A stretch of 64,000 nt of DNA from positions 496,001-560,000 of the forward strand of contig NZ_JAJCTD010000001.1 in NCBI RefSeq assembly GCF_020564565.1, given 5' to 3'. Source of the stretch: Rhodobacter sp. Har01. GTDB taxonomy: Bacteria; Pseudomonadota; Alphaproteobacteria; Rhodobacterales; Rhodobacteraceae. Below the pieces are notes generated by a model. The model did not search any database, was not told the origin of the DNA, and was given only the letters and a program-made list of their open reading frames with translations. This document shows positions 1 to 64,000 of the stretch, piece by piece; positions within the stretch are counted from its first letter, which is position 1; each line of letters starts with the position of its first letter. A program made the position numbers and the translations under genes.

Positions 1-30
1 GAGGGTGCGGCGGCGGCCCGTCGGGCGGTG

Positions 31-501
31 TCAGTCGCGGCGGGTCGCGGCGAAGACCCAGACCGCGGCCAGACCGGCCGAGGTGATGGCATTCCAGCCG
101 GCCATCGAGATGCCCAGCAGCGACCAGGGGATCTCGTCGCAGCGCACCGGGGCGGGCAGGGCAGCGTCGGGGTTCAGCAGATCGGCGCCGGAAAGCCCGC
201 CGATCGAGCCCTGTGTGCAGGTGGACACGAAGTCCCACCAGCCTTGCTCGACCCCGGCGTGGAACAGGCCGATGCCGGCGGTGGCCAGCGCCGCCAGCGC
301 CCCCGCCCAGGCCAGCGCCCGCCAGCCGGTGATCAGGGCCAGCACCAGAACCGCCACGGCCGCGGCATGCGGCCAGCGCTGCCACAGGCACAGCTCGCAA
401 GGCGGCATCCGGGCCAGGATCTGAAAGCCGAACGCGCCGACCAGCATGGCGGCCGAGCCAAGGCCCGCCACGGTGGCCGGCAGTTTCCAGGTCACGCCCA
501 T
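31..501 (-). CDS. DsbB-like disulfide bond formation protein
   Basis: 156-residue integral membrane protein, about four hydrophobic segments. It has the two cysteine pairs of the DsbB family: CELC at residues 35-38 in the first periplasmic loop and Cys95/Cys121 in the second. In the family, electrons pass from DsbA through these cysteines to quinone. The ATG at 501 is chosen because the protein then starts just before the first membrane segment; the frame stays open upstream but lies in the region shared with the divergent metallopeptidase gene. Family assignment is firm. Whether it serves DsbA or a dedicated partner cannot be seen here. Confidence 0.85.
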   Translation of the reverse strand: MGVTWKLPATVAGLGSAAMLVGAFGFQILARMPPCELCLWQRWPHAAAVAVLVLALITGWRALAWAGALAALATAGIGLFHAGVEQGWWDFVSTCTQGSIGGLSGADLLNPDAALPAPVRCDEIPWSLLGISMAGWNAITSAGLAAVWVFAATRRD

Positions 502-655
502 TGCTGTCCCCTGTCGTTGCGGGCCGCACCATAGGCGCAGGCGCGGCAAGGGGGAAGTCACGTCGCGGTGTGCCGATGCCGGGAACGGGACTTTCGGGCG
601 AACCGGCTTGCCGCTAAGCTGGCGCCGTGACGGGGTGTTACAGGGAGACCGGACG

Positions 656-1510
656 ATGGAGTGGAAGGGCCGCCGCGGCAGCGACAACATCGAGGACCGC
701 CGCCGCACGTCGGGCGGGCGGACGGCCAGCATCGGCGGGGCTGGGGCGGTGATCGTGTTCCTGATCGCCATGTTCCTGGGCGTGGACCCATCCAAGCTGC
801 TGGGGCCGGGGGGCCTTGAGATCGGCACCGGCAGCGGCGAGCCGGTCGAACTGACCGAGGCCGATGTGCAGGCCGGCGAGTTCGTCTCGGTCACCCTGGC
901 CGACACCGAGGAAATCTGGACCAAGGTCTTTGCCGAACAACTGAACGCCAGATACACCCCGGCGGTGCTGGTGCTGTTCAAGGACCACACGCCTTCGGCC
1001 TGCGGCGGCGCGTCCGAGGCGACCGGGCCGTTCTACTGCCCGGCGGACAAGAAGGTGTATCTCGACACCGCCTTCTTCGTGACGCTGCAAAGGAAGCTGG
1101 GCGCGCATGGCGACTTTGCCGCGGCCTATGTGGTGGCGCACGAGATCGGCCACCATGTGCAGGACGAGTTGGGCATCCTGGGCAAGTCGATGACGCTGCG
1201 CCAGCAGGTCGGCCAGGAGGAATCGAACGCGATCTCGGTGATGGTCGAGTTGCAGGCCGACTGCCTGTCGGGCATCTGGGCCCGCGAGGCGGCGCAGACC
1301 CTGGGCACGGTGGAACGCGGCGACCTGGAGGAAGCGGTGAACGCCGCCCGCCAGATCGGCGATGACACGCTGCAGGCGAACGCCGGCCAGCGGCCGATGC
1401 CGCACACCTTTACCCATGGCACCTCGGAACAGCGGTCCGAGTGGTTCCTGCTCGGTCTGAATTCCGGCCTGATCGCTGATTGCGACACCTTCTCGGCCAC
1501 CGATCTGTGA
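656..1510 (+). CDS. Neutral zinc metallopeptidase (YpfJ type)
   Basis: 284 residues. A basic N-terminus is followed by one membrane segment (about residues 26-42), so most of the protein should lie in the periplasm. The zinc motif HEIGH is at residues 162-166, followed by an acidic region with ELQADC, as in the neutral zinc metallopeptidase (YpfJ) family. The start at 656 is preceded by AGGGAG at a good distance and gives the usual length; an upstream extension of the frame is arginine-rich and not family-like. The substrate is unknown for the family. It is divergent from the DsbB-like gene, with about 150 bp between them. Confidence 0.85.
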   Translation: MEWKGRRGSDNIEDRRRTSGGRTASIGGAGAVIVFLIAMFLGVDPSKLLGPGGLEIGTGSGEPVELTEADVQAGEFVSVTLADTEEIWTKVFAEQLNARYTPAVLVLFKDHTPSACGGASEATGPFYCPADKKVYLDTAFFVTLQRKLGAHGDFAAAYVVAHEIGHHVQDELGILGKSMTLRQQVGQEESNAISVMVELQADCLSGIWAREAAQTLGTVERGDLEEAVNAARQIGDDTLQANAGQRPMPHTFTHGTSEQRSEWFLLGLNSGLIADCDTFSATDL

Positions 1511-1552
1511 TTGACGCCTGCGGCCGGGGCCTTTAGACCCCGGTTTCAGGTG

Positions 1553-1636
1553 GCCCGAGTGGCGGAATGGTAGACGCAGCGGATTCAAAATCCGTCGCCG
1601 CAAGGCATGTCGGTTCGAGTCCGACCTTGGGCACCA
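1553..1636 (+). tRNA. tRNA-Leu (anticodon CAA)
   Basis: An 84-nt cloverleaf with encoded CCA. The acceptor arm GCCCGAG pairs with CTTGGGC (one G-T), the anticodon loop is TTCAAAA giving anticodon CAA, there is a long variable arm as expected for class II tRNA-Leu, and the T arm contains GGTTCGAGTCC. It reads UUG codons. Confidence 0.95.
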
Positions 1637-2105
1637 CTGGCCGCTTCCCCGATCCGGCCGCGCCCCGGACGACTGCGCCGCTGGGGCGCCGCCGGCCGCG
1701 CGGATTTGTGCTGCAAGTGCCTGCATTCGTCAGCATGATCGACGGTCACGCCCCGCCGGAGCGGTGTTGCCCTGGGGGCTTTGTCCGGCCCGATGTGATC
1801 GGCCCGCGGCAATCGGGGATTGCATTCCGGTTTACGTTTTTCGGCTTCACGGGGCCGGGCCGGAGGAGTAGTTTGGACCTTGGGGGCTGGGTGCGCAGGC
1901 GTTTGGTCTGTGGGTCGGTGGTGCTGTCTGGGTGTTGAAAGCTGAAAGGCCGGACAGCCGGTTCCGCGCGTGCGGGGCTGGCGGGATGGTGGGATGCCGG
2001 TCGGTCGCTGACGGCGGTGTTCCGTCGTTGAGGCTGGCCGGAACGGAAAGGGCCATGGCGGGCGGCAGGCATCTGGCTGCCGTTGCTCTGGCAGAAGGTT
2101 GAGAG
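1637..2105 (+). other. Intergenic stretch without recognised gene
   Basis: About 470 bp between tRNA-Leu and the first Hint gene. Open frames here overlap the tRNA or have no recognisable protein features. I see no clear terminator or promoter. The last bases before 2106 include AGAAGG, which can serve as the ribosome binding site of the Hint gene. Confidence 0.5.
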
Positions 2106-2786
2106 ATGTCGGCATTTGAACAGGACCATTGCGACGACGGCGCCGCGGCCCCGGGACAGGAGGCCGAGGCACAGGACGGCCGGTCATTGCGCCGGCACTC
2201 GCCCTGCTTCACGCCGGGCGTGCTGATCGCCACACCGCGCGGTGAAATGCCGGTGGAAACGCTGCGCGTCGGTGACAAGGTGGTCACCCGCGACAACGGC
2301 ATCCAGGAAATCCGCTGGGTCGGCCAGACCGAGGTGCCGGGGACCGAGCTGCGCCTGCACCCGCATCTGCAGCCGATCCGGATCAAGGCCCATGCCCTGG
2401 GCCACGGCCTGCCCGAACGCGACATGCTGCTGTCGCCCAACCACCGCGTGCTGGTCGCCGGCGACAGCACCCCGTTGCACTTTGACGAGCCCGAGGTGCT
2501 GGTGGCGGCCAAGCATCTGGTGAACCGCGCGGGCATCCATGGGGTTGCGTCGATCGGCATCGCCTATGTGCATTTCCTGTGCGACCGGCACGAGGTGGTG
2601 CTGTCGAACGGCGCCTGGACCGAAAGCTTCCAGCCGATGGACGATGCGCTGAACGGCTTGTGCAACGCGCAGCGCAACGAGATCTATGAGCTGTTTCCGG
2701 GCCTGCGCACGGCCGCTGGTGCCGGAAGCTGGACCGCCGCGCGGCGCGTCCTGACGCGCCGAGAGGCGCAGCGGATCCAGGGTTAG
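2106..2786 (+). CDS. Hint-domain protein (short)
   Basis: 226 residues. A polar N-terminus is followed by a Hint-type (hedgehog/intein) module that starts at Cys34 in CFTPG and runs to about residue 180, with the downstream signature SPNHRVLV and the end motif NGAWTESFQP. This is the Hint module common in Rhodobacterales proteins, where it is usually attached to secreted RTX or adhesin-like domains. Here it stands nearly alone, with no signal peptide and no RTX repeats. The Hint part closely resembles the C-terminus of the RTX gene 400 bp downstream, so the two are probably related by duplication. Self-cleavage is possible from the family but unproven. Confidence 0.75.
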   Translation: MSAFEQDHCDDGAAAPGQEAEAQDGRSLRRHSPCFTPGVLIATPRGEMPVETLRVGDKVVTRDNGIQEIRWVGQTEVPGTELRLHPHLQPIRIKAHALGHGLPERDMLLSPNHRVLVAGDSTPLHFDEPEVLVAAKHLVNRAGIHGVASIGIAYVHFLCDRHEVVLSNGAWTESFQPMDDALNGLCNAQRNEIYELFPGLRTAAGAGSWTAARRVLTRREAQRIQG

Positions 2787-3191
2787 AAAGGCGGCCGATC
2801 CGGGCCGGTGGGAAACCTGCGGCCTGGATGACGAGAATCACCCCGCCGCAAGGGCCTGCCAGCGGACCGGCACCACGGTCTCCGACGGCCGTCCGTCTGG
2901 GCCGAATGCCCGGATTTTACGCAACGTGAACCATTTCCCGACAACCTTGCCGTGCATGTCAGGCGGGTTTCCGCCTGCAAACACTGATTCGTACCCGGAA
3001 GTCATCTGGTTTCTGCCGTGATTCCGCCCTGTGGAGGAACTAGTTTAACTATCATAAAATTGGACTAGTGAGCCTGAATGAACCAGAATGTGCACGGGGG
3101 AAGCCACCATGGCCGCTGCGCTTGCAGTGGGCGTATGAGCTCTGGCACGTCGCCCCGCTGTCACGTTCCCGGGTCTGAGGGATTTTAGGTC
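2787..3191 (+). other. Intergenic stretch upstream of the RTX/Hint gene
   Basis: About 400 bp with no supported gene. It contains an unusually AT-rich patch at about 3040-3070 with two ACTAGT hexamers in an otherwise GC-rich background. This patch is the best candidate for the promoter of the gene starting at 3192. I recognise no specific operator. Confidence 0.4.
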
Positions 3192-5318
3192 ATGGTCGCC
3201 TCTACGACGTTCAACTGGTTATACCTCGGCACGTCGGCGACCTTCATCGACGTCAACGAGGGCAACAACAACCTCGACAACGCCAACGCGCTGAATGGCT
3301 TGACCTTTGGCAGCGTGGCCGACCCGCTGTTCGGCCGCATCACCCAGGCCACGATGCTGGGCTCGGCGAACTTCAACAACAACGACTTCTCGCAGACCGA
3401 TCAGTTCACCACCGACATCGGCGCCGGCACCCAGACCTACAACCACGACGCCGTGGCGGGCTACAACAACACGACCGTCACCTATGTCGACGGCACCACG
3501 GCCACCTTCTCTGCGATCATCGTGCAGGCGACCAACGGCGCACTGTTTCTGGCGCCCGAACTGGCGGCCGGTGACATCCCGCAGCTCGAAGCCAAGCCGA
3601 TCCGGTCGATCACGCTGGGAAGCTGGGACACCAACCTGGCCGGAACCTTCACGCGGTCGCGCGAAATCAACGGTTTCGACAACGGCTATGTCGATGGCAC
3701 GGCTGGCAGCGACCTGATCGACAACGCCTATGTCGAGCCGGAACTGAACGGCACCGACCGGATCGACAACAACGATGCCGGCCTGACCGGGAGTTCCGGC
3801 AACGACGACCACGTGCGTGCCGGGGCGGGCAATGACACGGTCTATGCCGGCGCGGGCAACGACATCGCCTATGGCGGCACCGGCAACGACAGCCTGACCG
3901 GTGGCTTCACCAACCTGGCGACCACCGGCACCGGCAGCGACACCCTTTTCGGCGAGGCGGGCCTTGATACGCTGCGCGGCGGCGACGGCAACGACAGCCT
4001 GGACGGCGGCACCGACAACGACCAGCTGTTCGGCGATGCCGGCGCGGACACGCTGCGCGGCGGCGACGGGGCCGACAGCCTTGAGGGTGGCACCGAGAAC
4101 GACCAGCTGTTCGGCGATGCGGGCATCGACACGCTGCGCGGCGGCGGCGGGGCCGACAGCCTTGAGGGTGGCACCGAGGGCGACCAGCTGTTCGGCGATG
4201 CGGGCATCGACACGCTGCGCGGCGGCGACGGGGCCGACAGCCTTGAGGGCGGCACCGAGGGCGACCAGCTGTTCGGCGACGCGGGCATCGACACGCTGCG
4301 CGGCGGGACGGGCAACGACAGCCTGGACGGCGGCACCGAGAACGACCAGCTCTTCGGCGATCTGGGCGACGACACGCTTCTGGGCGGCGACGGCGCCGAC
4401 AGCCTGGACGGTGGCGATGGCAATGACAGCCTCGAGGGCGGCCTTGGCGACGACACGCTTCTTGGCGGGGCGGGGCGCGACGTCCTGATCGGCGGCGACG
4501 GCGCGGATGTGTTCATCGGCGGGGCCGACCAGGACACCATCTTTGGCGGCATCGGCGACCAGGTCTTTGGGGACAGCCTGGGTGCCGACAACGATGTGCT
4601 GGACCTGACCGCCTGGGGCAAGGCCTTCACCACGATCAATCGCGACAGCCTCAACCCCGAGGACGGCACGGTCGACTTCCTTGACAACAACGGCGACGTG
4701 ATCGGGAGCCTGACCTTCTCGGACATCGAGCAGGTGATCCCCTGCTTTACCCCTGGCGCGCTGATCGCGACCGACCGCGGCGAAGTGGCGGTCGAGGACC
4801 TGACCGAGGGCGACCGGGTGCTGACCTGCGACAGCGGCTATCAAGAGGTGCGCTGGATCGGCCAGCGCCGGCTGAGCCGGGCCGAAGTGACCGCGCGGCC
4901 CGAGTTCGCGCCGATCCGCATCAGCCGCGGCGCGCTGGGGCCGGACCTGCCCGAGCGCGACCTGGTGGTGTCGCCGCAGCACCGCATGCTGGTGTCCGGC
5001 TCGCGCTCGGAACTGCTGTTCGGCCAGCATGAGGTTCTGGTGGCCGCAAAGCACCTGGTCGGTCTGCCGGGGGTCGAGGCGCTGCCGCCGCAGGCGGTGA
5101 CCTACGTCCACCTGCTGTTCGACCGGCACGAGATCATTCGCGCCAATGGCGCCTGGACGGAAAGCTATCAGCCGGGCGAGATGACCCTGGCCGGGATGGA
5201 GGACGCGCAGCGCAGCGAGATCCTGTCGCTGTTCCCCGATCTGCGGCTGGGCTATCTGTTCCCGGCGGCGCGCCTGTCGCTGCGCAAGCACGAATCCGCG
5301 CTGCTGATCCTGGCCTGA
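3192..5318 (+). CDS. RTX-repeat protein with C-terminal Hint domain
   Basis: 708 residues. Residues 1 to about 195 are an unassigned Asn/Thr-rich domain. From about 205 to 480 there are glycine-rich nonapeptide repeats of the calcium-binding RTX type (for example GGDGADSLEGG). The C-terminal part, from Cys518 in CFTPG, is a Hint module with SPQHRMLV and NGAWTESYQP. There is no Sec signal peptide; RTX proteins are normally exported by type I secretion, but no secretion genes lie in the window. The Hint module sits where a type I secretion signal would be expected, so it may be cleaved or may replace the usual tail. RTX and Hint assignments are firm; the function of the N-terminal domain is unknown. 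Confidence 0.8.
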   Translation: MVASTTFNWLYLGTSATFIDVNEGNNNLDNANALNGLTFGSVADPLFGRITQATMLGSANFNNNDFSQTDQFTTDIGAGTQTYNHDAVAGYNNTTVTYVDGTTATFSAIIVQATNGALFLAPELAAGDIPQLEAKPIRSITLGSWDTNLAGTFTRSREINGFDNGYVDGTAGSDLIDNAYVEPELNGTDRIDNNDAGLTGSSGNDDHVRAGAGNDTVYAGAGNDIAYGGTGNDSLTGGFTNLATTGTGSDTLFGEAGLDTLRGGDGNDSLDGGTDNDQLFGDAGADTLRGGDGADSLEGGTENDQLFGDAGIDTLRGGGGADSLEGGTEGDQLFGDAGIDTLRGGDGADSLEGGTEGDQLFGDAGIDTLRGGTGNDSLDGGTENDQLFGDLGDDTLLGGDGADSLDGGDGNDSLEGGLGDDTLLGGAGRDVLIGGDGADVFIGGADQDTIFGGIGDQVFGDSLGADNDVLDLTAWGKAFTTINRDSLNPEDGTVDFLDNNGDVIGSLTFSDIEQVIPCFTPGALIATDRGEVAVEDLTEGDRVLTCDSGYQEVRWIGQRRLSRAEVTARPEFAPIRISRGALGPDLPERDLVVSPQHRMLVSGSRSELLFGQHEVLVAAKHLVGLPGVEALPPQAVTYVHLLFDRHEIIRANGAWTESYQPGEMTLAGMEDAQRSEILSLFPDLRLGYLFPAARLSLRKHESALLILA
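3945..4349 (+). repeat. 81-bp tandem repeat, five units, inside the RTX gene
   Basis: Five in-frame units of 81 bp (27 residues, three RTX nonapeptides each) start at 3945, 4026, 4107, 4188 and 4269. Each begins with LFG and contains DTLRGG and DSL(D/E)GG. Units three and four differ at only two bases, so the array expanded recently as a higher-order unit rather than by single nonapeptides. The array tapers into imperfect copies after 4349. Confidence 0.9.
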
Positions 5319-5327
5319 TCCCGCGGG

Positions 5328-5921
5328 TCAGCCGCCACGCGCGGCGCGCCAGCGCGCCCAGTCTTCCGGCGTATCCAGATCGGTGGTGGCGTGGTCGCCG
5401 GGCAGCGGCACCAGCATGACCTGCGCGGCATGACGGGCCAGCACGGCCTTTGCGCCCTGGTCGCCCGCGAGGTCCGCCAGTTCGGCCCGGGCCCAGGCTG
5501 GGAACAGCACCGGATGGCCCGGCGTGCCGTCCGCCCCGGCGCCGCGGTGGATGCGGTCGGGGGCGGCGGCATGGGCATCAAGCACCAGCGACAGGTCCGC
5601 GGCGGTGATCTCGGGCATGTCGCCCAGCAGCAGCAGCACCGGCGCCTTCGGCGGCAGGCTGGTCAGGCCGGCCTTGAGGCTTTCCGCCATGCCCTCTTCG
5701 GGCCGCGGCACGCGCAGCCGGGTGACGGCCAGCCCGTGCAGCGCCGCTTCACGCGCGCCGCCGCCGGGAGGCAGGGCGACGGTCACCGGGCAGCCGGTGG
5801 CCAGCGCCTGCCGCGCCAGGTGGGTAATCAGCGGCTGGCCCGCGACCGGCTCAAGCAGCTTGTCGGCCCCGCGCATGCGCGACGAGGCTCCGGCGGCGAG
5901 GATCAGGATTTCCGGCGTCAT
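5328..5921 (-). CDS. MobA-like nucleotidyltransferase
   Basis: 197 residues. The N-terminal nucleotide-binding signature LAAGASSRMRG is followed by a Lys-containing DKLLEPVAG and the acidic metal-binding GDMPEI. This is the NTP-transferase fold of the MobA/MocA group, which attaches CMP or GMP to molybdopterin. The lack of other molybdenum genes nearby leaves the exact substrate open. It lies downstream of the flavoprotein gene, with a hairpin between, and ends 9 bp from the end of the convergent RTX gene. The start is set at the ATG giving MTPEILIL; upstream sequence in frame belongs to the hairpin/repeat region. Confidence 0.8.
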   Translation of the reverse strand: MTPEILILAAGASSRMRGADKLLEPVAGQPLITHLARQALATGCPVTVALPPGGGAREAALHGLAVTRLRVPRPEEGMAESLKAGLTSLPPKAPVLLLLGDMPEITAADLSLVLDAHAAAPDRIHRGAGADGTPGHPVLFPAWARAELADLAGDQGAKAVLARHAAQVMLVPLPGDHATTDLDTPEDWARWRAARGG

Positions 5922-5941
5922 CGCCTGTTGATGCCAAGGAA

Positions 5942-5964
5942 AAGGGGGGCTGTCTGCCCCCCTT
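5942..5964 (-). terminator. Hairpin terminator after the flavoprotein gene
   Basis: A perfect 9-bp stem (AAGGGGGGC / GCCCCCCTT) with a 5-nt loop. Read on the minus strand it is followed by a short T run, as for an intrinsic terminator. It also forms the hairpin half of a composite repeat that continues to 6010. Confidence 0.6.
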
Positions 5965-6010
5965 CGCGCGTGCCGCGCTTCCCCCCGAGGGTATTTCGGC
6001 CAAGATGAAG
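5942..6010 (+). repeat. Composite intergenic repeat, copy 1
   Basis: GC hairpin followed by CCCCGAGGGTATTT and GGCCAAGATGAAG at 5983-6010. The same arrangement recurs at 8539-8592 (minus), 29859-29903 and 54251-54297, always between genes. Confidence 0.7.
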
Positions 6011-6019
6011 GAAATGCCT

Positions 6020-8440
6020 TCAGGCCCGCATGCGCCCGCCATCGTCCCACAGCGGGGCCAGATGGACGCGGGCGGGGCGGCGTTCGCCAAGGATTTCGAC
6101 TTCGAGGGCGAGGCCGTCCTGCACCCGGTCGGCGGGAATGAAGCCCTGCGCGACCGACGTGCCGGTCCAGTGGCTGAAGCCGCCGCTGGTGCACCAGCCG
6201 ACCACCGCGCCGTCCAGCCAGATCGGCTCCCACGCCACCACGTCGGCATCGGTGGCGTCGATGACCAGGGGGACGAGGCGGCGCTTGGGGCCGCTGGCCT
6301 TTTCAGCCAGGGCGGCGGCTTTGCCGATCCAGTCGGCGGGCTTGTTCCAGGCAATGAAGCGGTCAAGCCCGGTCTCGGCCGGGGTGTAGTCGGGGCTGAA
6401 CTCGCGGCCCCAGGAGCCGAACCACTTGTCCAGCCGCAGCGACATCATCGCGCGCATGCCGAAGGGGCGCAGGCCAAGGTCGGCCCCGGCGGCGGTGAGC
6501 GTGTCCCACAGGGTGCGGACCGACATGTGGTCGCAGAAGATTTCATAGCCCAGATCGGCGGTGTAGCTGACGCGCTGCACCAGGCAGTTGGCCATGCCGA
6601 CGGTCATCGGCCGGACGTCCATGAACCGGAACGCCTGCGGCGAGACGTCCGTGCGGGTGCAGCGCGCCAGTAATTCGCGCGCCTTGGGTCCGGCGATCTG
6701 GAAGCCGGATCGGCTGTCCGAGATGTTCTCGACGCCCACGCCCGGTTCGGCGTGCTGTTCGAACCAGCGGCCGTGCCAGCCTTGGGCGCCGTAGCTGGCG
6801 GTCAGCTGGAATTCGGTTTCGGAAAGGCAGGAGACGGTGAAATCGCCGATGATCTTGCCGCTTTCCGCCAGCATCGGGGTCAGCGACAGCCTGCCCGGCT
6901 GCGGGATGCGGCCGGCCATGATGCGGTCAAGCCAGGCACGGGCGCCGGCGCCCTTGACCAGATACTTGCCGAAGTTCTGCAATTCGTTGATGCCGACGCC
7001 TTCCCGCACCGCGCGCACCTCTTGCGCCGTCGCCTCCCAGGCATTCGAGCGTTTGAAGGTGGGCGTCTCGTAGCGCGGCTCGCCGGGCAGGGCGTGGTAG
7101 TTCACCACCTCCAGCCCGTATTGCTGGCCCCAGACGGCGTTCATGCCATCCATCACCTCATACATGGGGGTGGTGCGGAAGGGGCGGGCGGCGGGGCGTT
7201 CCTCGTTCGGGTAGCTGACGTTGAACCGCATCTGGTAGTTTTCGATCACCTTCGGCACGGTGTAGCCGGGGCTGGTCCAGTTCCCGAACCGCGCCACGTC
7301 GAAGCCGCGGGGGTCGCGTTCCACCTCGCCTTCGATCATCCATTGCGCCAGGGCCAGGCCCATGCCGCCGCCCTGGCTGAAGCCGGCCATCACCGCGCAG
7401 GCGGACCAGTAGTTGCGAAGGCCAGGGACCGGGCCGATCAGCGGGTTGCCGTCGGGGGCAAAGGTGAACGGCCCGTGGATCACCCGCTTGACGCCGCTGC
7501 GTTCCAGCACCGGCACCCGGCGGTAGGCGAAGTTCACGCTGTCTTCGATCTTGTCGAACTGCTCGTTCAGCAGTTCGTGGCCGAAGGTCCAGGGCGTGCC
7601 GTCCACGCCCCAGGGCTCGCAGGGTTTTTCGTAGAAGCCGATGCACAACCCGCGGCCTTCCTGGCGCAGGTAGAATTCGCCGCCCGGGTCCATGACATGG
7701 GGGAATTCCTTGCCGCGGCCCAGGATCTGCATGATCTCGGGGATGTCGTCGGTGACCAGGTACTGGTGCGCCATCGGCAGAAGCGGCAGGTAGACGCCGG
7801 CCATGGCCCCCACCTCGCGTGCCCAGAGACCAGCGGCGTTGACCAGATGCTCGCAGGTGACGGTGCCCTTTTCGGTGACCACTTCCCAGCCGTCCTTGGC
7901 CGGACGGGTCTCAAGCACGCGATTGTGCAGCACGATCTCGGCCCCGCCCATGCGCGCCGCCTTGGCATAGGCGTGGGTGGTGCCCGAGGGGTCAAGGTGG
8001 CCATCCAGCGGGTCCCAGAGGGCGCCGATGATGCCCTTGGTGTTCACGAGGCCGTCGGTCATCCGGGCGACGTCCTCGGGGCCCAGGATTTCGGTATCGA
8101 GGCCCATGTAGCGGTGCTTGGCACGTTCGGCCTTCAACTGCTCGAACCGCGCCATGTTGTCGGCCAGGGTGATGCCGCCCACGTGGTGCAACCCGCAGGA
8201 CATGCCGGTGATCGCCTCAAGCTCCTTGTAAAGCCGGATGGTATAGCCCTGCAGCGCGGCCATGTTGGTGTCGCCGTTCAGGGTGTGAAAGCCGCCCGCC
8301 GCGTGCCAGGTGCTGCCGGAGGTCAGCTCGCTGCGCTCGATCAGCATCACGTCCGACCAGCCCAGCTTGGTCAGGTGATAGAGGGCCGAGCACCCGACGA
8401 CCCCGCCGCCGATCACCACCACCCGCGCATGGCTCTTCAT
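6020..8440 (-). CDS. Dimethylglycine/sarcosine dehydrogenase-like flavoprotein (FAD + GcvT domains)
   Basis: 806 residues. The N-terminal half is a DAO-type FAD domain with a dinucleotide motif in residues 8-16 and the sequence GSTWHAAGG, whose His46 matches the histidine that binds FAD covalently in dimethylglycine and sarcosine dehydrogenases. The second half is a GcvT-like folate-binding domain, ending in a region typical of aminomethyltransferases. Such enzymes oxidise N-methyl groups and pass the formaldehyde unit to tetrahydrofolate. The ATG at 8440 has GGGAG upstream; a longer frame adds 15 basic residues before the FAD motif. It is the distal gene of the transporter operon, which suggests that the transporter delivers its substrate (inference). 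The exact N-methyl substrate is unresolved. Confidence 0.85.
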   Translation of the reverse strand: MKSHARVVVIGGGVVGCSALYHLTKLGWSDVMLIERSELTSGSTWHAAGGFHTLNGDTNMAALQGYTIRLYKELEAITGMSCGLHHVGGITLADNMARFEQLKAERAKHRYMGLDTEILGPEDVARMTDGLVNTKGIIGALWDPLDGHLDPSGTTHAYAKAARMGGAEIVLHNRVLETRPAKDGWEVVTEKGTVTCEHLVNAAGLWAREVGAMAGVYLPLLPMAHQYLVTDDIPEIMQILGRGKEFPHVMDPGGEFYLRQEGRGLCIGFYEKPCEPWGVDGTPWTFGHELLNEQFDKIEDSVNFAYRRVPVLERSGVKRVIHGPFTFAPDGNPLIGPVPGLRNYWSACAVMAGFSQGGGMGLALAQWMIEGEVERDPRGFDVARFGNWTSPGYTVPKVIENYQMRFNVSYPNEERPAARPFRTTPMYEVMDGMNAVWGQQYGLEVVNYHALPGEPRYETPTFKRSNAWEATAQEVRAVREGVGINELQNFGKYLVKGAGARAWLDRIMAGRIPQPGRLSLTPMLAESGKIIGDFTVSCLSETEFQLTASYGAQGWHGRWFEQHAEPGVGVENISDSRSGFQIAGPKARELLARCTRTDVSPQAFRFMDVRPMTVGMANCLVQRVSYTADLGYEIFCDHMSVRTLWDTLTAAGADLGLRPFGMRAMMSLRLDKWFGSWGREFSPDYTPAETGLDRFIAWNKPADWIGKAAALAEKASGPKRRLVPLVIDATDADVVAWEPIWLDGAVVGWCTSGGFSHWTGTSVAQGFIPADRVQDGLALEVEILGERRPARVHLAPLWDDGGRMRA

Positions 8441-8538
8441 CGCAAACTCCCTGGCATCCCGTGCCCGGCACTTTCGCCGCCGCAAGCGCAGGGGTCATGC
8501 TGCAAAACGACAGGAATTGTCGCGGAAAGCCCCTGACC

Positions 8539-8592
8539 TTCATCTTGGCTCAAATACCGCACGGGGGGTGCGGGGGGTGTGAAACCCCCCGC
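8539..8592 (-). repeat. Composite intergenic repeat, copy 2
   Basis: Read on the minus strand: a GC hairpin (8570-8592), then GGTATTTGAGCCAAGATGAA at 8558-8539. Same organisation as the copies at 5942, 29859 and 54251. It lies between livM and the flavoprotein gene. Confidence 0.7.
8570..8592 (-). terminator. Intercistronic hairpin after livM
   Basis: A 9-bp perfect stem (GCGGGGGGT / ACCCCCCGC) with a 5-nt loop. No T run follows on the minus strand, so it may act as an mRNA-stabilising or attenuating hairpin rather than a full terminator. Confidence 0.45.
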
Positions 8593-8613
8593 CGCGACGC
8601 CGGCCAGAGGCCG

Positions 8614-9912
8614 TCACTTCTCGGGGATCAAACCCCTTGGCGCAAAGCGCATGACCAGCAGAAGCACCACGCCAAGGGTCATCAGTCGCATCTGGATCGA
8701 GATTTCCTTCAGGGTGTCCTGGTCGGTCTCGAAGGGCAGGATCCCGACCAGCAGCTCCAGCAGATTCGGCCCCACGAACTCGACAGCGAAATAGAGCCAG
8801 CCGATCAAGAGACCCCCCAGGACCGCGCCCCAGTTGTTGCCGGACCCGCCGACGATCACCATCACCCAGATCAGGAAGGTGAAGCGCAACGGCAGGTATT
8901 GCGAGGGCGTCAGCTGTCCCTCCATCGAGGTCATCATCGCCCCCGCCAGACCCACCACGGCCGAACCGATGATGAAGATCTGCAGATGGCGGAACTTCAC
9001 GTCCTTGCCCATGGCGGCGGCGGCGACCTCGTTGTCGCGGATGGCGCGGACCATGCGGCCCCAGGGGCTGTTCAGCGCCCGTTCGCAGCCCCAGATCAGC
9101 AAGGCCAGAACCAGTCCGAACATGCCGGCATACAGCAGCTTGACGAAAATGGTCGAGGCGGTGACCGGATCGAGGCCCAGGCCGGCCACGCGCTCGACAA
9201 AGGCGGGGTCGGCCTGCAGGTCCACCTCATAGGGAACCGGCCAGGGCCGGGAAAGGTTGGCCAGGTTCTTCACGCCGCGTGCCAGCCAGTCCTCGTTGCG
9301 CAGGATGGCGACGATGATCTCGGCGATGCCGAGAGTGGCAATGGCCAGATAGTCTTCGCGCAGGCCAAGGGCGATCTTGCCGATCAGCCAGGCCGCGGCA
9401 GCGGCCATCAGCGCGCCGACGGGCCACGCGAAAAGCGAGTTCAATCCCAGTCCGCCCATGTTGCCGGCCTGGGCGGGGTTGTTGGCCTCGACCGCGGTGA
9501 CGGCGGGATCGAGGATGCCGCGATAGATGAAGAAGGCGACGACCAGGAAGATGGCCAGGGCCAGGCCGCGAATGCGGTGGGCGGGCAGTCTTCGGTACAG
9601 CCAGATCGCCAGTGCGATGGCGAAGACGGCAAAGAGCAGCGCACCGATGATGCGCGGGCCACCGGCGGCCCAGCCCGCGGGCACCGGCTGTCCCGAGACA
9701 AGGACGACCGCCAGCCCGCCCACGGCGACCGAACCGACGATGCCGGTCGAGAACAGTCCGGCATAGCCCCACTGGAGATTCACCCCGATCGCCATGATCG
9801 CCGCCAGAAGCGAGGAGATCAGGATGTTCAGCGACAGGTTCCAGCTTTGGAATACCCCGGTCAGGACGAACAGCAGCGATACGGCGGCGAACAGGGCCAG
9901 GTTGCGGCGCAT
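8614..9912 (-). CDS. Branched-chain-type ABC transporter permease (LivM-like)
   Basis: 432 residues, many hydrophobic segments, with the conserved cytoplasmic loop ending in WGRMVRAIRDNEVAAAAMGKD that is typical of LivM-type permeases, including the Arg and Glu that contact the ATPase. It is longer than the usual LivM because of extra N-terminal membrane segments (residues 75-140). It follows livH after a single base, so the two are probably translationally coupled. Acts in the inner membrane as one half of the permease pair. Substrate cannot be read from the sequence. Confidence 0.9.
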   Translation of the reverse strand: MRRNLALFAAVSLLFVLTGVFQSWNLSLNILISSLLAAIMAIGVNLQWGYAGLFSTGIVGSVAVGGLAVVLVSGQPVPAGWAAGGPRIIGALLFAVFAIALAIWLYRRLPAHRIRGLALAIFLVVAFFIYRGILDPAVTAVEANNPAQAGNMGGLGLNSLFAWPVGALMAAAAAWLIGKIALGLREDYLAIATLGIAEIIVAILRNEDWLARGVKNLANLSRPWPVPYEVDLQADPAFVERVAGLGLDPVTASTIFVKLLYAGMFGLVLALLIWGCERALNSPWGRMVRAIRDNEVAAAAMGKDVKFRHLQIFIIGSAVVGLAGAMMTSMEGQLTPSQYLPLRFTFLIWVMVIVGGSGNNWGAVLGGLLIGWLYFAVEFVGPNLLELLVGILPFETDQDTLKEISIQMRLMTLGVVLLLVMRFAPRGLIPEK

Positions 9913-9913
9913 C

Positions 9914-10918
9914 TCACTTGCCTCCGAAGATGCCCTGCGGGCGGAACAGGAGAACGACGATCAGGATGACGAAACTGACCGCGACCTTGTAGTCGGTGGA
10001 CAGCGCCTGGTAGAGACCGTCGCCCAGCCATTCGGGCGGGGCCAGATAGCCCAGGATCTTGCTCCAGGCCGAGGTGACGATCAGTTCCGAAAACGCGATG
10101 ATGTAGCCGCCGACGATGGCGCCAAGCGGGCTGCCCAGGCCGCCGACGATGGCGGCGGCGAACACCGGCAGCAAAAGGCCGAAATAGACGAAGACGCGAA
10201 AGCTCTTGTCCAGGCCGTAAAGCGTGCCGGCGATGCAGGCCAGCGTGCCGGCGATCATCCAGGTCACCATGACCACGCGGTCGGGGTTGATCCCCGACAA
10301 CAGCGCCAGGTCCTCGTTGTCGGCATAGGCGCGCATCGACTTGCCGGTGCGGGTCTTCTGCAGGAACCAGAACAGGATCGCCACGCAGACCACCGCGACG
10401 GTGACGCTGACCGCCTGGGTGGTCTTGATCGCCAGCGGCTCGGCCAGGCCGGTCGCCTCGCGGAACTGCCTGGGGTCCAGCAGAAAGCGGCTGCCGTCGG
10501 TGAAGTTCTTTTCCGAGGTGCCGATGATCATCCGCACCAGCCCGTTCATCACGAACATCACCCCGGCCGAGACGATGACCAGGATGATCGGCTTGGCCCG
10601 CTGGCGGCGGTAGAAGCGATAGACCACGCGGTCGGTGGCCAGCACCATGGCGATGGTGATGGCAATGCCGAAGGGCAGCGCCAACAGCGCGGTGGGCAGC
10701 GGCCCGCCGCTGATGCCCATCGACTGGAACCACCAGGTGAACAGGATCACGAAGGCGGTGCCGAAGGCCATGGTGTCGCCATGGGCGAAATTGGAAAACC
10801 GCAAGACGCCGAAGATCAGCGTGATTCCCAGCGCGCCCAGCGCCAGCTGGCTGCCGTAGGCGAGGCCCGGCACCAGGATGTAGTTGGCAAAGGCCACAAC
10901 GGCGTTCAGGATCTCCAT
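9914..10918 (-). CDS. Branched-chain-type ABC transporter permease (LivH-like)
   Basis: 334 residues, largely hydrophobic, with the LivH signature near the N-terminus (QLALGALGITLIFGVLRFSN) and the C-terminal loop region containing GLGSPLGAIVGG. It forms the permease heterodimer with the LivM-like protein. The gene starts 3 bp after the livF stop and ends 1 bp before livM, a compact operon arrangement. The substrate class is inferred only from the family (branched-chain amino acids, amides or urea-like compounds). Confidence 0.9.
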   Translation of the reverse strand: MEILNAVVAFANYILVPGLAYGSQLALGALGITLIFGVLRFSNFAHGDTMAFGTAFVILFTWWFQSMGISGGPLPTALLALPFGIAITIAMVLATDRVVYRFYRRQRAKPIILVIVSAGVMFVMNGLVRMIIGTSEKNFTDGSRFLLDPRQFREATGLAEPLAIKTTQAVSVTVAVVCVAILFWFLQKTRTGKSMRAYADNEDLALLSGINPDRVVMVTWMIAGTLACIAGTLYGLDKSFRVFVYFGLLLPVFAAAIVGGLGSPLGAIVGGYIIAFSELIVTSAWSKILGYLAPPEWLGDGLYQALSTDYKVAVSFVILIVVLLFRPQGIFGGK

Positions 10919-10921
10919 GCC

Positions 10922-11635
10922 TCAGCCCCCCAGGAACGAACGGCGGACGTCGGGGTCGGCCAGAAGCGCCTTGCCGGTGTCGGTGTAACGGTTCTGGCCC
11001 TGGACCAGCACATAGCCCTTGTCGGCAATTGCCAGCGCCTGGCGGGCGTTCTGTTCCACCATCAGGATGGAAAGGCCGGTGCGGGCGATCTCGATGATGC
11101 GGTCGAACAATTCGTCCATCACGATGGGCGAGACGCCGGCGGTGGGTTCGTCCAGCATCAGCACCTTGGGCCGGGTCATCAGGGCGCGGCCCACGGCGAC
11201 CTGCTGGCGCTGACCGCCCGACAACTCGCCCGCCTTCTGGTAGCGCTTCTGTTTGAGGATCGGGAACAGGGCATAGACCTGCTCCATCGTCTCGGCGATG
11301 GCGTCGTCGTCGCGGATGAAGGCGCCCATCTCGAGGTTTTCCTCGACCGTCATGCCGGTGAAGATGTTGTGGGTCTGCGGCACGAAGCCCATGCCCTTGC
11401 GAACGCGGGCCTGCGGGGTCAGCGCGGTGATGTCTTCGCCCGCCAGCCGGACATGGCCTTGCCGCAGCTTCAGCATCCCGAACACCGCCTTCATGGCGGT
11501 GGACTTGCCGGCGCCGTTCGGGCCGACGATGACGGCGATCTCGCCGGGTTCCACCGCGATGGTGCAGGAATGCAGGATGTCCACCGCGCCATAGCCGCCG
11601 GTCATCGCCTCGCCGATCAGGAAGGGTTCAGCCAT
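10922..11635 (-). CDS. ABC transporter ATP-binding protein (LivF-like)
   Basis: 237 residues. Walker A GPNGAGKST, signature LSGGQRQQ and Walker B VLMLDEPTAG are all present, with the H-loop position replaced by Q in MVEQNARQAL, which is normal for LivF. It powers transport together with the LivG-like ATPase. The ATG at 11635 gives MAEPFLIG, the usual start; an upstream extension overlaps the preceding unknown gene. Unlike most liv operons, livF and livG are separated here by a gene for a secreted protein. Confidence 0.92.
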   Translation of the reverse strand: MAEPFLIGEAMTGGYGAVDILHSCTIAVEPGEIAVIVGPNGAGKSTAMKAVFGMLKLRQGHVRLAGEDITALTPQARVRKGMGFVPQTHNIFTGMTVEENLEMGAFIRDDDAIAETMEQVYALFPILKQKRYQKAGELSGGQRQQVAVGRALMTRPKVLMLDEPTAGVSPIVMDELFDRIIEIARTGLSILMVEQNARQALAIADKGYVLVQGQNRYTDTGKALLADPDVRRSFLGG

Positions 11636-11648
11636 GCGTCTTGGTCTT

Positions 11649-12272
11649 TCAATCACCGGAGTACTGGATGGCCGAGAGGAAATCGGCGTGAACCTGACGG
11701 TGCGTGTCGGTGTAGATGCTGGAGATCTCGTAGGTCTGCGCCTGCAAGAGGGAATGCGTGCCAAGGACGAAGGTGTTTGCATAGACCACGTCCATGCCGC
11801 TGACCTTGAACCCGTAGACCAAGGTTTCCGCGGTCAGCGTGCCGATCGTGGCGGTCGAGGTTTCGATCACGACCGGCATGGTTCCGGTCTGGTTCTGCAC
11901 GATCTGCAACAGGACGTTGCGCACGCCCTCGATGCTCAGCCCCTGGGCGGTTCCGATGTCTTCGTAGATGAAGTTCGCGTAGGTCGTGCTGTTCATGCGG
12001 AAGGCCGCAAGGACATCTGGGGTGGGCTTGGCGGTGGTAACCCAGCCCAGCGCCGCGCCGCAGAAGGCAAGTTTCGCGCTCAGGGTCTGGCAGTCGGACG
12101 ACGCGTCCTCATAGGTCCAGGTCCGGTCGCTGAACAGGATCACCGGCTTGCCCTCGACCAGGGCCTTGCCGACCACGGATTGGGCGGCGGCAGGCCCAGA
12201 GGCGGAGGCCAGCGCCATGAAGGCGCAAAGGGCGGCCCTGCAGTGGCGACCTGTGAACCAGCGGTCAGCCAT
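11649..12272 (-). CDS. Unknown secreted protein within the transporter operon
   Basis: 207 residues of no family I recognise. A basic start and a hydrophobic stretch to an AAAQ-like site at about residue 31 make a good Sec signal peptide, so the product is probably periplasmic. The mature part holds two cysteines (Cys60 and Cys70 area, DCQTL and AFCGA), and a long beta/alternating region rich in Thr and Val. Its start codon overlaps the end of livG (ATGGCTGA), and it ends 13 bp before livF, so it is co-translated with transporter parts. This placement suggests a periplasmic helper or sensor of the transporter, but no function can be assigned. Confidence 0.75.
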   Translation of the reverse strand: MADRWFTGRHCRAALCAFMALASASGPAAAQSVVGKALVEGKPVILFSDRTWTYEDASSDCQTLSAKLAFCGAALGWVTTAKPTPDVLAAFRMNSTTYANFIYEDIGTAQGLSIEGVRNVLLQIVQNQTGTMPVVIETSTATIGTLTAETLVYGFKVSGMDVVYANTFVLGTHSLLQAQTYEISSIYTDTHRQVHADFLSAIQYSGD

Positions 12273-13056
12273 GGGCGTGCTCTTCCTTCAGCTTGTTCTT
12301 CAACCCGGTGCCCAGGTAGGCCTCAATCACGCGCTCGTCGTTCTTCACCTCGTCCACGCTGCCTTCGGCCAGCACCTTGCCTTCGGCCATGCAGATCACC
12401 GGGCCGCAGATGCGGCCGATGAAATCCATGTCATGCTCGATCACGCAGAAGGTGTAGCCGCGTTCCTGGTTGAGCCGGACGATGGCATCGCCGATGGTGT
12501 TCAGAAGGGTGCGGTTCACCCCGGCGCCGACCTCGTCGAGGAACACCACCTTGGCATCGACCATCATGGTGCGGCCCAGTTCCAACAGCTTCTTCTGCCC
12601 GCCCGAGATCAGCGCGGCCTTCTGGTCGGCGAGGTGGCCGATGGTCAGGAACTCCAGCACCTCGTCGGCCTTGGCGCGCAGGCGGGCCTCTTCCTGGGCC
12701 ACCGCGCCGCGGCGGAACAGCGCGTCCAGCAGGCGTTCGCCCGATTGCGCGGCGGGCACCATCATCAGGTTCTCGCGCACCGTCATGCTGCCGAATTCGT
12801 GCGCGATCTGGAAGGTGCGCAGCACGCCCTTGTGGAACAGCACATGCGGCGGCAGGCCGGTGATGTCCTCGTCGCCCATGAAGACATGGCCCGAGGTGGG
12901 CGGCAGGCGGCCGGCGATGACGTTGAAAAGCGTGGTCTTGCCGGCGCCGTTCGGCCCGATCAGGCCGGTGATCGACCCCTTGCGGATATGCAGCGAAGCC
13001 CCGTCGACGGCGCGGAATCCGCCAAAGTGCCGATGAAGGTTCTCGACCCTGATCAT
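12265..13056 (-). CDS. ABC transporter ATP-binding protein (LivG-like)
   Basis: 263 residues. Walker A GPNGAGKTT, a slightly altered signature ISGGQKKL, Walker B VVFLDEVGAGV and the H-loop IEHDMDF are all in order. In LivG the Walker B is usually followed by EPxAG; here it is EVGAG, a minor deviation that keeps the catalytic Glu. Start at MIRVENL. It precedes the unknown secreted protein with an 8-bp overlap. It pairs with the LivF-like ATPase. Confidence 0.92.
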   Translation of the reverse strand: MIRVENLHRHFGGFRAVDGASLHIRKGSITGLIGPNGAGKTTLFNVIAGRLPPTSGHVFMGDEDITGLPPHVLFHKGVLRTFQIAHEFGSMTVRENLMMVPAAQSGERLLDALFRRGAVAQEEARLRAKADEVLEFLTIGHLADQKAALISGGQKKLLELGRTMMVDAKVVFLDEVGAGVNRTLLNTIGDAIVRLNQERGYTFCVIEHDMDFIGRICGPVICMAEGKVLAEGSVDEVKNDERVIEAYLGTGLKNKLKEEHAHG

Positions 13057-13117
13057 ACGTTCCCCTGGGTGGCGCGCTGCTTCCGCCGGGGCGTGCGCGG
13101 GCCTTCTTTGCATAGAA

Positions 13118-13141
13118 CGGCCCGGGTGTGCGCCCGGGCCG
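13118..13141 (-). terminator. Intercistronic hairpin between substrate-binding gene and livG
   Basis: A 9-bp perfect stem (CGGCCCGGG / CCCGGGCCG) with a 6-nt loop. Such hairpins often cut or stabilise mRNA so that the binding protein is made in excess over the membrane parts. No strong T run follows on the minus strand. Confidence 0.5.
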
Positions 13142-13172
13142 CCTTTTGATGTGTCACGGTTTCAGGATCGGA

Positions 13173-14375
13173 TCAACGGTATCCGACGATTTCCCACTTG
13201 CCGTCCTTGATCTCGTCCTCGGCGAAGGTGCCCGAAGCATCGCCGCCTTCCAGCAGCGTCACCCCGGTCGCGCCGTCATAGTCGATGGCGGTGCCGGCGG
13301 CGATCAGCTCCAGCGCCTTGCCCAACTCGCCGGCCTTGATCTTGGTGCCCGAACCGTCGGCCGGGCCGTTGGCCACGTCCATGACCTTGTCCTTGTAGAC
13401 CTTCGGGTCGGTGGAGTTGGCCGCCTGCATGGCCAGCATGATCAGCGCCGCCGAGTCGTAGGAGGTGGCGGCGAAGTTGGTCGAGCCGTCGAACGACGGA
13501 TCGAAGGCCTTGGCCATGTCGAGATAGGCCGTGTAGCCCTCGGAGGTCGAGGCGGCATGCTGCCCGAACGAGCCGTTCAGCGCATCGCCGATGGCGGCGA
13601 TCAGGCTTTCGCCATACATCCCGCCCGGCAGGCCGAAGGTCGAGAAGGCGCCGGTGTCCACGGCGGCCTGGATGATGCCCTTGCCGCCCTGGTCGATGTA
13701 GCCGGCCACCACCAGCACATCGCCGCCCGCCGCCGCCAGCGCGCCGACCTCGGCCGAGTAGTCGGCCTTGCCGTCGTCATGGCTGGCGTTGATCGTCACC
13801 GTGCCGCCCTTGGCGGTGTAGGCGGCCGAAATCGCCTCGGCCAGGCCCTTGCCGTAGTCGCTGTTCGAATAGGTCAGCGCGATGGACTTGACCCCGCGGG
13901 CCATCAGCACATCGGCCATCACTTCGCCCTCGCGGGCGTCGGAGGGCACGGCGCGGAAGAACAGGCCGTCATCGGGGTCGGTGGTCAGCGCCGGCGAGGT
14001 GGCCGACGGCGAGACCATGACGATGCCGTTCGGCATGGCGACGTTGGTCAGGACGGCCCGGGTCACGCCCGAGCAGTCGGCACCGACGATGCCTTTCACC
14101 GCTTCCACGGTGACCAGGCGTTCGGCCGCGGCGGTGGCGGCGGCGGCGTCGATGCAGGTCGAATCGGCGCGGACATTCTGGAACACCCAGCCGTTCGCCG
14201 CCTTGCCGGAATCGTTGACCTCCTTGATCGCCATGTCCACCGAGGTGAACATGTTCGGCGAGATGCTCTCGATCGGGCCGGTCACGCCCAAGAGCGTGCC
14301 CAGCTTGACGTCTTCGGCACAGGCGGCGCCGGCAACCAGCGCACAGGCCGACGTGGCCAACAGCAATTTTTTCAT
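13173..14375 (-). CDS. ABC transporter substrate-binding protein, copy 1
   Basis: 400 residues. A Sec signal peptide (MKKLLLATSACAL, cleavage near ACA-ED) is followed by a type I periplasmic binding fold of the LivJ/LivK class, with the usual motifs GPIES, SPSATSPAL and LTYSNSDYGKG. Very similar throughout to the next gene upstream, with long identical stretches such as GGTVTINA, HDDGKADYSAEV and GAFSTFGLPGGM. It binds the transported solute in the periplasm. The ATG at 14375 is the start of a standard signal peptide; upstream frame is arginine-rich and unlikely. The pair of copies probably widens the substrate range. Confidence 0.9.
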   Translation of the reverse strand: MKKLLLATSACALVAGAACAEDVKLGTLLGVTGPIESISPNMFTSVDMAIKEVNDSGKAANGWVFQNVRADSTCIDAAAATAAAERLVTVEAVKGIVGADCSGVTRAVLTNVAMPNGIVMVSPSATSPALTTDPDDGLFFRAVPSDAREGEVMADVLMARGVKSIALTYSNSDYGKGLAEAISAAYTAKGGTVTINASHDDGKADYSAEVGALAAAGGDVLVVAGYIDQGGKGIIQAAVDTGAFSTFGLPGGMYGESLIAAIGDALNGSFGQHAASTSEGYTAYLDMAKAFDPSFDGSTNFAATSYDSAALIMLAMQAANSTDPKVYKDKVMDVANGPADGSGTKIKAGELGKALELIAAGTAIDYDGATGVTLLEGGDASGTFAEDEIKDGKWEIVGYR

Positions 14376-14528
14376 GGTTTTTTCCTGTCTGGAACACAGT
14401 CCGCGGCGGACCCTAATGCGCCGCGCCGCCAAAGGAAAGGGCCGCCCGGGCAAGGGCAAGAGGACGAGACGTCGCGGAGATTTCTTCCTTTGCGCGCGGG
14501 CGCACGCCAGGGTTGCCGGAACGCAAAG

Positions 14529-14557
14529 GGCCTCGCCCGAGGTGATCGGGCGAGGCC
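14529..14557 (-). terminator. Hairpin after substrate-binding protein copy 2
   Basis: An 11-bp perfect stem (GGCCTCGCCCG / CGGGCGAGGCC) with a 7-nt loop. On the minus strand it is followed by CCTTTG. It is likely a partial terminator or processing hairpin between the two binding-protein genes. Confidence 0.55.
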
Positions 14558-14607
14558 TTGGAGGTTTGCCGCTGGCGCATCACTCGGCGCAGGCGGTTGG
14601 CTGCGGC

Positions 14608-15804
14608 CTAGCGGAAGGTCACCGTCTCGTACTTGCCGCCCTTGACCTCGAACTGCTTGTAGCGGCCCGCGCTTTCGCCCGGCCCGATCAGCATCACGCC
14701 CGAGGCGCCGTCATAGTCGATGGCGGAGCCGGCGGCGATCAGCTCAAGCGCCTTGCCCAGTTCGCCCGGCAGGATCTTGGTGCCCGAGCCGTCGGCCGGC
14801 CCGTTGGCGATCTCCATGATCTTTTCCTTGTAGACGTTCGGGTCGGTCGAGCCCGAGGCCTCGATGGCCAGCATGATCAGCGCGGCGGCGTCATAGCTTT
14901 CCATCGAATAGGGCGAGGTGGCGTCGAACGCGGTGGCGTTGGTCTTGCCCATCTCGGTCAGGATCGCGGCGCCGGGGCTGTCGGACTGCGCGACCTGGCC
15001 ATAGCTGCCGTCCAGCGCCGGGCCGATGGCCGCGGGCAGGCTGTCGCCCACCATGCCGCCGGGCAGGCCGAAGGTCGAGAAGGCGCCGGTGTCCAGCGAG
15101 GCCTGGATGATGCCCTTGCCGCCCTGGTCCAGATAGCCGGCCACGACCAGCAGGTCGCCGCCCGCCGCCGCCAGCGCCGCGACTTCGGCCGAATAGTCGG
15201 CCTTGCCGTCGTCATGCGCGGCGTTGATCGTCACTGTGCCGCCCTTGGCGGTGAAGCCGGCGGCGATGGCTTCGGCCAGGCCCTTGCCGTAGTCGCTGTT
15301 GGAATAGGTCAGCGCGATGGACTTGACGCCCTTTTCCACCAGGATCTCGCCCATCACTTCGCCTTCGCGCGCGTCCGACGGCGCGGTGCGGAAGAACAGG
15401 CCGTTGTCCGGGTCGGTCGAAAGCGCCGGCGAGGTGGCGGACGGCGAGACCATGACGATGCCGTTCGGCATGGCGACGTTGGTCAGCACCGCGCGGGTGA
15501 CACCCGAGCAGTCGCCGCCGATGATGCCCTTGACGCCTTCGGCGGTGATCATCCGCTCGGCGGCCGCGGTGGCGGCGGCGGCGTCGGTGCAGGTGCTGTC
15601 ACCGCGCACCGAGGCATAGGCGTTCTTCGCCTTGCCCGAGGCGTTGACCTCGGCCATCGCCAGTTCGGCGGCGGCGGCCATGTGGCTGGTCAGCGATTCG
15701 ATGGGGCCGGTGAAGCCGATCAGGATGCCAAGTTTGACGTCCTCGGCCGCGGCCACTCCAGCCGTCAGCGCGCAGGCCGAAGCGGCCAGCAGCAGTTTCT
15801 TCAT
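14608..15804 (-). CDS. ABC transporter substrate-binding protein, copy 2
   Basis: 398 residues, same architecture as copy 1: signal peptide MKKLLLAASACAL with cleavage near AAA-ED, then the LivJ/LivK-type fold. First gene of the transporter operon. The ATG at 15804 is preceded by GGGAGAAC; a possible upstream ATG at 15819 would place that ribosome binding site inside the coding region, so it is not chosen. Differences from copy 1 cluster in the middle and the C-terminal third, which is where ligand choice could differ. Its promoter should lie in the 190 bp up to the divergent sugar dehydrogenase gene. Confidence 0.9.
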   Translation of the reverse strand: MKKLLLAASACALTAGVAAAEDVKLGILIGFTGPIESLTSHMAAAAELAMAEVNASGKAKNAYASVRGDSTCTDAAAATAAAERMITAEGVKGIIGGDCSGVTRAVLTNVAMPNGIVMVSPSATSPALSTDPDNGLFFRTAPSDAREGEVMGEILVEKGVKSIALTYSNSDYGKGLAEAIAAGFTAKGGTVTINAAHDDGKADYSAEVAALAAAGGDLLVVAGYLDQGGKGIIQASLDTGAFSTFGLPGGMVGDSLPAAIGPALDGSYGQVAQSDSPGAAILTEMGKTNATAFDATSPYSMESYDAAALIMLAIEASGSTDPNVYKEKIMEIANGPADGSGTKILPGELGKALELIAAGSAIDYDGASGVMLIGPGESAGRYKQFEVKGGKYETVTFR

Positions 15805-15995
15805 TTGTTGTTCTCCCATGTTGGACCGAAATCCCAAGGCGGAACGGTAAGGCGGCCCTTCTCAAAAGAAAAGCGCTTTGACGGCAACAATCCCGAGGCC
15901 TTGCGGCGTCACAATCGCTTGTAAGGGGTGCAATCCCTGCTGATCTGGCCGCGGCGGCGGCTATCTGTGCAGAGAGCGACAGAAGGAACGCGCCG

Positions 15996-17093
15996 ATGCA
16001 GCTTGGACCGCTGGCAATCCTGGCCCTGCTGGCCCCGCCCGCCCTGGCCGGGCAGGTCGAGACCTCGGCCGGGCCGATGCAGATCACGCCGGTGGTGACC
16101 GGCCTGGACGAACCCTGGGGCCTGGCCTTTCTGCCCGACGGCAGCTTTCTGGTGACCGAACGCGCCGGGCGGCTGGTGCGGGTCGCGGATGGCGTGGCCG
16201 CCGAGGTGCAGGGCGCGCCCGCGGTCTATGCCGAAGGGCAGGGCGGGTTGCTGGACGTGATGGTGCCGCGCGACTTTGCCACCAGCCGCGAAGTCTGGCT
16301 GAGCTATGCGATGCCGTTGCGGGGCGGCGGGGCGACCGCGGCGGGCAAGGCGGTGCTGGCGGTCGACGGCACCAGGCTGGAGCATTTCACGCCGCTGTTC
16401 GCCGCCGATCCACGCGGCGGCGGGCGGCATTTCGGCGCCCGGCTGGTCGAGGCGGCGGATGGCACGGTGTTCCTGACCACCGGCGACCGCGGCACCGGCC
16501 CCGAAGGGATGCAGGCGCAGGACCCCGCCACCGCCATCGGCAAGGTCGTTCACCTGCGCCGCGACGGCGAACCGGCAACGGCGCGCGACGGCTGGCTGCC
16601 CGGGGTCTGGTCGCTGGGCCACCGCAACCTGCAGGGCGCGACGCTGGACCTTGAAGGGAGGCTGCTGACGGTGGAACACGGGGCGCAGGGCGGCGACGAG
16701 TTGAACGCGCCCGAGGCGGGCCGCAACTACGGCTGGCCGGTGATTTCCTACGGGGTTGACTATGGCGGTGGCCGGATCGGTGTCGGCAGCGCGCAGGAGG
16801 GGATGGAGCAGCCCTTGCACCACTGGGTGCCGTCGATCGCGCCGTCGGGGCTGATGGTCTATTCCGGCGCGCTGGTGCCGGAGTGGCGGGGCGACATCTT
16901 CTTCGGCTCGCTCAACAGCGATTTCCTGGGCCGGCTGGACCCGGACGCGGCGGGGCCGGGCGGCCTGGCCGAAGAGCGGATTTCGGCGGCCGAGACGGGC
17001 CGGGTGCGGGACGTGGTCGAGGCGCCGGACGGCTCGATCTGGTTCCTCTCGGTCTACGACGGGGCGGTCTACCGGATGGCGCCGGAGAGCTAG
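15996..17093 (+). CDS. PQQ-dependent soluble sugar dehydrogenase-like protein
   Basis: 365 residues with a signal peptide (ALLAPPALAG), so periplasmic. The fold is the six-bladed propeller of the soluble aldose dehydrogenase (Ylii) family: EPWGLAFLPDG near the start, GGRHFGARL, LTTGDRG, WSLGHRNLQG, VEHGAQGGDELN and NYGWPVISYG are the recurrent motifs, and the His and Arg in GHRN lie in the cofactor region. Such enzymes oxidise aldoses with PQQ. No PQQ synthesis genes are in view. The gene ends 30 bp before the convergent reductase gene. Confidence 0.88.
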   Translation: MQLGPLAILALLAPPALAGQVETSAGPMQITPVVTGLDEPWGLAFLPDGSFLVTERAGRLVRVADGVAAEVQGAPAVYAEGQGGLLDVMVPRDFATSREVWLSYAMPLRGGGATAAGKAVLAVDGTRLEHFTPLFAADPRGGGRHFGARLVEAADGTVFLTTGDRGTGPEGMQAQDPATAIGKVVHLRRDGEPATARDGWLPGVWSLGHRNLQGATLDLEGRLLTVEHGAQGGDELNAPEAGRNYGWPVISYGVDYGGGRIGVGSAQEGMEQPLHHWVPSIAPSGLMVYSGALVPEWRGDIFFGSLNSDFLGRLDPDAAGPGGLAEERISAAETGRVRDVVEAPDGSIWFLSVYDGAVYRMAPES

Positions 17094-17123
17094 CGCCCGT
17101 CTGGGCCAGGCTCGCGGCGCGGC

Positions 17124-17657
17124 CTATGCGTCCGGGACGCAGGTCAACCGGACGGTCTGCGCGCCGATCCGGTCGCTGGCCACCAGGCGAAGCCGGGGCA
17201 TGGGGCCGGCGAAGAACGGCTTGCCGGCGCCCAGCACCACGGGGTGGAAATACAGCCGGTATTCGTCGATCAGGCCAAGCTTGCCCAGGCTGTCCGCCAG
17301 AGCCGGGCCGCCAACGGCGATCTCGCCGTCCTGCGCGGCCTTGAGATTGCGCGCGGCGGTCCCCGGATCGTCGCGGATCAGCGTTGCGTTCGGGCCGGCC
17401 GAGGCCAGCGACCGCGACACCACCCATTTCGGCATCTGCCGCCAGGCCACGGCGAAGGCCCGTTCGTCCGCCGACCACGCGGCGTCGTCGGCATCCCAGT
17501 AGCGCATGGTCTCATACAGGCGGCGCCCGTATAGACTGCCGGCAAGGCCGCGCACAACGTCGATCCAGTGCCGGAAAAGCTGGGGATCCGGCGCGAAGGA
17601 CTGATGGTCGACGTAGCCGTCGAGCGACAGGTTCATTCCGAAGACAAGCCGTGCCAT
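17124..17657 (-). CDS. Dihydrofolate reductase-like (RibD C-terminal type) protein
   Basis: 177 residues. Starts [17 protein letters not shown], the N-terminal strand typical of the RibD C-terminal/dihydrofolate-reductase-like family, and carries GGPALADSL and [15 protein letters not shown] at the expected places. Family members reduce pterin- or pyrimidine-like substrates with NADPH, but most, like this one, have no known substrate. The ATG at 17657 is chosen because the upstream frame adds a Cys/Arg-rich stretch not found in the family. Same strand as the GlxA regulator, 31 bp downstream of it, so possibly co-transcribed. Confidence 0.85.
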
Positions 17658-17688
17658 GGCGTGTGACCTTCCGCCAATGCGTTCCGGG

Positions 17689-18711
17689 TCAGATCGACAG
17701 CCTGACCGGCACCGCGCCGGGCAGGCCTTGCGTGCCGCGTTCGCGGTAGGGGGTGGTGTTGTAGTGGCTGCGATAGCATTTCGAGAAATGCGAGGGGCTG
17801 GCAAAGCCGCAGGCGAGGGCGACGTTGATGACGCTCATGTCGGTCTGCATCAAGAGGTTGCGCGCCTTTTGCAGGCGCAGTTCCATGTAATAGCGCTTGG
17901 GGCTGCGATTCAGATAGCGGCGGAACAGGCGTTCCAGCTGGCGCGTGGACATGCCCACCTCCTCGGCCAGGTCGGCGGGCGACATCGGGTCTTCGATGTT
18001 GCCCTCCATCATCTGGATGACCTGGCTCAGCTTGGGGTGGCGCACGCCGATGCGGGTGGGGATCGACAGGCGCTGGGTGTCCTGGTCGGTGCGGATCGCG
18101 TTGTAGATCAACTGGTCGGCCACGGTATTGGCCAGATCCTCGCCGTGGTCGGCAGCGATGACCTTGAGCATCAGGTCCAGCGACGAGGTGCCGCCGGCGG
18201 TGGTCCAGCGGTTGCCGTCCATCACGAAGACCGATTTCGTCAGCTTCACATCCTCGAATTCCTCAAGGAATCCGTCCTGGTTTTCCCAGTGGATGGTTGC
18301 CTTCCTGCCATCCAGCAGACCCGCCTTGGCCAGCGCGTAGGCCCCGGTGCAAAGGCCCCCGACGATCGCGCCTCGCCGCGCCTCGCGCCGCAGCCAGTTC
18401 AGCACGCCGCGGGTGGTGGCACGCGCGATGTCGATGCCGCCGCAGACCAGCAGCACGTCGTCGCGGCCGATCTCGTCCAGACCCATGCCCAGCTTGAACG
18501 CCGCCCCGTTCGAGCACACCGCCGTCTCGCCGCCTTCGCCGGCCAGCGCCCAGGCGTAAAGCGTCTTTCCGGACACGCGATTGGCGATCCGCAACGGCTC
18601 GATCGCGCTGGCGAAGGCCAGCATCGTGAAGCGGTCAAGCAGCAGGAAGACAAAGCGGCGGGGCGCGGCTTCTGGGTCGGACGGGTTGGCCCGGCGGGGC
18701 GAGATGGGCAT
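17689..18711 (-). CDS. GlxA-family AraC-type transcriptional regulator
   Basis: 340 residues. Residues about 18-190 form a DJ-1/PfpI-like domain with [16 protein letters not shown]; residues about 230-330 form an AraC-type double helix-turn-helix ([20 protein letters not shown] and [15 protein letters not shown]). GlxA-type regulators include activators of betaine, dimethylglycine, carnitine and arginine catabolism, which would fit the demethylating flavoprotein 9 kb away, but nothing in the sequence ties it to a target. Divergent from the DAHP synthase gene. Confidence 0.9.
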
Positions 18712-18879
18712 GAAGCGACCTGTTGGTGTCGGTTATGGGCCAAGGAACCCGAAATTTCACAGATGTGCAAGAGCCGGTCAGAGGCTGGCCCGGACCGAAA
18801 AGGCGGCTTTTGCGGTTTGCATATCCGGGCGGGGCGGGCTATAGGCTGGCCCCGCGTCGCGATCAGGCGGGAGGGCACC

Positions 18880-20250
18880 ATGACCAAGGGCTGGACGAAG
18901 TCGGACTGGCGCGGCAAGCCGCGCATCCAGATGCCCGATTATCCCGATCAGGCCGCCCTGCAGGCCGTCGAGGCGCAGCTTGCCAAGTATCCTCCGCTGG
19001 TCTTCGCGGGCGAGGCGCGGCGGCTGAAGAAGCAGCTGGCGCAAGCGGCAACCGGCAAGGCCTTCCTGCTGCAGGGCGGCGACTGCGCCGAGAGCTTCGG
19101 GGAATTCAGCGCCGACAACATCCGCGACACCTTTCGGGTGATGCTGCAGATGGCGGTGGTGCTGACCTTTGCTGCCAAGGTGCCGGTGATCAAGGTCGGC
19201 CGCATGGCGGGCCAGTTCGCCAAGCCGCGCTCGGCGCCGACCGAGGTGGTGGATGGCGTGGAGCTGCCGATCTATCGCGGCGACATCATCAACGGCTTCG
19301 AACCGACGCCGGAGACGCGCCGCCCCGACCCGTCGCGGATACTGCAGGCCTATACCCAGGCCGCGGCCAGCCTGAACCTGCTGCGCGCCTTCAGCACCGG
19401 CGGCTTTGCCGACATCCACCGGGTCCATGCCTGGACGCTGGGCTTTGCCGAGCACGACAAGGCCGAGCGCTATCGCGAGTTGTCGAACCGCATCTCGGAC
19501 GCGCTGGATTTCATGAACGCCGCCGGGGTGAACAGCGAGACCACGAACGAGTTGAGCCGGGTGGATTTCTACACCAGCCACGAGGCGCTGCTCCTGGAAT
19601 ACGAAGAGGCGCTGTGCCGGATCGACAGCCTGACCGGGCAGCCGGTGGCCGGCAGCGGCCATATGCTGTGGATCGGCGACCGCACCCGCCAGGTCGATGG
19701 CGCGCATGTGGAATTCTGCCGCGGCGTGCTGAATCCGATCGGCCTGAAATGCGGCCCGACCACCACGGTCGAGGACCTGAAGGCGCTGCTGGCCAGGCTG
19801 AACCCGGAGAACGAGGCGGGCCGGCTGACGCTGATCTCGCGCTTTGGCGCCGGCAAGGTGGGCGAGCACCTGCCGCGGCTGATCCGCACGGTCAAGGAAG
19901 AGGGCGCCAACGTGGTCTGGTGCTGCGATCCGATGCACGGCAACACCATCAAGTCATCCTCGGGTTACAAGACCCGGCCGTTCGACCGCGTGCTGGGCGA
20001 GGTGCGCGAGTTCTTCGCCATTCACAAGGCCGAGGGCACCGTGCCGGGCGGGGTGCACTTCGAGATGACGGGCCAGGACGTGACCGAATGCACCGGCGGG
20101 CTGCGCGCGGTCAGCGACGAGAACCTGGCCGACCGCTACCACACCGCCTGCGACCCGCGGCTGAACGCCAGCCAGTCCCTGGAATTGGCCTTCCTGGTGG
20201 CCGAGGAACTGACCCGCCAGCGTGAGGACGCCCGGCGCGTCGCCTTCTGA
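18880..20250 (+). CDS. Class II 3-deoxy-7-phosphoheptulonate synthase (DAHP synthase)
   Basis: 456 residues, the normal length of plant/bacterial class II DAHP synthases. Motifs include [66 protein letters not shown] and [12 protein letters not shown]; Cys, His, Glu and Asp in these motifs are the metal ligands of the family. It joins phosphoenolpyruvate and erythrose 4-phosphate in the first step of the shikimate pathway, in the cytoplasm. The ATG at 18880 follows GGGAGGG; the open frame upstream runs through the divergent regulator and is not coding. Confidence 0.95.
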
Positions 20251-20260
20251 CGGGCGGAAG

Positions 20261-20308
20261 CGGAATTCGAAGTCGAATTCCGTGCACGATTTCCGACTTC
20301 GGAAATCG
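20261..20308. terminator. Twin perfect inverted repeats between convergent genes
   Basis: Two palindromes with 10-bp arms and 2-nt centres lie side by side (20261-20282 and 20287-20308), separated by TGCA. In addition CGAAGTCG of the first can pair with CGACTTCG of the second, giving an alternative larger fold. They sit between convergent stops and probably act as a two-way terminator. Confidence 0.6.
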
Positions 20309-20315
20309 GCGTCGG

Positions 20316-21161
20316 TCAATGCGGGAAACGGACCTCTGTCACCCGGGCCTTGAAGAAGGCGAAGTAGTCCGGTGTGCCGAAGTGGTTGCCGGCCTCGACC
20401 TCGGTCGGCAGGCGGAAGCCCGCAAAGTCGCGGAACCCGCCGAAGGTTGCACCGAAAGGCTGGACCTGCCAGCGTTTCAGCGGGTTGGCGTTCGTCCAGC
20501 GCGGCATCACCATCGAGACCGGCGCGCCGTCCGGGCCGACCGTCAACTCGACCGACTGCACCAGCCCGCCGTGGCTGACCGTCAGCCTGGCGCTGTCCGG
20601 GCCGGTCGCCTGCCAGTCCACCCCGGGGCCGGGCAGGAACCGCGCCGGGGTCCAGAACAGGCCCTCGGCCACTGCTCGGGCAAAGGCCGATCGGCGGTGG
20701 TCCTCGGTCATCCCCTCGCGCGCCACCTGCACCAGGCCGAACAGCCGGAACCGCGTCCAGGAGCCATGTGCGCCCAGCCCGTCCGAGCCGCTGACGGTGC
20801 CGGATCGCATCTTCCAGACAAATCCCTGCGGCGCGCCCAGAATCTGCTGCGCGGTCATCGGGGCATATTTCGGATTGGCCCTGTCGCCCAGGCCGAATTC
20901 GCCGCCCATGTCGATCTCGGCCACTGTCCATAGCGGCGTGGCGGGGGCGATGGCGAAGCGGAAGAACCGCGCCGCCGGTTCCGGCACACCCTCAAGCAGC
21001 GCCGCATCGAAGCGTGCCGGCGCCTTTGGCTGCAGCGCCTGCACTTCGGCCCAAAGCGCATCATTGTCGCGCGCATCCCAGGACCGACCGCGCAGTTGCG
21101 CCACGGCCCAGCCGACGGACCCGGCCAGGAACAGGCCGAGGATGATTTGAAACAGAGACAT
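20316..21161 (-). CDS. Conserved protein of unknown function, DUF6544-like
   Basis: 281 residues. One N-terminal membrane segment (MSLFQIILGLFLAGSVGWAV) anchors a soluble domain. The core motifs YAPMTAQQILGAPQGFVWKM, FWTPARFLPG and GTPDYFAFFKARVTEV match my memory of the DUF6544 family; the family name is from recall and should be checked. No catalytic signature is evident. The start at 21161 puts the membrane segment at the N-terminus; upstream in-frame codons are basic. A possible operator (21213-21230) lies upstream. Confidence 0.7.
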   Translation of the reverse strand: MSLFQIILGLFLAGSVGWAVAQLRGRSWDARDNDALWAEVQALQPKAPARFDAALLEGVPEPAARFFRFAIAPATPLWTVAEIDMGGEFGLGDRANPKYAPMTAQQILGAPQGFVWKMRSGTVSGSDGLGAHGSWTRFRLFGLVQVAREGMTEDHRRSAFARAVAEGLFWTPARFLPGPGVDWQATGPDSARLTVSHGGLVQSVELTVGPDGAPVSMVMPRWTNANPLKRWQVQPFGATFGGFRDFAGFRLPTEVEAGNHFGTPDYFAFFKARVTEVRFPH

Positions 21162-21212
21162 TGCAGCCACCCTTCGCTTGCGCAGGCGCAACCTGCCACG
21201 GGTGGTCCGGCC

Positions 21213-21230
21213 TGACCTTGCCTCAGGTCA
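21213..21230 (-). promoter_or_regulatory. Possible operator dyad
   Basis: TGACCT and AGGTCA, spaced by 6 nt, about 50-70 bp upstream of the DUF6544-like gene and just after the PAS-protein gene on the same strand. On the minus strand it includes TTGACC, which could be a -35 element. The binding factor is unknown. Confidence 0.3.
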
Positions 21231-21242
21231 AGCCGGTGCGTC

Positions 21243-21962
21243 CTAGTCGGCGGAATGCACCAGCCGCAGGTGCGGGTGGCCGCGCAAGGGTCGCAGCGGC
21301 GGCACCGGCGGCTCGGCAAAGGCCGGCTGAGACTGGGCCTGAGTCTGGTTCGGAGTCTGGGTCTGGGTCTGGGCCGGGCGGGCCGGCTCGGCCGGGGCCA
21401 GGACCTCGGCCGGCATCACCAGCCTCTCTTCGATCGAGCGCAGGATGCCGAAGCGGCGCGGCGTGCGTCCGATCTGGCCTTCGGCCGCCAGGCAGCCCAG
21501 TACAAGGTCAAGGCCGCCGCCGTTCGACCGCAGTGGCAAGAGCAGCAGCCGCGCTTCCAGTGCCGGGCGGCCGATGCTGCGCTCGGCTTCCAGATGCAGT
21601 TCGGCCACGCCGGGCAGGGTGAACACTCGCTCGACCGCCTGGGCCAGCTGCAGCCGCGCTTCGGGCAGGAACAGGGTGGAGATCGGCAGGCCCTTCATGT
21701 CCAGCCCGGCCAGATCGGTCAAGCCCATGCCGGAAATGCGCATCCGCAACAACCCGGTGCCGATACGTTCGGCCACGAAGACATGGTCCAAGGCCTGCGC
21801 CAGGCCGCGCGGGTCCAGATCGGCGCGCGCCGGGATTGCCCCGGTTGTGCCACGCTGGCCTTCCCAATAGGCGCGCACCTGGGCCATCGACGGGAACCGG
21901 GGCTTGACTTCGGGCTTGCGGCGGCTGTCGCCACCTTTGCCACCCAGAAACGAGAATACCAT
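21243..21962 (-). CDS. PAS-domain protein (PAS_5 type)
   Basis: 239 residues. Residues about 20-165 resemble the PAS_5 family found mainly in alphaproteobacteria: RAYWEGQRG, GLAQALDHVFVAERIG, LRMRISGMGLTDLAGLDMKGLP and the LEARLLLLPLRSNGG end. The C-terminal 60 residues are low-complexity, with a Thr-Gln/Ser-Gln run encoded by repeats of a six-base unit near 21335-21375. No output domain is visible. The start follows AAGGAAG and gives MVFSFLG, common for this family. Divergent from yicC. Confidence 0.8.
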   Translation of the reverse strand: MVFSFLGGKGGDSRRKPEVKPRFPSMAQVRAYWEGQRGTTGAIPARADLDPRGLAQALDHVFVAERIGTGLLRMRISGMGLTDLAGLDMKGLPISTLFLPEARLQLAQAVERVFTLPGVAELHLEAERSIGRPALEARLLLLPLRSNGGGLDLVLGCLAAEGQIGRTPRRFGILRSIEERLVMPAEVLAPAEPARPAQTQTQTPNQTQAQSQPAFAEPPVPPLRPLRGHPHLRLVHSAD

Positions 21963-22180
21963 ATCAGTCTTCCTTCGTCCTGATGTGCGCCGTCCAACAC
22001 CCCGGCGATTGTTGCCGCGTCCCCGTTCGTCTGCTAGGTCGGCCAAGACGGCCGGACCTGACCAGAGCCGGTCCGCGGCAAACTGTGTTGCCATCAATTG
22101 AACATAATCCAGATCGCGCGGATTCGGGCGAAAATCTCTACAAATGGTAAATACCTCCGGGGCGGGGGCAGGAGAGGGCA

Positions 22181-23074
22181 ATGACGGTATCGATGACGGG
22201 CTTCGCGGCGCGCCGCGGCACCGGGGCGGGCTATGGCTGGCTTTGGGACATCCGCAGCGTCAACGGCAAGGGCCTGGACCTGCGGCTGCGGGTGCCCGAC
22301 TGGATTGACGGGCTTGAAGTTGCGCTGCGGGCGGAACTGCAAAAGGCGCTTGGCCGCGGCAACGTCAGCCTGACGCTGAAGGCCACGCGTGAGGCGGGGG
22401 GGACCGAACCCGCCCGGCTGAACCGCGAGGTGCTGGCGGGCGTGCTGCGGGCGCTGCACGAGGTCGAGGTGACGGCGATGGCCGCGGGGGTGACACTGGC
22501 CCAACCCACCGGGGCCGATGTGCTGGCGATGCGCGGGGTGCTGGATGCCGCGGCGGCGGAAGAGGACACCACGCCGCTGCGCACGGCGATCCTGGCCGAC
22601 CTGCCGGCGCTGCTGGACGACTTCCACGCCATGCGCGCGGCCGAAGGCGCCGCGCTGGCGGGCGTGATCGGGGCGCAGGTCGATGCGATTGCCGCCCTGG
22701 TGGCCGAGGCGGCGCGTCTGGCCGAGGCGCGGCGCAACAAGGCGGCCGAAGGCTTGCGGGCCGCGCTGAAGCGGCTGGCCGAGGTCGCCGAGGGCTTCGA
22801 CGAGACCCGCGTCGCGCAGGAACTGGCGCTGCTGGCGGTGAAGCAGGACGTGACCGAGGAGATGGACCGCCTGGGCGCCCATGTCGCCGCGGCGCGGGCG
22901 CTCTTGGCCGATGCCGCCCCGGTGGGCCGCAAGTTCGATTTCCTGATGCAGGAATTCCTGCGCGAGGCGAACACCCTGCTCAGCAAGGCGCAGGACATCG
23001 AGTTGACCCGAGTCGGGCTTGACCTGAAGACGGTCATAGACCAGATGCGCGAGCAGGTTCAGAACGTGGAATGA
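22181..23074 (+). CDS. yicC: YicC family endoribonuclease
   Basis: 297 residues, matching the family length. Begins [13 protein letters not shown] and ends in the conserved acidic C-terminal block [18 protein letters not shown] followed by [15 protein letters not shown]. Escherichia coli YicC is an endoribonuclease acting on a small RNA. The GGAGAGGG upstream supports the start. It overlaps gmk by four bases (ATGA), the standard neighbour. Confidence 0.92.
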
Positions 23075-23712
23075 CCATGTCGCGCCGGGGGCTGCTTCTT
23101 ATCCTGTCATCGCCCTCGGGGGCGGGGAAATCGACCTTGGCCAAGCGGTTGATGGCCTGGGACCCGTCCTTGCGGTTTTCCGTCTCGGCCACCACCCGGG
23201 CGCCGCGGGCGGGCGAGGTGGACGGGCGCGACTATTTCTTCAAGTCGCGATCCGAGTTCGAGGACATGGTGGCCGCGGGGCAGATGCTGGAACATGCCGA
23301 GGTCTTCGGCAACTTCTACGGCAGCCCGCGCGGCCCGGTCGAGGCGGCGATGTCGGACGGTCGCGACACGCTGTTCGACATCGACTGGCAGGGCGGCCAG
23401 CAGATCAGGAATTCGGCGCTGGGGCGCGACGTGGTCTCGGTGTTCATCCTGCCGCCCTCGATTGCCGAGCTGGAGCGCCGGCTGCGCGGCCGCGGTCAGG
23501 ACAGCGACGCGGTGATCGCCGGGCGGATGGCGAAAAGCCAGGCCGAGATCAGCCACTGGGCCGAATACGACTATGTGCTGGTGAACGATGATCTGGAGGC
23601 CACCTTCGCCCGGCTGGTGACGGTGGTCGAGGCCGAACGCAGCCGCCGCGACCGCCAGCCCGACCTGGCCGAGTTCGTCCGCGGCCTGAACCAGGAGTTC
23701 GAGGCACGATGA
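23071..23712 (+). CDS. gmk: Guanylate kinase
   Basis: 213 residues. P-loop [10 protein letters not shown] at residues 13-22, GMP-binding region [19 protein letters not shown] and the FDIDWQGG loop are all present. Phosphorylates GMP to GDP with ATP in the cytoplasm. The start ATG overlaps the yicC stop; a second in-frame ATG two codons on is an equally valid start (MSRRG). Overlaps the downstream carbonic-anhydrase gene by four bases, so three genes form one unit. Confidence 0.96.
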
Positions 23713-24230
23713 TCTACAGCCTGGATGGCACCGCCCCGCAGATCGACCCCGAGGCCTGGGTGGCGCCGGATGCCAACGTGATCGGCGATGTGCGGCTGGC
23801 CGCTGGGGCCTCGGTCTGGTTCGGCGCCACGCTGCGCGGCGACAATGAGCCGATCACCGTGGGGGCCGAGACCAATATCCAGGAAGACTGCGTCCTACAT
23901 ACCGACATGGGCTATCCGCTGGTGATCGGCGCCTTTTGCACCATCGGCCACAAGGCCATGCTGCATGGCTGCGTGATCGGCGAGGGCAGCCTGATCGGCA
24001 TGGGCGCCACCATCCTGAACGGGGCGCGGATCGGACGCGGCTGCCTGATCGGGGCGGGCGCGCTGGTGACCGAGGGGAAGGAGATCCCCGACGGCGCGCT
24101 GGTGATGGGCGCGCCGGGCAAGGTGGTGCGGCTGCTGGACGCCGAGGCACAGGCGCGGCTGCTGAAGTCCGCCGCCGGCTACCGGGCGAATGCCGAGCGG
24201 TTCCGGGCCGGGATGAAGCCGCTGGGCTGA
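23709..24230 (+). CDS. Gamma-type carbonic anhydrase family protein
   Basis: 173 residues forming a left-handed beta helix of hexapeptide repeats. The metal-site histidines are present in CVLHTD and GHKAMLHG. Family members hydrate CO2 or act as acetyltransferase-like trimers; many bacterial forms have no proven activity. Start overlaps gmk. A helix at the C-terminus is normal for the family. Confidence 0.9.
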
Positions 24231-24241
24231 TGCGGATCGTG

Positions 24242-24259
24242 ATGGAATATTTGTTCCAT
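24242..24259 (+). promoter_or_regulatory. Probable IolR operator upstream of iolR
   Basis: ATGGAATATTTGTTCCAT, an 18-bp dyad with 6-bp arms, 40 bp before the regulator start. It matches the GGAA-N6-TTCC palindrome reported for IolR in Sinorhizobium, and it is identical to the site before iolC. Confidence 0.8.
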
Positions 24260-24299
24260 TGGTGCTAGGCTGGCGGCGTTCCTGTCCGCGTGAGGCCCG

Positions 24300-25124
24300 A
24301 TGGACCAGCCCGCCCCCCTTGTCCCCCCTGCCTCGGTCGAGGAGTTCCGCGACCGTCTGGCGGCGCTGTCCGGCGGTCTGCCGAAGCGGCTGCGCCAATG
24401 CGCCGAATTCGTTGCCGCCAACACCGACCGGATTGCCGTCTCGACGGTGGCGGAACTGGCGGCGGGGGCCGACGTGCCGCCCTCGGCGCTGATGCGGTTC
24501 TGCCAGATGCTGGGGTTTTCGGGGTTCAGCGAAATGCAGCGGCTGTTCCGCGAGGCCTACAGCCCCGGATGGCCGGACTATTCCACCCGGCTGCGCAACC
24601 TCAAAGAAGGCGGGGCGGGGCGGCCCGCGGCGCTGCTGGCCGATTTCGTCGAGGCGGGGCGCTTGTCGCTGGAATCGCTGGCGAAATCCCTGGACGAACC
24701 GGCGCTGGATGCGGCCGTCGGCGTGCTGGCCGGGGCCGGGATGGTGCATGTCGTGGGCTTGCGGCGGGCCTTTCCGGTGGCCAGCTACCTGGCCTATGTG
24801 TTCGACAAGATGCAGGTGCCGGCGCTGCTGCATGATGGCGTGGGGCACCTGGACCACCGCCACGCCCTGCAAGCGGACGATGCGCTGCTGGCCATCACCT
24901 TCGCGCCCTATTCGGCCGAGACGCTGGCGCTGGCCGACGAGGCGCGGGCGCGCGGCGTTCCGGTGGTAGCGCTGACCGACTTGCCGGCCAGCCCGCTGGC
25001 GCGCGGGGCGGCGGCGGTGCTGCGGGTGACCGAGGTGGACTTCGGCGCCTTCCGGTCGCTTTCGGCCACGCTGGCGCTGGCGCTGACCCTGGCCGTCGCG
25101 GTGGGATCGGCGCGCGAGGGCTGA
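24300..25124 (+). CDS. iolR: RpiR/MurR-type regulator of inositol genes
   Basis: 274 residues. N-terminal helix-turn-helix of the RpiR type (about residues 15-90, AELAAGADVPPSALMRFCQMLGF) and C-terminal SIS sugar-phosphate-binding domain (about 125-260, VHVVGLRRAFPVASYLAYV). In rhizobia the RpiR-type IolR represses inositol catabolism. Identical operators lie 40 bp before this gene and 41 bp before iolC, so it probably represses itself and the iol genes until an inositol pathway intermediate binds. Named by position and operator; the family alone would not decide the target. Confidence 0.88.
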   Translation: MDQPAPLVPPASVEEFRDRLAALSGGLPKRLRQCAEFVAANTDRIAVSTVAELAAGADVPPSALMRFCQMLGFSGFSEMQRLFREAYSPGWPDYSTRLRNLKEGGAGRPAALLADFVEAGRLSLESLAKSLDEPALDAAVGVLAGAGMVHVVGLRRAFPVASYLAYVFDKMQVPALLHDGVGHLDHRHALQADDALLAITFAPYSAETLALADEARARGVPVVALTDLPASPLARGAAAVLRVTEVDFGAFRSLSATLALALTLAVAVGSAREG

Positions 25125-25148
25125 TTTCCGCTTTCCTTGCGGGCGGGA

Positions 25149-25166
25149 ATGGAATATTTGTTCCAT
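25149..25166 (+). promoter_or_regulatory. Probable IolR operator upstream of iolC
   Basis: Exact second copy of ATGGAATATTTGTTCCAT, 41 bp before the iolC start. With the copy at 24242 it marks a two-promoter regulon. Confidence 0.8.
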
Positions 25167-25207
25167 GGGTCCGGGTCTGGCGTGACCGGGGCCGGGGAGG
25201 GCCAAGC

Positions 25208-27118
25208 ATGAAGACGCTCGATGTCATCACCATCGGCCGGTCCTCGGTCGACCTTTACGGCGCGCAGGTCGGCGGGCGGCTGGAGGACATGGGGTCGTTC
25301 CAGAAATACATCGGCGGCAGCCCCTGCAACATGGCGGCCGGCACCGCCCGGCTGGGGCTGAAGTCGGCGCTGATCACCCGCGTCGGGGATGAGCACATGG
25401 GCCGCTTCATCCGCGAGGAACTGGCGCGCGAAGGGGTGGACGTGCGCGGAGTCAGGACCGACCCCGAGCGGCTGACCGCGCTGGTGCTGCTGGGCATCCG
25501 CGATGACAAGCAGTTCCCGCTGATCTTCTACCGCGAGAACTGCGCCGACATGGCGCTGTGCGAGGACGACATCGACGAAGGCTTCATCGCCGAGGCCCGC
25601 GCGGTGGTGGCGACCGGCACCCACCTTTCCCACCCGCGGACCGAGGCGGCCGTGCTGAAGGCGCTGACGCTGGCCCGCAAGCACGGTGCCCGGACGGCGC
25701 TGGACATCGATTACCGGCCCAACCTCTGGGGGCTGGCCGGGCATGGCGCGGGCGAAAGCCGGTTCATCGAAAGCGCTGAGGTGACGGCCAGATTGCAGGC
25801 AACGCTGGCGCTGTTCGACCTGATCGTCGGCACGGAAGAGGAGTTCCACATCGCCGGCGGCACGACCGACACCATCGCGGCCTTGCGGGCGGTGCGGGCG
25901 GTTTCGGGGGCGACGCTGGTGTGCAAGCGCGGCCCGATGGGGGCGGTGGCCTTCACCGGGGCGATCCCCGACACGTTGGACGAGGGGCTGAGCGGCCCCG
26001 GCTTTCCGATCGAGGTGTTCAATGTGCTGGGCGCCGGCGACGGTTTTATGTCCGGCCTGCTGAAGGGCTGGCTGGACGGCGAAGCCTGGCCGGTGGCGCT
26101 GAAGTACGCCAATGCCTGCGGGGCCTTTGCGGTGTCGCGCCACGGCTGCACCCCTGCCTATCCCAGCTGGGACGAACTGCAGTTCTTCCTGGCCCGCGGC
26201 GTGAAGGAACGCGCCCTGCGCAAGGACGCGGCGCTGGAGCAGGTGCATTGGGCGACCAACCGGCACGGCGACTGGTCCACCATGCGGGTCTTCGCCTTCG
26301 ACCACCGGATGCAGCTTGAGGCGATGGAGGGTTCCACGCCGGAAAAGATAAGCACGTTCAAGGGTCTGTGCCTGAAAGCTGCGATCATGGTTCAGGACGG
26401 GAAGCCCGGCTATGGCATCCTTTGCGACAGCCGCCTGGGCCGCGAGGCGCTGTGGGCCGCCGCCGGCACGGGGCTGTGGATCGGCCGGCCGGTGGAATGG
26501 CCGGGGTCGCGGCCGCTGACGCTGGAGCCGGAGTTGGGCCCCGATTTCGGCGGCCTGCAGGAATGGCCGCTGGGCCATGTTGTCAAGGTGCTGTGCTTCT
26601 GCCACCCCGACGACGACGACGCGGCGATGCGGGCGGAGCAGGAGGCGACGGTCGTCCGCCTGTTCCACGCCTGCCGCCGCAACCGGCTGGAAATGCTGCT
26701 GGAACTGATCCCCTCCAAGGTTGGTCCGGTGACCGAGGACACCACCCCGGCGCTGATCCGGCGGTTCTATGCCTTGGGCGTCTTCCCCGACTGGTGGAAG
26801 CTGGAGCCCTTTGCGACCGAGGCGGCCTGGCGAAAGGCCTGCGCGGCGATCATAGAGAACGACAGCCATGTGCGCGGCGTGGTGGTGCTGGGGCTGGATG
26901 CCGGCGAAGATGCCTTGAGGGAATCGCTGACGCTGGCGGCGCGGCACGATCTGGTGAAGGGCTTCGCCATCGGCCGGACGATCTTTGGCCAAGCGGCGCG
27001 GGCCTGGATGACGGGTGCGATGAGCGACGAACAGGCGGTGGCCGAAATGGCCGGGACATACGCGCGGCTGTGCCGGGTCTGGGACGAGGCGCGGGCCAAG
27101 AAGGAGAGTGCGGCATGA
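25208..27118 (+). CDS. iolC: Bifunctional 5-dehydro-2-deoxygluconokinase / DUF2090 aldolase (IolC fusion)
   Basis: 636 residues, about twice the kinase alone. Residues 1 to about 320 are a PfkB-type kinase: GRSSVDLYG, IGGSPCNMAAG and the catalytic GAGDGFMSG. Residues about 350-636 form the DUF2090 domain (FAFDHRMQLEAM, KLEPF, VVVLGLDAGE) that in these fusions carries the aldolase step. Together they phosphorylate 5-dehydro-2-deoxygluconate and split it to malonate semialdehyde and dihydroxyacetone phosphate. The fusion is standard in alphaproteobacteria. It overlaps iolD by four bases. Confidence 0.94.
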   Translation: MKTLDVITIGRSSVDLYGAQVGGRLEDMGSFQKYIGGSPCNMAAGTARLGLKSALITRVGDEHMGRFIREELAREGVDVRGVRTDPERLTALVLLGIRDDKQFPLIFYRENCADMALCEDDIDEGFIAEARAVVATGTHLSHPRTEAAVLKALTLARKHGARTALDIDYRPNLWGLAGHGAGESRFIESAEVTARLQATLALFDLIVGTEEEFHIAGGTTDTIAALRAVRAVSGATLVCKRGPMGAVAFTGAIPDTLDEGLSGPGFPIEVFNVLGAGDGFMSGLLKGWLDGEAWPVALKYANACGAFAVSRHGCTPAYPSWDELQFFLARGVKERALRKDAALEQVHWATNRHGDWSTMRVFAFDHRMQLEAMEGSTPEKISTFKGLCLKAAIMVQDGKPGYGILCDSRLGREALWAAAGTGLWIGRPVEWPGSRPLTLEPELGPDFGGLQEWPLGHVVKVLCFCHPDDDDAAMRAEQEATVVRLFHACRRNRLEMLLELIPSKVGPVTEDTTPALIRRFYALGVFPDWWKLEPFATEAAWRKACAAIIENDSHVRGVVVLGLDAGEDALRESLTLAARHDLVKGFAIGRTIFGQAARAWMTGAMSDEQAVAEMAGTYARLCRVWDEARAKKESAA

Positions 27119-28941
27119 AGACGATCCGTTTGACCGCCGCCCAGGCGATGATGCGCTGGCTTTCGGTGCAACAGGCTGAGGACGGCGGGCGCTTCATCGA
27201 GGGGGTCTGGGCGATTTTCGGCCATGGCAACGTGGCTGGCATCGGCGAGGCCTTGCATGCCCACCGGGACGTCTTGCCCACCTGGCGCGGCCACAACGAA
27301 CAGACCATGGCGCATGCGGCCATCGCCTATGCCAAGACGATGAAGCGGCGCAAGGCGATGGCGGTGACCTCCTCGATCGGGCCGGGGGCGACCAACATGG
27401 TGACGGCGGCGGCGCTGGCGCATGTGAACCGGCTTCCGGTGCTGTTCATTCCCGGCGACGTCTTCGCCAGCCGCGCGCCCGACCCGGTGCTGCAGCAGAT
27501 CGAGGATTTCGACGACGCGACCGTTTCGGCAAACGACTGCTTTCGCCCGGTGGTGCGCTACTTCGACCGGATTTCCCGGCCCGAACACCTGCTGACCGCG
27601 CTGCCCCGCGCGTTCCGGGTGATGACGGACCCGGCGAATTGCGGGCCGGTCTGCCTGGCCTTCTGCCAGGACACCCAGGCGGAAGCCTATGATTACCCTG
27701 TGGAGTTCTTTGCCCCCCGGGTTTGGCACATCCGCCGGCCCGAACCGGACGCGCGCGAGTTGGCGGCAGCGGTTGCGGCGATCAAGGCGGCGAAGCACCC
27801 GCTGATCGTGGCGGGGGGCGGGGTGGTCTATTCCGGGGCGGAACAGACGCTGATCGACTTCGCCAAGGCGCACAACATGCCTGTCGTGGAAACCCAGGCC
27901 GGCAAGGGCGCGGTCGACTGGGAGGAGCCGCTGAACTTCGGCGCGCCGGGGGTGACCGGCACCGGCTGCGGCAACAGGCTGGCGGCCAAGGCGGACCTGG
28001 TGATCGGCGTCGGCACGCGGTTCCAGGACTTTACCACCGGGTCGTGGACGGTGTTCTCGGCCCCCGGCCGCAAGCTGTTGTCGATCAACATCCACGGCTA
28101 CGACGCTGCGAAGAAAGGCGCGCAGGCGCTTGTCTGCGATGCGAAAATCGCGCTGGAGAGGATCGGGGGGGCACTGGGGGGGCACCGCTTCGCCTCGCCC
28201 GATTTCACCGCCCGCGAGCAGTGGTATCGCACCACGGATGCGCTGTTTGCGGCGCCGAAGGGCAACGCGTTGCCGACCGACGCGCAGGTGATCGGCGCGG
28301 TCCAGCGCAACGCCGGCAAGACCAGCCTGGTGATGTGCGCGGCGGGCACCATGCCGGGGGCCTTGCAAGTTCTGTGGCGCGCGGCGCCGGGCGGCTATCA
28401 CATGGAATACGGCTATTCCTGCATGGGATACGAGGTGGCCGGCGCCCTGGGCATCAAGATGGCCGCGCCGGACCGCGACGTGATCTGCATGGTCGGTGAC
28501 GGCAGCTACCTGATGGCCAACTCCGAACTGGCAACCGCGGTGATGATGGCCATTCCCTTCACCGTGGTCCTGACCGACAACCGCGGCTATGGCTGCATCA
28601 ACCGGTTGCAGCAGGCCACCGGGGGCGCGCCGTTCAACAACATGCTGGACGACAGCCACCATGTGAACCCCTCGGCCATCGACTTTGCCGGCCATGCCCG
28701 CAGCCTGGGAGCGAATGTCGTCAAGGCCGGCGGGATTGCCGAGCTTGAGGCGGCGATGCAGGCCGCGAAGGGCGCCACCGTGCCGACCGTGATCGTGATC
28801 GACACCGACGCCGGCCCGGGAACGGGCGCGGGCGGCGCCTGGTGGGACGTGGCAGTGCCCGAGGTCTCGGGGCGCGAGCAGGTGCGCGAGGCGCGCAAGG
28901 ACTATGAAAGCCACACCGCCCGGCAACGGCTGGTGAACTGA
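27115..28941 (+). CDS. iolD: 3D-(3,5/4)-trihydroxycyclohexane-1,2-dione hydrolase
   Basis: 608 residues, a thiamine-diphosphate enzyme. The N-terminal Pyr domain has the active-site Glu region (WRGHNEQTMAHAA); the C-terminal PP domain has the cofactor motif GDGSYLM followed by TDNRGYG. It opens the ring of the dione formed by IolE. The ATG at 27115 overlaps the iolC stop as ATGA. Followed by iolE after 11 bp. Confidence 0.95.
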   Translation: MKTIRLTAAQAMMRWLSVQQAEDGGRFIEGVWAIFGHGNVAGIGEALHAHRDVLPTWRGHNEQTMAHAAIAYAKTMKRRKAMAVTSSIGPGATNMVTAAALAHVNRLPVLFIPGDVFASRAPDPVLQQIEDFDDATVSANDCFRPVVRYFDRISRPEHLLTALPRAFRVMTDPANCGPVCLAFCQDTQAEAYDYPVEFFAPRVWHIRRPEPDARELAAAVAAIKAAKHPLIVAGGGVVYSGAEQTLIDFAKAHNMPVVETQAGKGAVDWEEPLNFGAPGVTGTGCGNRLAAKADLVIGVGTRFQDFTTGSWTVFSAPGRKLLSINIHGYDAAKKGAQALVCDAKIALERIGGALGGHRFASPDFTAREQWYRTTDALFAAPKGNALPTDAQVIGAVQRNAGKTSLVMCAAGTMPGALQVLWRAAPGGYHMEYGYSCMGYEVAGALGIKMAAPDRDVICMVGDGSYLMANSELATAVMMAIPFTVVLTDNRGYGCINRLQQATGGAPFNNMLDDSHHVNPSAIDFAGHARSLGANVVKAGGIAELEAAMQAAKGATVPTVIVIDTDAGPGTGAGGAWWDVAVPEVSGREQVREARKDYESHTARQRLVN

Positions 28942-28952
28942 GGGAAGCGAAG

Positions 28953-29849
28953 ATGATCCTGTTCGGAACCAACCCCATCGCCTGGGCCAACGACGACGAC
29001 CAGACCATCGGCGCCGACATCCCGACCGCGCGCATCCTGGATGAGGCCGGGCGGCAGATCGGGTTCGACGGCATCGAGAACGGCCACCGCTGGCCAGACG
29101 ACCCCGAGGAATTGCGCGCCCTTCTGGTGGGTTACGGGCTGAAGTTCATCTCGGGCTGGTATTCGACGAAACTGCTGGTGCGCTCGGTCGAAGACGAGAT
29201 CGCGGCCTGCCAGGCGCATCTGGCCAAGCTGAAGCACAACGGCTGCCAGGTGATGATTGTCTGCGAGACTTCGAACGCCATCCACGGCAACCCGACGCGC
29301 CCGGTGAATCTGCGGCCGGTGCTGTCGGCCGAGGAGATGGCGGCCTTCGGTGCGAAGCTTGAGTCCTTTGCGGCGTATCTGGCCGGGCAGGGCGTGACGC
29401 TGGTCTACCATCACCACATGGGCACCATTGTCGAAAGCCCCGAAGAGATCGACGCGCTGATGGCGGCAACCGGGCCGGCGACGCATCTGCTGTTCGACGC
29501 CGGCCATTGTGCGTTCGGCGGCGGCGATCCGGTGGCGGTGCTGGAAAAGCACGTCGGCCGGGTGCGGCACTTCCACGCCAAGAACACCCGACCGGCGGTG
29601 ACGGCGCGGGTGCGCAAGGAGGGGCTGTCGTTTCTGCAGGGCGTGCTGGCGGGGGCCTTCACCGTGCCAGGCGACCAGGAGGGCGGCGTGGACTTTGCGC
29701 CCTTGCTGAAGATCCTCAAGGGCGCGGGCTATGACGGCTGGATCGTGATCGAGGCTGAGCAGGACCCCAGGCTGCGCAATCCCCTGTTGTATCAGACCCT
29801 GGGGCTGGCGACGCTGAGGCGGCTGGCGCACGAGGCCGGATTGACTTGA
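28953..29849 (+). CDS. iolE: Inosose (scyllo-inosose) dehydratase
   Basis: 298 residues, a TIM-barrel of the xylose isomerase-like class. The expected metal ligands are visible: Glu in GFDGIENGHRW, the HHHMGT block, DAGHCAFGGGD, HFHAKN and Glu in IEAEQDP. It removes water from 2-keto-myo-inositol to give the dione used by IolD. GGGAAG precedes the start. iolG, which would make its substrate, is not in the window. Confidence 0.95.
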   Translation: MILFGTNPIAWANDDDQTIGADIPTARILDEAGRQIGFDGIENGHRWPDDPEELRALLVGYGLKFISGWYSTKLLVRSVEDEIAACQAHLAKLKHNGCQVMIVCETSNAIHGNPTRPVNLRPVLSAEEMAAFGAKLESFAAYLAGQGVTLVYHHHMGTIVESPEEIDALMAATGPATHLLFDAGHCAFGGGDPVAVLEKHVGRVRHFHAKNTRPAVTARVRKEGLSFLQGVLAGAFTVPGDQEGGVDFAPLLKILKGAGYDGWIVIEAEQDPRLRNPLLYQTLGLATLRRLAHEAGLT

Positions 29850-29858
29850 CGGAAACGG

Positions 29859-29903
29859 CCGGGGGCGCTGCCCCCGGACCCCCGGGATACTTGGGCAGAG
29901 AGG
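29859..29903 (+). repeat. Composite intergenic repeat, copy 3
   Basis: An 8-bp stem (CCGGGGGC / GCCCCCGG, loop GCT) followed by GGACCCCCGGGATACTTGGG and an AGAGAGGAAGG that doubles as the iolB ribosome binding site. It lies inside the iol operon, between iolE and iolB; a more diverged tail than the other copies. Confidence 0.6.
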
Positions 29904-29909
29904 AAGGCC

Positions 29910-30725
29910 ATGGCCGATTTGCTGCGGAAACCTTCGGGCGTGCGGGGTAGGGTGCATGACATCACCCCCGAAGGCGCCGGCTGGGGCTATGTGGGCTTTT
30001 CGCTGTATCGGCTGGCGCCGGGGGACGTGGCGGAGGAGGCGACCGGAGATCGCGAGATGATCCTGGTGCTGGTCGAGGGCAAGGCGCGGGTGACCGGGGC
30101 GGGGCAGGACTGGGGGGTTCTGGGCGCGCGGATGGATGTCTTCGACAAGACGCCGCCACATTGTCTGTATCTGCCGAACGGGGTGGCATGGCGGGCGGAG
30201 GCGACCACGCCTTGCACGCTGGCGGTCTGTTCAGCGCCCGGCAGGGGCAGGCATCCGGCGCGGCGGTTGGGGCCGGAAGGGATTGCCCTGACCCAGCGGG
30301 GGACGGGGGCCAACACCCGCTTCGTCAACAACATCGCGATGGAGGCTCTGGACGTGGCCGACAGCCTCTTGGTGACCGAGGTCTTCACGCCGGCGGGAAA
30401 CTGGTCAAGTTATCCGTCGCATCGCCATGACAAGGACGATTTCCCGCACATGACCTATCTGGAAGAGACCTATTATCATCGGCTGAACCCGCCCCAGGGG
30501 TTCGGGATGCAGCGGGTCTATACCGAGGACGGCGCGCTGGACGAGTGCCTGGCGGTGAAATGCCATGACGTGGTGCTGGTGCCGAAGGGGCATCATCCTT
30601 GCGGTGCTCCCTACGGCTACGAGATGTATTACCTGAACGTCATGGCCGGACCATTGCGGAAATGGCGGTTCCAGAATGACCCCGACCACGACTGGATCGC
30701 CCGGCGCGACACCCCCGGCGTCTGA
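29910..30725 (+). CDS. iolB: 5-deoxy-glucuronate isomerase
   Basis: 271 residues with a bicupin fold. Metal-binding histidines appear in SSYPSHRHDKDD, EETYYHR and GHHPCGAPYGYEMYYLN. It isomerises 5-deoxy-glucuronate to 5-dehydro-2-deoxygluconate, the substrate of IolC. Sits 60 bp after iolE, separated by the repeat at 29859, whose hairpin may lower its expression relative to iolCDE. Its end is 43 bp before the start of the kinase gene. Confidence 0.95.
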   Translation: MADLLRKPSGVRGRVHDITPEGAGWGYVGFSLYRLAPGDVAEEATGDREMILVLVEGKARVTGAGQDWGVLGARMDVFDKTPPHCLYLPNGVAWRAEATTPCTLAVCSAPGRGRHPARRLGPEGIALTQRGTGANTRFVNNIAMEALDVADSLLVTEVFTPAGNWSSYPSHRHDKDDFPHMTYLEETYYHRLNPPQGFGMQRVYTEDGALDECLAVKCHDVVLVPKGHHPCGAPYGYEMYYLNVMAGPLRKWRFQNDPDHDWIARRDTPGV

Positions 30726-30768
30726 GCCGGGGCTTGCCCTGCGGACCCTGGCCGCGCTAGGGGAAGCC

Positions 30769-31794
30769 ATGCCCGAGCTTGCCGAAATCCTGGAGGCCCT
30801 GCCTTTGCCTGCCCTGGCGGTGGACCGCAGGGACCGGCTGGTCGCCGCCAATGCCGCGGCGCTGGCGCTGCTGACGGCGGGGTCGGTCGGGCGTCCGCTG
30901 GCCCTGGCAATCCGGGCGGCCGACCTGCTGGCGGGGGTGGCCGAGGTGATGGCAGGGGCGCCGGCGCGGGACCTGCGGTTGCGGCTGGGGCGCGACGGGG
31001 CCGAGCATGTCTTTGCGGTCACGCTGGCAGGCCTGGGCGAAGGCGAAGGGCGGCAGGTGCTGGTGACCTTTCGCGACACCAGCGCGGAAGAGGTGGCCGA
31101 GGCGATGCGGCGCGACTTCGTGGCCAACGTCAGCCACGAGCTGCGCACACCGCTGACGGCACTGCTGGGGTTCATTGAGACGCTGCAAGGCCCGGCGCGC
31201 GAAGACCCGGCGGCGCGCGAGCGGTTCCTGGCCACCATGGCGCGCGAGGCGGGGCGGATGAACCGGCTGGTGCGCGACCTGTTGCAGCTGAGCCGGGTCG
31301 AGGCCGAGGAACGGGTGCGCCCGCGCGAGCCGGTGGACCTGCTGGGGGTCCTGGCCTCGGTCCGCGCGACCTTGCGGCCGGTGGCCGAGGGGCTGGGGTC
31401 CGAGGTGCGGATCGAGGCGCCGGAGGGGCGGGTGACGGTTCCGGGGGACCATGACCAGCTGGTGCAGGTGTTCTCGAACCTGATCGAGAACGGGCTGAAA
31501 TACGGGGCGGCGGGGCAGGCGGTGCGGGTCACGGTCCGCCGCGAGGCCAGCCTGCGGGGGCCGGCGGTTCGGGTCGAGGTGGCCGACCGGGGCGAGGGGA
31601 TCGACCCGGTCCACCTGCCGCGCCTGACCGAGCGGTTCTACCGGGTCGACAGCCACCGCAGCCGGGAAAAGGGCGGGACGGGGCTGGGGCTGGCCATCGT
31701 CAAGCATATCGTGGCCCGGCACCGGGGCTGGCTTCGGATCGAGAGCGTGAAGGGGGAGGGGTCCACCTTCATCGTGATCCTGCCGGAGGGGTGA
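30769..31794 (+). CDS. PhoR-like sensor histidine kinase, soluble
   Basis: 341 residues. A PAS-like N-terminal domain (to about 105) precedes a HisKA domain with the phospho-accepting His123 in VSHELRTPL and an ATPase domain with NLIENGLKYG, DRGEGID, FYRVD and GTGLGLAIVKHI. The FYRVDSHRSREKGGTGLGL block is typical of PhoR. No membrane segment is visible, which is unusual for PhoR but found in some alphaproteobacteria. The ATG at 30769 has AGGGGAAG before it; the frame opens 31 codons earlier inside iolB. No pst or phoB genes follow, although in relatives they commonly do; the disturbed region begins right after this gene. Confidence 0.85.
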   Translation: MPELAEILEALPLPALAVDRRDRLVAANAAALALLTAGSVGRPLALAIRAADLLAGVAEVMAGAPARDLRLRLGRDGAEHVFAVTLAGLGEGEGRQVLVTFRDTSAEEVAEAMRRDFVANVSHELRTPLTALLGFIETLQGPAREDPAARERFLATMAREAGRMNRLVRDLLQLSRVEAEERVRPREPVDLLGVLASVRATLRPVAEGLGSEVRIEAPEGRVTVPGDHDQLVQVFSNLIENGLKYGAAGQAVRVTVRREASLRGPAVRVEVADRGEGIDPVHLPRLTERFYRVDSHRSREKGGTGLGLAIVKHIVARHRGWLRIESVKGEGSTFIVILPEG

Positions 31795-31800
31795 GGATGG

Positions 31801-31821
31801 GGTGTCCCATGATGGGACACC
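31801..31821 (+). terminator. Palindrome just after the PhoR-like gene
   Basis: GGTGTCCCAT and ATGGGACACC around a single G, seven bases after the stop codon. As RNA it would form a short hairpin; there is no clear T run, so it could equally be a protein-binding dyad. Confidence 0.45.
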
Positions 31822-32061
31822 TTCCGGCCGAAAGGAATTCAAGGGGTTACGAGAGCGTTTTAGGGATTTGTTAAGGTTTGGGGGTGGTTGGGGCTGACTC
31901 GAAGGGCGAGGGGAGCCGGTTCCCGGTGGTGCTGCCGCTGGGGAGAGGTGGGGGCCGCAAGGGACTCCGTCTGTCCACGGTGGACATTTTCGGATTATGA
32001 TTTGGAAGCAAAGAGTTGGGCGTGGGTTTTGGGGGGGTTTGTTAAGGGGGTGGCTAATGGA

Positions 32062-32164
32062 GGGTGTGCATTCATTGCGCACCTTGCTTTAGGCGTCGGT
32101 TGGGCTTGCTTGGCCGAGGTCCCGCAGGCGGTTGGCGGTGAAGGTGCGCAATGAATGCACATCC
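32062..32164. repeat. Long inverted repeat, 20-bp perfect arms
   Basis: GTGCATTCATTGCGCACCTT at 32066-32085 is the exact reverse complement of 32141-32160; pairing extends to 32062/32164 with one mismatch. The arms enclose 55 bp. The match marks the border between the kinase region and the low-GC TIR-like segment. It could be the ends of a short mobile element, a recombination site or a very stable RNA hairpin. Confidence 0.85.
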
Positions 32165-32165
32165 T

Positions 32166-32336
32166 ACGATGACGCGGGCCGCACAGCGCATCGGCATCGC
32201 GGTGGTCCTGGTGCAGGCGAAGGACGAGGCCGCGCGGGCGTGGTATCTGGCACAGGCGGAGTGGCTGGAGTTCCCGGCGGGGAGCAGAACGTCGTGGTTG
32301 CCGGCGGCAGTTGTCACTGTGCTAGCGATTGAATAG
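32166..32336 (+). pseudogene. C-terminal remnant of a GNAT acetyltransferase
   Basis: The frame ending at 32336 encodes about 55 residues that look like the end of a small GNAT acetyltransferase: AAQRIGIAVVLVQAKDEAAR, then AWYLAQAEWLEFPAGSRT and WLP. The A-K-D-E-A-A-R-x-(F/W)-Y pattern and the SRTLWLP-like end are typical of GNAT toxins that pair with DUF1778 antitoxins. The acetyl-CoA-binding part and N-terminus are missing; the similarity begins next to the right arm of the inverted repeat, so the gene seems cut there. Recognised by eye only. Confidence 0.55.
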
Positions 32337-32455
32337 TTTACGTATTGAGACGGGCCTTTCAATGGTAGGAGCATATGAAATGGACAATACTCTAGGCGAC
32401 GTCTGCAGTTTTCTTGTCCAGGTGGTCAGAATTTAACCGGAGGGTCCAGGTTTCT

Positions 32456-33583
32456 ATGAAGTTGCACGAGGAGCTATTTTCAATTGCTGAACGTTTAGAA
32501 GGCGCTGCAACAGATGAAGCTCTGAAAAATGCCGAGCCAGCCTTAGAGAAACTTGAAAAAGCCGCTACGGAAGCAGGACGAGCCTTCTCGGGCTCATGGC
32601 AGGGTTATCACGCTAACGTGTACTACAAGGGCCTTCAGCCCCCGCCTCCGGGGGCACACTTCAGCCAAGAGTGGGGGCTATTGCACACTTTCGGCAGCCT
32701 TGGCAGCAAAGGAGATTGGGAGGAACAGGACCCAATAAAGCTGGCTTCTGAACTGCGAAAGAAAGCTGGAAAACCAGATATGGCGGAAATTCTTGCTGCG
32801 TCACAGTCTGCAATTGATAGCTTTAAGGATGCAAAATCAGAGATAGAATCTATTCTTGCTTCTGCCGATACGCGAGGCACAGATCAATTCCTGAGCAAGC
32901 TTCGCGGTGAACTAGAGAAGATTGAACCAATGACGGCCGGGGATGTCGTTCAATCTTGGGCGCCAACAGGTACGATTATGACCAGAGACACAGTCACCTT
33001 TGGGCAGGGAACCAGGGTGCCTCCTCACAAAGTAATCCTAGCGGAAGTTGCCTCAATTCGACATAGCTTCGGAATTTGTGCTTCAGCTGCAAAGATCGCT
33101 TGGAAAGCAGGCTCTCACATGGAACGCACACAGAAGAACGAAGTGCGTCAGGCTCGCATTGGCACAAATGTCTTTATAGGGCATGGTCGCTCTCCTTTAT
33201 GGAGAGAGCTTAAGGACTTTGTGCAGGATCGCCTTCATCTGCCATGGGATGAATTCAACAGAGTTCCAGTCGCTGGTGTAACCAACCAAACGCGTCTATC
33301 AGAGATGCTGGATGCAGCGGCCATCGCCTTCGTAATAATGACAGCGGAAGATGAAACAGCCGAAGGCGCGATGCAAGCGCGGATGAACGTGATACACGAA
33401 GTTGGCCTTTTCCAAGGAAGATTGGGCTTTACAAGAGCGATTGTCCTGCTTGAAAGCGGTTGCACGGAGTTTAGCAACATACAGGGTTTGGGGCAAATTC
33501 GGTTTCCAACTGGAAACATCGGCGCTTGCTTTGAAGAGGTTAGGCGCGTTCTTGAGCGAGAGGGGCTCGCCGAATCCGCGTGA
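32456..33583 (+). CDS. Low-GC protein with C-terminal TIR-like domain, probable defence effector
   Basis: 375 residues. Residues about 238-375 match the TIR-like nucleotide-binding domain seen in CAP12/Pycsar TIR effectors: NVFIGHGRS at the start, FVIMTAEDE in the middle, NVIHEVGLFQGRLG with Glu315 at the likely NADase position, then AIVLLESG and a closing helix. Residues 1-235 are mostly helical with a WQGYHANVYY and QPPPPGAHFSQEWG block, no family known to me. G+C is near 50 percent against about 67 percent around it. The ATG at 32456 follows GGAGGG; a TTG at 32414 would add 14 residues but has no ribosome binding site. No cyclase or partner gene is adjacent. Family members degrade NAD on phage infection; activity here is inferred. 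Confidence 0.7.
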   Translation: MKLHEELFSIAERLEGAATDEALKNAEPALEKLEKAATEAGRAFSGSWQGYHANVYYKGLQPPPPGAHFSQEWGLLHTFGSLGSKGDWEEQDPIKLASELRKKAGKPDMAEILAASQSAIDSFKDAKSEIESILASADTRGTDQFLSKLRGELEKIEPMTAGDVVQSWAPTGTIMTRDTVTFGQGTRVPPHKVILAEVASIRHSFGICASAAKIAWKAGSHMERTQKNEVRQARIGTNVFIGHGRSPLWRELKDFVQDRLHLPWDEFNRVPVAGVTNQTRLSEMLDAAAIAFVIMTAEDETAEGAMQARMNVIHEVGLFQGRLGFTRAIVLLESGCTEFSNIQGLGQIRFPTGNIGACFEEVRRVLEREGLAESA

Positions 33584-33610
33584 TTCAAGCAAATTGCGTC
33601 CGCTGCCCCC

Positions 33611-34552
33611 TCACAACCTCCCCAACCGCTCCGTCAGCAGCCTATAAAACCCCTCCCGGTCCACGCCTCCCATGAACAGCGCGTTCGGGGTGCGGTCCGT
33701 CACCCGCCACCAGTCGGCGACGGTCATGCCGAGGGTGAGTTCGGAGCCCGTCTCGATTTCCACGTTGATGTGGCGGCCGGTGAAGAGGGCGGGGTCGAGG
33801 AGGTAGGCGATCACGGTGGGGTCGTGCAGCGGCGCGCCCTGGCTGCCGTATTTGGCGGTGTCGAAACGTTCGAAGAAATCGGTCCAGGAGGCGACGGCCT
33901 GGCCGACGGGGGTGCCGAGGCTGCGCATCCCTTCCACCCAGTCGCGCGAGGTCAGGGCCTTGTGGGTGACGTCCAAAGGCATCACCACCAGCGGCACGCC
34001 GGAGCGGAACACGATGTCGGCGGCTTCGGGGTCGACGTAGATGTTGAACTCGGCCGCGGGGGTGACATTGCCGCCCTCGAAACAGCCGCCGCCCATCAGG
34101 ACGATCTCGGCCACGCGAGGGACGATGTCGGGGGCGCGGGTGAAGGCGGTGGCGATGTTGGTGAGGGGGCCAAGCGGGCAGAGGGTGACGCTGCCGGGGG
34201 GTTCGCGGCGCAGGGTGTCGATCAGGACATCGACGGCGTGGGCGGGTTGCAGGGGCATCGTCGGGTCGGGCAGGGGGATGCCGTCGAGGCCGGTCTTGCC
34301 GTGGACGTATTCGGCGGTGACCAGCTTGCGGCGCAGGGGCGCGTCGCAGCCGGCGAAGACGGGGATCTCGGTCCGGCCGGCCAGTTCGCAGACCTTGCGG
34401 GCGTTGATTTGGGTCAGCGCCAGCGGCACGTTGCCGGCAACGGCGGTGAGGCCCAGCACCTGCAGTTCGGGCGAGGCCAGTGCAAGCAGGATCGCCACGG
34501 CGTCGTCCTGGCCGGGGTCGGTGTCGATGATGATCTTGCGGGGGTGTTTCAT
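33611..34552 (-). CDS. Inosine-uridine type nucleoside hydrolase
   Basis: 313 residues. The calcium-binding signature DTDPGQDDA at residues 10-18 and the later PLGPLTNIATAF, MGGG, NIYVDPEAADIVF and HDP (residues near 240) blocks identify the nucleoside hydrolase family, which splits ribonucleosides into base and ribose. The ATG at 34552 gives MKHPRKIIID. It is convergent with the TIR-like gene, 27 bp apart, and lies downstream of the iron-binding protein gene. The preferred nucleoside cannot be told. Confidence 0.92.
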   Translation of the reverse strand: MKHPRKIIIDTDPGQDDAVAILLALASPELQVLGLTAVAGNVPLALTQINARKVCELAGRTEIPVFAGCDAPLRRKLVTAEYVHGKTGLDGIPLPDPTMPLQPAHAVDVLIDTLRREPPGSVTLCPLGPLTNIATAFTRAPDIVPRVAEIVLMGGGCFEGGNVTPAAEFNIYVDPEAADIVFRSGVPLVVMPLDVTHKALTSRDWVEGMRSLGTPVGQAVASWTDFFERFDTAKYGSQGAPLHDPTVIAYLLDPALFTGRHINVEIETGSELTLGMTVADWWRVTDRTPNALFMGGVDREGFYRLLTERLGRL

Positions 34553-34587
34553 GTGGCGTTTCCTTGTGCGGGGCGAGGAAAGCCGAA

Positions 34588-34615
34588 GGGCCGCGGCTTG
34601 TCCAGCCTGCGGCCC
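34588..34615 (-). terminator. Intercistronic hairpin after the iron-binding protein gene
   Basis: GGGCCGC and GCGGCCC arms, extended inward by GGCT/AGCC with one bulged base, followed on the minus strand by a short pyrimidine run. It may limit transcription into the nucleoside hydrolase gene. Confidence 0.5.
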
Positions 34616-34638
34616 CGGGATTGGCGCGTGGCCCTGGA

Positions 34639-35643
34639 TCAGCCGTCGAAATCGACCGTCTCGACCAGCTTCACCGCCGCCGGGCGGAACCCGGCGATTT
34701 CGGCCAGGGATTTGGAATCCTGGGTGAAGTCGCCCCAGCCGGCGACCAGTGCCGACCGTTCGACGCCCGGTTTCGCGGGGTATTCGTTGTTGGTCTCGGC
34801 ATAGATCTTCTGCGCCTCGTCGCTGGCCAGCCATTCCATGAACTTCAGCGCGGCGTCGTGGTTGGGGGCGGATTTGGTCATCGCCACGCCCGAGATGTTC
34901 ACATGGGTGCCGTCGCCTTCGAACACCGGGAACAGGATGCGGACGGTTTCCGCCGCCGGGGCCTGTTCGGGGTCGGCCAGCATCTGGCCGATGTAATAGG
35001 TGTTGCCGATGGCGATATCGCATTCGCCGGCGGCGATGGCCTTGACCTGGTCGCGGTCGCCGCCTTCGGGTTTGCGCGCGAGGTTGGCCTTCAGGCCTTC
35101 CAGCCAGGTCTGGGTGGCCTCTTCGCCGTGGTGGGTGATCATCGCGGCGGTCAGTGCGACGTTGTAGTCCGACAGGCCCGAGCGGGTGCAGATGCGGCCT
35201 TTCCATTTCGGATCAGCGAGGTCTTCGTAGCTGGTCACCTCGCCATCCGCCACGCGGTCCTTCGAGGCATAGACGATGCGGGCGCGGGTGGTCAGGCCGA
35301 ACCAGTGGCCGGCCGGGTCGCGCAGGGTGGCAGGGATGGCGGCATCCAGCACCGGAGAGGTGACGGGTTGGGTCACGTCGGCCTCGACGATCTGCATCAG
35401 GCGGGCGATGTCGACGGTCAGCACCAGGTCGGCGGGCGAGCGGTCGCCCTCGGCCACCAGACGCTCGGCCATGCCTTTGTCGATGAAGGCGACGTTGACC
35501 GCGATGCCGGTCTCAGCCGTGAAGGCATCGACCAGCGGCTGGATCAGTTCCGGCTGGCGATGGGAATAGACGTTGATCTCATCCGCCAGGGCGGGCAGGG
35601 CAGTGGCCAGCAGGGCCGCGAGGGCGGTCAGGCGCAGGGTCAT
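34639..35643 (-). CDS. Ferric iron ABC transporter substrate-binding protein
   Basis: 334 residues with a signal peptide ending near ALPALA-DE. The mature protein begins INVYSHRQPELIQPL, as in FbpA/FutA-type Fe3+-binding proteins, and carries the tyrosine pair in GNTYYIGQML that binds ferric iron. It should collect iron in the periplasm, but no permease or ATPase gene follows in the window, so it must work with genes elsewhere. Divergent from the ABC-F gene; no clear iron-regulator box was recognised in the 159 bp between. Confidence 0.9.
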   Translation of the reverse strand: MTLRLTALAALLATALPALADEINVYSHRQPELIQPLVDAFTAETGIAVNVAFIDKGMAERLVAEGDRSPADLVLTVDIARLMQIVEADVTQPVTSPVLDAAIPATLRDPAGHWFGLTTRARIVYASKDRVADGEVTSYEDLADPKWKGRICTRSGLSDYNVALTAAMITHHGEEATQTWLEGLKANLARKPEGGDRDQVKAIAAGECDIAIGNTYYIGQMLADPEQAPAAETVRILFPVFEGDGTHVNISGVAMTKSAPNHDAALKFMEWLASDEAQKIYAETNNEYPAKPGVERSALVAGWGDFTQDSKSLAEIAGFRPAAVKLVETVDFDG

Positions 35644-35802
35644 GGTTGACTCCTTTGGTCAGGTTTTGTCGGGTCGGTAAAACATGACTTGGGCACGCGG
35701 GTCAATGCCTGACAGCTTTGGTCGGATATTTTGCCGCGCTGCGGTCGCTGCTGCCCCGCAGCGGACGTTGACGTCGGCCGCTTGCGCGCGTACCTCGCCG
35801 GC

Positions 35803-37605
35803 ATGGCCCGCGCACCCCTTCTGCAACTGAATTCCATCTCGCTGACCTTTGGCGGCACCCCGGTCTTCGACGACCTCTCGCTGGTCTTGCAGCCGGGCGA
35901 CCGGGTGGCGCTGGTCGGCCGCAACGGCAGCGGCAAGTCCACCCTGATGAAGGTGATGGCGGGCCTGACCGACCCCGACCGCGGCGAGCGCATCGTGCCG
36001 CAGGGCGTGACGGTGGGCTACATGGAGCAGGACCCCGACCTTTCCGGCTATGCCACCCTGGGCGATTTCGCCGCCTCTGCCTTGCCGGAGGGCGAGTCCT
36101 ACCGACTGGCGGTCGTCGCCGAAGGGCTGAAGTTCGACCCCGCCACGCCGGTTGCCACCGCCTCGGGCGGCGAACGCCGGCGCGCGGCGCTGGCCAAGCT
36201 GCTGGCCGAGGCGCCCGAGCTGATGCTGCTGGACGAGCCGACGAACCATCTCGACATCCAGGCGATCGAATGGCTGGAAGAGGAACTGTCGGCCACGAAA
36301 GCCGCCTTCGTGCTGATCAGCCACGACCGCGCCTTCCTCCGCGCGCTGACCCGGGCGACGCTGTGGATCGACCGCGCCCAGCTGCGCCGCCGCGACGCTG
36401 GCTTCGATGGCTTCGAGGATTGGCGCGAAACCATCTGGGCCGAAGAGGACGAGGCCCGCCACAAGCTGGACCGCAAGATCAAGGCCGAGGCGAAATGGGC
36501 CGTCGAAGGCATCAGCGCGCGGCGGAAACGCAACATGGGCCGGGTCCGCGCCTTGCAGTCGCTGCGCGCCGAGCGGGCCGCGCAACTGCGCCGGCAGGGC
36601 ACCGTAGCGCTGGCCCTGGAGAGCGGCCCGACCTCGGGCAAACGGGTGATCGAGGCGAAAGCGCTGAGCAAGTCCTTTGGCGACAGGACCATCGTGACCG
36701 GCTTCAGCCTGCGCGTGCTGCGCGGCGACCGGGTTGCCTTCGTGGGACCAAACGGAGTTGGGAAAACAACTCTTATCAGGATGTTGACAGGCGAAGTTCA
36801 ACAGGATTCCGGGACCGTCGAGCTGGGCACGAACCTGGAGATTGCGGTGTTCGACCAGACCCGCGCCGCGCTAGACCCTGAGGCCACGCTGTGGGAAAGC
36901 CTGACCGGCGATCCGGGCCTTGGGGTCTCGGGGGCATCGGACCAGGTGATGGTGCGCGGCGTGCCGCGGCATGTCGTTGGTTATCTGAAAGACTCACTGT
37001 TTACCGAACTTCAGGCCCGCGCCCCGGTGAAATCTCTGTCCGGCGGCGAGAAGGCCCGGCTGCTGTTGGCAAAGATCATGGCGCGGCCGTCGAACCTTTT
37101 GATCCTGGACGAGCCGACCAACGATCTTGACGTGGAAACCCTTGATCTGCTTCAGGAAACGCTGGGAGACTTTGACGGCACCGTGCTGCTGGTCAGCCAC
37201 GACCGCGACTTCATCGACCGGGTGGCCACGGTCACCGTGGCGATGGAAGGCGATGGCCGGGCGACGGCCTATCCGGGCGGGTGGTCGGACTATGCCGCGC
37301 AACGCCCGGCCCCGGTGCAGGCGCCCCACATGCCACCGGCCCGACGCAAGGAAGAGCCGAAAACAGAAGCAAGATCAAAAGCTTCTGGTCTGACCTTCAG
37401 TGAACGCAAACGGTTCGGGGAATTGCCCGCGCTGATGGACCGTCTGCAGGCCGAGATTGCCAGGCTGAGCGAATTCCTTGCCCAGCCCGAGTTGTTCACG
37501 CAGGAGCCAGTCAAGTTCCGCAAGGCCTCAGAAGGGCTGGCCGAGCGCCAGGCCGCCCTGCATGCGGCCGAGGAGGAGTGGCTGCTTCTTGCCGACCGGG
37601 CCTGA
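35803..37605 (+). CDS. ABC-F family ATPase (Uup-like)
   Basis: 600 residues with two ATP-binding cassettes and no membrane part. Cassette 1: GRNGSGKST, ASGGERRR, LMLLDEPTNHLD. Cassette 2: GPNGVGKTT, LSGGEKAR, LLILDEPTNDLD. A charged helix tail (about 530-600) is like the DNA-binding/coiled-coil end of Uup. ABC-F proteins act at ribosomes or on DNA; Uup affects precise excision and ribosome function. The ATG at 35803 lies in a start context without a strong ribosome binding site. Parts of cassette 2 and the linker have slightly lower G+C than the first half. Confidence 0.9.
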   Translation: MARAPLLQLNSISLTFGGTPVFDDLSLVLQPGDRVALVGRNGSGKSTLMKVMAGLTDPDRGERIVPQGVTVGYMEQDPDLSGYATLGDFAASALPEGESYRLAVVAEGLKFDPATPVATASGGERRRAALAKLLAEAPELMLLDEPTNHLDIQAIEWLEEELSATKAAFVLISHDRAFLRALTRATLWIDRAQLRRRDAGFDGFEDWRETIWAEEDEARHKLDRKIKAEAKWAVEGISARRKRNMGRVRALQSLRAERAAQLRRQGTVALALESGPTSGKRVIEAKALSKSFGDRTIVTGFSLRVLRGDRVAFVGPNGVGKTTLIRMLTGEVQQDSGTVELGTNLEIAVFDQTRAALDPEATLWESLTGDPGLGVSGASDQVMVRGVPRHVVGYLKDSLFTELQARAPVKSLSGGEKARLLLAKIMARPSNLLILDEPTNDLDVETLDLLQETLGDFDGTVLLVSHDRDFIDRVATVTVAMEGDGRATAYPGGWSDYAAQRPAPVQAPHMPPARRKEEPKTEARSKASGLTFSERKRFGELPALMDRLQAEIARLSEFLAQPELFTQEPVKFRKASEGLAERQAALHAAEEEWLLLADRA

Positions 37606-37614
37606 GGCGCGGGA

Positions 37615-37643
37615 ACCGGCCGAACCCCGCCGGTTCGGCCGGT
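37615..37643 (+). terminator. Terminator after the ABC-F gene
   Basis: A 12-bp perfect stem (ACCGGCCGAACC / GGTTCGGCCGGT) with a 5-nt loop, ten bases after the stop codon. No T run, as often in GC-rich genomes. Confidence 0.65.
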
Positions 37644-37800
37644 CGCACACGGCAGGCCTTGGCCGGCGGCCCACACGGGCGGTCAAGCGCGCGTGAGCGG
37701 CGGTTGTTTCCGAGGGGTTCCACGCCAGGTGTTCAGAACGACACCGCGCTTCCCGGCTTGCCGGGTGTCCGGGGTTGTCTCAGGAAAACAGGAGAACTCC

Positions 37801-38397
37801 ATGAAAACTATCGCAGTAATTCTTGCCGCTTCGGTCCTTGCCATGCCCGCCTTCGCCGGCGGACCGACGACCCCCGAATACGAACCCGAAGTGGCGCCGA
37901 TGCCGGCCCCGGTGATGTCCTCTTCGGCTGACTGGTCCGGGTTCTATGCCGGCGCGCAGCTGGGCTTTGCCGACGTCGGCTCGAACGGCGGCGGGCTGGA
38001 CGGCGACGGCATGCTGGGCGGCGTCCATGCCGGCTATCGCTGGGACCTTGGCAACACCGTGCTGGGGGTCGAGGGCGACTTCGACACCGCCGACATCGAG
38101 CTTGGCGGCGGCGCCGGCAGTTTGGATAGCGTATCGCGCCTCAAACTGATCGGCGGCGCCGATCTTGGCCGGACCCTGATCTATGCCACGGGCGGCATGG
38201 CCTGGGCGAAAGCGACTGTTGGCGCGGCCGATCTGTCCGACAACGGCTACTTCCTGGGTGCAGGGATGGACTACGCCCTGACCGACCGCTGGTCGGTCGG
38301 CGGTGAAGTGCTGGGTCACAAGTTCGACGACTTCGATGGCTCGGGCGTGGACCTCGACGCGACCACGGTCAAGGCGAAGGTCTCGTTCAGCTTCTGA
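37801..38397 (+). CDS. Outer membrane beta-barrel protein
   Basis: 198 residues. Signal peptide to about AFA-GG, a short proline-rich linker, then an eight-stranded barrel like the Omp25/31 or OmpA-N group: DWSGFYAGAQLGFA, GGVHAGYRWDLGNTVLGVEGD, and a terminal Phe in KVSFSF, the outer-membrane insertion signal. ACAGGAGA precedes the ATG at 37801; an earlier in-frame start gives no signal peptide. Probably a structural or general porin-like barrel. Confidence 0.85.
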   Translation: MKTIAVILAASVLAMPAFAGGPTTPEYEPEVAPMPAPVMSSSADWSGFYAGAQLGFADVGSNGGGLDGDGMLGGVHAGYRWDLGNTVLGVEGDFDTADIELGGGAGSLDSVSRLKLIGGADLGRTLIYATGGMAWAKATVGAADLSDNGYFLGAGMDYALTDRWSVGGEVLGHKFDDFDGSGVDLDATTVKAKVSFSF

Positions 38398-38421
38398 TCC
38401 GGTGGTCTGGGGCGCCTGCTC

Positions 38422-38898
38422 TCAGGGGCAGGCGCCCGCCGCAACCGGCGGCAGAAGGAACACCCGGTCGTCACCGGACGTGCCTGATATCTCGACGAAA
38501 TCCTGATTCCCCTCAAACCCGATTCCGGCCCGCGTCAGGGTCATCCGCACCGCCCCGTTCGGGCGCGGCTCAAGCACGAAGCTGCCGGCATCGCCTTCCA
38601 TCTGGCAAAACAGGTGATCGGCCTCATTCTCGCAGTAGGCGACGCCCTGAAAGCGTTCGGCCGTGCCGCGCAAGCCGACGGCGACGCGCAGCGCCACATA
38701 GCGCTGATGGCCGGCCTCTGGCGCCCAGGGCCCCAGGGCGATCTGCCTTACCCGTTGCGCCGGGTGGCTGGCCAGATGGCTGAGTGTGTATTGCCGCAGG
38801 TAACATGAGGAATCTGTCGGAAACATCTGATCGCGCGGCGATTTCGCTACGGCGGGTGTGGCGGCAAGCAGAACGGCGAGGGCAAGGAATCGGGTCAT
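38422..38898 (-). CDS. Secreted protein of unknown function
   Basis: 158 residues. A Sec signal peptide (MTRFLALAVLLAATPAVA-KS) is followed by a small domain with four cysteines (Cys32, Cys89, Cys98 and a C-terminal ACP) that may form disulfides in the periplasm. I recognise no family. Its start is 58 bp after the end of the decarboxylase gene on the same strand; its end is 24 bp from the barrel-protein stop. Confidence 0.7.
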   Translation of the reverse strand: MTRFLALAVLLAATPAVAKSPRDQMFPTDSSCYLRQYTLSHLASHPAQRVRQIALGPWAPEAGHQRYVALRVAVGLRGTAERFQGVAYCENEADHLFCQMEGDAGSFVLEPRPNGAVRMTLTRAGIGFEGNQDFVEISGTSGDDRVFLLPPVAAGACP

Positions 38899-38955
38899 TT
38901 CGGATCTCCGGGCCGGCATGTCGCAAGCTGGCCTGTGGCCGGCCCGCAAGGCAAG

Positions 38956-40344
38956 TCAGATTTCGCGCATCAACTCGGCCACCACCGCCGGAATGGCCAT
39001 GACATCCGCGTGCGTGCAGTCGAATTGCCCGACTTGCACCCGGATGACATAGGCCCCCCGGTGCCGGGTCTGCGTCAGGTAGATGCGGCCATCGTCGTTG
39101 ATCCGCTGCAGCAGCCGCTCGGTGGCCGTGTCCGACCCCAGGCGGAAGGTGAAGAGTGACAGAGAAGGCTCTGTCACGATTTCGATTCCCGGCATTGCGC
39201 GCAAGCGGTCGCAGGCCTCGCGCGCCCAGGCTACATGGTTGCGGATGCGCGCCCGCAGCCCGTCCAGCCCATAGGCGCGCAGGGTGAACCACAGCTTCAA
39301 CGCGCGGAACCGGCGGCCCAGGGGCACCGTCCATTCGTTGAAGTTGACGATTTCCTCGCGCCCCGCGGTCTCAAGATAGCTGGGCCGCAGCCCCAAGGTT
39401 CGCACCTGCGGCCCGGGGTCGCGCAGGAACTGCACCGCGCAGTCGAACTGCACGCCGAGCCATTTGTGCGGGTTGAAGATGATCGAACCGGCCTGTTCAA
39501 TTCCGGCCCACAAGGCCCTGAATTCCGGACAGATCATGGCCGAACCCGCCCAGGCCGCATCGACATGTACCGGCAGCCCTTCGCCCTGCGCCACGGCGAT
39601 GCAATCGGCGATGCGGTCGAAGGCGCCGACGCTGGTGCCGCCGGCGCAAAGCACCACCCCCGCTGGCATCATTCCCGCCGCCCGGTCCGCGGCAATCGCC
39701 CCGGCCAGAGCGTCCGGCTTCATCGACAGGCTGGCATCGGTGGGCACCTTGACCAGGTTCGCCTGGCCGATCCCGGCGATGCGCACCGCCTTGTCCACCG
39801 AGGAATGGGTCTCGGCGCTGGCATAGATCCGCAGTCTGGGAGAGCTTGAAAGACCCTCCGCAAGGCCTTGCCAATCCAACGCTTTTTCGCGCATCGTCAA
39901 GACCGCCGACAGGGTGGCCGTGGTGGCGGAATCGTGGATCGTCCCGGTGAAGGCTGCGGGCAGGCCCAAGGCCTGCGCCAGCCAGCCGATCATGCCCTGC
40001 TCGATTTCGGTCGCTGCGGGCGAGGTCTGCCACAGCATCGCCTGTGCCGCCATGGCATTGGCCAGTTGTTCGGCCAGCATCGAGGCCGGGCTGGCATTGG
40101 CCGGGAAATAGGCAAAGAACCGCGGGTGCTGCCAATGCGTCATGCCTCCGGGCACGATGCGTTCGAAGTCGGCCCAGATGGTTTCCATCGGTTCGGCCGC
40201 CTCGGGTGGGGCGACGGGCAGGCGGGCCGCCACCTCACCCGGAACCAGCGGCGCCCGCACCGGCCGGTCGCGCAGGGACGCGTGGTAGTCGGCCGCCCAG
40301 TCCGCCGCCCGTTTCGACCAGTTGCGCAGCTCTTCGTGATCCAT
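38956..40344 (-). CDS. PLP-dependent group II amino acid decarboxylase
   Basis: 462 residues, the length of aromatic L-amino-acid decarboxylases. The cofactor lysine lies in NPHKWLGVQFDC, and THWQHPRFFAYFP near the start and HVDAAWAGSAMICPEFR (the Asp and Ala of the PLP site) are conserved. Group II enzymes decarboxylate aromatic amino acids or related substrates. Substrate is not decidable here. Start MDHEELRNWSKRAADW is the usual N-terminus. Confidence 0.9.
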   Translation of the reverse strand: MDHEELRNWSKRAADWAADYHASLRDRPVRAPLVPGEVAARLPVAPPEAAEPMETIWADFERIVPGGMTHWQHPRFFAYFPANASPASMLAEQLANAMAAQAMLWQTSPAATEIEQGMIGWLAQALGLPAAFTGTIHDSATTATLSAVLTMREKALDWQGLAEGLSSSPRLRIYASAETHSSVDKAVRIAGIGQANLVKVPTDASLSMKPDALAGAIAADRAAGMMPAGVVLCAGGTSVGAFDRIADCIAVAQGEGLPVHVDAAWAGSAMICPEFRALWAGIEQAGSIIFNPHKWLGVQFDCAVQFLRDPGPQVRTLGLRPSYLETAGREEIVNFNEWTVPLGRRFRALKLWFTLRAYGLDGLRARIRNHVAWAREACDRLRAMPGIEIVTEPSLSLFTFRLGSDTATERLLQRINDDGRIYLTQTRHRGAYVIRVQVGQFDCTHADVMAIPAVVAELMREI

Positions 40345-40459
40345 GTCGGCACTCCTTCGCCGTGCCTGTGATCCTGCGGCGGCAATCTCTCGTCAACCCT
40401 TGAGCGCTAGACTAAAATACGGCGGGGTCGCGTGCCCGCGCCAACTGGTCAGGTTCCGC

Positions 40460-41080
40460 ATGCCGCAGTCGCGTCGCCATTTCCTTTTCGCCGGTCTTGC
40501 CGCGGCGGGCCTTGCCGCCGGCTGCGTCGGGGGCGGTTTTCGCACCGCCTATGACGCGCCGGTGCCGGCCGATCTGGCGGCGGGCTGGCGGCTGGCGGGC
40601 GTGCGCGTCGACGTGCCCGACAGCCTGACCGTGAGCGAACAGAAATCCTACCTGCCGCGGGCCGATATCGTCTGGCGCGAAGACCCGCCCGGCGACCGCC
40701 GCGCCCAGGTGGCGGCGATTCTGAAGGCCGCCGCAACCCGGGGGGCCGCCGGCCTGCGCGGCAGCCGCCCGGTCACGCTGGAGCTGACCGTGAGCCGCTT
40801 CCACGCCTTGACGTTCGAGGCCGAGCAGCGGTTCGACCAGGCCGGCGTGCACAACATCGGCTTCACCGCCCGGGTGCTGGATGCCTCGGGCGCCGTGGTC
40901 TACGGCCCGACTGAGGTGGAGGCCTCGCTTCCCGCCCTGTCGGGCGATGAGATGCGGGCCGCCCGGGCAAGGGGCGAGACGCAGAAATCGCAGATCAGCG
41001 CCCATGTCGCGGCCACCATCGCCGGCTGGCTGGGCCTTGGCGCCGATCCGCGCGGGACCTTCGCACGCTCGGGCGGCTGA
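40460..41080 (+). CDS. Lipoprotein of unknown function
   Basis: 206 residues. An RR-containing N-terminus (MPQSRRHFLFAGLAAAGLAAGC) ends in a lipobox LAAGC at about residue 22, so the protein should be lipid-anchored, possibly after twin-arginine export. The rest has LELTVSRFHALTFEAEQRF, a pattern of a small alpha/beta envelope protein restricted, as far as I recall, to Rhodobacterales. The ATG at 40460 is selected because it begins directly at the signal peptide. Divergent from the decarboxylase. Confidence 0.75.
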   Translation: MPQSRRHFLFAGLAAAGLAAGCVGGGFRTAYDAPVPADLAAGWRLAGVRVDVPDSLTVSEQKSYLPRADIVWREDPPGDRRAQVAAILKAAATRGAAGLRGSRPVTLELTVSRFHALTFEAEQRFDQAGVHNIGFTARVLDASGAVVYGPTEVEASLPALSGDEMRAARARGETQKSQISAHVAATIAGWLGLGADPRGTFARSGG

Positions 41081-41259
41081 CGGCATCTTTTCCATTGGCG
41101 ACGGGGCGAAAGGGCGCTATGTCCGCCGGCATGACGACGTTGCGCAACATCCGCATCTGCTGCATTACCCGCTGACTTCGGTCGCGCGGGCGCTTCGTCT
41201 TGTCCATGACAAAGCCAGGGCCCCGCGCGGGAATGCCGCGTGCCAAAGGCTATGGACCC

Positions 41260-42858
41260 ATGGTGACGATCCGCCTGACCAACTCGAAGACCCGCCGGAA
41301 GGAAGAGTTCGTTCCTCTCGAACCCTCGAATGTGCGGATGTATGTCTGCGGCCCCACCGTCTATGACCGCGCGCATCTGGGCAACGCCCGCCCGGTGGTG
41401 GTGTTCGACGTGCTCTACCGGCTCCTGCGCCACGTCTACGGGGCCGGGCATGTAACCTATGTCCGCAACTTCACCGACGTCGACGACAAGATCAACGCCG
41501 AGGCATTGCGGCGGCAGAAGGCCGGCCGCCCCGAGACGCTGGAAGCGCTGATCCATGAGCGGACCGAGGAAACCATTGCCTGGTATCACGCCGACATGGA
41601 CGCCCTGGGCGCCCTGCGGCCCGACCATGAGCCGCGGGCGACGGAATTCATCGGCGCGATGGTGTCGATGATCGAAGGGCTGATCGCCAAGGGCCACGCC
41701 TATGCCGTGGAAGGGCACGTGCTGTTCCGGGTGCGGTCCTATGCCGAGTATGGCGCGCTGTCGGGGCGGTCGGTCGATGACATGATCGCCGGCGCCCGGG
41801 TCGAGGTCGCGCCGTACAAGGAAGACCCGATGGACTTCGTGCTGTGGAAGCCCTCGGACCAAGGCTTGCCCGGCTGGGATTCCCCTTGGGGCCGCGGCCG
41901 CCCGGGCTGGCACATCGAATGCAGCGCCATGGCCTACGAGTTGCTGGGCGAGAGCTTCGACATCCACGGCGGCGGGCTGGACCTGCAATTCCCCCATCAC
42001 GAGAACGAAATCGCCCAAAGCGCCTGCGCCCACCCGCATGGGAGTTTCGCCAAGGTCTGGCTCCACAACGAGATGCTGCAGGTCGAGGGCAAGAAGATGT
42101 CCAAGTCCCTGGGCAACTTCTTCACGGTGCGGGATTTGCTGGAGCAGGGCATCCCCGGCGAGGTGATCCGCTTCGTGCTGCTGATGACGCACTATCGCAG
42201 CCCAATGGACTGGCGCCGCAGAGCCGCAAGTGATGCGAAGAAGGAGCTTAGGCGGTGGTGGTTTGCAACCGAAGACGTCAAAGCCAGATTACCCGTCGAC
42301 GGAGAGGTTGTCGAAGCTCTGGCCAACGATTTGAATACTTCTGATGCAATCAAGCGCCTTCGCGATCTGTATAAAGCGCGCGAATACGAGTTGCTGAAGA
42401 GTGCAGCGAACATGATGGGTTTTTTGCTACCAAGTGCCGGAGAATGGTATCGACCCACAGTGGACGACGAGGCCAGATCTTCAATAGAAGCGGTTTTCCA
42501 TTTGCGTCAGAAGTTTCGACAGCTAAGAGACTACGCCGCATCTGACTATTTGCGAGCAGTTCTGGAAGTCGCAGGAGTCGTGATTTCTGACGGCAAGCAG
42601 CCGAGTTGGACTGCCAGTTATGCTGGGCAAGAAAGGGGCTGGAAGAAGCTGCACGATCTCGCCTACGATGGAAGCGGTCGATGGCCTTCGGCTGAGGAAA
42701 TTGAAGGCCTTTCGAGGAATCGAAATGTGATCGTGACCTCACTCATCGACAATCAGAACAACGTCACTGATGAGTGGAATGTCATGATTAATGACATTCC
42801 CGATCGTATTGACATTGGCCTCCTCCAATTGGCGGGTTTCATAGGAGGTCCAGCTTGA
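41260..42858 (+). CDS. cysS: Cysteinyl-tRNA synthetase with atypical C-terminal third
   Basis: 532 residues. The N-terminal two thirds are standard: zinc Cys and HIGH-type site in [31 protein letters not shown] and [10 protein letters not shown]. From about 42,220 (residue 320 on) G+C drops from about 67 to about 51 percent to the stop codon, yet the frame continues through the expected [11 protein letters not shown] helix domain. After the usual end of the anticodon-binding domain there are about 80 extra residues of unknown type. The gene looks mosaic: a native catalytic part joined to a foreign tail. The start is uncertain: ATG 41260 gives the usual [11 protein letters not shown] 41206 would add 18 residues. 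Overlaps cimA by four bases. Confidence 0.9.
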
Positions 42859-44483
42859 AAGATCGCCTCTACCTCTTCGACACCACCCTCCGCGACGGGC
42901 AGCAGACCCAAGGGGTGCAGTTCTCGGCCTCGGACAAGACCCAGATCGCCCATGCGCTGGATGCCCTGGGGGTGGATTACATCGAGGGCGGCTGGCCGGG
43001 GGCCAATCCGACGGACTCCGAGTTCTTTGCGGCGGCCCCGCGGACTCGGGCGAAGATGACGGCGTTTGGGATGACCAAGCGGGTGGGGCGGTCGGCGGCG
43101 AATGATGATGTGCTGGCGGCGGTGCTGAATGCGGGCACGGCAACGGTCTGTCTGGTGGGCAAGACGCATGAGTTTCACGTCTCGACCGCCCTGGGCGTGA
43201 CGCTGGACGAGAACCGTCAGGCCATTGCCGAAACCTTCCGCCACCTGCGCGCGCTGGGGCGCGAGGCGCTGTTCGATGCCGAGCATTTCTTCGACGGCTA
43301 CCGGGCCAACCCGGGTTATGCCCTGTCGTGCCTGCGCGCGGCGCTGGACGAGGGCGCCCGCTGGGCCGTGCTCTGCGATACCAACGGCGGCACGCTGCCT
43401 TCGGAGGTGGGGCGGATCGTCTCGGAGGTCATCGCCGCGGGCATTCCGGGCGAAGCCCTGGGCATCCACTGCCATGACGACACCGGCAATGCGGTGGCGG
43501 GCAGCCTGGCCGCCACCGAGGCCGGGTGCCGGCAGGTGCAGGGCACGCTGAACGGGTTGGGAGAGCGCTGCGGCAACGCCAACCTGACCAGCCTGATCCC
43601 GACGCTCTTGCTGAAGGAACCCTATGCCAGCCGGTTCGAGACCGGGGTCAGCGCTGAGGCCCTGCGGGGCCTGCTCAAGACCAGCCGGATTCTGGACGAC
43701 ATTCTGAACCGGGTGCCGCTGCGGTCTGCGCCCTATATCGGCGCATCGGCCTTTGCCCACAAGGCCGGGCTGCACGCCAGCGCCATCCTGAAGGATCCGA
43801 CCACCTACGAACACATCGACCCCGCCCGCGTCGGCAACGAACGCGTGATCCCGATGTCGAACCAGGCCGGGCAGTCGAACCTGCGGGCGCGGCTGGCGCA
43901 GGCCGGCATCGAGGCCGACCCGAAGGACAGCCGCCTCGCGCGCATTCTGGATGTGGTGAAGGAGCGTGAGGACCAGGGCTATGCCTTCGACGGCGCCCAG
44001 GCGAGTTTCGAGCTGGTGGCGCGGCGGGAACTGGGGCTGTGCCCCAGCTTCTTCGAGGTCAAGCGCTACCGCGTCACGGTCGAGCGGCGGAAGAACAAGT
44101 ATGACCGGATGGTCAGCCTGTCCGAGGCCGTGGTGGTGGTCAAGATCGGCGGGCGCAAGGCGATGTCGGTCAGCGACAGCATGGATGGATCGGGACAGGA
44201 CCGCGGCCCGGTCAACGCCCTGGCCAAGGCGCTGGCCAAGGACCTGGGGCCGTATCAGGCCTGCATCGACGACATGAAGCTGGTCGATTTCAAGGTGCGC
44301 ATCACCCAGGGCGGCACCGAGGCGGTGACGCGGGTCATCATCGACAGCGAGGACGGGCAGGGGCGGCGCTGGTCAACCGTGGGGGTCAGCCCCAACATCG
44401 TGGACGCCAGCTTCGAGGCCCTTCTGGACGCGATCCAGTGGAAGCTGATCCGCGACATCGGCCAGCCGCTCGCCCTGCCATGA
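42855..44483 (+). CDS. cimA: Citramalate synthase
   Basis: 542 residues of the citramalate/isopropylmalate synthase family (TIGR00977 type). N-terminal catalytic motif [15 protein letters not shown] with [13 protein letters not shown] and the [11 protein letters not shown] signature, then the C-terminal LeuA-dimer regulatory domain ([17 protein letters not shown]). It condenses pyruvate with acetyl-CoA on a route to 2-oxobutyrate and isoleucine. The start is TTG, supported by a perfect AGGAGG six bases before it; the TTGA overlaps the cysS stop. No ATG is possible upstream in frame. The first bases lie at the end of the low-GC cysS tail. Confidence 0.92.
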
Positions 44484-45169
44484 GCATTTTCCGCCTGTTC
44501 GAGGGGCTGGACCTCTGCGCCCCCGGCGACGCGGCCAGCCTGATGCGGGCCTGCGCCGGGCTGGCGCCCGATGCCGAGGTTCTGGATGCCGGCTGCGGCC
44601 GGGGCGCCGACCTGCCGGCGCTGCTGTCGCTGGTCCCGCGGGGCCGGGTGACGGCGGTCGACCTGTCGGAAGCCTTCATCGCCCATGTCCGGGCGCACTT
44701 TCCCATGGTCCGGGCCGAGGTGGCCGACATGCTGGACCCGCCGGCCGGCCGCTATGACCTGATCTGGTCCGGCGGGGCCATCTACGGCCCCGGCATCGGG
44801 CCGGCGCTGCGGGCCTGGGCGCCCTGCCTTGCCGCGGGCGGGCGGGTGGTCTTCACCGATCTGGTGCTGCGCCGCCCGCAGGTCTCGCCCGAAGTCGCCG
44901 CCTTCTTCGCCGAAGACGGCGTGGCGTTGCGCGACGAGGCCGGGCTTGGTGCCGAGATCGCGGCTGCGGGCTGGCGCAGGACGGACGGGTTCTGGCTGCC
45001 CGATACGGCCTGGGCCGCCTATTACCTGCCGGTTGAGGCGCGCCTTGACGCGCTGCAGGACGATCCGGAGATGGCCGAGGTGGTGGCTTCCTTCCGCCGC
45101 GAGATCGCGCTCTGGCGCCGGCATGGCGGCGAATACGGCTACCTCCTGGCCGTCGCGGTTCCGCAGTGA
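44480..45169 (+). CDS. SAM-dependent methyltransferase
   Basis: 229 residues. The SAM-binding motif VLDAGCGRGADLPALL and following VTAVDLSEAFI mark a class I methyltransferase of the ubiquinone/small-molecule type; substrate unknown. ATG overlaps the cimA stop (ATGA), and its own stop overlaps the next GTG start, so cysS, cimA, this gene and the next form one transcription unit. Confidence 0.85.
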   Translation: MSIFRLFEGLDLCAPGDAASLMRACAGLAPDAEVLDAGCGRGADLPALLSLVPRGRVTAVDLSEAFIAHVRAHFPMVRAEVADMLDPPAGRYDLIWSGGAIYGPGIGPALRAWAPCLAAGGRVVFTDLVLRRPQVSPEVAAFFAEDGVALRDEAGLGAEIAAAGWRRTDGFWLPDTAWAAYYLPVEARLDALQDDPEMAEVVASFRREIALWRRHGGEYGYLLAVAVPQ

Positions 45170-45924
45170 CGCTGGACGCCTGCGCCCGGCTGCTGGAACG
45201 CGGCGACCCCGACCGCCTGCTGGCGGTCCGCGCCGCGCCGGCCTGGACGCGCGCGCGGCTGCTGCCGCTATACGCCTTCAACCTTGAGGTTGCCCGCGCA
45301 CCCTGGGTCACGCAGGAGCCGATGATCGCCGAGATGCGGCTGCAGTGGTGGCGCGACGTGGTGGCCGAAGATGTACCGCCGGCGCATGACGTGGCCGGGC
45401 CGTTGCAGGTCCTGATCCGCGAAGCGGGGCTGCCCCAGGCGGTGCTGGACCGCCTGATCGCGGCGCGGCACCACGATGTCTGGCGCGCGCCGTTCGCGGA
45501 CCATCGCGCCCTTGCGGCCTATGTCGAGGACACCGCGGCCGGGCTGATGTGGCTGGCCGCGCGGGCCTTGGGCGCGCCGGACGGGGCCGAGGTGGCGGTG
45601 CGGGCCTATGGCTGGGCGGCCGGGATGGCCAGTTTCCTGCGCGCTGTGCCTGAACTGACCGCGCGGGGGCGGCAGCCCTTGCCCGCCGGGACCGGGGTGG
45701 CCGATCTGGCCCTTCAGGGGCTGGCGCGGCTGGCCGAGGCGCGGGCAGGGCGGGCCTTGGTGCCCAAGGCGGTGGCGCCGGCCCTGCTGGCGGGGTGGCA
45801 GGCCGAGGGTCTGCTGACCCTGGCGGCGCGCGATCCGGCGGCGGTGCGCGAAGGCCGGCTGCAACTGTCCGAGTTCACCCGGCGCCGCCGGCTGCTGTGG
45901 CAGGCCGCAACCGGGCGCTGGTAG
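45166..45924 (+). CDS. Squalene/phytoene synthase family protein
   Basis: 252 residues, all-helical. ALYAFNLEVAR-like start (LLPLYAFNLEVARAP), MRLQWWRDVV and FADHRALAAYVEDTAAGL are typical of the squalene/phytoene synthase fold as found in NDUFAF6-type proteins rather than in true carotenoid enzymes; one of the two Asp-rich motifs is missing. It starts with GTG inside the stop of the methyltransferase gene. A catalytic role is doubtful; a role in respiratory complex assembly is possible by analogy. Confidence 0.8.
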   Translation: MTLDACARLLERGDPDRLLAVRAAPAWTRARLLPLYAFNLEVARAPWVTQEPMIAEMRLQWWRDVVAEDVPPAHDVAGPLQVLIREAGLPQAVLDRLIAARHHDVWRAPFADHRALAAYVEDTAAGLMWLAARALGAPDGAEVAVRAYGWAAGMASFLRAVPELTARGRQPLPAGTGVADLALQGLARLAEARAGRALVPKAVAPALLAGWQAEGLLTLAARDPAAVREGRLQLSEFTRRRRLLWQAATGRW

Positions 45925-45934
45925 GGCCGCGGCC

Positions 45935-47047
45935 CTAGGTCAGTTCGACCCAGACCGCGTGGTGGTCCGAGGCGGCGTGAATCTCGCGCTCGATCTCGGG
46001 ATAGGCGTCCCAGTGCCGGGTGCGTTTGCCGGGCCAGGCGCCGCGGCGGAACACCCCGCCCGCCGTCATCCGGGCCCAAAGCGCGTCGGACAGCAGGATG
46101 TGGTCGATGTGGTCCGACTTGGCGCCCAGCATTCGGGTGCCGGGACGATCGGGCGGCTGCACCTGCCAGGTCGGGTGGGTGTGGGCCGCGTGCAGGTTCG
46201 GGTGGCCGAACAGAGGCGCCAGCGGGGCGCTGTCGGGCGTGTCGTTCATGTCGCCCAGCACCACCACATTCGCCGCCCCCTCGGCCAGCAGCCGCGAGAC
46301 GTAGCCGGCGACCGCCGTCGCCTCGCGCAGCCGCTTGGCGTCGTTGTCGCGCGGGCTGCCAAAGCCTTTCGACTTGAAATGGCAGGGCAGAACCCAGACC
46401 ACCTCTCCGGCCGGGGTGGTCACCTGATATTCCGGGCAATCCCGCGAGAACACCGCGCGGACGGGCCGGCCCTCGTTCACATGGCTGCGCATCAGGCCGA
46501 TGGCATGGCCCGGCCCGGTCAGCAGACCGACGTCGATGCCGCGAGCATCGTTGCCGTCGATCAGCATGATGCTTTCCGCCTTCACCCCGCCGACGGTGGC
46601 CAGCAGATCGTCGTTGAAGGCCATCAGCGCGGTGCGGTTCTCGGCCTCGATCACGGTCAGGATGTCGGCCCGCAGGTCGCGAATCACCTGGGCCGTGTTG
46701 CGGATCGCGGTCGCGTTCACCGCCTCGGTCCGCAGTTCGAGCCAGCCGATCCAGTCGGCGCGGCCGTTCGCCACCACATCGACGGTTCCGTCCCGGCGCC
46801 GCACGACCAGTTGGCCGCGGTTGCGACGCAAGGTGACGTAGGGGCCCTGATCGCTTGCCAGAAGGTCAAGCTTCGCCATCAGCTCAAGGATGCGCGCCTT
46901 GTCGGCATTGCCATAGGCGGGCTGTTCGAGCAGGTCGGTGAGGGCCTTGAAGTCCTCGAGCACCGGGCGGCCGTCCGACCAGTCGGGCAGGTTCATGATC
47001 CGGGCACGGTCGAAGAGGTTCTCGACATTGTAGCTGGCGATGCGCAT
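45935..47047 (-). CDS. Endonuclease/exonuclease/phosphatase family protein
   Basis: 370 residues with MRIASYNVENLFDRA at the start, VIEAENR, GDMNDTPDS, DHIDHILLSD and SDHHAVWVEL at the end, the ordered catalytic motifs of the EEP fold (metal Asn, Glu, Asp, His). No signal peptide. Substrate unknown; DNA or phosphoester. Convergent with the phytoene-synthase-like gene and divergent from ccmE across 240 bp. Confidence 0.88.
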   Translation of the reverse strand: MRIASYNVENLFDRARIMNLPDWSDGRPVLEDFKALTDLLEQPAYGNADKARILELMAKLDLLASDQGPYVTLRRNRGQLVVRRRDGTVDVVANGRADWIGWLELRTEAVNATAIRNTAQVIRDLRADILTVIEAENRTALMAFNDDLLATVGGVKAESIMLIDGNDARGIDVGLLTGPGHAIGLMRSHVNEGRPVRAVFSRDCPEYQVTTPAGEVVWVLPCHFKSKGFGSPRDNDAKRLREATAVAGYVSRLLAEGAANVVVLGDMNDTPDSAPLAPLFGHPNLHAAHTHPTWQVQPPDRPGTRMLGAKSDHIDHILLSDALWARMTAGGVFRRGAWPGKRTRHWDAYPEIEREIHAASDHHAVWVELT

Positions 47048-47167
47048 GGGGCTTATCCTGAAGCTAGAAAGACCAAGGTGAAATGCACGCGGGAGTATAG
47101 CAAAATCCGCCGCCCAATGCACCCGGCTTGCTGCGGGTTCGCCGGGCCGGAGGTGCGGTCCGGGCCG

Positions 47168-47195
47168 CCGCGACGGCCGGGCGGCCGTGTCGCGG
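47168..47195. other. GC-rich hairpin in the nuclease-ccmE intergenic region
   Basis: CCGCGAC-GGCC pairs with GGCC-GTGTCGCGG, with a small bulge. It lies between divergent genes, so it is not an obvious terminator. Confidence 0.35.
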
Positions 47196-47221
47196 CCGCG
47201 GATCACCTTTCCGAAGGGGGG

Positions 47222-47235
47222 TTGACCGAGGTCAA
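47222..47235 (+). promoter_or_regulatory. FNR/CRP-like dyad upstream of ccmE
   Basis: TTGACCGAGGTCAA, a TTGAC-N4-GTCAA dyad 55 bp before the ccmE start. It resembles, with one base change per arm, the TTGAT-N4-ATCAA site of FNR-type oxygen sensors, which would suit a cytochrome c maturation gene. The assignment is by pattern only. Confidence 0.35.
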
Positions 47236-47290
47236 GGCATTCCCGATCTAGAGCGGGTCTAGGATCGCTGCGATCTGAAGGAACCCGACC

Positions 47291-47776
47291 ATGACCGGCA
47301 CCAAGCAGGAATTCCGCGGCCTCAAGGGCCTGAAGAAGCAGCGCCGCATCCAGGTGATCGTGCTGTCCTTCGTGGCGCTGGGGGTGGCGACCGGGTTGAT
47401 CGGATATGCCATGCGCGACGGCATCAACTTCTACCGCGCTCCGACCGAGGTGGTCGAAAAGCCGCCGTTGCCGGACGAGGTCTTCCGCATCGGCGGTCTG
47501 GTCGAGGCGGGCAGTCTCAAGCGCGGCGAGGGCACCACGGTCAGCTTCACGGTGACCGACACCAACAAGAGCGTCCCGGTCGAGTTCACCGGGGTGTTGC
47601 CCGACCTGTTTGCCGAAGGCCAGGGCATGATCGCGCTGGGGCAGATGCGGGGCAATGTCTTCGTGGCGCAGGAAGTGCTGGCCAAGCATGACGAGACCTA
47701 CATGCCCAAGGAAGTGATGGAGAGCCTGAAAGAGCAGGGTGTCTATCGCGATCCGGTCGCCAAGCCCGGCAGCTGA
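47291..47776 (+). CDS. ccmE: Cytochrome c maturation protein CcmE (heme chaperone)
   Basis: 161 residues. One membrane segment (about 21-40), then the OB-fold domain with the heme-binding His133 and Tyr137 in KHDETYMP. It carries heme in the periplasm to the cytochrome c lyase. The other ccm genes are not next to it; in many Rhodobacterales ccmE is separate, as here. Confidence 0.95.
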   Translation: MTGTKQEFRGLKGLKKQRRIQVIVLSFVALGVATGLIGYAMRDGINFYRAPTEVVEKPPLPDEVFRIGGLVEAGSLKRGEGTTVSFTVTDTNKSVPVEFTGVLPDLFAEGQGMIALGQMRGNVFVAQEVLAKHDETYMPKEVMESLKEQGVYRDPVAKPGS

Positions 47777-47865
47777 GGCGATCCTGCGCGCGCCGGGGCC
47801 AGCCGGCGTTAAGGATTTGCTGACAGATTTCCCCGCCAAGCATGGGCTGACCGGGGAACATCCGA

Positions 47866-48479
47866 ATGACATCCGTCAAGGACATTGCCGAGGAAATCGT
47901 CGCCCGCGAGGGCGGTTTCGTGAACGACAAGGACGACCCGGGCGGGGCGACCAACCACGGGGTGACCATCGGCACCCTGCGCCGGCTGGGCATCGACGTG
48001 AACCGCGATGCCCGCATCGACGTGGCCGATGTGCGCGCCCTGAGCCGGCCGCAGGCGGTGGACATCTACCTGGAGCATTACTTCAAGCGGCCCGGGCTGG
48101 CCGCGCTGCCCGAGGCGCTGCAGGCGTCGGTCTTCGACATGTACGTCAATTCGGGCGCCAATGCGGTGAAGATCCTGCAACGGCTGCTGACGCAGATGGG
48201 CTATCCCTGCGAGCCGGACGGGGCGATCGGGCCGCGCAGACCATCCGCCAGGCGCAGATGGCCTGGGAGGCGGCGCCGTCGCATCTGGCCGATGCCTACG
48301 GGATTGCCCGGCGCAACTATTACTACGCGCTGGCCGATGCGCGCCCCGCCAGCCGCAAGTTCGCGCGCCGGTCGGACGGCGGCAAGGGCGGCTGGATTGT
48401 GCGGGCCGAGGCCTTCATCACGCCGAAGTACCACCTGACCGAGGCGCAGCACCGGGCGCGGGTGGCGGCATGGGGGTGA
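47866..48479 (+). pseudogene. GTA-type endolysin (GH108 family), frameshifted
   Basis: The first frame encodes EIVAREGGFVNDKDDPGGAT, the catalytic Glu motif of glycosyl hydrolase family 108, then VFDMYVNSGANAVKILQRLL and DGAIGP, after which it turns into arginine-rich nonsense. The matching continuation, beginning AQTIRQAQMAWEAA and ending GWIVRAEAFITPKYHL, lies in another frame from about 48,232. A single lost G in GGGCCGCGCAGACC (about 48,228-48,238) would explain it. The restored product would be about 204 residues. It pairs with the downstream holin gene, as in Rhodobacter gene transfer agents. A sequencing error is the alternative. Confidence 0.8.
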
Positions 48480-48964
48480 TCGGCACGGTCCTCGGCACGC
48501 CCGGCGCCGTTGCGGCGCTGGGTGAGGCGGCAAAGGGCGTGGCCGAGGTCTTCACGCCCTCGGCCACCAAGCGGATGGAGCTGTCGGCCGAGGCGCAGAT
48601 GGCGGCGCTGCGGCAATTGGGCGAGGAATACCAGCACCCGGCGCTGAGCTGGTTCGACCGGCTGGTGAACGGGCTGAACCGGCTGCCGCGCCCCTTCCTG
48701 GCCTTCGGCACCATCGGGTTGTTCGTCTATGCGATGGTGGACCCCGAGGCCTTTGTCCACCGCATGGTCGGGCTGAACGCCGTGCCCGAGCCGCTGTGGT
48801 GGCTTCTGGGCGCCATCGTCGCCTTCTATTTCGGCGCGCGCGAGACGCATTACTTTCGCAACCGGGCGGTGGTGTCGCCGTTTGCGGCCGGAACCGCGGC
48901 GCCATCGGTGCCCGAGGACAACCCTGCACTTGAGGACTGGCGCGCCGGCGGGGCGGGCGCTTGA
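48470..48964 (+). CDS. GTA-type holin (3TM family)
   Basis: 164 residues. A soluble N-terminus (AGA- and Glu-rich) is followed by two clear hydrophobic segments (about 75-90 and 108-122) and the sequence HPALSWFDRLVNGLNRLPRP, typical of the holin family used for release of gene transfer agents. It starts inside the end of the endolysin gene. In Rhodobacter capsulatus the matching pair lies outside the main GTA cluster, and the same seems true here, since no capsid or tail genes are near. Confidence 0.85.
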   Translation: MGVIGTVLGTPGAVAALGEAAKGVAEVFTPSATKRMELSAEAQMAALRQLGEEYQHPALSWFDRLVNGLNRLPRPFLAFGTIGLFVYAMVDPEAFVHRMVGLNAVPEPLWWLLGAIVAFYFGARETHYFRNRAVVSPFAAGTAAPSVPEDNPALEDWRAGGAGA

Positions 48965-48969
48965 CCTCT

Positions 48970-49002
48970 TGTGTTGCCTCTGGCAAGGCCAGAGGCAACA
49001 CA
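48970..49002 (+). promoter_or_regulatory. Strong hairpin in the argS leader
   Basis: A 15-bp perfect stem (TGTGTTGCCTCTGGC and its complement) with a 3-nt loop, starting 6 bases after the holin stop and ending at the first base of the AGGGG ribosome binding site of argS. Either a terminator for the lysis genes without a T run, or a structure affecting argS translation. Confidence 0.6.
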
Positions 49003-49016
49003 GGGGATTTGATCAG

Positions 49017-50759
49017 ATGAACCTTTTTGCGGAAATCCGCAGCGCGGTGGTGGATGCCCTTGGCCGGATGACGGACGAGGGCCTTTTGCCTTCGGGCCTG
49101 GACATGTCGGCGGTGGCGGTCGAGCCGCCGCGCGATGCGGCGCATGGCGACATGGCGACCAATGCGGCGATGGTGCTGGCGCGCGGGGCCGGCAAGCCGC
49201 CGCGCGAGATCGCCGAGGCGCTGGCCGCGCAGCTGATGCAGGATCCCAGGATCGAGGGCGCCGATGTGGCCGGGCCGGGGTTCCTGAACCTGCGGCTGGC
49301 GCCGGCGGTCTGGCACGGCGTGGTGCGCGACGCGCTGGTGCACGGGCTGAACTACGGCCGGTCGCAATCCGGCGCGGGGCAGAAGGTCAACGTCGAATTC
49401 GTCAGCGCCAACCCGACCGGCCCGATGCATGTGGGCCATGTGCGCGGCGCGGTGGTGGGCGATGCGCTGTCGAACCTGCTGGCCTTTGCCGGCTGGGAGG
49501 TGACGCGCGAATACTACATCAACGATGGCGGCGCGCAGGTCGATGTGCTGGCGCGGTCGGCCTATGAGCGCTACCGCGAGGCGCATGGGCTGGAGCCGGA
49601 GATCCGCGAGGGGCTGTATCCCGGCGACTACCTCATTCCGGTGGGCGAAGCGCTGAAGGCGAAGTATGGCGAAAGCCTGCTGGACAAGGGCGAGCAATTC
49701 TGGCTCGCCGAGGTGCGCGATTTCGCCACCGACATGATGATGCAGATGATCCGTGACGACCTGGCGCAGCTGGGCGTGCGGATGGATGTCTACAGCAGCG
49801 AGAAGGCGCTGTATGGCACCGGCCAGATCGAGGCCGCGATCGAGACGCTGCGCGGCATGGGCCTGATCTACGAAGGCGTGCTGGAACCGCCCAAGGGCAA
49901 GACCCCCGAGGACTGGGAGCCGCGCGAGCAGACGCTGTTCCGCAGCACCGCGCATGGCGATGACGTGGACCGGCCGGTAAAGAAATCCGACGGCGGCTGG
50001 ACCTATTTCGCCCCCGACATCGCCTATCACCACAACAAGGTGAAGCGCGGCTTCGACCAGTTGATCGACATCTTCGGCGCCGACCACGGCGGTTACGTCA
50101 AGCGGATGAAGGCCGCCGTCAGCGCTCTGTCCAATGGCCGGGTGCCGCTGGACATCAAGCTGATCCAACTGGTCAAGCTGTGGAAGAACGGCGAGCCGTT
50201 CAAGATGTCCAAGCGCGCCGGCACCTTCGTCACCCTGCGCGACGTGGTCGAGATGGCGGGGGCCGATGTCACCCGCTTCATCATGCTGACGCGCAAGAAC
50301 GACGTGGCGCTGGACTTCGATTTCGATCGTGTGCTGGAACAGTCGAAGGACAACCCGGTCTTCTATGTGCAATACGCCAATGCCCGGGTGAACAGCCTTC
50401 TCAGGAAGGCGCGCGACCTTGGCATCGCGGTGGACGACACCGCGTTGATGGCTTCGGACCTGTCGGAACTGGACCATCCGGCGCAACTGGACCTGGCCAA
50501 GAAGATTGCCGAATGGCCGCGCCTGGTGGACATCGCCGCCCGCAACAACGAACCGCACCGGGTGGCGTTCTACCTGTATGAACTGGCCAGCGACCTTCAC
50601 GCCATCTGGAATGCCGGCAATGACGACCCCGCATTGCGCTTCCTGAGCCACGCCGCGCACAAGACCGCGGCGAAAATCGCCCTGGCCCGGGCCGTGGGCG
50701 TTGTCATTTGCACAGGTTTGGGTATCTTGGGCGTGACGCCGGTCGAAGAAATGCGCTGA
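49017..50759 (+). CDS. argS: Arginyl-tRNA synthetase
   Basis: 580 residues. N-terminal ArgRS-specific domain, HIGH-type site SANPTGPMHVGHVRGA, KMSKRAGTF loop, and the DALR anticodon domain with FYVQYANARVNSLLRKA. Charges tRNA-Arg in the cytoplasm. The ATG at 49017 follows AGGGGATTTGATCAG. First gene of argS-SPOR-nagZ-scpA-scpB. Confidence 0.96.
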   Translation: MNLFAEIRSAVVDALGRMTDEGLLPSGLDMSAVAVEPPRDAAHGDMATNAAMVLARGAGKPPREIAEALAAQLMQDPRIEGADVAGPGFLNLRLAPAVWHGVVRDALVHGLNYGRSQSGAGQKVNVEFVSANPTGPMHVGHVRGAVVGDALSNLLAFAGWEVTREYYINDGGAQVDVLARSAYERYREAHGLEPEIREGLYPGDYLIPVGEALKAKYGESLLDKGEQFWLAEVRDFATDMMMQMIRDDLAQLGVRMDVYSSEKALYGTGQIEAAIETLRGMGLIYEGVLEPPKGKTPEDWEPREQTLFRSTAHGDDVDRPVKKSDGGWTYFAPDIAYHHNKVKRGFDQLIDIFGADHGGYVKRMKAAVSALSNGRVPLDIKLIQLVKLWKNGEPFKMSKRAGTFVTLRDVVEMAGADVTRFIMLTRKNDVALDFDFDRVLEQSKDNPVFYVQYANARVNSLLRKARDLGIAVDDTALMASDLSELDHPAQLDLAKKIAEWPRLVDIAARNNEPHRVAFYLYELASDLHAIWNAGNDDPALRFLSHAAHKTAAKIALARAVGVVICTGLGILGVTPVEEMR

Positions 50760-50832
50760 CCAATCAAGCGCCTCGACCGGGAACGAGCAGGCGTGAAAGG
50801 GCGGGACCAACCCGCCCGGGCAGAGGCGGAAC

Positions 50833-51774
50833 ATGGCGGACGCGGATTTCGACGCAGGGCATGCGGCTTTTCCGGCACAGGGCCGGGGGCAGAGGATCAT
50901 CAATCTGGCCGGCGCGGCGGCCTCGCTGGGGCTGGTGGTGGGCCTGGGCTGGTGGGGCTACGCGCTTGCCGTGCGCGACGTCAACGGCGTGCCGGTGATC
51001 CGGGCCCTGGGCGGGGCGATGCGGATCGCGCCCGAGGACCCGGGCGGCGAAGTGGTCGATCACCAGGGGCTGGCCGTCAACGACGTGGTGGCCGAAGGCA
51101 CCGCCGCGCCGCCGGCCGACCGGCTGGTGCTGGCGCCCGCACCGGTCGAGTTGAGTCTGGACGACGGGCCGGGGCTGGCCGGGGCCACCCCGCCGCTGGA
51201 AGGCGAGGTCACGCCGTCGCGGCTGGACAGCGATGCCGGCGGTCTGGTGCCGGTGACACCGCTGGAGGGCGACGGCGCATTGAGCACCGACGCCGCGGTC
51301 GCCGCCGCGCTGGCCGAGGCGCTGGGGTCCGACGCGGCGCCGTCCGAGGATCTTGTCGAGGTCGCGGCGCTGGATGCCGCCGGCCTGCCGCCGCCCGAAG
51401 GTGCGGTGATCCGCTCGCCGCGGCCGCAGCCGCGCCCCGCCCGCAGCGCGGCGCCGGATGCAGCGGTGCCGACCGCGGCCGCGCCGGCCGCCCCCGAAAC
51501 GGTCGATCCCGCCACCCTGGCGCCGGGCACCCGGCTGGTGCAGTTCGGGGCCTTCGAGACCGAGGACGAGGCGCGGGCCGAATGGACGCGGATCGGCGGC
51601 CGTTTTGCCGCCCTGATGGCGGGCAAGGCGATGGTGATCGAATCGGCGGTCAGCGGCGGCAACACCTTCTTCCGGCTGCGCGCCCTGGGCTTCGAGGGCG
51701 AGGACGACGCCCGCCGCTTCTGCGCCGCGCTGACCGCGGAAGGTGCCAACTGCATTCCGGTCGCGCATAGATGA
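50833..51774 (+). CDS. SPOR-domain membrane protein
   Basis: 313 residues. A short cytoplasmic N-terminus, one membrane segment (about 22-47), a long Ala/Pro/acidic linker, and a SPOR domain at about 235-313 (TRLVQFGAFETEDEARAEWTRIGGRF and ARRFCAALTAEGANCIPV). SPOR domains bind denuded peptidoglycan at division sites. The stop overlaps the nagZ start (ATGA), as is usual in this order. Confidence 0.9.
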   Translation: MADADFDAGHAAFPAQGRGQRIINLAGAAASLGLVVGLGWWGYALAVRDVNGVPVIRALGGAMRIAPEDPGGEVVDHQGLAVNDVVAEGTAAPPADRLVLAPAPVELSLDDGPGLAGATPPLEGEVTPSRLDSDAGGLVPVTPLEGDGALSTDAAVAAALAEALGSDAAPSEDLVEVAALDAAGLPPPEGAVIRSPRPQPRPARSAAPDAAVPTAAAPAAPETVDPATLAPGTRLVQFGAFETEDEARAEWTRIGGRFAALMAGKAMVIESAVSGGNTFFRLRALGFEGEDDARRFCAALTAEGANCIPVAHR

Positions 51775-52781
51775 ACACCGGTTCGGGTTCGACCATTTTC
51801 GGGGTCGAAGGACCGGCCCTGAATGCGTCCGAACGCTCGTTCTTCCGCGACGCCGACCCGTTCGGCTTCATCCTGTTTGCCCGCAATGTGGAAGACCCGG
51901 ACCAGATCCGCCGGCTGACCGCGGACTTGCGCGCGGCGGTGGGCCGCGAGGCCCCGGTGCTGATCGACCAGGAAGGCGGCCGCGTGCAGCGCCTGCGCGC
52001 GCCGCAGTGGCGCGAGTGGGAGCCGCCGTTCGACACCGTGGCGGGATGCGCTTCGGTGCAGGCGGCGGAGGCGGCGATGTGGGCGCGGGCCCGGATCATT
52101 GCGGCCGAGTTGCGGGACCTGGGGATAGACGCCAATTGCGCCCCCGTCGCCGATGTGGCGCAGGCCGAGACACATCCGTTCCTGCGCAACCGCTGCTATG
52201 GCAGCGACCCGGAGGTGGTGGCGCGGATCGGCCGGGCGGTGGCCGAGGGGCTGCTTGCGGGGGGCGTGCTGCCGGTGGTCAAGCACATGCCGGGGCATGG
52301 AAGGTCGGAGATGGACACCCATCTGGCGCTGCCGACGGTGCGGGCGCCGAGGGCCGAGTTGCAGGCGGTGGACTTCGCGCCGTTCCGGGCGCTTCGCGAC
52401 CTGCCGATGGCGATGACGGCGCATGTGGTGTTTTCCGATGTCGATGACCGGCCCGCCACGCAATCGCCTGCGGTGATCCGGCTGATCCGCGACGAGATCG
52501 GCTTTGCGGGCCTGCTGATGACGGATGATCTGAACATGGAGGCGCTTGCGGGGTCATTGGGCGCGCGCACGGCGGATTCGCTGGCGGCCGGCTGCGACCT
52601 GGCGCTGCATTGCAAGGGCGACCTGGGCCAGATGGTCGAGGTTGCGGCGGCGGCTGGCACGATGGGGGCTGCGACAATTGCCCGGGCGCAGACCGCGCTG
52701 GCGGCACGGCGGGCGCCCGATGCGGTTGACATTGCGGCGCTGGAGGCCGACCTTCCGGGCCTGATCCGCAGGACGAGCTGA
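51771..52781 (+). CDS. nagZ: Beta-N-acetylhexosaminidase
   Basis: 336 residues of glycosyl hydrolase family 3. DQEGGRVQRL, the catalytic KHMPGHGRSEMDTH loop and the nucleophile Asp in MTDDLNMEAL are present. It removes N-acetylglucosamine from muropeptides during cell-wall recycling in the cytoplasm. Its TGA overlaps the scpA ATG by one base. Confidence 0.95.
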   Translation: MNTGSGSTIFGVEGPALNASERSFFRDADPFGFILFARNVEDPDQIRRLTADLRAAVGREAPVLIDQEGGRVQRLRAPQWREWEPPFDTVAGCASVQAAEAAMWARARIIAAELRDLGIDANCAPVADVAQAETHPFLRNRCYGSDPEVVARIGRAVAEGLLAGGVLPVVKHMPGHGRSEMDTHLALPTVRAPRAELQAVDFAPFRALRDLPMAMTAHVVFSDVDDRPATQSPAVIRLIRDEIGFAGLLMTDDLNMEALAGSLGARTADSLAAGCDLALHCKGDLGQMVEVAAAAGTMGAATIARAQTALAARRAPDAVDIAALEADLPGLIRRTS

Positions 52782-53590
52782 TGCCCGACCCCATCGCCGA
52801 GGACTGGACCGCGCCCGAGCGCCTGGGGCCCGAAGGGCCGGTGGCCGACCGGTTGTCGGCCGAGGCGCTGATCGTCGATGTCGAGGGCTTCGAGGGGCCG
52901 CTGGACCTGCTGTTGACGCTGTCTCGGACCCAGAAGGTGGATCTGCGGCGGATCTCGGTGCTGCATCTGGCCGAGCAATACCTGGCCTTCGTGCAGACCG
53001 TGCAATCGCTGCGGATCGAACTGGCGGCGGATTATCTGGTGATGGCGGCCTGGCTGGCCTATCTGAAATCGCGCCTGCTGTTGCCGCCCGAGCCGGGGGA
53101 TGACGGGCCAAGCGCCGAGGACCTTGCGGCGCATCTGGCGTTCCAGCTGGAGCGGCTGGCGGCGATGCGCGAGGCGGCGGCGCAGCTGATGGCGCGTGAC
53201 CGGCTGGGCCGCGATTTCTTTGCCCGTGGCCTGCCCGAGGGACTGAGCCAGCACCGAAAGGTCACCTGGGATGCCAGCCTGCTGGACCTGATGCGCGCCT
53301 ATGCCCGCATCCGCACCCGCGACGAGTTCCGGCCCTTCGTGCTGGATCGTGAACATGTGTTCACAATGGAGCAGGCGCTGGAGCGGATGCGTGGCCTGAT
53401 CGGCTTTGCCGGCGACTGGGCCGAATTGACCAGCTTCCTGCCGGAAGGCTGGGACGGCACGCCGATGGCGCGGCGCAGTGCCACGGCGGCGCATTTCGCG
53501 GCGGTGCTGGAACTGGCAAAAAGCGGGCAGGTGCTGATCCGGCAAGGCGAGACCTTTGCACCGATCCAGATCCGGAGGCGGGACGCGTGA
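52781..53590 (+). CDS. scpA: Segregation and condensation protein A
   Basis: 269 residues. VEGFEGPLDLLLTLSRTQKVDL and EYLVMAAWLAYLKSRLLLP-like (DYLVMAAWLAYLKSRLLL) mark the N-terminal SMC-binding part; the C-terminal winged helix (ALERMRGLIGFAGDWAELTSF) closes the ring. Acts with SMC and ScpB in chromosome condensation. Overlaps scpB by four bases. Confidence 0.95.
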   Translation: MPDPIAEDWTAPERLGPEGPVADRLSAEALIVDVEGFEGPLDLLLTLSRTQKVDLRRISVLHLAEQYLAFVQTVQSLRIELAADYLVMAAWLAYLKSRLLLPPEPGDDGPSAEDLAAHLAFQLERLAAMREAAAQLMARDRLGRDFFARGLPEGLSQHRKVTWDASLLDLMRAYARIRTRDEFRPFVLDREHVFTMEQALERMRGLIGFAGDWAELTSFLPEGWDGTPMARRSATAAHFAAVLELAKSGQVLIRQGETFAPIQIRRRDA

Positions 53591-54243
53591 GCGAGGACGA
53601 GGCAGAGGAAGGCGACGACGAGCGGAGCCTGTTCGAGGCCCCGCCGATGGCCGAGCAGGAGCGGATGGTCGAGGCGGTCCTGTTTGCCAGCGCCGAGCCG
53701 GTCTCGGTGGCCGAACTTGAGGGGCGGTTGCCGCATGGGTCGGACCCGGCCGAGGCCTTGGCCCATCTGCGGCGGCGCTACGAGGGCCGGGGGGTCGCCT
53801 TGGTGAAGGTGGGCGACGCCTATGCCTTCCGCACCGCGCCGGACCTTGGCCACCTGATGCGGCGCGAAACGGTCGAGACCCGCAAGCTGAGCCGCGCGGC
53901 GATCGAGACGCTTGCCATCGTCGCCTACCACCAGCCGGTCACCCGCGCCGAGATCGAGGAGATTCGCGGCGTGGCGGTCAGCCGCGGCACGGTGGACCAG
54001 CTGATGGAGATGGAGTGGATCCGCCTGGGCCGGCGCCGGATGACCCCGGGCCGCCCGGTGACCTTTGTGGTGACCGAGACGTTCCTGGATCACTTCGGCC
54101 TGGAAAGTGCGCGCGACCTGCCCGGCATCAAGGAGTTGCGCGCGGCGGGCCTGCTGGACAGCCGCCCGGCCCCCGGGCTGGCCGCGGCGAAGGACGACGA
54201 GGACGATGGCCAGATCGGCCAGAGCGAGTTGTTCGAGGACTGA
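53587..54243 (+). CDS. scpB: Segregation and condensation protein B
   Basis: 218 residues. The two winged-helix motifs of ScpB are clear (MVEAVLFASAEPVSVAELE, and LAIVAYHQPVTRAEIEEIRG with GTVDQLMEMEWIR). It starts with GTG inside the scpA stop. The C-terminal tail is acidic. Last gene of the argS unit; the composite repeat follows. Confidence 0.95.
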   Translation: MSEDEAEEGDDERSLFEAPPMAEQERMVEAVLFASAEPVSVAELEGRLPHGSDPAEALAHLRRRYEGRGVALVKVGDAYAFRTAPDLGHLMRRETVETRKLSRAAIETLAIVAYHQPVTRAEIEEIRGVAVSRGTVDQLMEMEWIRLGRRRMTPGRPVTFVVTETFLDHFGLESARDLPGIKELRAAGLLDSRPAPGLAAAKDDEDDGQIGQSELFED

Positions 54244-54250
54244 GCGCGAC

Positions 54251-54297
54251 AGGGGGCGCTGCCCCCTGACCCCCGGGGTATTTTCGCCAAGATGAAG
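54251..54297 (+). repeat. Composite intergenic repeat, copy 4
   Basis: Hairpin AGGGGGC-GCT-GCCCCCT, then CCCCGGGGTATTT and CGCCAAGATGAAG. Best-formed copy of the family and located between convergent scpB and dcd. Confidence 0.75.
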
Positions 54298-54330
54298 GTC
54301 ATGCCGCTTCATCTTGGCCCAAATACCCCG
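54274..54330. terminator. 24-bp inverted copies of the repeat tail between convergent genes
   Basis: The tail at 54274-54297 and its reverse complement at 54307-54330 pair over 24 bp with two mismatches and a 9-nt loop. Together with the upstream hairpin this should stop transcription from both sides. Confidence 0.65.
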
Positions 54331-54354
54331 CCGCTGGAGGCGCCTGTCTTTCGC

Positions 54355-55434
54355 TCAGCCGGTGCGGAACTGCTTGGCGAGTTTCAGGCCCTGGCCCTGG
54401 TAGTTCGAGGCGATGCCGGTGCCATACAGGCGGTCGGGGCGGGCGGCCATGCGTTCGTAGATCAGCCGGCCGACGATCTGACCGTGTTCCAGCACGAAAG
54501 GCGCCTCGTGGCAGCGCACCTCGAGCACGCCACGGCTGCCCTTGCCGCCAGCCGAGGCATGGCCGAAGCCGGGGTCGAAGAAGCCCGCATAATGCACCCG
54601 GAACTCGCCCACCATGGCCAGGTAGGGCGCCATTTCGGCGGCGTAGTCGGGCGGGATCGTCACCGCTTCGCGCGACACCAGGATGTAGAAGGCGCCGGGG
54701 TCCAGGATGATGCGGCCATCGTCGGCATGAACCTCTTCCCAGAAGTCGCGCGCGGGGTAGGCGGCGATGCGGTCAAGGTCGACCACCCCGGTATGCGGCT
54801 TGGCGCGGTAGCCGACCAGCGTGCCGGACACGGGCTTGAGGTCGACCGAGAAGCCCAGGCCCTCGGAGATGACCGGGGTGCCATCGACCAGCGGCTCGGC
54901 GGCGTGCAGCGCGGCAAGGTCGGCATCGGACAGCACCGCCTGACCGGCGCGGAAGCGGATCTGGTTCAGCCGCTGGCCCTGGCGCACCAGCACCGAGAAC
55001 GACCGCGGGCAGACCTCGGCGTAAAGCGGGCCGCTGTAACCTTCGGGGATTCGGTCGAATTCCATTCCGCCGTCGGTGATCGCGCGGGTCAGCAGGTCCA
55101 GCCGCCCGGTCGAGGACTTGGCATTGGCCACCGCGGTAATGCCGGGCGGCAGGGCCAGGCCTTCGGCCAGCGGCACCACATAGACGCAGCCCTTTTCCAG
55201 CACCGCTCCGTCGCGCAGGTCGACCCGGTGCATGCCGAATTCATCGATCCGGTCGGCCACCTTGCGGCCCGCCCCGGCCAGGAACGAGGCGCGCACCCGA
55301 TAGGCCACCGAGCCAAGCCGCAGGTCCAGACTGGCGGGCTGCACCTGGGCCTCCAGCACCGCCGGATCGGCGGCGATGGCGCCCGCGGTCACAAGGGCGC
55401 GGATGGCGTGATCGGGCAGGACGCCGGCTGTCAT
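54355..55434 (-). CDS. dcd: Long-form 2'-deoxycytidine 5'-triphosphate deaminase
   Basis: 359 residues, about twice the enteric Dcd. N-terminal half has QVQPASLDLRLG and SSTGRLDLLTRAITDGG; the C-terminal half has a second dUTPase-like fold with FILDPGAFYILVS-like (RIILDPGAFYILVSRE), HYAGFFDPGFGHA and ASNYQGQGLKLAKQF. Dcd-type enzymes supply dUTP for thymidylate synthesis. The double-length form is typical of this order. Start MTAGVLPDHAIR. Confidence 0.9.
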   Translation of the reverse strand: MTAGVLPDHAIRALVTAGAIAADPAVLEAQVQPASLDLRLGSVAYRVRASFLAGAGRKVADRIDEFGMHRVDLRDGAVLEKGCVYVVPLAEGLALPPGITAVANAKSSTGRLDLLTRAITDGGMEFDRIPEGYSGPLYAEVCPRSFSVLVRQGQRLNQIRFRAGQAVLSDADLAALHAAEPLVDGTPVISEGLGFSVDLKPVSGTLVGYRAKPHTGVVDLDRIAAYPARDFWEEVHADDGRIILDPGAFYILVSREAVTIPPDYAAEMAPYLAMVGEFRVHYAGFFDPGFGHASAGGKGSRGVLEVRCHEAPFVLEHGQIVGRLIYERMAARPDRLYGTGIASNYQGQGLKLAKQFRTG

Positions 55435-55461
55435 CGCTGGCCCCCCCTGGCCCCGAAATGA

Positions 55462-55497
55462 AAGACCGCCCGCACTGCGCTGCAGGCGGACGGTCTT
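55462..55497 (-). terminator. Intrinsic terminator of tRNA-Pro
   Basis: On the minus strand AAGACCG-T-CCGC pairs with GCGG-G-CGGTCTT (12 bp with one U-G pair), followed by TTTCATTT. It begins four bases after the tRNA 3' end. Confidence 0.8.
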
Positions 55498-55501
55498 GCA
55501 A

Positions 55502-55579
55502 TGGTCGGGCCGGAGAGATTCGAACTCTCGACCTCCCGCCCCCCAGACGGACGCGCTAACCAGGCTGCGCTACGGCCCG
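55502..55579 (-). tRNA. tRNA-Pro (anticodon GGG)
   Basis: 78 nt including encoded CCA. Acceptor CGGGCCG pairs with CGGCCCG; D arm GCGCAGCCTGGTTAGCGC; anticodon loop CTGGGGG gives GGG; T arm AGAGTTCGAATCTCT. Reads CCC codons. Confidence 0.94.
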
Positions 55580-55703
55580 ACACGCGGTTGTCATACCGGT
55601 TTTCCAAGCAGGGGCAAGCAGGAAGTTGCAGCGCGCCGCAGCCGTCGTCCATTGCCTGGGCGGGTGCCTGGGCGGGTGCCAAAGCGAGTGCCAGAGCGGC
55701 CAT

Positions 55704-56480
55704 TCACGCAGAGTGCGGCGGGCTGAGCCGCTGCCGCAGCGCGACGATCCGCGCGGCAATTTCCGCCAGCGGCTCGGCCTTGTGGGCCAGGCTGCCGCGC
55801 GGCAGGGCGCGCAGGCGGCCGGCCAGCGTGGCCGTCGGGGCATCGTCCTGGGTCGGGGCCGCGGCAAAGCGGCGGATGCGGGCCGGCGGAGGCGCGGGCG
55901 CCGCCGGTGCGGCGTCGGCCTCGGGCGCTTCGTGTCCGGGGGGCGCGACCCTGGGCGGGACGGCGGCTGCTGCGGAGCCACGGAAAAGCGCAAGCTGGGG
56001 TTCGGGTTCGGTCTCTTCTGTCGCCTCGGCGCCAGCCTCGGGGAAGGGGTCGGGCGCCGACCCCGGCCGGGGCGATGCCGGGGCCTTGGCATCCAGGGCC
56101 GCTTCCAGCGCGGTTGCGGTGGCGTCCTCCACTTCGTCCGGTGAGGCGGCCTCTTCGATGTCCAGCCGTGCGGACATGGCGGCGTCCAGCGCCTGTTCCT
56201 CGGGGCTGGCTTCCTCGGCCAGGCCCGAGACATGGCGGATGCCCTGTTCGCGCAGGATCTTCTGCACGCCGCGGATGGTCAGGCCTTCCTCATGCAGGAG
56301 CCGCTTGATCCCCGACAGCAGCGCCACGTCGGACGGCCGGTAATAGCGCCGGCCGCCGGCCCGCTTGACCGGCCTGATCTGCGGAAAGCGGCTTTCCCAG
56401 AAGCGCAGCACATGGGCCGGAGTCTCCAGCGCCTCGGCCACCTCGGAGATGGTGCGGAAGGCCTCGGGCGACTTGTCCAT
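55704..56480 (-). CDS. MerR-family regulator
   Basis: 258 residues. MerR helix-turn-helix at the start ([36 protein letters not shown]) and a long Ala/Pro/acidic C-terminal part without a known effector domain. This is the MerR protein usually found next to ihfA in alphaproteobacteria. Target unknown. It lies 12 bp after ihfA on the same strand. Confidence 0.88.
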
Positions 56481-56492
56481 GCGGCGTGGTCC

Positions 56493-56798
56493 TTACTTCT
56501 TTTTCCTGCCCGCGGCCACGCGGTCCTTCATCAGGTGCGAGGGCCGGAACGACAGCACCCGGCGCGGCGAGATCGGCACTTCGTCGCCGGTCTTGGGGTT
56601 GCGGCCGACCCGCGCCGACTTGGCCCGCACCGAGAAGGTGCCGAAGGACGAGATCTTGACCATCTCGCCGGTGGCCAGTGCGTCGGACATGTGCTGCAGC
56701 ACCGATTCGACCAGATTGGCGGATTCGTTGCGGCTGAGACCCACCTCGCGGAACACCGCTTCGGTGAGGTCCATCCGTGTCAGGGTCTTCTCGCTCAT
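56493..56798 (-). CDS. ihfA: Integration host factor alpha subunit
   Basis: 101 residues of the HU/IHF family. The beta-arm sequence [12 protein letters not shown] and [14 protein letters not shown] identify the alpha subunit. With IHF-beta it bends DNA at specific sites. Start at the ATG giving MSEKTLTR; a TTG one codon earlier is also possible but not typical. The GGGGGGATTT before it supplies a weak ribosome binding site. Confidence 0.95.
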
Positions 56799-56906
56799 CA
56801 AAATCCCCCCCGGGTTTTCCAGCAGGATGGGGTGTATGGAATTGCCTTGTCAATATCAAAGGCTTGGCCGCGGGCCTTGAAGCGGCCCTGAGGTGCAAAT
56901 ACCGGC

Positions 56907-57878
56907 CTACCAGCGCAGGACGACGGCGCCCCAGGCCAGTCCGCCGCCGATCGCCTCGGTCACGATCAGGTCGCCGGGCTTGATCTGGCCGCGCGCCTTG
57001 CCCACCGACAGCGCCAGGGGAATCGACGCGGCCGAGGTGTTGCCGTGGTCCTGCACGGTGACGACGACGCGGTCCATCGACACCTGCATGCGCTTGGCGG
57101 TGCCCTCGATGATGCGGATATTGGCCTGGTGCGGCACGATCCAGTCGACATCGGCGCTGCCAAGGCCGGCTTTCTCAAGCGCGGCATGGGCGGTTTCGGC
57201 CAGCTTCTCGACAGCGTGGCGAAAGACCTCCTTGCCCTCCATCCGCAGCTTGCCGGTGGTGCCGGTCGAGGTGCCGCCATCGACGTAGAGAATGTCCTTG
57301 TGGCGGCCGTCCGAGTTGAGGTCGGTGGACAGGATGCCGCGGTCGGCGGGGGTGCCGGCAGCTTCGGTGCGTTCCAGGATCAGCGCCCCGGCGCCGTCGC
57401 CGAACAGCACGCAGGTGCCGCGGTCTGTCCAGTCCATCAGGCGCGAGAAGATCTCGGCGCCGATCACCAGAACGCGGGTGGCCTGGCCGGCAATGATCAG
57501 CGCATTGGCGGTGGTCAGGGCGAAGACGAAGCCGGCGCAGACCGCCTGCACGTCGAAGGCGAAGCCGCGGGTCATGCCGAGGTTCGCCTGCACCATGGTG
57601 GCGGCCGAGGGAAAGGTCAGGTCGGCGGTCGAGGTGGCAAGGATGATGGCGTCGATCTCGTCGGCCTGCATCCCGGCATCTTCGAGGGCGGCTTTCGCGG
57701 CGCGGGTGGCAAGGTCCGCGGTGGTCTGGCCCGGGCCGGCAAGGTGGCGCCGCTCGATCCCCGAGCGGGAGCGGATCCAGTCGTCCGAGGTGTCGAGGCT
57801 TGCTTCGAATTCGGCATTCGAAACCACGCGGTCAGGCAGGTAGTGCCCGACGCCCCTGACCACGGCGCGTATCGTCAT
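56907..57878 (-). CDS. fabH: Beta-ketoacyl-ACP synthase III
   Basis: 323 residues with the catalytic Cys114 in VQAVCAGF, His in PHQANIRI and Asn in HGNTSAASIP. It starts fatty acid synthesis by condensing acetyl-CoA with malonyl-ACP. Its start overlaps the plsX stop by four bases; ihfA follows 108 bp downstream. Conserved alphaproteobacterial order. Confidence 0.96.
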   Translation of the reverse strand: MTIRAVVRGVGHYLPDRVVSNAEFEASLDTSDDWIRSRSGIERRHLAGPGQTTADLATRAAKAALEDAGMQADEIDAIILATSTADLTFPSAATMVQANLGMTRGFAFDVQAVCAGFVFALTTANALIIAGQATRVLVIGAEIFSRLMDWTDRGTCVLFGDGAGALILERTEAAGTPADRGILSTDLNSDGRHKDILYVDGGTSTGTTGKLRMEGKEVFRHAVEKLAETAHAALEKAGLGSADVDWIVPHQANIRIIEGTAKRMQVSMDRVVVTVQDHGNTSAASIPLALSVGKARGQIKPGDLIVTEAIGGGLAWGAVVLRW

Positions 57879-58999
57879 TTGGATGGAATGCTCCTTGCCA
57901 CCGCGCTTGCGGCCCCCACTGGCGGCGCATCCTGCCCCGCGGTGTCGGCCGATGCAACCCGCGCCGCCATGCGTTCCAGAAAGCCCGAGCGGGCAAGGTT
58001 GAAGGCCAGACTGACCGCCGCCGAGACGCCGGTGGCGTCGGCGCCGCCGTGGGATTTCACCACGGTGCCGTTCAGGCCCAGGAACACGCCGCCGTTCACG
58101 CGCCGGGGGTCGATGCGTTTCTGCAGCCTTTTCAGTGAGTTGAGCGCCAGAAGCGCGGCGAACTTCGACAGCAAGCCAGCCCCGAACGCCTCGCGCAGGA
58201 AGTCTGAGATCAGCTTGGCGGTGCCTTCGCCGGTTTTCAGCGCGACGTTGCCGGTGAAGCCGTCGGTGACGATCACGTCGACGCGATCCGAGGGGATGTC
58301 GAGACCTTCCACAAAGCCCACGCAGTCGTAGCCGCCGGCCTCGGCGCGCGAGGCCAGCAGGTCCAGCGCCTCTTTCAGCTCGGCGCGGCCCTTGTGTTCT
58401 TCGGTGCCGACGTTCAGCAGGCCGACGCGCGGCCGCGCCAGCGCCAGGCCGTTGCGGGCATAGGCGGCACCCATGATGGCGTATTGCAAGAGGTCGGCCG
58501 CATCGGCCTTCACATCGGCGCCGACGTCGAGCATGACGTTGAAGCCGCCAGGGTTGCGACAGGGCCAGAGGCAGGCGATGGCGGGGCGGTTCACCCCGGG
58601 CAGCTTGCGCAGCCGCAGCATCGATACCGCCATCAGCGCGCCGGTATTGCCGCAAGACACCACGGCGCCCGCCTCGCCGGCGCGCACGGCGTCGATGGCG
58701 CCCCACATCGAGGTGTCCTGGCCATGCCGCATCACCTGGCTGGGCTTGTCGGTCATCGCCACGGCGCGGTCGGTGTGGCGCAGCGTCACCCGGCCGGCGA
58801 GCGAAGCTTCGCGGGCGAGAAGCGGCGCCACCAGCGCTTCATCGCCGAAAAGAAGCACATCGAGGCCCGGGTTGCGCGCGACCGAATCGACAAGGCCGGC
58901 AACCACCGCCGCCGGCCCCTTGTCGCCGCCCATGGCGTCGACCGAAATCACGGTTCGCTCGGGGCCCGAGGTTTCCGGCGTGAGACGTCCGTTGGCCAT
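57875..58999 (-). CDS. plsX: Phosphate acyltransferase PlsX
   Basis: 374 residues. SVDAMGGDKGP near the start, GNTGALMAVSML, NVGTEEHKG and VTDGFTGNVALKTGEG are the family signatures. It makes acyl-phosphate from acyl-ACP for phospholipid synthesis. The ATG at 58999 gives MANGRLTPE; the frame is open further upstream through the end of rpmF. Next gene fabH overlaps. Confidence 0.95.
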   Translation of the reverse strand: MANGRLTPETSGPERTVISVDAMGGDKGPAAVVAGLVDSVARNPGLDVLLFGDEALVAPLLAREASLAGRVTLRHTDRAVAMTDKPSQVMRHGQDTSMWGAIDAVRAGEAGAVVSCGNTGALMAVSMLRLRKLPGVNRPAIACLWPCRNPGGFNVMLDVGADVKADAADLLQYAIMGAAYARNGLALARPRVGLLNVGTEEHKGRAELKEALDLLASRAEAGGYDCVGFVEGLDIPSDRVDVIVTDGFTGNVALKTGEGTAKLISDFLREAFGAGLLSKFAALLALNSLKRLQKRIDPRRVNGGVFLGLNGTVVKSHGGADATGVSAAVSLAFNLARSGFLERMAARVASADTAGQDAPPVGAASAVARSIPSK

Positions 59000-59030
59000 T
59001 GGGCTTGCTATGTTCTGGCGAAGGATCGGC

Positions 59031-59237
59031 TTACGCCGCGTCTTCGTCGATGTCCACTTCCTTGGCCGCGGCCACGACTTCACGCGCGTCATAGTGACCG
59101 CAGGCAGAGCAGACGTGGTGCGGACGCTTCAACTCGCCGCAGTTCGGGCATTCGTTGGGGTTGGCGGCGACCAGCGCGTCATGGGCGCGGCGCATGTTCC
59201 GGCGGGAACGGGTGGTGCGGTTCTGCGGGACAGCCAT
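59031..59237 (-). CDS. rpmF: Ribosomal protein L32
   Basis: 68 residues. [20 protein letters not shown] and the four zinc cysteines in [18 protein letters not shown]. Part of the large ribosomal subunit. Short basic protein directly upstream of plsX, as in most bacteria. Confidence 0.97.
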
Positions 59238-59410
59238 GTCTCGACCTTTGGAGTGAGGGGGGACAGGCCCCGGATTTCCTCTGCAGATCAGACCCTTGGG
59301 CAATAGCCGACGGATGCTGGTCCACAGCTTGAATGAGGCGCGGAACATACTCGGATTCGGCCCGGGCGCAAGCCCTATTTCCGCCCCTGTTGCCGCCCCT
59401 GTGGCAGGCG

Positions 59411-59965
59411 TCAGCCGGCGTCCGAACCGCCGCCTTCGGGGGCCTTGGGCTTGAGCGCTGCAAGCGCCGCAAAGGGCCTCAGGTCAGCCTCGCGCAGGGG
59501 TTCCACGCCGGGCGGGGCGAAGACCGCCTCGCCCAGATCGGCGCCGGGCGCCCGCGGATAGGGCGGCAGCGCCAGCGCCAGCGCCTCGGCCACGACCGCC
59601 GCCAGGTCGATGAAGGCGGGCAGCGGCTCGACGGTGTCATCGTCGGGCATCTCGGCCTCTTCGGCCTGCGGGTCGGCATAATCGGCCAGGTAGCGGCGCA
59701 GCACGGGTTCGTCGATCCGGGCCGGCACCGGCGCCAGTGTCACCACGCAGGATTGGGTCAGCCGGGCGGTCAGCCGGCCCTCAAGGCGGAAATCGTCGCG
59801 GCCCTCGGGGGCGAAGGCGCCGTCGAAAGCCAGCGCGTCGATGCCCGGCAGATCCAGCGTCATGGCAAGGGCCGCGAGGGCCGGCGCGTCGGCGGTCCAG
59901 CGGACCGGCGTCGGGTGCCGGTGCGACAATGCGCCGGTGCGAAAGGTGGGGGCGTCGTCGGTCAT
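59411..59965 (-). CDS. YceD/DUF177 protein
   Basis: 184 residues. The middle segment [22 protein letters not shown] and the acidic stretch that follows are typical of the YceD family, whose genes precede rpmF. In E. coli and in plants members are linked to 23S rRNA processing. Divergent from bamE. Start at the ATG giving MTDDAPTF. Confidence 0.88.
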
Positions 59966-60104
59966 GGCGCGGTGTCCGGGTCGGGTTTGCCTGAAGCAGG
60001 GGCGGGGCGGGCCCTTGCGTTCTTGAACATAGGGCGTGGCATCTGTTATCCCAAGGCGCAAGAGCCAATCGGGTGCGTGGACACCCCAAGGACAAGGGGC
60101 AGGG

Positions 60105-60611
60105 ATGGCGGTCAGTTCCAGGGAAGCGCGGCGCTTCGGCGGCGGTGGCTTCGGCATCGGGCGGCTGGTTGCGCGCCTTCGTCTGGCGGCGCTGGCGCTG
60201 GTGGTCTTCGCGGCGGCCTGCTCGGCAGTCTACCGCAACCACGGCTATGTGCCGGTCGAGGAAGATCTGGCGCAGATCGAGGTCGGGGTCGACACCCGCG
60301 AGACGGTGGCCGAAAAGATCGGCCGGCCTTCGGCGCAGGGTCTGTTGAACGACGTGGGCTGGTTCTACGTGCAGAGCCGGTTCAAGCATTATGGCCCGAA
60401 AGAGCCCGAGGAGATCGACCGCCAGGTGCTGGCGGTGACCTTCACCGAGGCCGGCGTGGTGGAGAACATCGGCCGCTACGGGCTGGAAGACGGCCGCATG
60501 ATCGAGATTTCGCGCCGGGTGACCGAGACCAACGTCAAGGGCGTGGGCTTCATCCGGCAGTTGTTGTCGAACTTCGGCCGCATCCAGTTGTCCGATCTGG
60601 CCGGAGACTGA
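60105..60611 (+). CDS. bamE: Outer membrane assembly lipoprotein BamE
   Basis: 168 residues. A basic, rather long N-terminus leads to a hydrophobic segment and a lipobox AAAC at about residue 39, then the SmpA/BamE domain: NHGYVPVEEDLAQIEVGVDTRETVAEKIG and WFYVQSRF with VLAVTF. It helps the BAM complex insert outer-membrane proteins. GGGCAGGG precedes the ATG at 60105; an upstream in-frame ATG at 60036 would lengthen the signal region and is less likely. Confidence 0.9.
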   Translation: MAVSSREARRFGGGGFGIGRLVARLRLAALALVVFAAACSAVYRNHGYVPVEEDLAQIEVGVDTRETVAEKIGRPSAQGLLNDVGWFYVQSRFKHYGPKEPEEIDRQVLAVTFTEAGVVENIGRYGLEDGRMIEISRRVTETNVKGVGFIRQLLSNFGRIQLSDLAGD

Positions 60612-60668
60612 CGACGCGGGCCGGACCAGCGGGCCGGACCAGCGGATTTGCGACGCGGCTGAGGGCGC

Positions 60669-61064
60669 TCAGTCCGGCTTTGGCTGGAATCGCAGCGCCA
60701 CGCCGTTCATGCAGTAGCGCAGGCCGGTGGGGGCCGGGCCGTCTGGGAAGACATGGCCCAGGTGCGCCTCGCAGCGGGCGCAATGAACTTCGGTGCGGCG
60801 CATGAAGAAGCTGCGATCGGTGGTCTCGCCCACCGCCTGCGCGTCGAGCGGCTGGAAGAACGAAGGCCAGCCGGTGCCCGAATCGAACTTGGACGCGGCA
60901 TCGAACAATGGCGCGTCGCAGCAGATGCAGCGGAATGTGCCGGGGCCTTTCGGAAAGTCGTCATGGCTGAAGGGGCGTTCGGTGCCGTGCTTGCGGGCCA
61001 CCTTGTAGGCGAGGTCGGAAAGCTGGGCCCGCCACTCGGCATCGGTCTTGACGATCTTGTCCAT
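60669..61064 (-). CDS. msrB: Peptide methionine-R-sulfoxide reductase
   Basis: 131 residues. Zinc cysteines CxxC at 46/49 and 95/98, [10 protein letters not shown] and the catalytic Cys118 in RYCMNGVAL. Repairs oxidised methionine in proteins. Cytoplasmic, as no signal peptide is seen. AAAGGAG precedes the start. A start seven codons upstream (MAKEFPRM) is possible. Confidence 0.95.
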
Positions 61065-61118
61065 CCTTGGGAACTCCTTTGCCATTGATCTAGGGCGCCA
61101 GGGGCGCGGGGAAAAGGG

Positions 61119-61844
61119 ATGCAGCCGCTGATCCGGGGCAGATACGTCGCGCGGCTGGCCGAGGGGCCGGCGGACATCGCGCGCATGCTGGCGCTGCGGG
61201 GAGCGGTGTTCCGGGCTGGCGGCGATGATGCCGACGCGCTGGATGCGCGCTGCCGGCATGTGCTGGTGGAAGGGGCCGGGGGCACGCTGTGCGGCGGCTT
61301 TCGGGTGGCGATCCTGCAATCCGCCGCGCTGGAGCAGGGCTATGCGGCGCAATTCTACGATCTGGCGCCGCTGGCGGGGGATGCGCGGCCGTCTGTCGAG
61401 ATGGGGCGGTTCTGCCTGGCGCCGGGTCTGGCCGACCCGGACGTGCTGCGGCTGGCCTGGGCGGCGATGACGCAGATCGTGGATGCGGCGGGGGCAGGGC
61501 GGATGATCGGCTGCACGTCCTTTGCAGGCGCCGACTGGCAGCCGCATCGCGCGGCGCTGGCCTTGCTGGCGGACCGCCACCTGGGGCCTGTGGGCCTGCG
61601 GCCGGGGCGGCGGGCGGCAGAGGTGGTGGAGTTTCCGGCGCTGGCCGGGCCGGTCACCGACCGGACGGCGGCCCTTGCGGGCCTGCCGCCGCTGTTGCGC
61701 AGCTATCTGGGGATGGGGGGCTGGGTCAGCGACCATGCGGTCGCCGACCGCGATCTGGACACGCTGCACGTCTTTACCTGCGTCGAGGTGGACGGCGTGC
61801 CCGCGGCCCGCGCGGCCAGCCTGCGGGCCGTGGCGCGCGACTAG
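61119..61844 (+). CDS. OlsB-like acyl-ACP-dependent acyltransferase (ornithine lipid type)
   Basis: 241 residues with an N-acyltransferase (GNAT-like) fold. [40 protein letters not shown] and [24 protein letters not shown] are typical of the OlsB group that adds a 3-hydroxy fatty acid to ornithine. An OlsA partner is not in the window. Stop codon shares the four bases CTAG with that of the convergent gene. Confidence 0.85.
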
Positions 61845-62821
61845 CCGCGACCGCGACGCCCGCCGCGGCGGCCGCCGGCGGCGGATTGGGCGGCGGCAGA
61901 GGCCTCGGCGAAGGTCATGCCGCCTTCGACCGCCTCAAGCACCTTGGCAAAGCGAATCCATTCGCCGCCGTTGGCATCGTGGTTCATCAGGAAGTTGGCG
62001 GCGCGGATCGCCTCCATTTCCTGCTGGCGGACCGGGTTCATGATCGCCGAGGTCATCCCGGCACCGATGGCCATCGGCAGGAAGGCCCCGTTGATGCCGT
62101 GGCGGTGCGGCAGGCCGAAGCTGATGTTCGATGCCCCGCAGGTGGTGTTCACCCCCAACTCGTCGCGCAGCCGGCGCACCAGCGCGAAGACCTGCTGGCC
62201 GGCGCTGCCCATGGCGCCGACCGGCATCACCAGCGGATCGACCACGATGTCATGCGCGGGAATGCCGAAATCGGCCGCGCGCTCGACGATCCTTTTCGCC
62301 ACCGCAAAGCGCACGTCGGGGTCTTCCGAAATGCCGGTGTCGTCGTTGGAAATCGCCACCACCGGCACGTTGTATTTCTTGACCAGCGGCAGGACGAGTT
62401 CCAGCCGGTGCTCTTCGCCGGTGACCGAGTTCAGCAAGGGGCGGCCTTCGCAGGCCATCAGGCCGGCTTCCAGGGCGCCGGGAACCGACGAATCGATGCA
62501 CAGGGGCACGTCGACGGTTTGCTGCACGATCTCGATCAGCGCCTTCATCAAGGGCGGCTCGACGAAGTTGTTGTCGGCATAACGCGGATCGGTCGCCATC
62601 TTGTTGGTGAAGACGGCGCCCGAGTTCACGTCCAGCACGGTCGCGCCACAGGCGACCTGTTCCAGCGCGTCGCGGATGACGGTTTCGAAATTCCCCGCCT
62701 CAAGTTCCGCCGCGAGTTTCTTGCGGCCGGTGGGATTGATCCGCTCACCGATCACGCAGAACGGCTCATCAAAGCCGATGACGACGGTTTTCGTTTTCGA
62801 TTCAATAACGGTGCGGGTCAT
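61841..62821 (-). CDS. Methyltetrahydrofolate:corrinoid methyltransferase family protein
   Basis: 326 residues with a pterin-binding TIM barrel: [12 protein letters not shown] at the start, [31 protein letters not shown] and [13 protein letters not shown]. It should move a methyl group between methyl-THF and a corrinoid protein. The C-terminus is a Gly/Arg repeat ([11 protein letters not shown]). It follows the MTHFR-like gene by 26 bp, forming a C1 unit; corrinoid protein and cognate methyltransferase would lie beyond the window edge (inference). Confidence 0.9.
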
Positions 62822-62847
62822 TTCTCAACCTTTGTTCACGGATTCAG

Positions 62848-63774
62848 TCAGGCCGCGCGGGCCGGCTTGCCCGAGGCGCCGCCATTTGCGGTGACCCATT
62901 CGGCATTGGTCTTGATGCCACCCAGCGGGAAGAAATGCACCTGTTCGATTCCGAAGCCCGGGTTTGCCGCCTTCTGGGCCGCAAGGTCGGCCAGAAGTTC
63001 GGTCGGCTCGTAGGGCGTCAGCAGCTTCGACACATCCAGCGCGCGCTTTTGCAGCACCTTGAGCGAGGGGCCGACACCGCAGGCGATGGCGAACTTGATC
63101 AGGGTCTGCAGCTTGGCCGGGCCGGCGATGCCGATGTGAACCGGCAGAGCGATGTTCTCGGCGGCCAGACGGTTGACCCAGTCGATCACCGGCTGGGAGT
63201 CAAAGCAGAACTGCGTGGCCATGGCCATCTGCGCATCGGTGCGCTCGGCGAAGGCGGCTTTCCAGCGCGCGGCTTCCATCACCATGCGGTCCGATCCATC
63301 GGGGTCGATGTCCTTGTTGCCCTCGGGGTGGCCGGCGACGTGCAGCCGTTCAAACCCGTCGAAGGCACCCGATTCCAGCAATTGCATCGAGGTGGCATAG
63401 TCGCCCTGCGGCTGCGGAAGGCCGCCGGCCAGGATCAGGCCCTGGCGCACGCCCGCGTCGCGGTAGCGCGCCACCCAGTCCAGCAGCGTCGCCTTGTCCT
63501 TGATGATGCGCGCGGGAAAGTGCGGCATCGCGGTGAAGCCTTCGGCGCCGACGCGCCGCGCGGTGGCGACCATGTCCTCGATCGGGGTGCCCTCGATATG
63601 GGCGACGTAGACCCGGGTTCCGGCCGGCAGGATGGCGCGGAAATCCGGGATCTTCTCGGCGGTGCGCGGCATCACCTCGATCGAATAGCCCTTGAGAAAG
63701 GCCTCAAGCTGGGCGGCCTGGCCGATCGGAGCGGCAACCGGAGCGGCTTTCTTGCGGAAGGGAAACAGGGCCAT
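62848..63774 (-). CDS. Methylenetetrahydrofolate reductase-like protein
   Basis: 308 residues. SIEVMPRTAEKIPDF, the GLILAGGLPQPQGDYATS region and MATQFCFDSQPVIDWV match the MTHFR barrel family in its divergent, non-MetF form found in Rhodobacterales C1 clusters. It would reduce methylene-THF to methyl-THF or work in the reverse direction. The ATG at 63774 has GGAG eight bases before it; upstream codons in frame are Pro/Ser-rich and unlikely. Confidence 0.85.
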   Translation of the reverse strand: MALFPFRKKAAPVAAPIGQAAQLEAFLKGYSIEVMPRTAEKIPDFRAILPAGTRVYVAHIEGTPIEDMVATARRVGAEGFTAMPHFPARIIKDKATLLDWVARYRDAGVRQGLILAGGLPQPQGDYATSMQLLESGAFDGFERLHVAGHPEGNKDIDPDGSDRMVMEAARWKAAFAERTDAQMAMATQFCFDSQPVIDWVNRLAAENIALPVHIGIAGPAKLQTLIKFAIACGVGPSLKVLQKRALDVSKLLTPYEPTELLADLAAQKAANPGFGIEQVHFFPLGGIKTNAEWVTANGGASGKPARAA

Positions 63775-63829
63775 CAGGCGCTCCTTTAAGCTTGGGGCGG
63801 GGAAGCTTGGGGCGGGCGGGGACATGGGA

Positions 63830-64000
63830 TCAGGGCTTTGCCCAGCCATCGGCGTCGATCAAAGCCTGGACGCGGGCGGTGTCGTGGTCCGCTTCCAGCC
63901 GGGCGGCGGTGTCGCGGGCGATCTGGTCGGGGTCGCCGTCAACCTCATAGGGGGCCGCTTTGCGCCATTCGGCGAGGTAGCTGTCGGTATCGCGTGCGCC
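63830..64000 (-). CDS. Partial gene, probable 'virulence factor' family protein
   Basis: Only the last 56 residues are in the window; the frame is open to the edge. It contains GARDTDSYLAEWRKAAPYEV and DADGWAKP at the end, like the small proteins labelled 'virulence factor' that sit next to the MTHFR-like gene in other Rhodobacterales C1 clusters. The label is historical and no function is known. The gap to the MTHFR-like gene is 55 bp, same strand. Confidence 0.6.
   Translation of the reverse strand, partial: GARDTDSYLAEWRKAAPYEVDGDPDQIARDTAARLEADHDTARVQALIDADGWAKP

Follow-up and report, generated by a model that had tools for sequence, protein, structure and literature searches.

What kind of element is the long inverted repeat that lies downstream of a PhoR-like sensor histidine kinase gene (30676–31794, + strand) in the 64,000-nucleotide stretch of Rhodobacter sp. 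Har01 DNA analyzed here (hereafter, the window)? The initial annotation described 20-bp perfect arms around 55 bp and judged a chance match of that length very unlikely, and both statements hold. The arms (GTGCATTCATTGCGCACCTT) are exact at 32066–32085 (+) and 32141–32160 (−), with a gap of 55 bp; the perfect repeat is even 21 bp long (32065–32085 / 32141–32161), and with one mismatch allowed it reaches 25 bp (32061–32085 / 32141–32165). Even with three mismatches allowed, the window contains no third match to GTGCATTCATTGCGCACCTT; the repeat is the sole perfect inverted repeat of at least 16 bp with arms within 120 bp across the window, and none of 40 Markov-generated windows contained a 20-bp repeat of this kind. 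The inverted repeat is confirmed as real and statistically striking.

Each arm is itself a small imperfect palindrome, GGTGYGC-ATTCATT-GCGCACC (GGTGTGC-ATTCATT-GCGCACC), within a non-coding element of ~109 bp (32059–32167). We propose that this element is very probably an orphan REPIN, a doublet of two REP units placed in an ancestor by a RAYT, the transposase thought to mobilize REP repeats, and now immobile and decaying. The left unit (GGAGGGTGTGCATTCATTGCGCACC, 32059–32083, + strand) carries the tag GGAG and the right unit (GTAGGATGTGCATTCATTGCGCACC, 32143–32167, − strand) an intact GTAG; each differs from the family consensus, GTAGGGTGCGCATTCATKGCGCACC, at two positions, and a 59-bp spacer (32084–32142) separates them. 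Because these GTAG-type tags stand at the outer ends, the doublet is head-to-head. The consensus REP, in the form proposed as a RAYT substrate, is GTAGGGTGCGCATTCATTGCGCACC. With stems of 7–8 bp, each unit folds alone into a small hairpin, and the RNA of the whole doublet is predicted to fold into one long hairpin (−66.8 kcal/mol, z = −7.1). A comparison with Rfam gave no family above its gathering score; the only candidate, mir-124 (18.7 bits, where the gathering score is 49), was rejected as a sub-threshold match such as any long hairpin might give.

When genome contigs were scanned for the doublet, it was recovered at the same place in a Rhodobacteraceae metagenome-assembled genome (L172 of G425), so that the doublet was, most simply, inherited at the phoR site. 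Identity between the window and G425 was 48/51 in the REP units, compared with 31/59 in the spacer, whose length is nearly kept while its sequence has diverged, and 215/290 in the flanks (units versus the rest, Fisher p = 8e-5, for two genomes and alignment columns that are not independent events). In these two genomes the arms have changed less than their surroundings, which could reflect selection or arm-to-arm correction. The G425 doublet carries GTAG on both sides; because it has GTAG where the window has GGAG, the left tag of the window is probably a mutated GTAG, and the ancestral state would fit the tag pattern of a REPIN. GTAG is essential in E. coli, and some changes to it are tolerated by other systems (PMC8266576).

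Searching the rest of the genome and its relatives for the arm, as the initial annotation had advised, revealed a REP family that is dispersed outside this genome. The arm occurs only once in the window's own genome (3.9 Mb, 99.95% complete), which holds this single doublet and no second full-length copy, and only G010 of 13 further congeneric genomes matched it, with two mismatches. Across the family, GGTGCGCAATGAATGCACAYCCTACG, with three mismatches or fewer, matched 24 of the 395 genomes sampled, the window's own among them (23 of the 394 others), and a reversed control sequence matched no listed genome of the scan. Many copies, single or paired, are present in G122, G330, G063, G423 and G425: the single-contig genomes G122 and G330 have 31 and 22 REPs, G425 has 22 units, and Solirhodobacter olei (G423) has ~100 (106 listed, a few of them one palindrome seen on both strands). 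In relatives the units stand singly, head-to-head or tail-to-tail, with gaps of 6–104 bp between close partners. The arms are therefore not the unique, unconserved sequence that would have spoken against a mobile element: absent elsewhere in their own genome, they recur in many relatives, and the doublet is kept at an orthologous site in one of them. We call it an orphan, not a resident population, because there is one doublet here and repetition only in relatives. The same single copy counts against a REPIN, since copying within the genome cannot be demonstrated from it. One match was obtained in the viral contigs searched. This Rhodobacteraceae-type REP doublet also occurs twice (L170, L171) in CP059262.1, a record titled Exiguobacterium profundum that may be mislabelled.

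RAYT genes were sought with two models, Pfam PF01797 and NF047646 (cut-off 80 bits). The Pfam result, which left REP-rich genomes without a RAYT, was discarded as a limit of that model: NF047646 found RAYTs in many of these genomes, and it gave 182.6 bits to the RAYT of G425, which Pfam did not match at all. Neither model detected a RAYT in the window's own genome, which probably leaves the copy stranded there as a relic that can no longer move. In six relatives (G313, G166, G330, G423, G425 and, as a fragment, G050) a RAYT gene is directly flanked by the same REP, and different GTAG REPs flank the RAYTs of further relatives. At the level of whole genomes the association is mild, with a RAYT over the cut-off in 12 of 23 REP-bearing and 26 of 80 REP-negative genomes, and we therefore regard the physical linkage as the stronger evidence. 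Also against the proposal, no RAYT was detected in the REP-rich genomes G122 and G063; REPINs are retained by E. coli genomes that have no RAYT as well (PMC8049555). The REP flanking the RAYT beside L201 in the nearest relative (G425) is a CATGG variant, not the GTGTGC/CATTG variant of the window.

By analogy with the biochemistry of RAYTs from E. coli, Stenotrophomonas and Marinomonas, which act on single-stranded GTAG hairpins (PMC8266576), a RAYT would once have bound the GTAG-plus-hairpin units in single-stranded DNA, cut next to them and, in an ancestor, inserted the doublet between phoR and a nucleoside hydrolase gene. The present copy would be immobile and decaying, with no RAYT to act on it and its left GTAG changed to GGAG, and it may act passively as an RNA or DNA hairpin downstream of phoR. 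Against this proposal, the doublet itself yielded neither a target duplication nor a recognizable empty site of insertion.

The element resembles the REPINs of Pseudomonas fluorescens SBW25 (PMC3116915) in having two inverted REPs around a diverged spacer that together form one hairpin, in arms better conserved than the spacer, and in the linkage of the REPs to RAYT genes; it differs in its REP sequence and in that its genome has one doublet and no RAYT. It also shares with the head-to-head dimers of the GTAG super-family, as described in PMC3733652, the outer GTAG (intact on its right unit), the 7–8 bp stem, RAYT genes flanked by the repeat, and a spacer within the usual range of 20–100 bp. 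The text of that study makes no mention of Rhodobacter, Roseobacter, Paracoccus or Ruegeria, and the REP family of the window may or may not belong among the 24 GTAG families that it describes. RAYT genes with flanking GTAG hairpins, as in the REPtrons (TnpA-REP plus REPs) of E. coli, Stenotrophomonas and Marinomonas (PMC8266576), are found in relatives of the window, whereas the window keeps the substrate alone, with no REPtron and one mutated tag. In the open-access papers searched, we found no description of REPs or RAYTs in Rhodobacteraceae. The analysis assigns a striking repeat to a known class and names its likely mobilizer, and its added value lies in the comparison of the locus and in the RAYT genes that bear the same REP in relatives. 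The locus offers a clean case of a REPIN without its RAYT whose arms are more alike than spacer and flanks across two lineages, and whether an orphan REPIN has a passive function is therefore testable at one locus.

The surroundings of the doublet differ among relatives. Eight of the 13 same-genus genomes have phoR facing the nucleoside hydrolase gene across an empty gap of ~20–150 bp; another (G003) carries an unrelated insert there, and in the rest the two genes were not seen together. In the window, what directly follows the right REP (32168–32308, + strand) is a 3' remnant of a gene for a GNAT (TacT-like) toxin, 65% identical in amino acids over 46 residues to an intact gene in G220; in G425 the doublet likewise adjoins this remnant, which there contains a stop codon. 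What follows the remnant differs: a CAP12/Pycsar-type TIR-domain gene (PF10137; 32456–33583, + strand) in the window, and a ThsB-type TIR gene with a SLATT/DUF4231 gene in G425. In G220 the slot contains a single REP together with a TacA-like antitoxin gene (PF08681, 5e-24) and the intact GNAT gene (PF00583, 2e-8). Judged by these predicted gene contents, the slot carries anti-phage or toxin-antitoxin genes that differ from one related genome to the next, and the TIR gene is a separate cargo of the slot that holds the doublet, a neighbor of the REPIN and not part of it. Because the low-GC cargo (50% G+C, ~32309–33605) starts only at ~32309, the doublet lies ~140 bp outside it, on the other side of the GNAT remnant; the earlier placement of the repeat at the edge of a foreign segment was dropped after comparison with G220 and G425. 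The cargo at 32456–33583 is a single TIR gene with no recognizable partner gene. Related plasmid-borne proteins (37–54% amino acid identity) are known from Agrobacterium, Rhizobium, Ciceribacter and Klebsiella, and no plasmid record covering most of the segment was found.

Three other explanations deserve weighing, of which the one that would make the doublet chiefly an RNA structure is possible but rather unlikely. A hairpin in the phoR 3' UTR or the leader of the TIR gene could stabilize phoR mRNA or limit read-through, and would explain the conservation of the arms. The very stable fold agrees with this, as do the better preservation of the arms than of spacer and flanks in two lineages and the fact that the right arm's only change, of the G-to-A type, still allows a G-U pair in plus-strand RNA; effects of REPs on transcription and on the half-life of mRNA have been reported in other systems (PMC8049555). 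However, that conservation comes from two genomes, there is no intrinsic terminator (a short GC-rich hairpin followed by a T run) in 31700–32500, and the REP is absent at the site in most same-genus genomes. The REP family is, moreover, dispersed over many loci in relatives, and its sequence is therefore not specific to the phoR/TIR locus.

We consider it very unlikely that the doublet is a recombination site at which the defense cargo of the slot is exchanged. The same doublet and GNAT remnant do precede different TIR cargo in two genomes, and a toxin-antitoxin pair occupies the slot in a third, but the cargo boundary lies past the remnant, the other end of the cargo has no second copy, no recombinase was found in the cargo, and the exchange needs no more than ordinary homologous recombination in the flanks. 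For the recombinase site proposed in the initial annotation the support is indirect: RAYTs are single-strand HUH nucleases, and hairpins of this sort are what they recognize (PMC8266576). The suggestion, made there too, of a miniature element stands for a non-autonomous REPIN and fails for a classical transposon with target duplications. A classical MITE, which has terminal inverted repeats and relies on a DDE transposase for its movement, would also be short (~109 bp) and non-coding with inverted ends, yet this origin is extremely improbable: each end is itself palindromic and bears a GTAG tag, the units of relatives are arranged singly, head-to-head and tail-to-tail with varying gaps where a MITE has a fixed length, the linked transposase is a RAYT, and neither a target duplication, by eye, nor a second full-length copy in the own genome was found.

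A further reading is that REPs take part in remodelling this small defense slot. A RAYT acting at the phoR-side REP might have deleted the antitoxin gene together with the 5' portion of the GNAT gene, leaving the REPIN joined to the 3' remnant, with TIR-type cargo arriving later and more than once. In G304 the same GNAT gene is truncated no more than ~20 bp from this position, next to a further REP-like palindrome, which can be cited for such remodelling. We hold this reading to be unlikely, and a single ancestral deletion would account for the junction equally well.

Other repeats are present between the phoR 3' end and the doublet. At 31800–31885 lies a dispersed repeat of ~90 bp, consisting of a hairpin (GGTGTCCCATGATGGGACACC) and then a conserved tail ending in TTTTAGGGATTTGTTAAGG; it has ~20 copies in the own genome, many of which begin a few bases past a stop codon, and none was detected in the 13 same-genus genomes. 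A variant of it at 31970–32050 has another hairpin (TGTCCACGGTGGACA) and a similar tail (GTTTGTTAAGG), and at the same place G425 and G220 (L172, L263) carry still other GC-rich hairpins before TTAGGGGTTTGTTAGGGG, as if the hairpin sequence had changed at this site while its pairing was kept. Between the two repeats, 31905–31948 is a second, degenerate phoR 3' end that resembles the corresponding ends in G425 and G220 more closely than the functional end (31724–31794) does; it suggests a past replacement of the 3' part of phoR.
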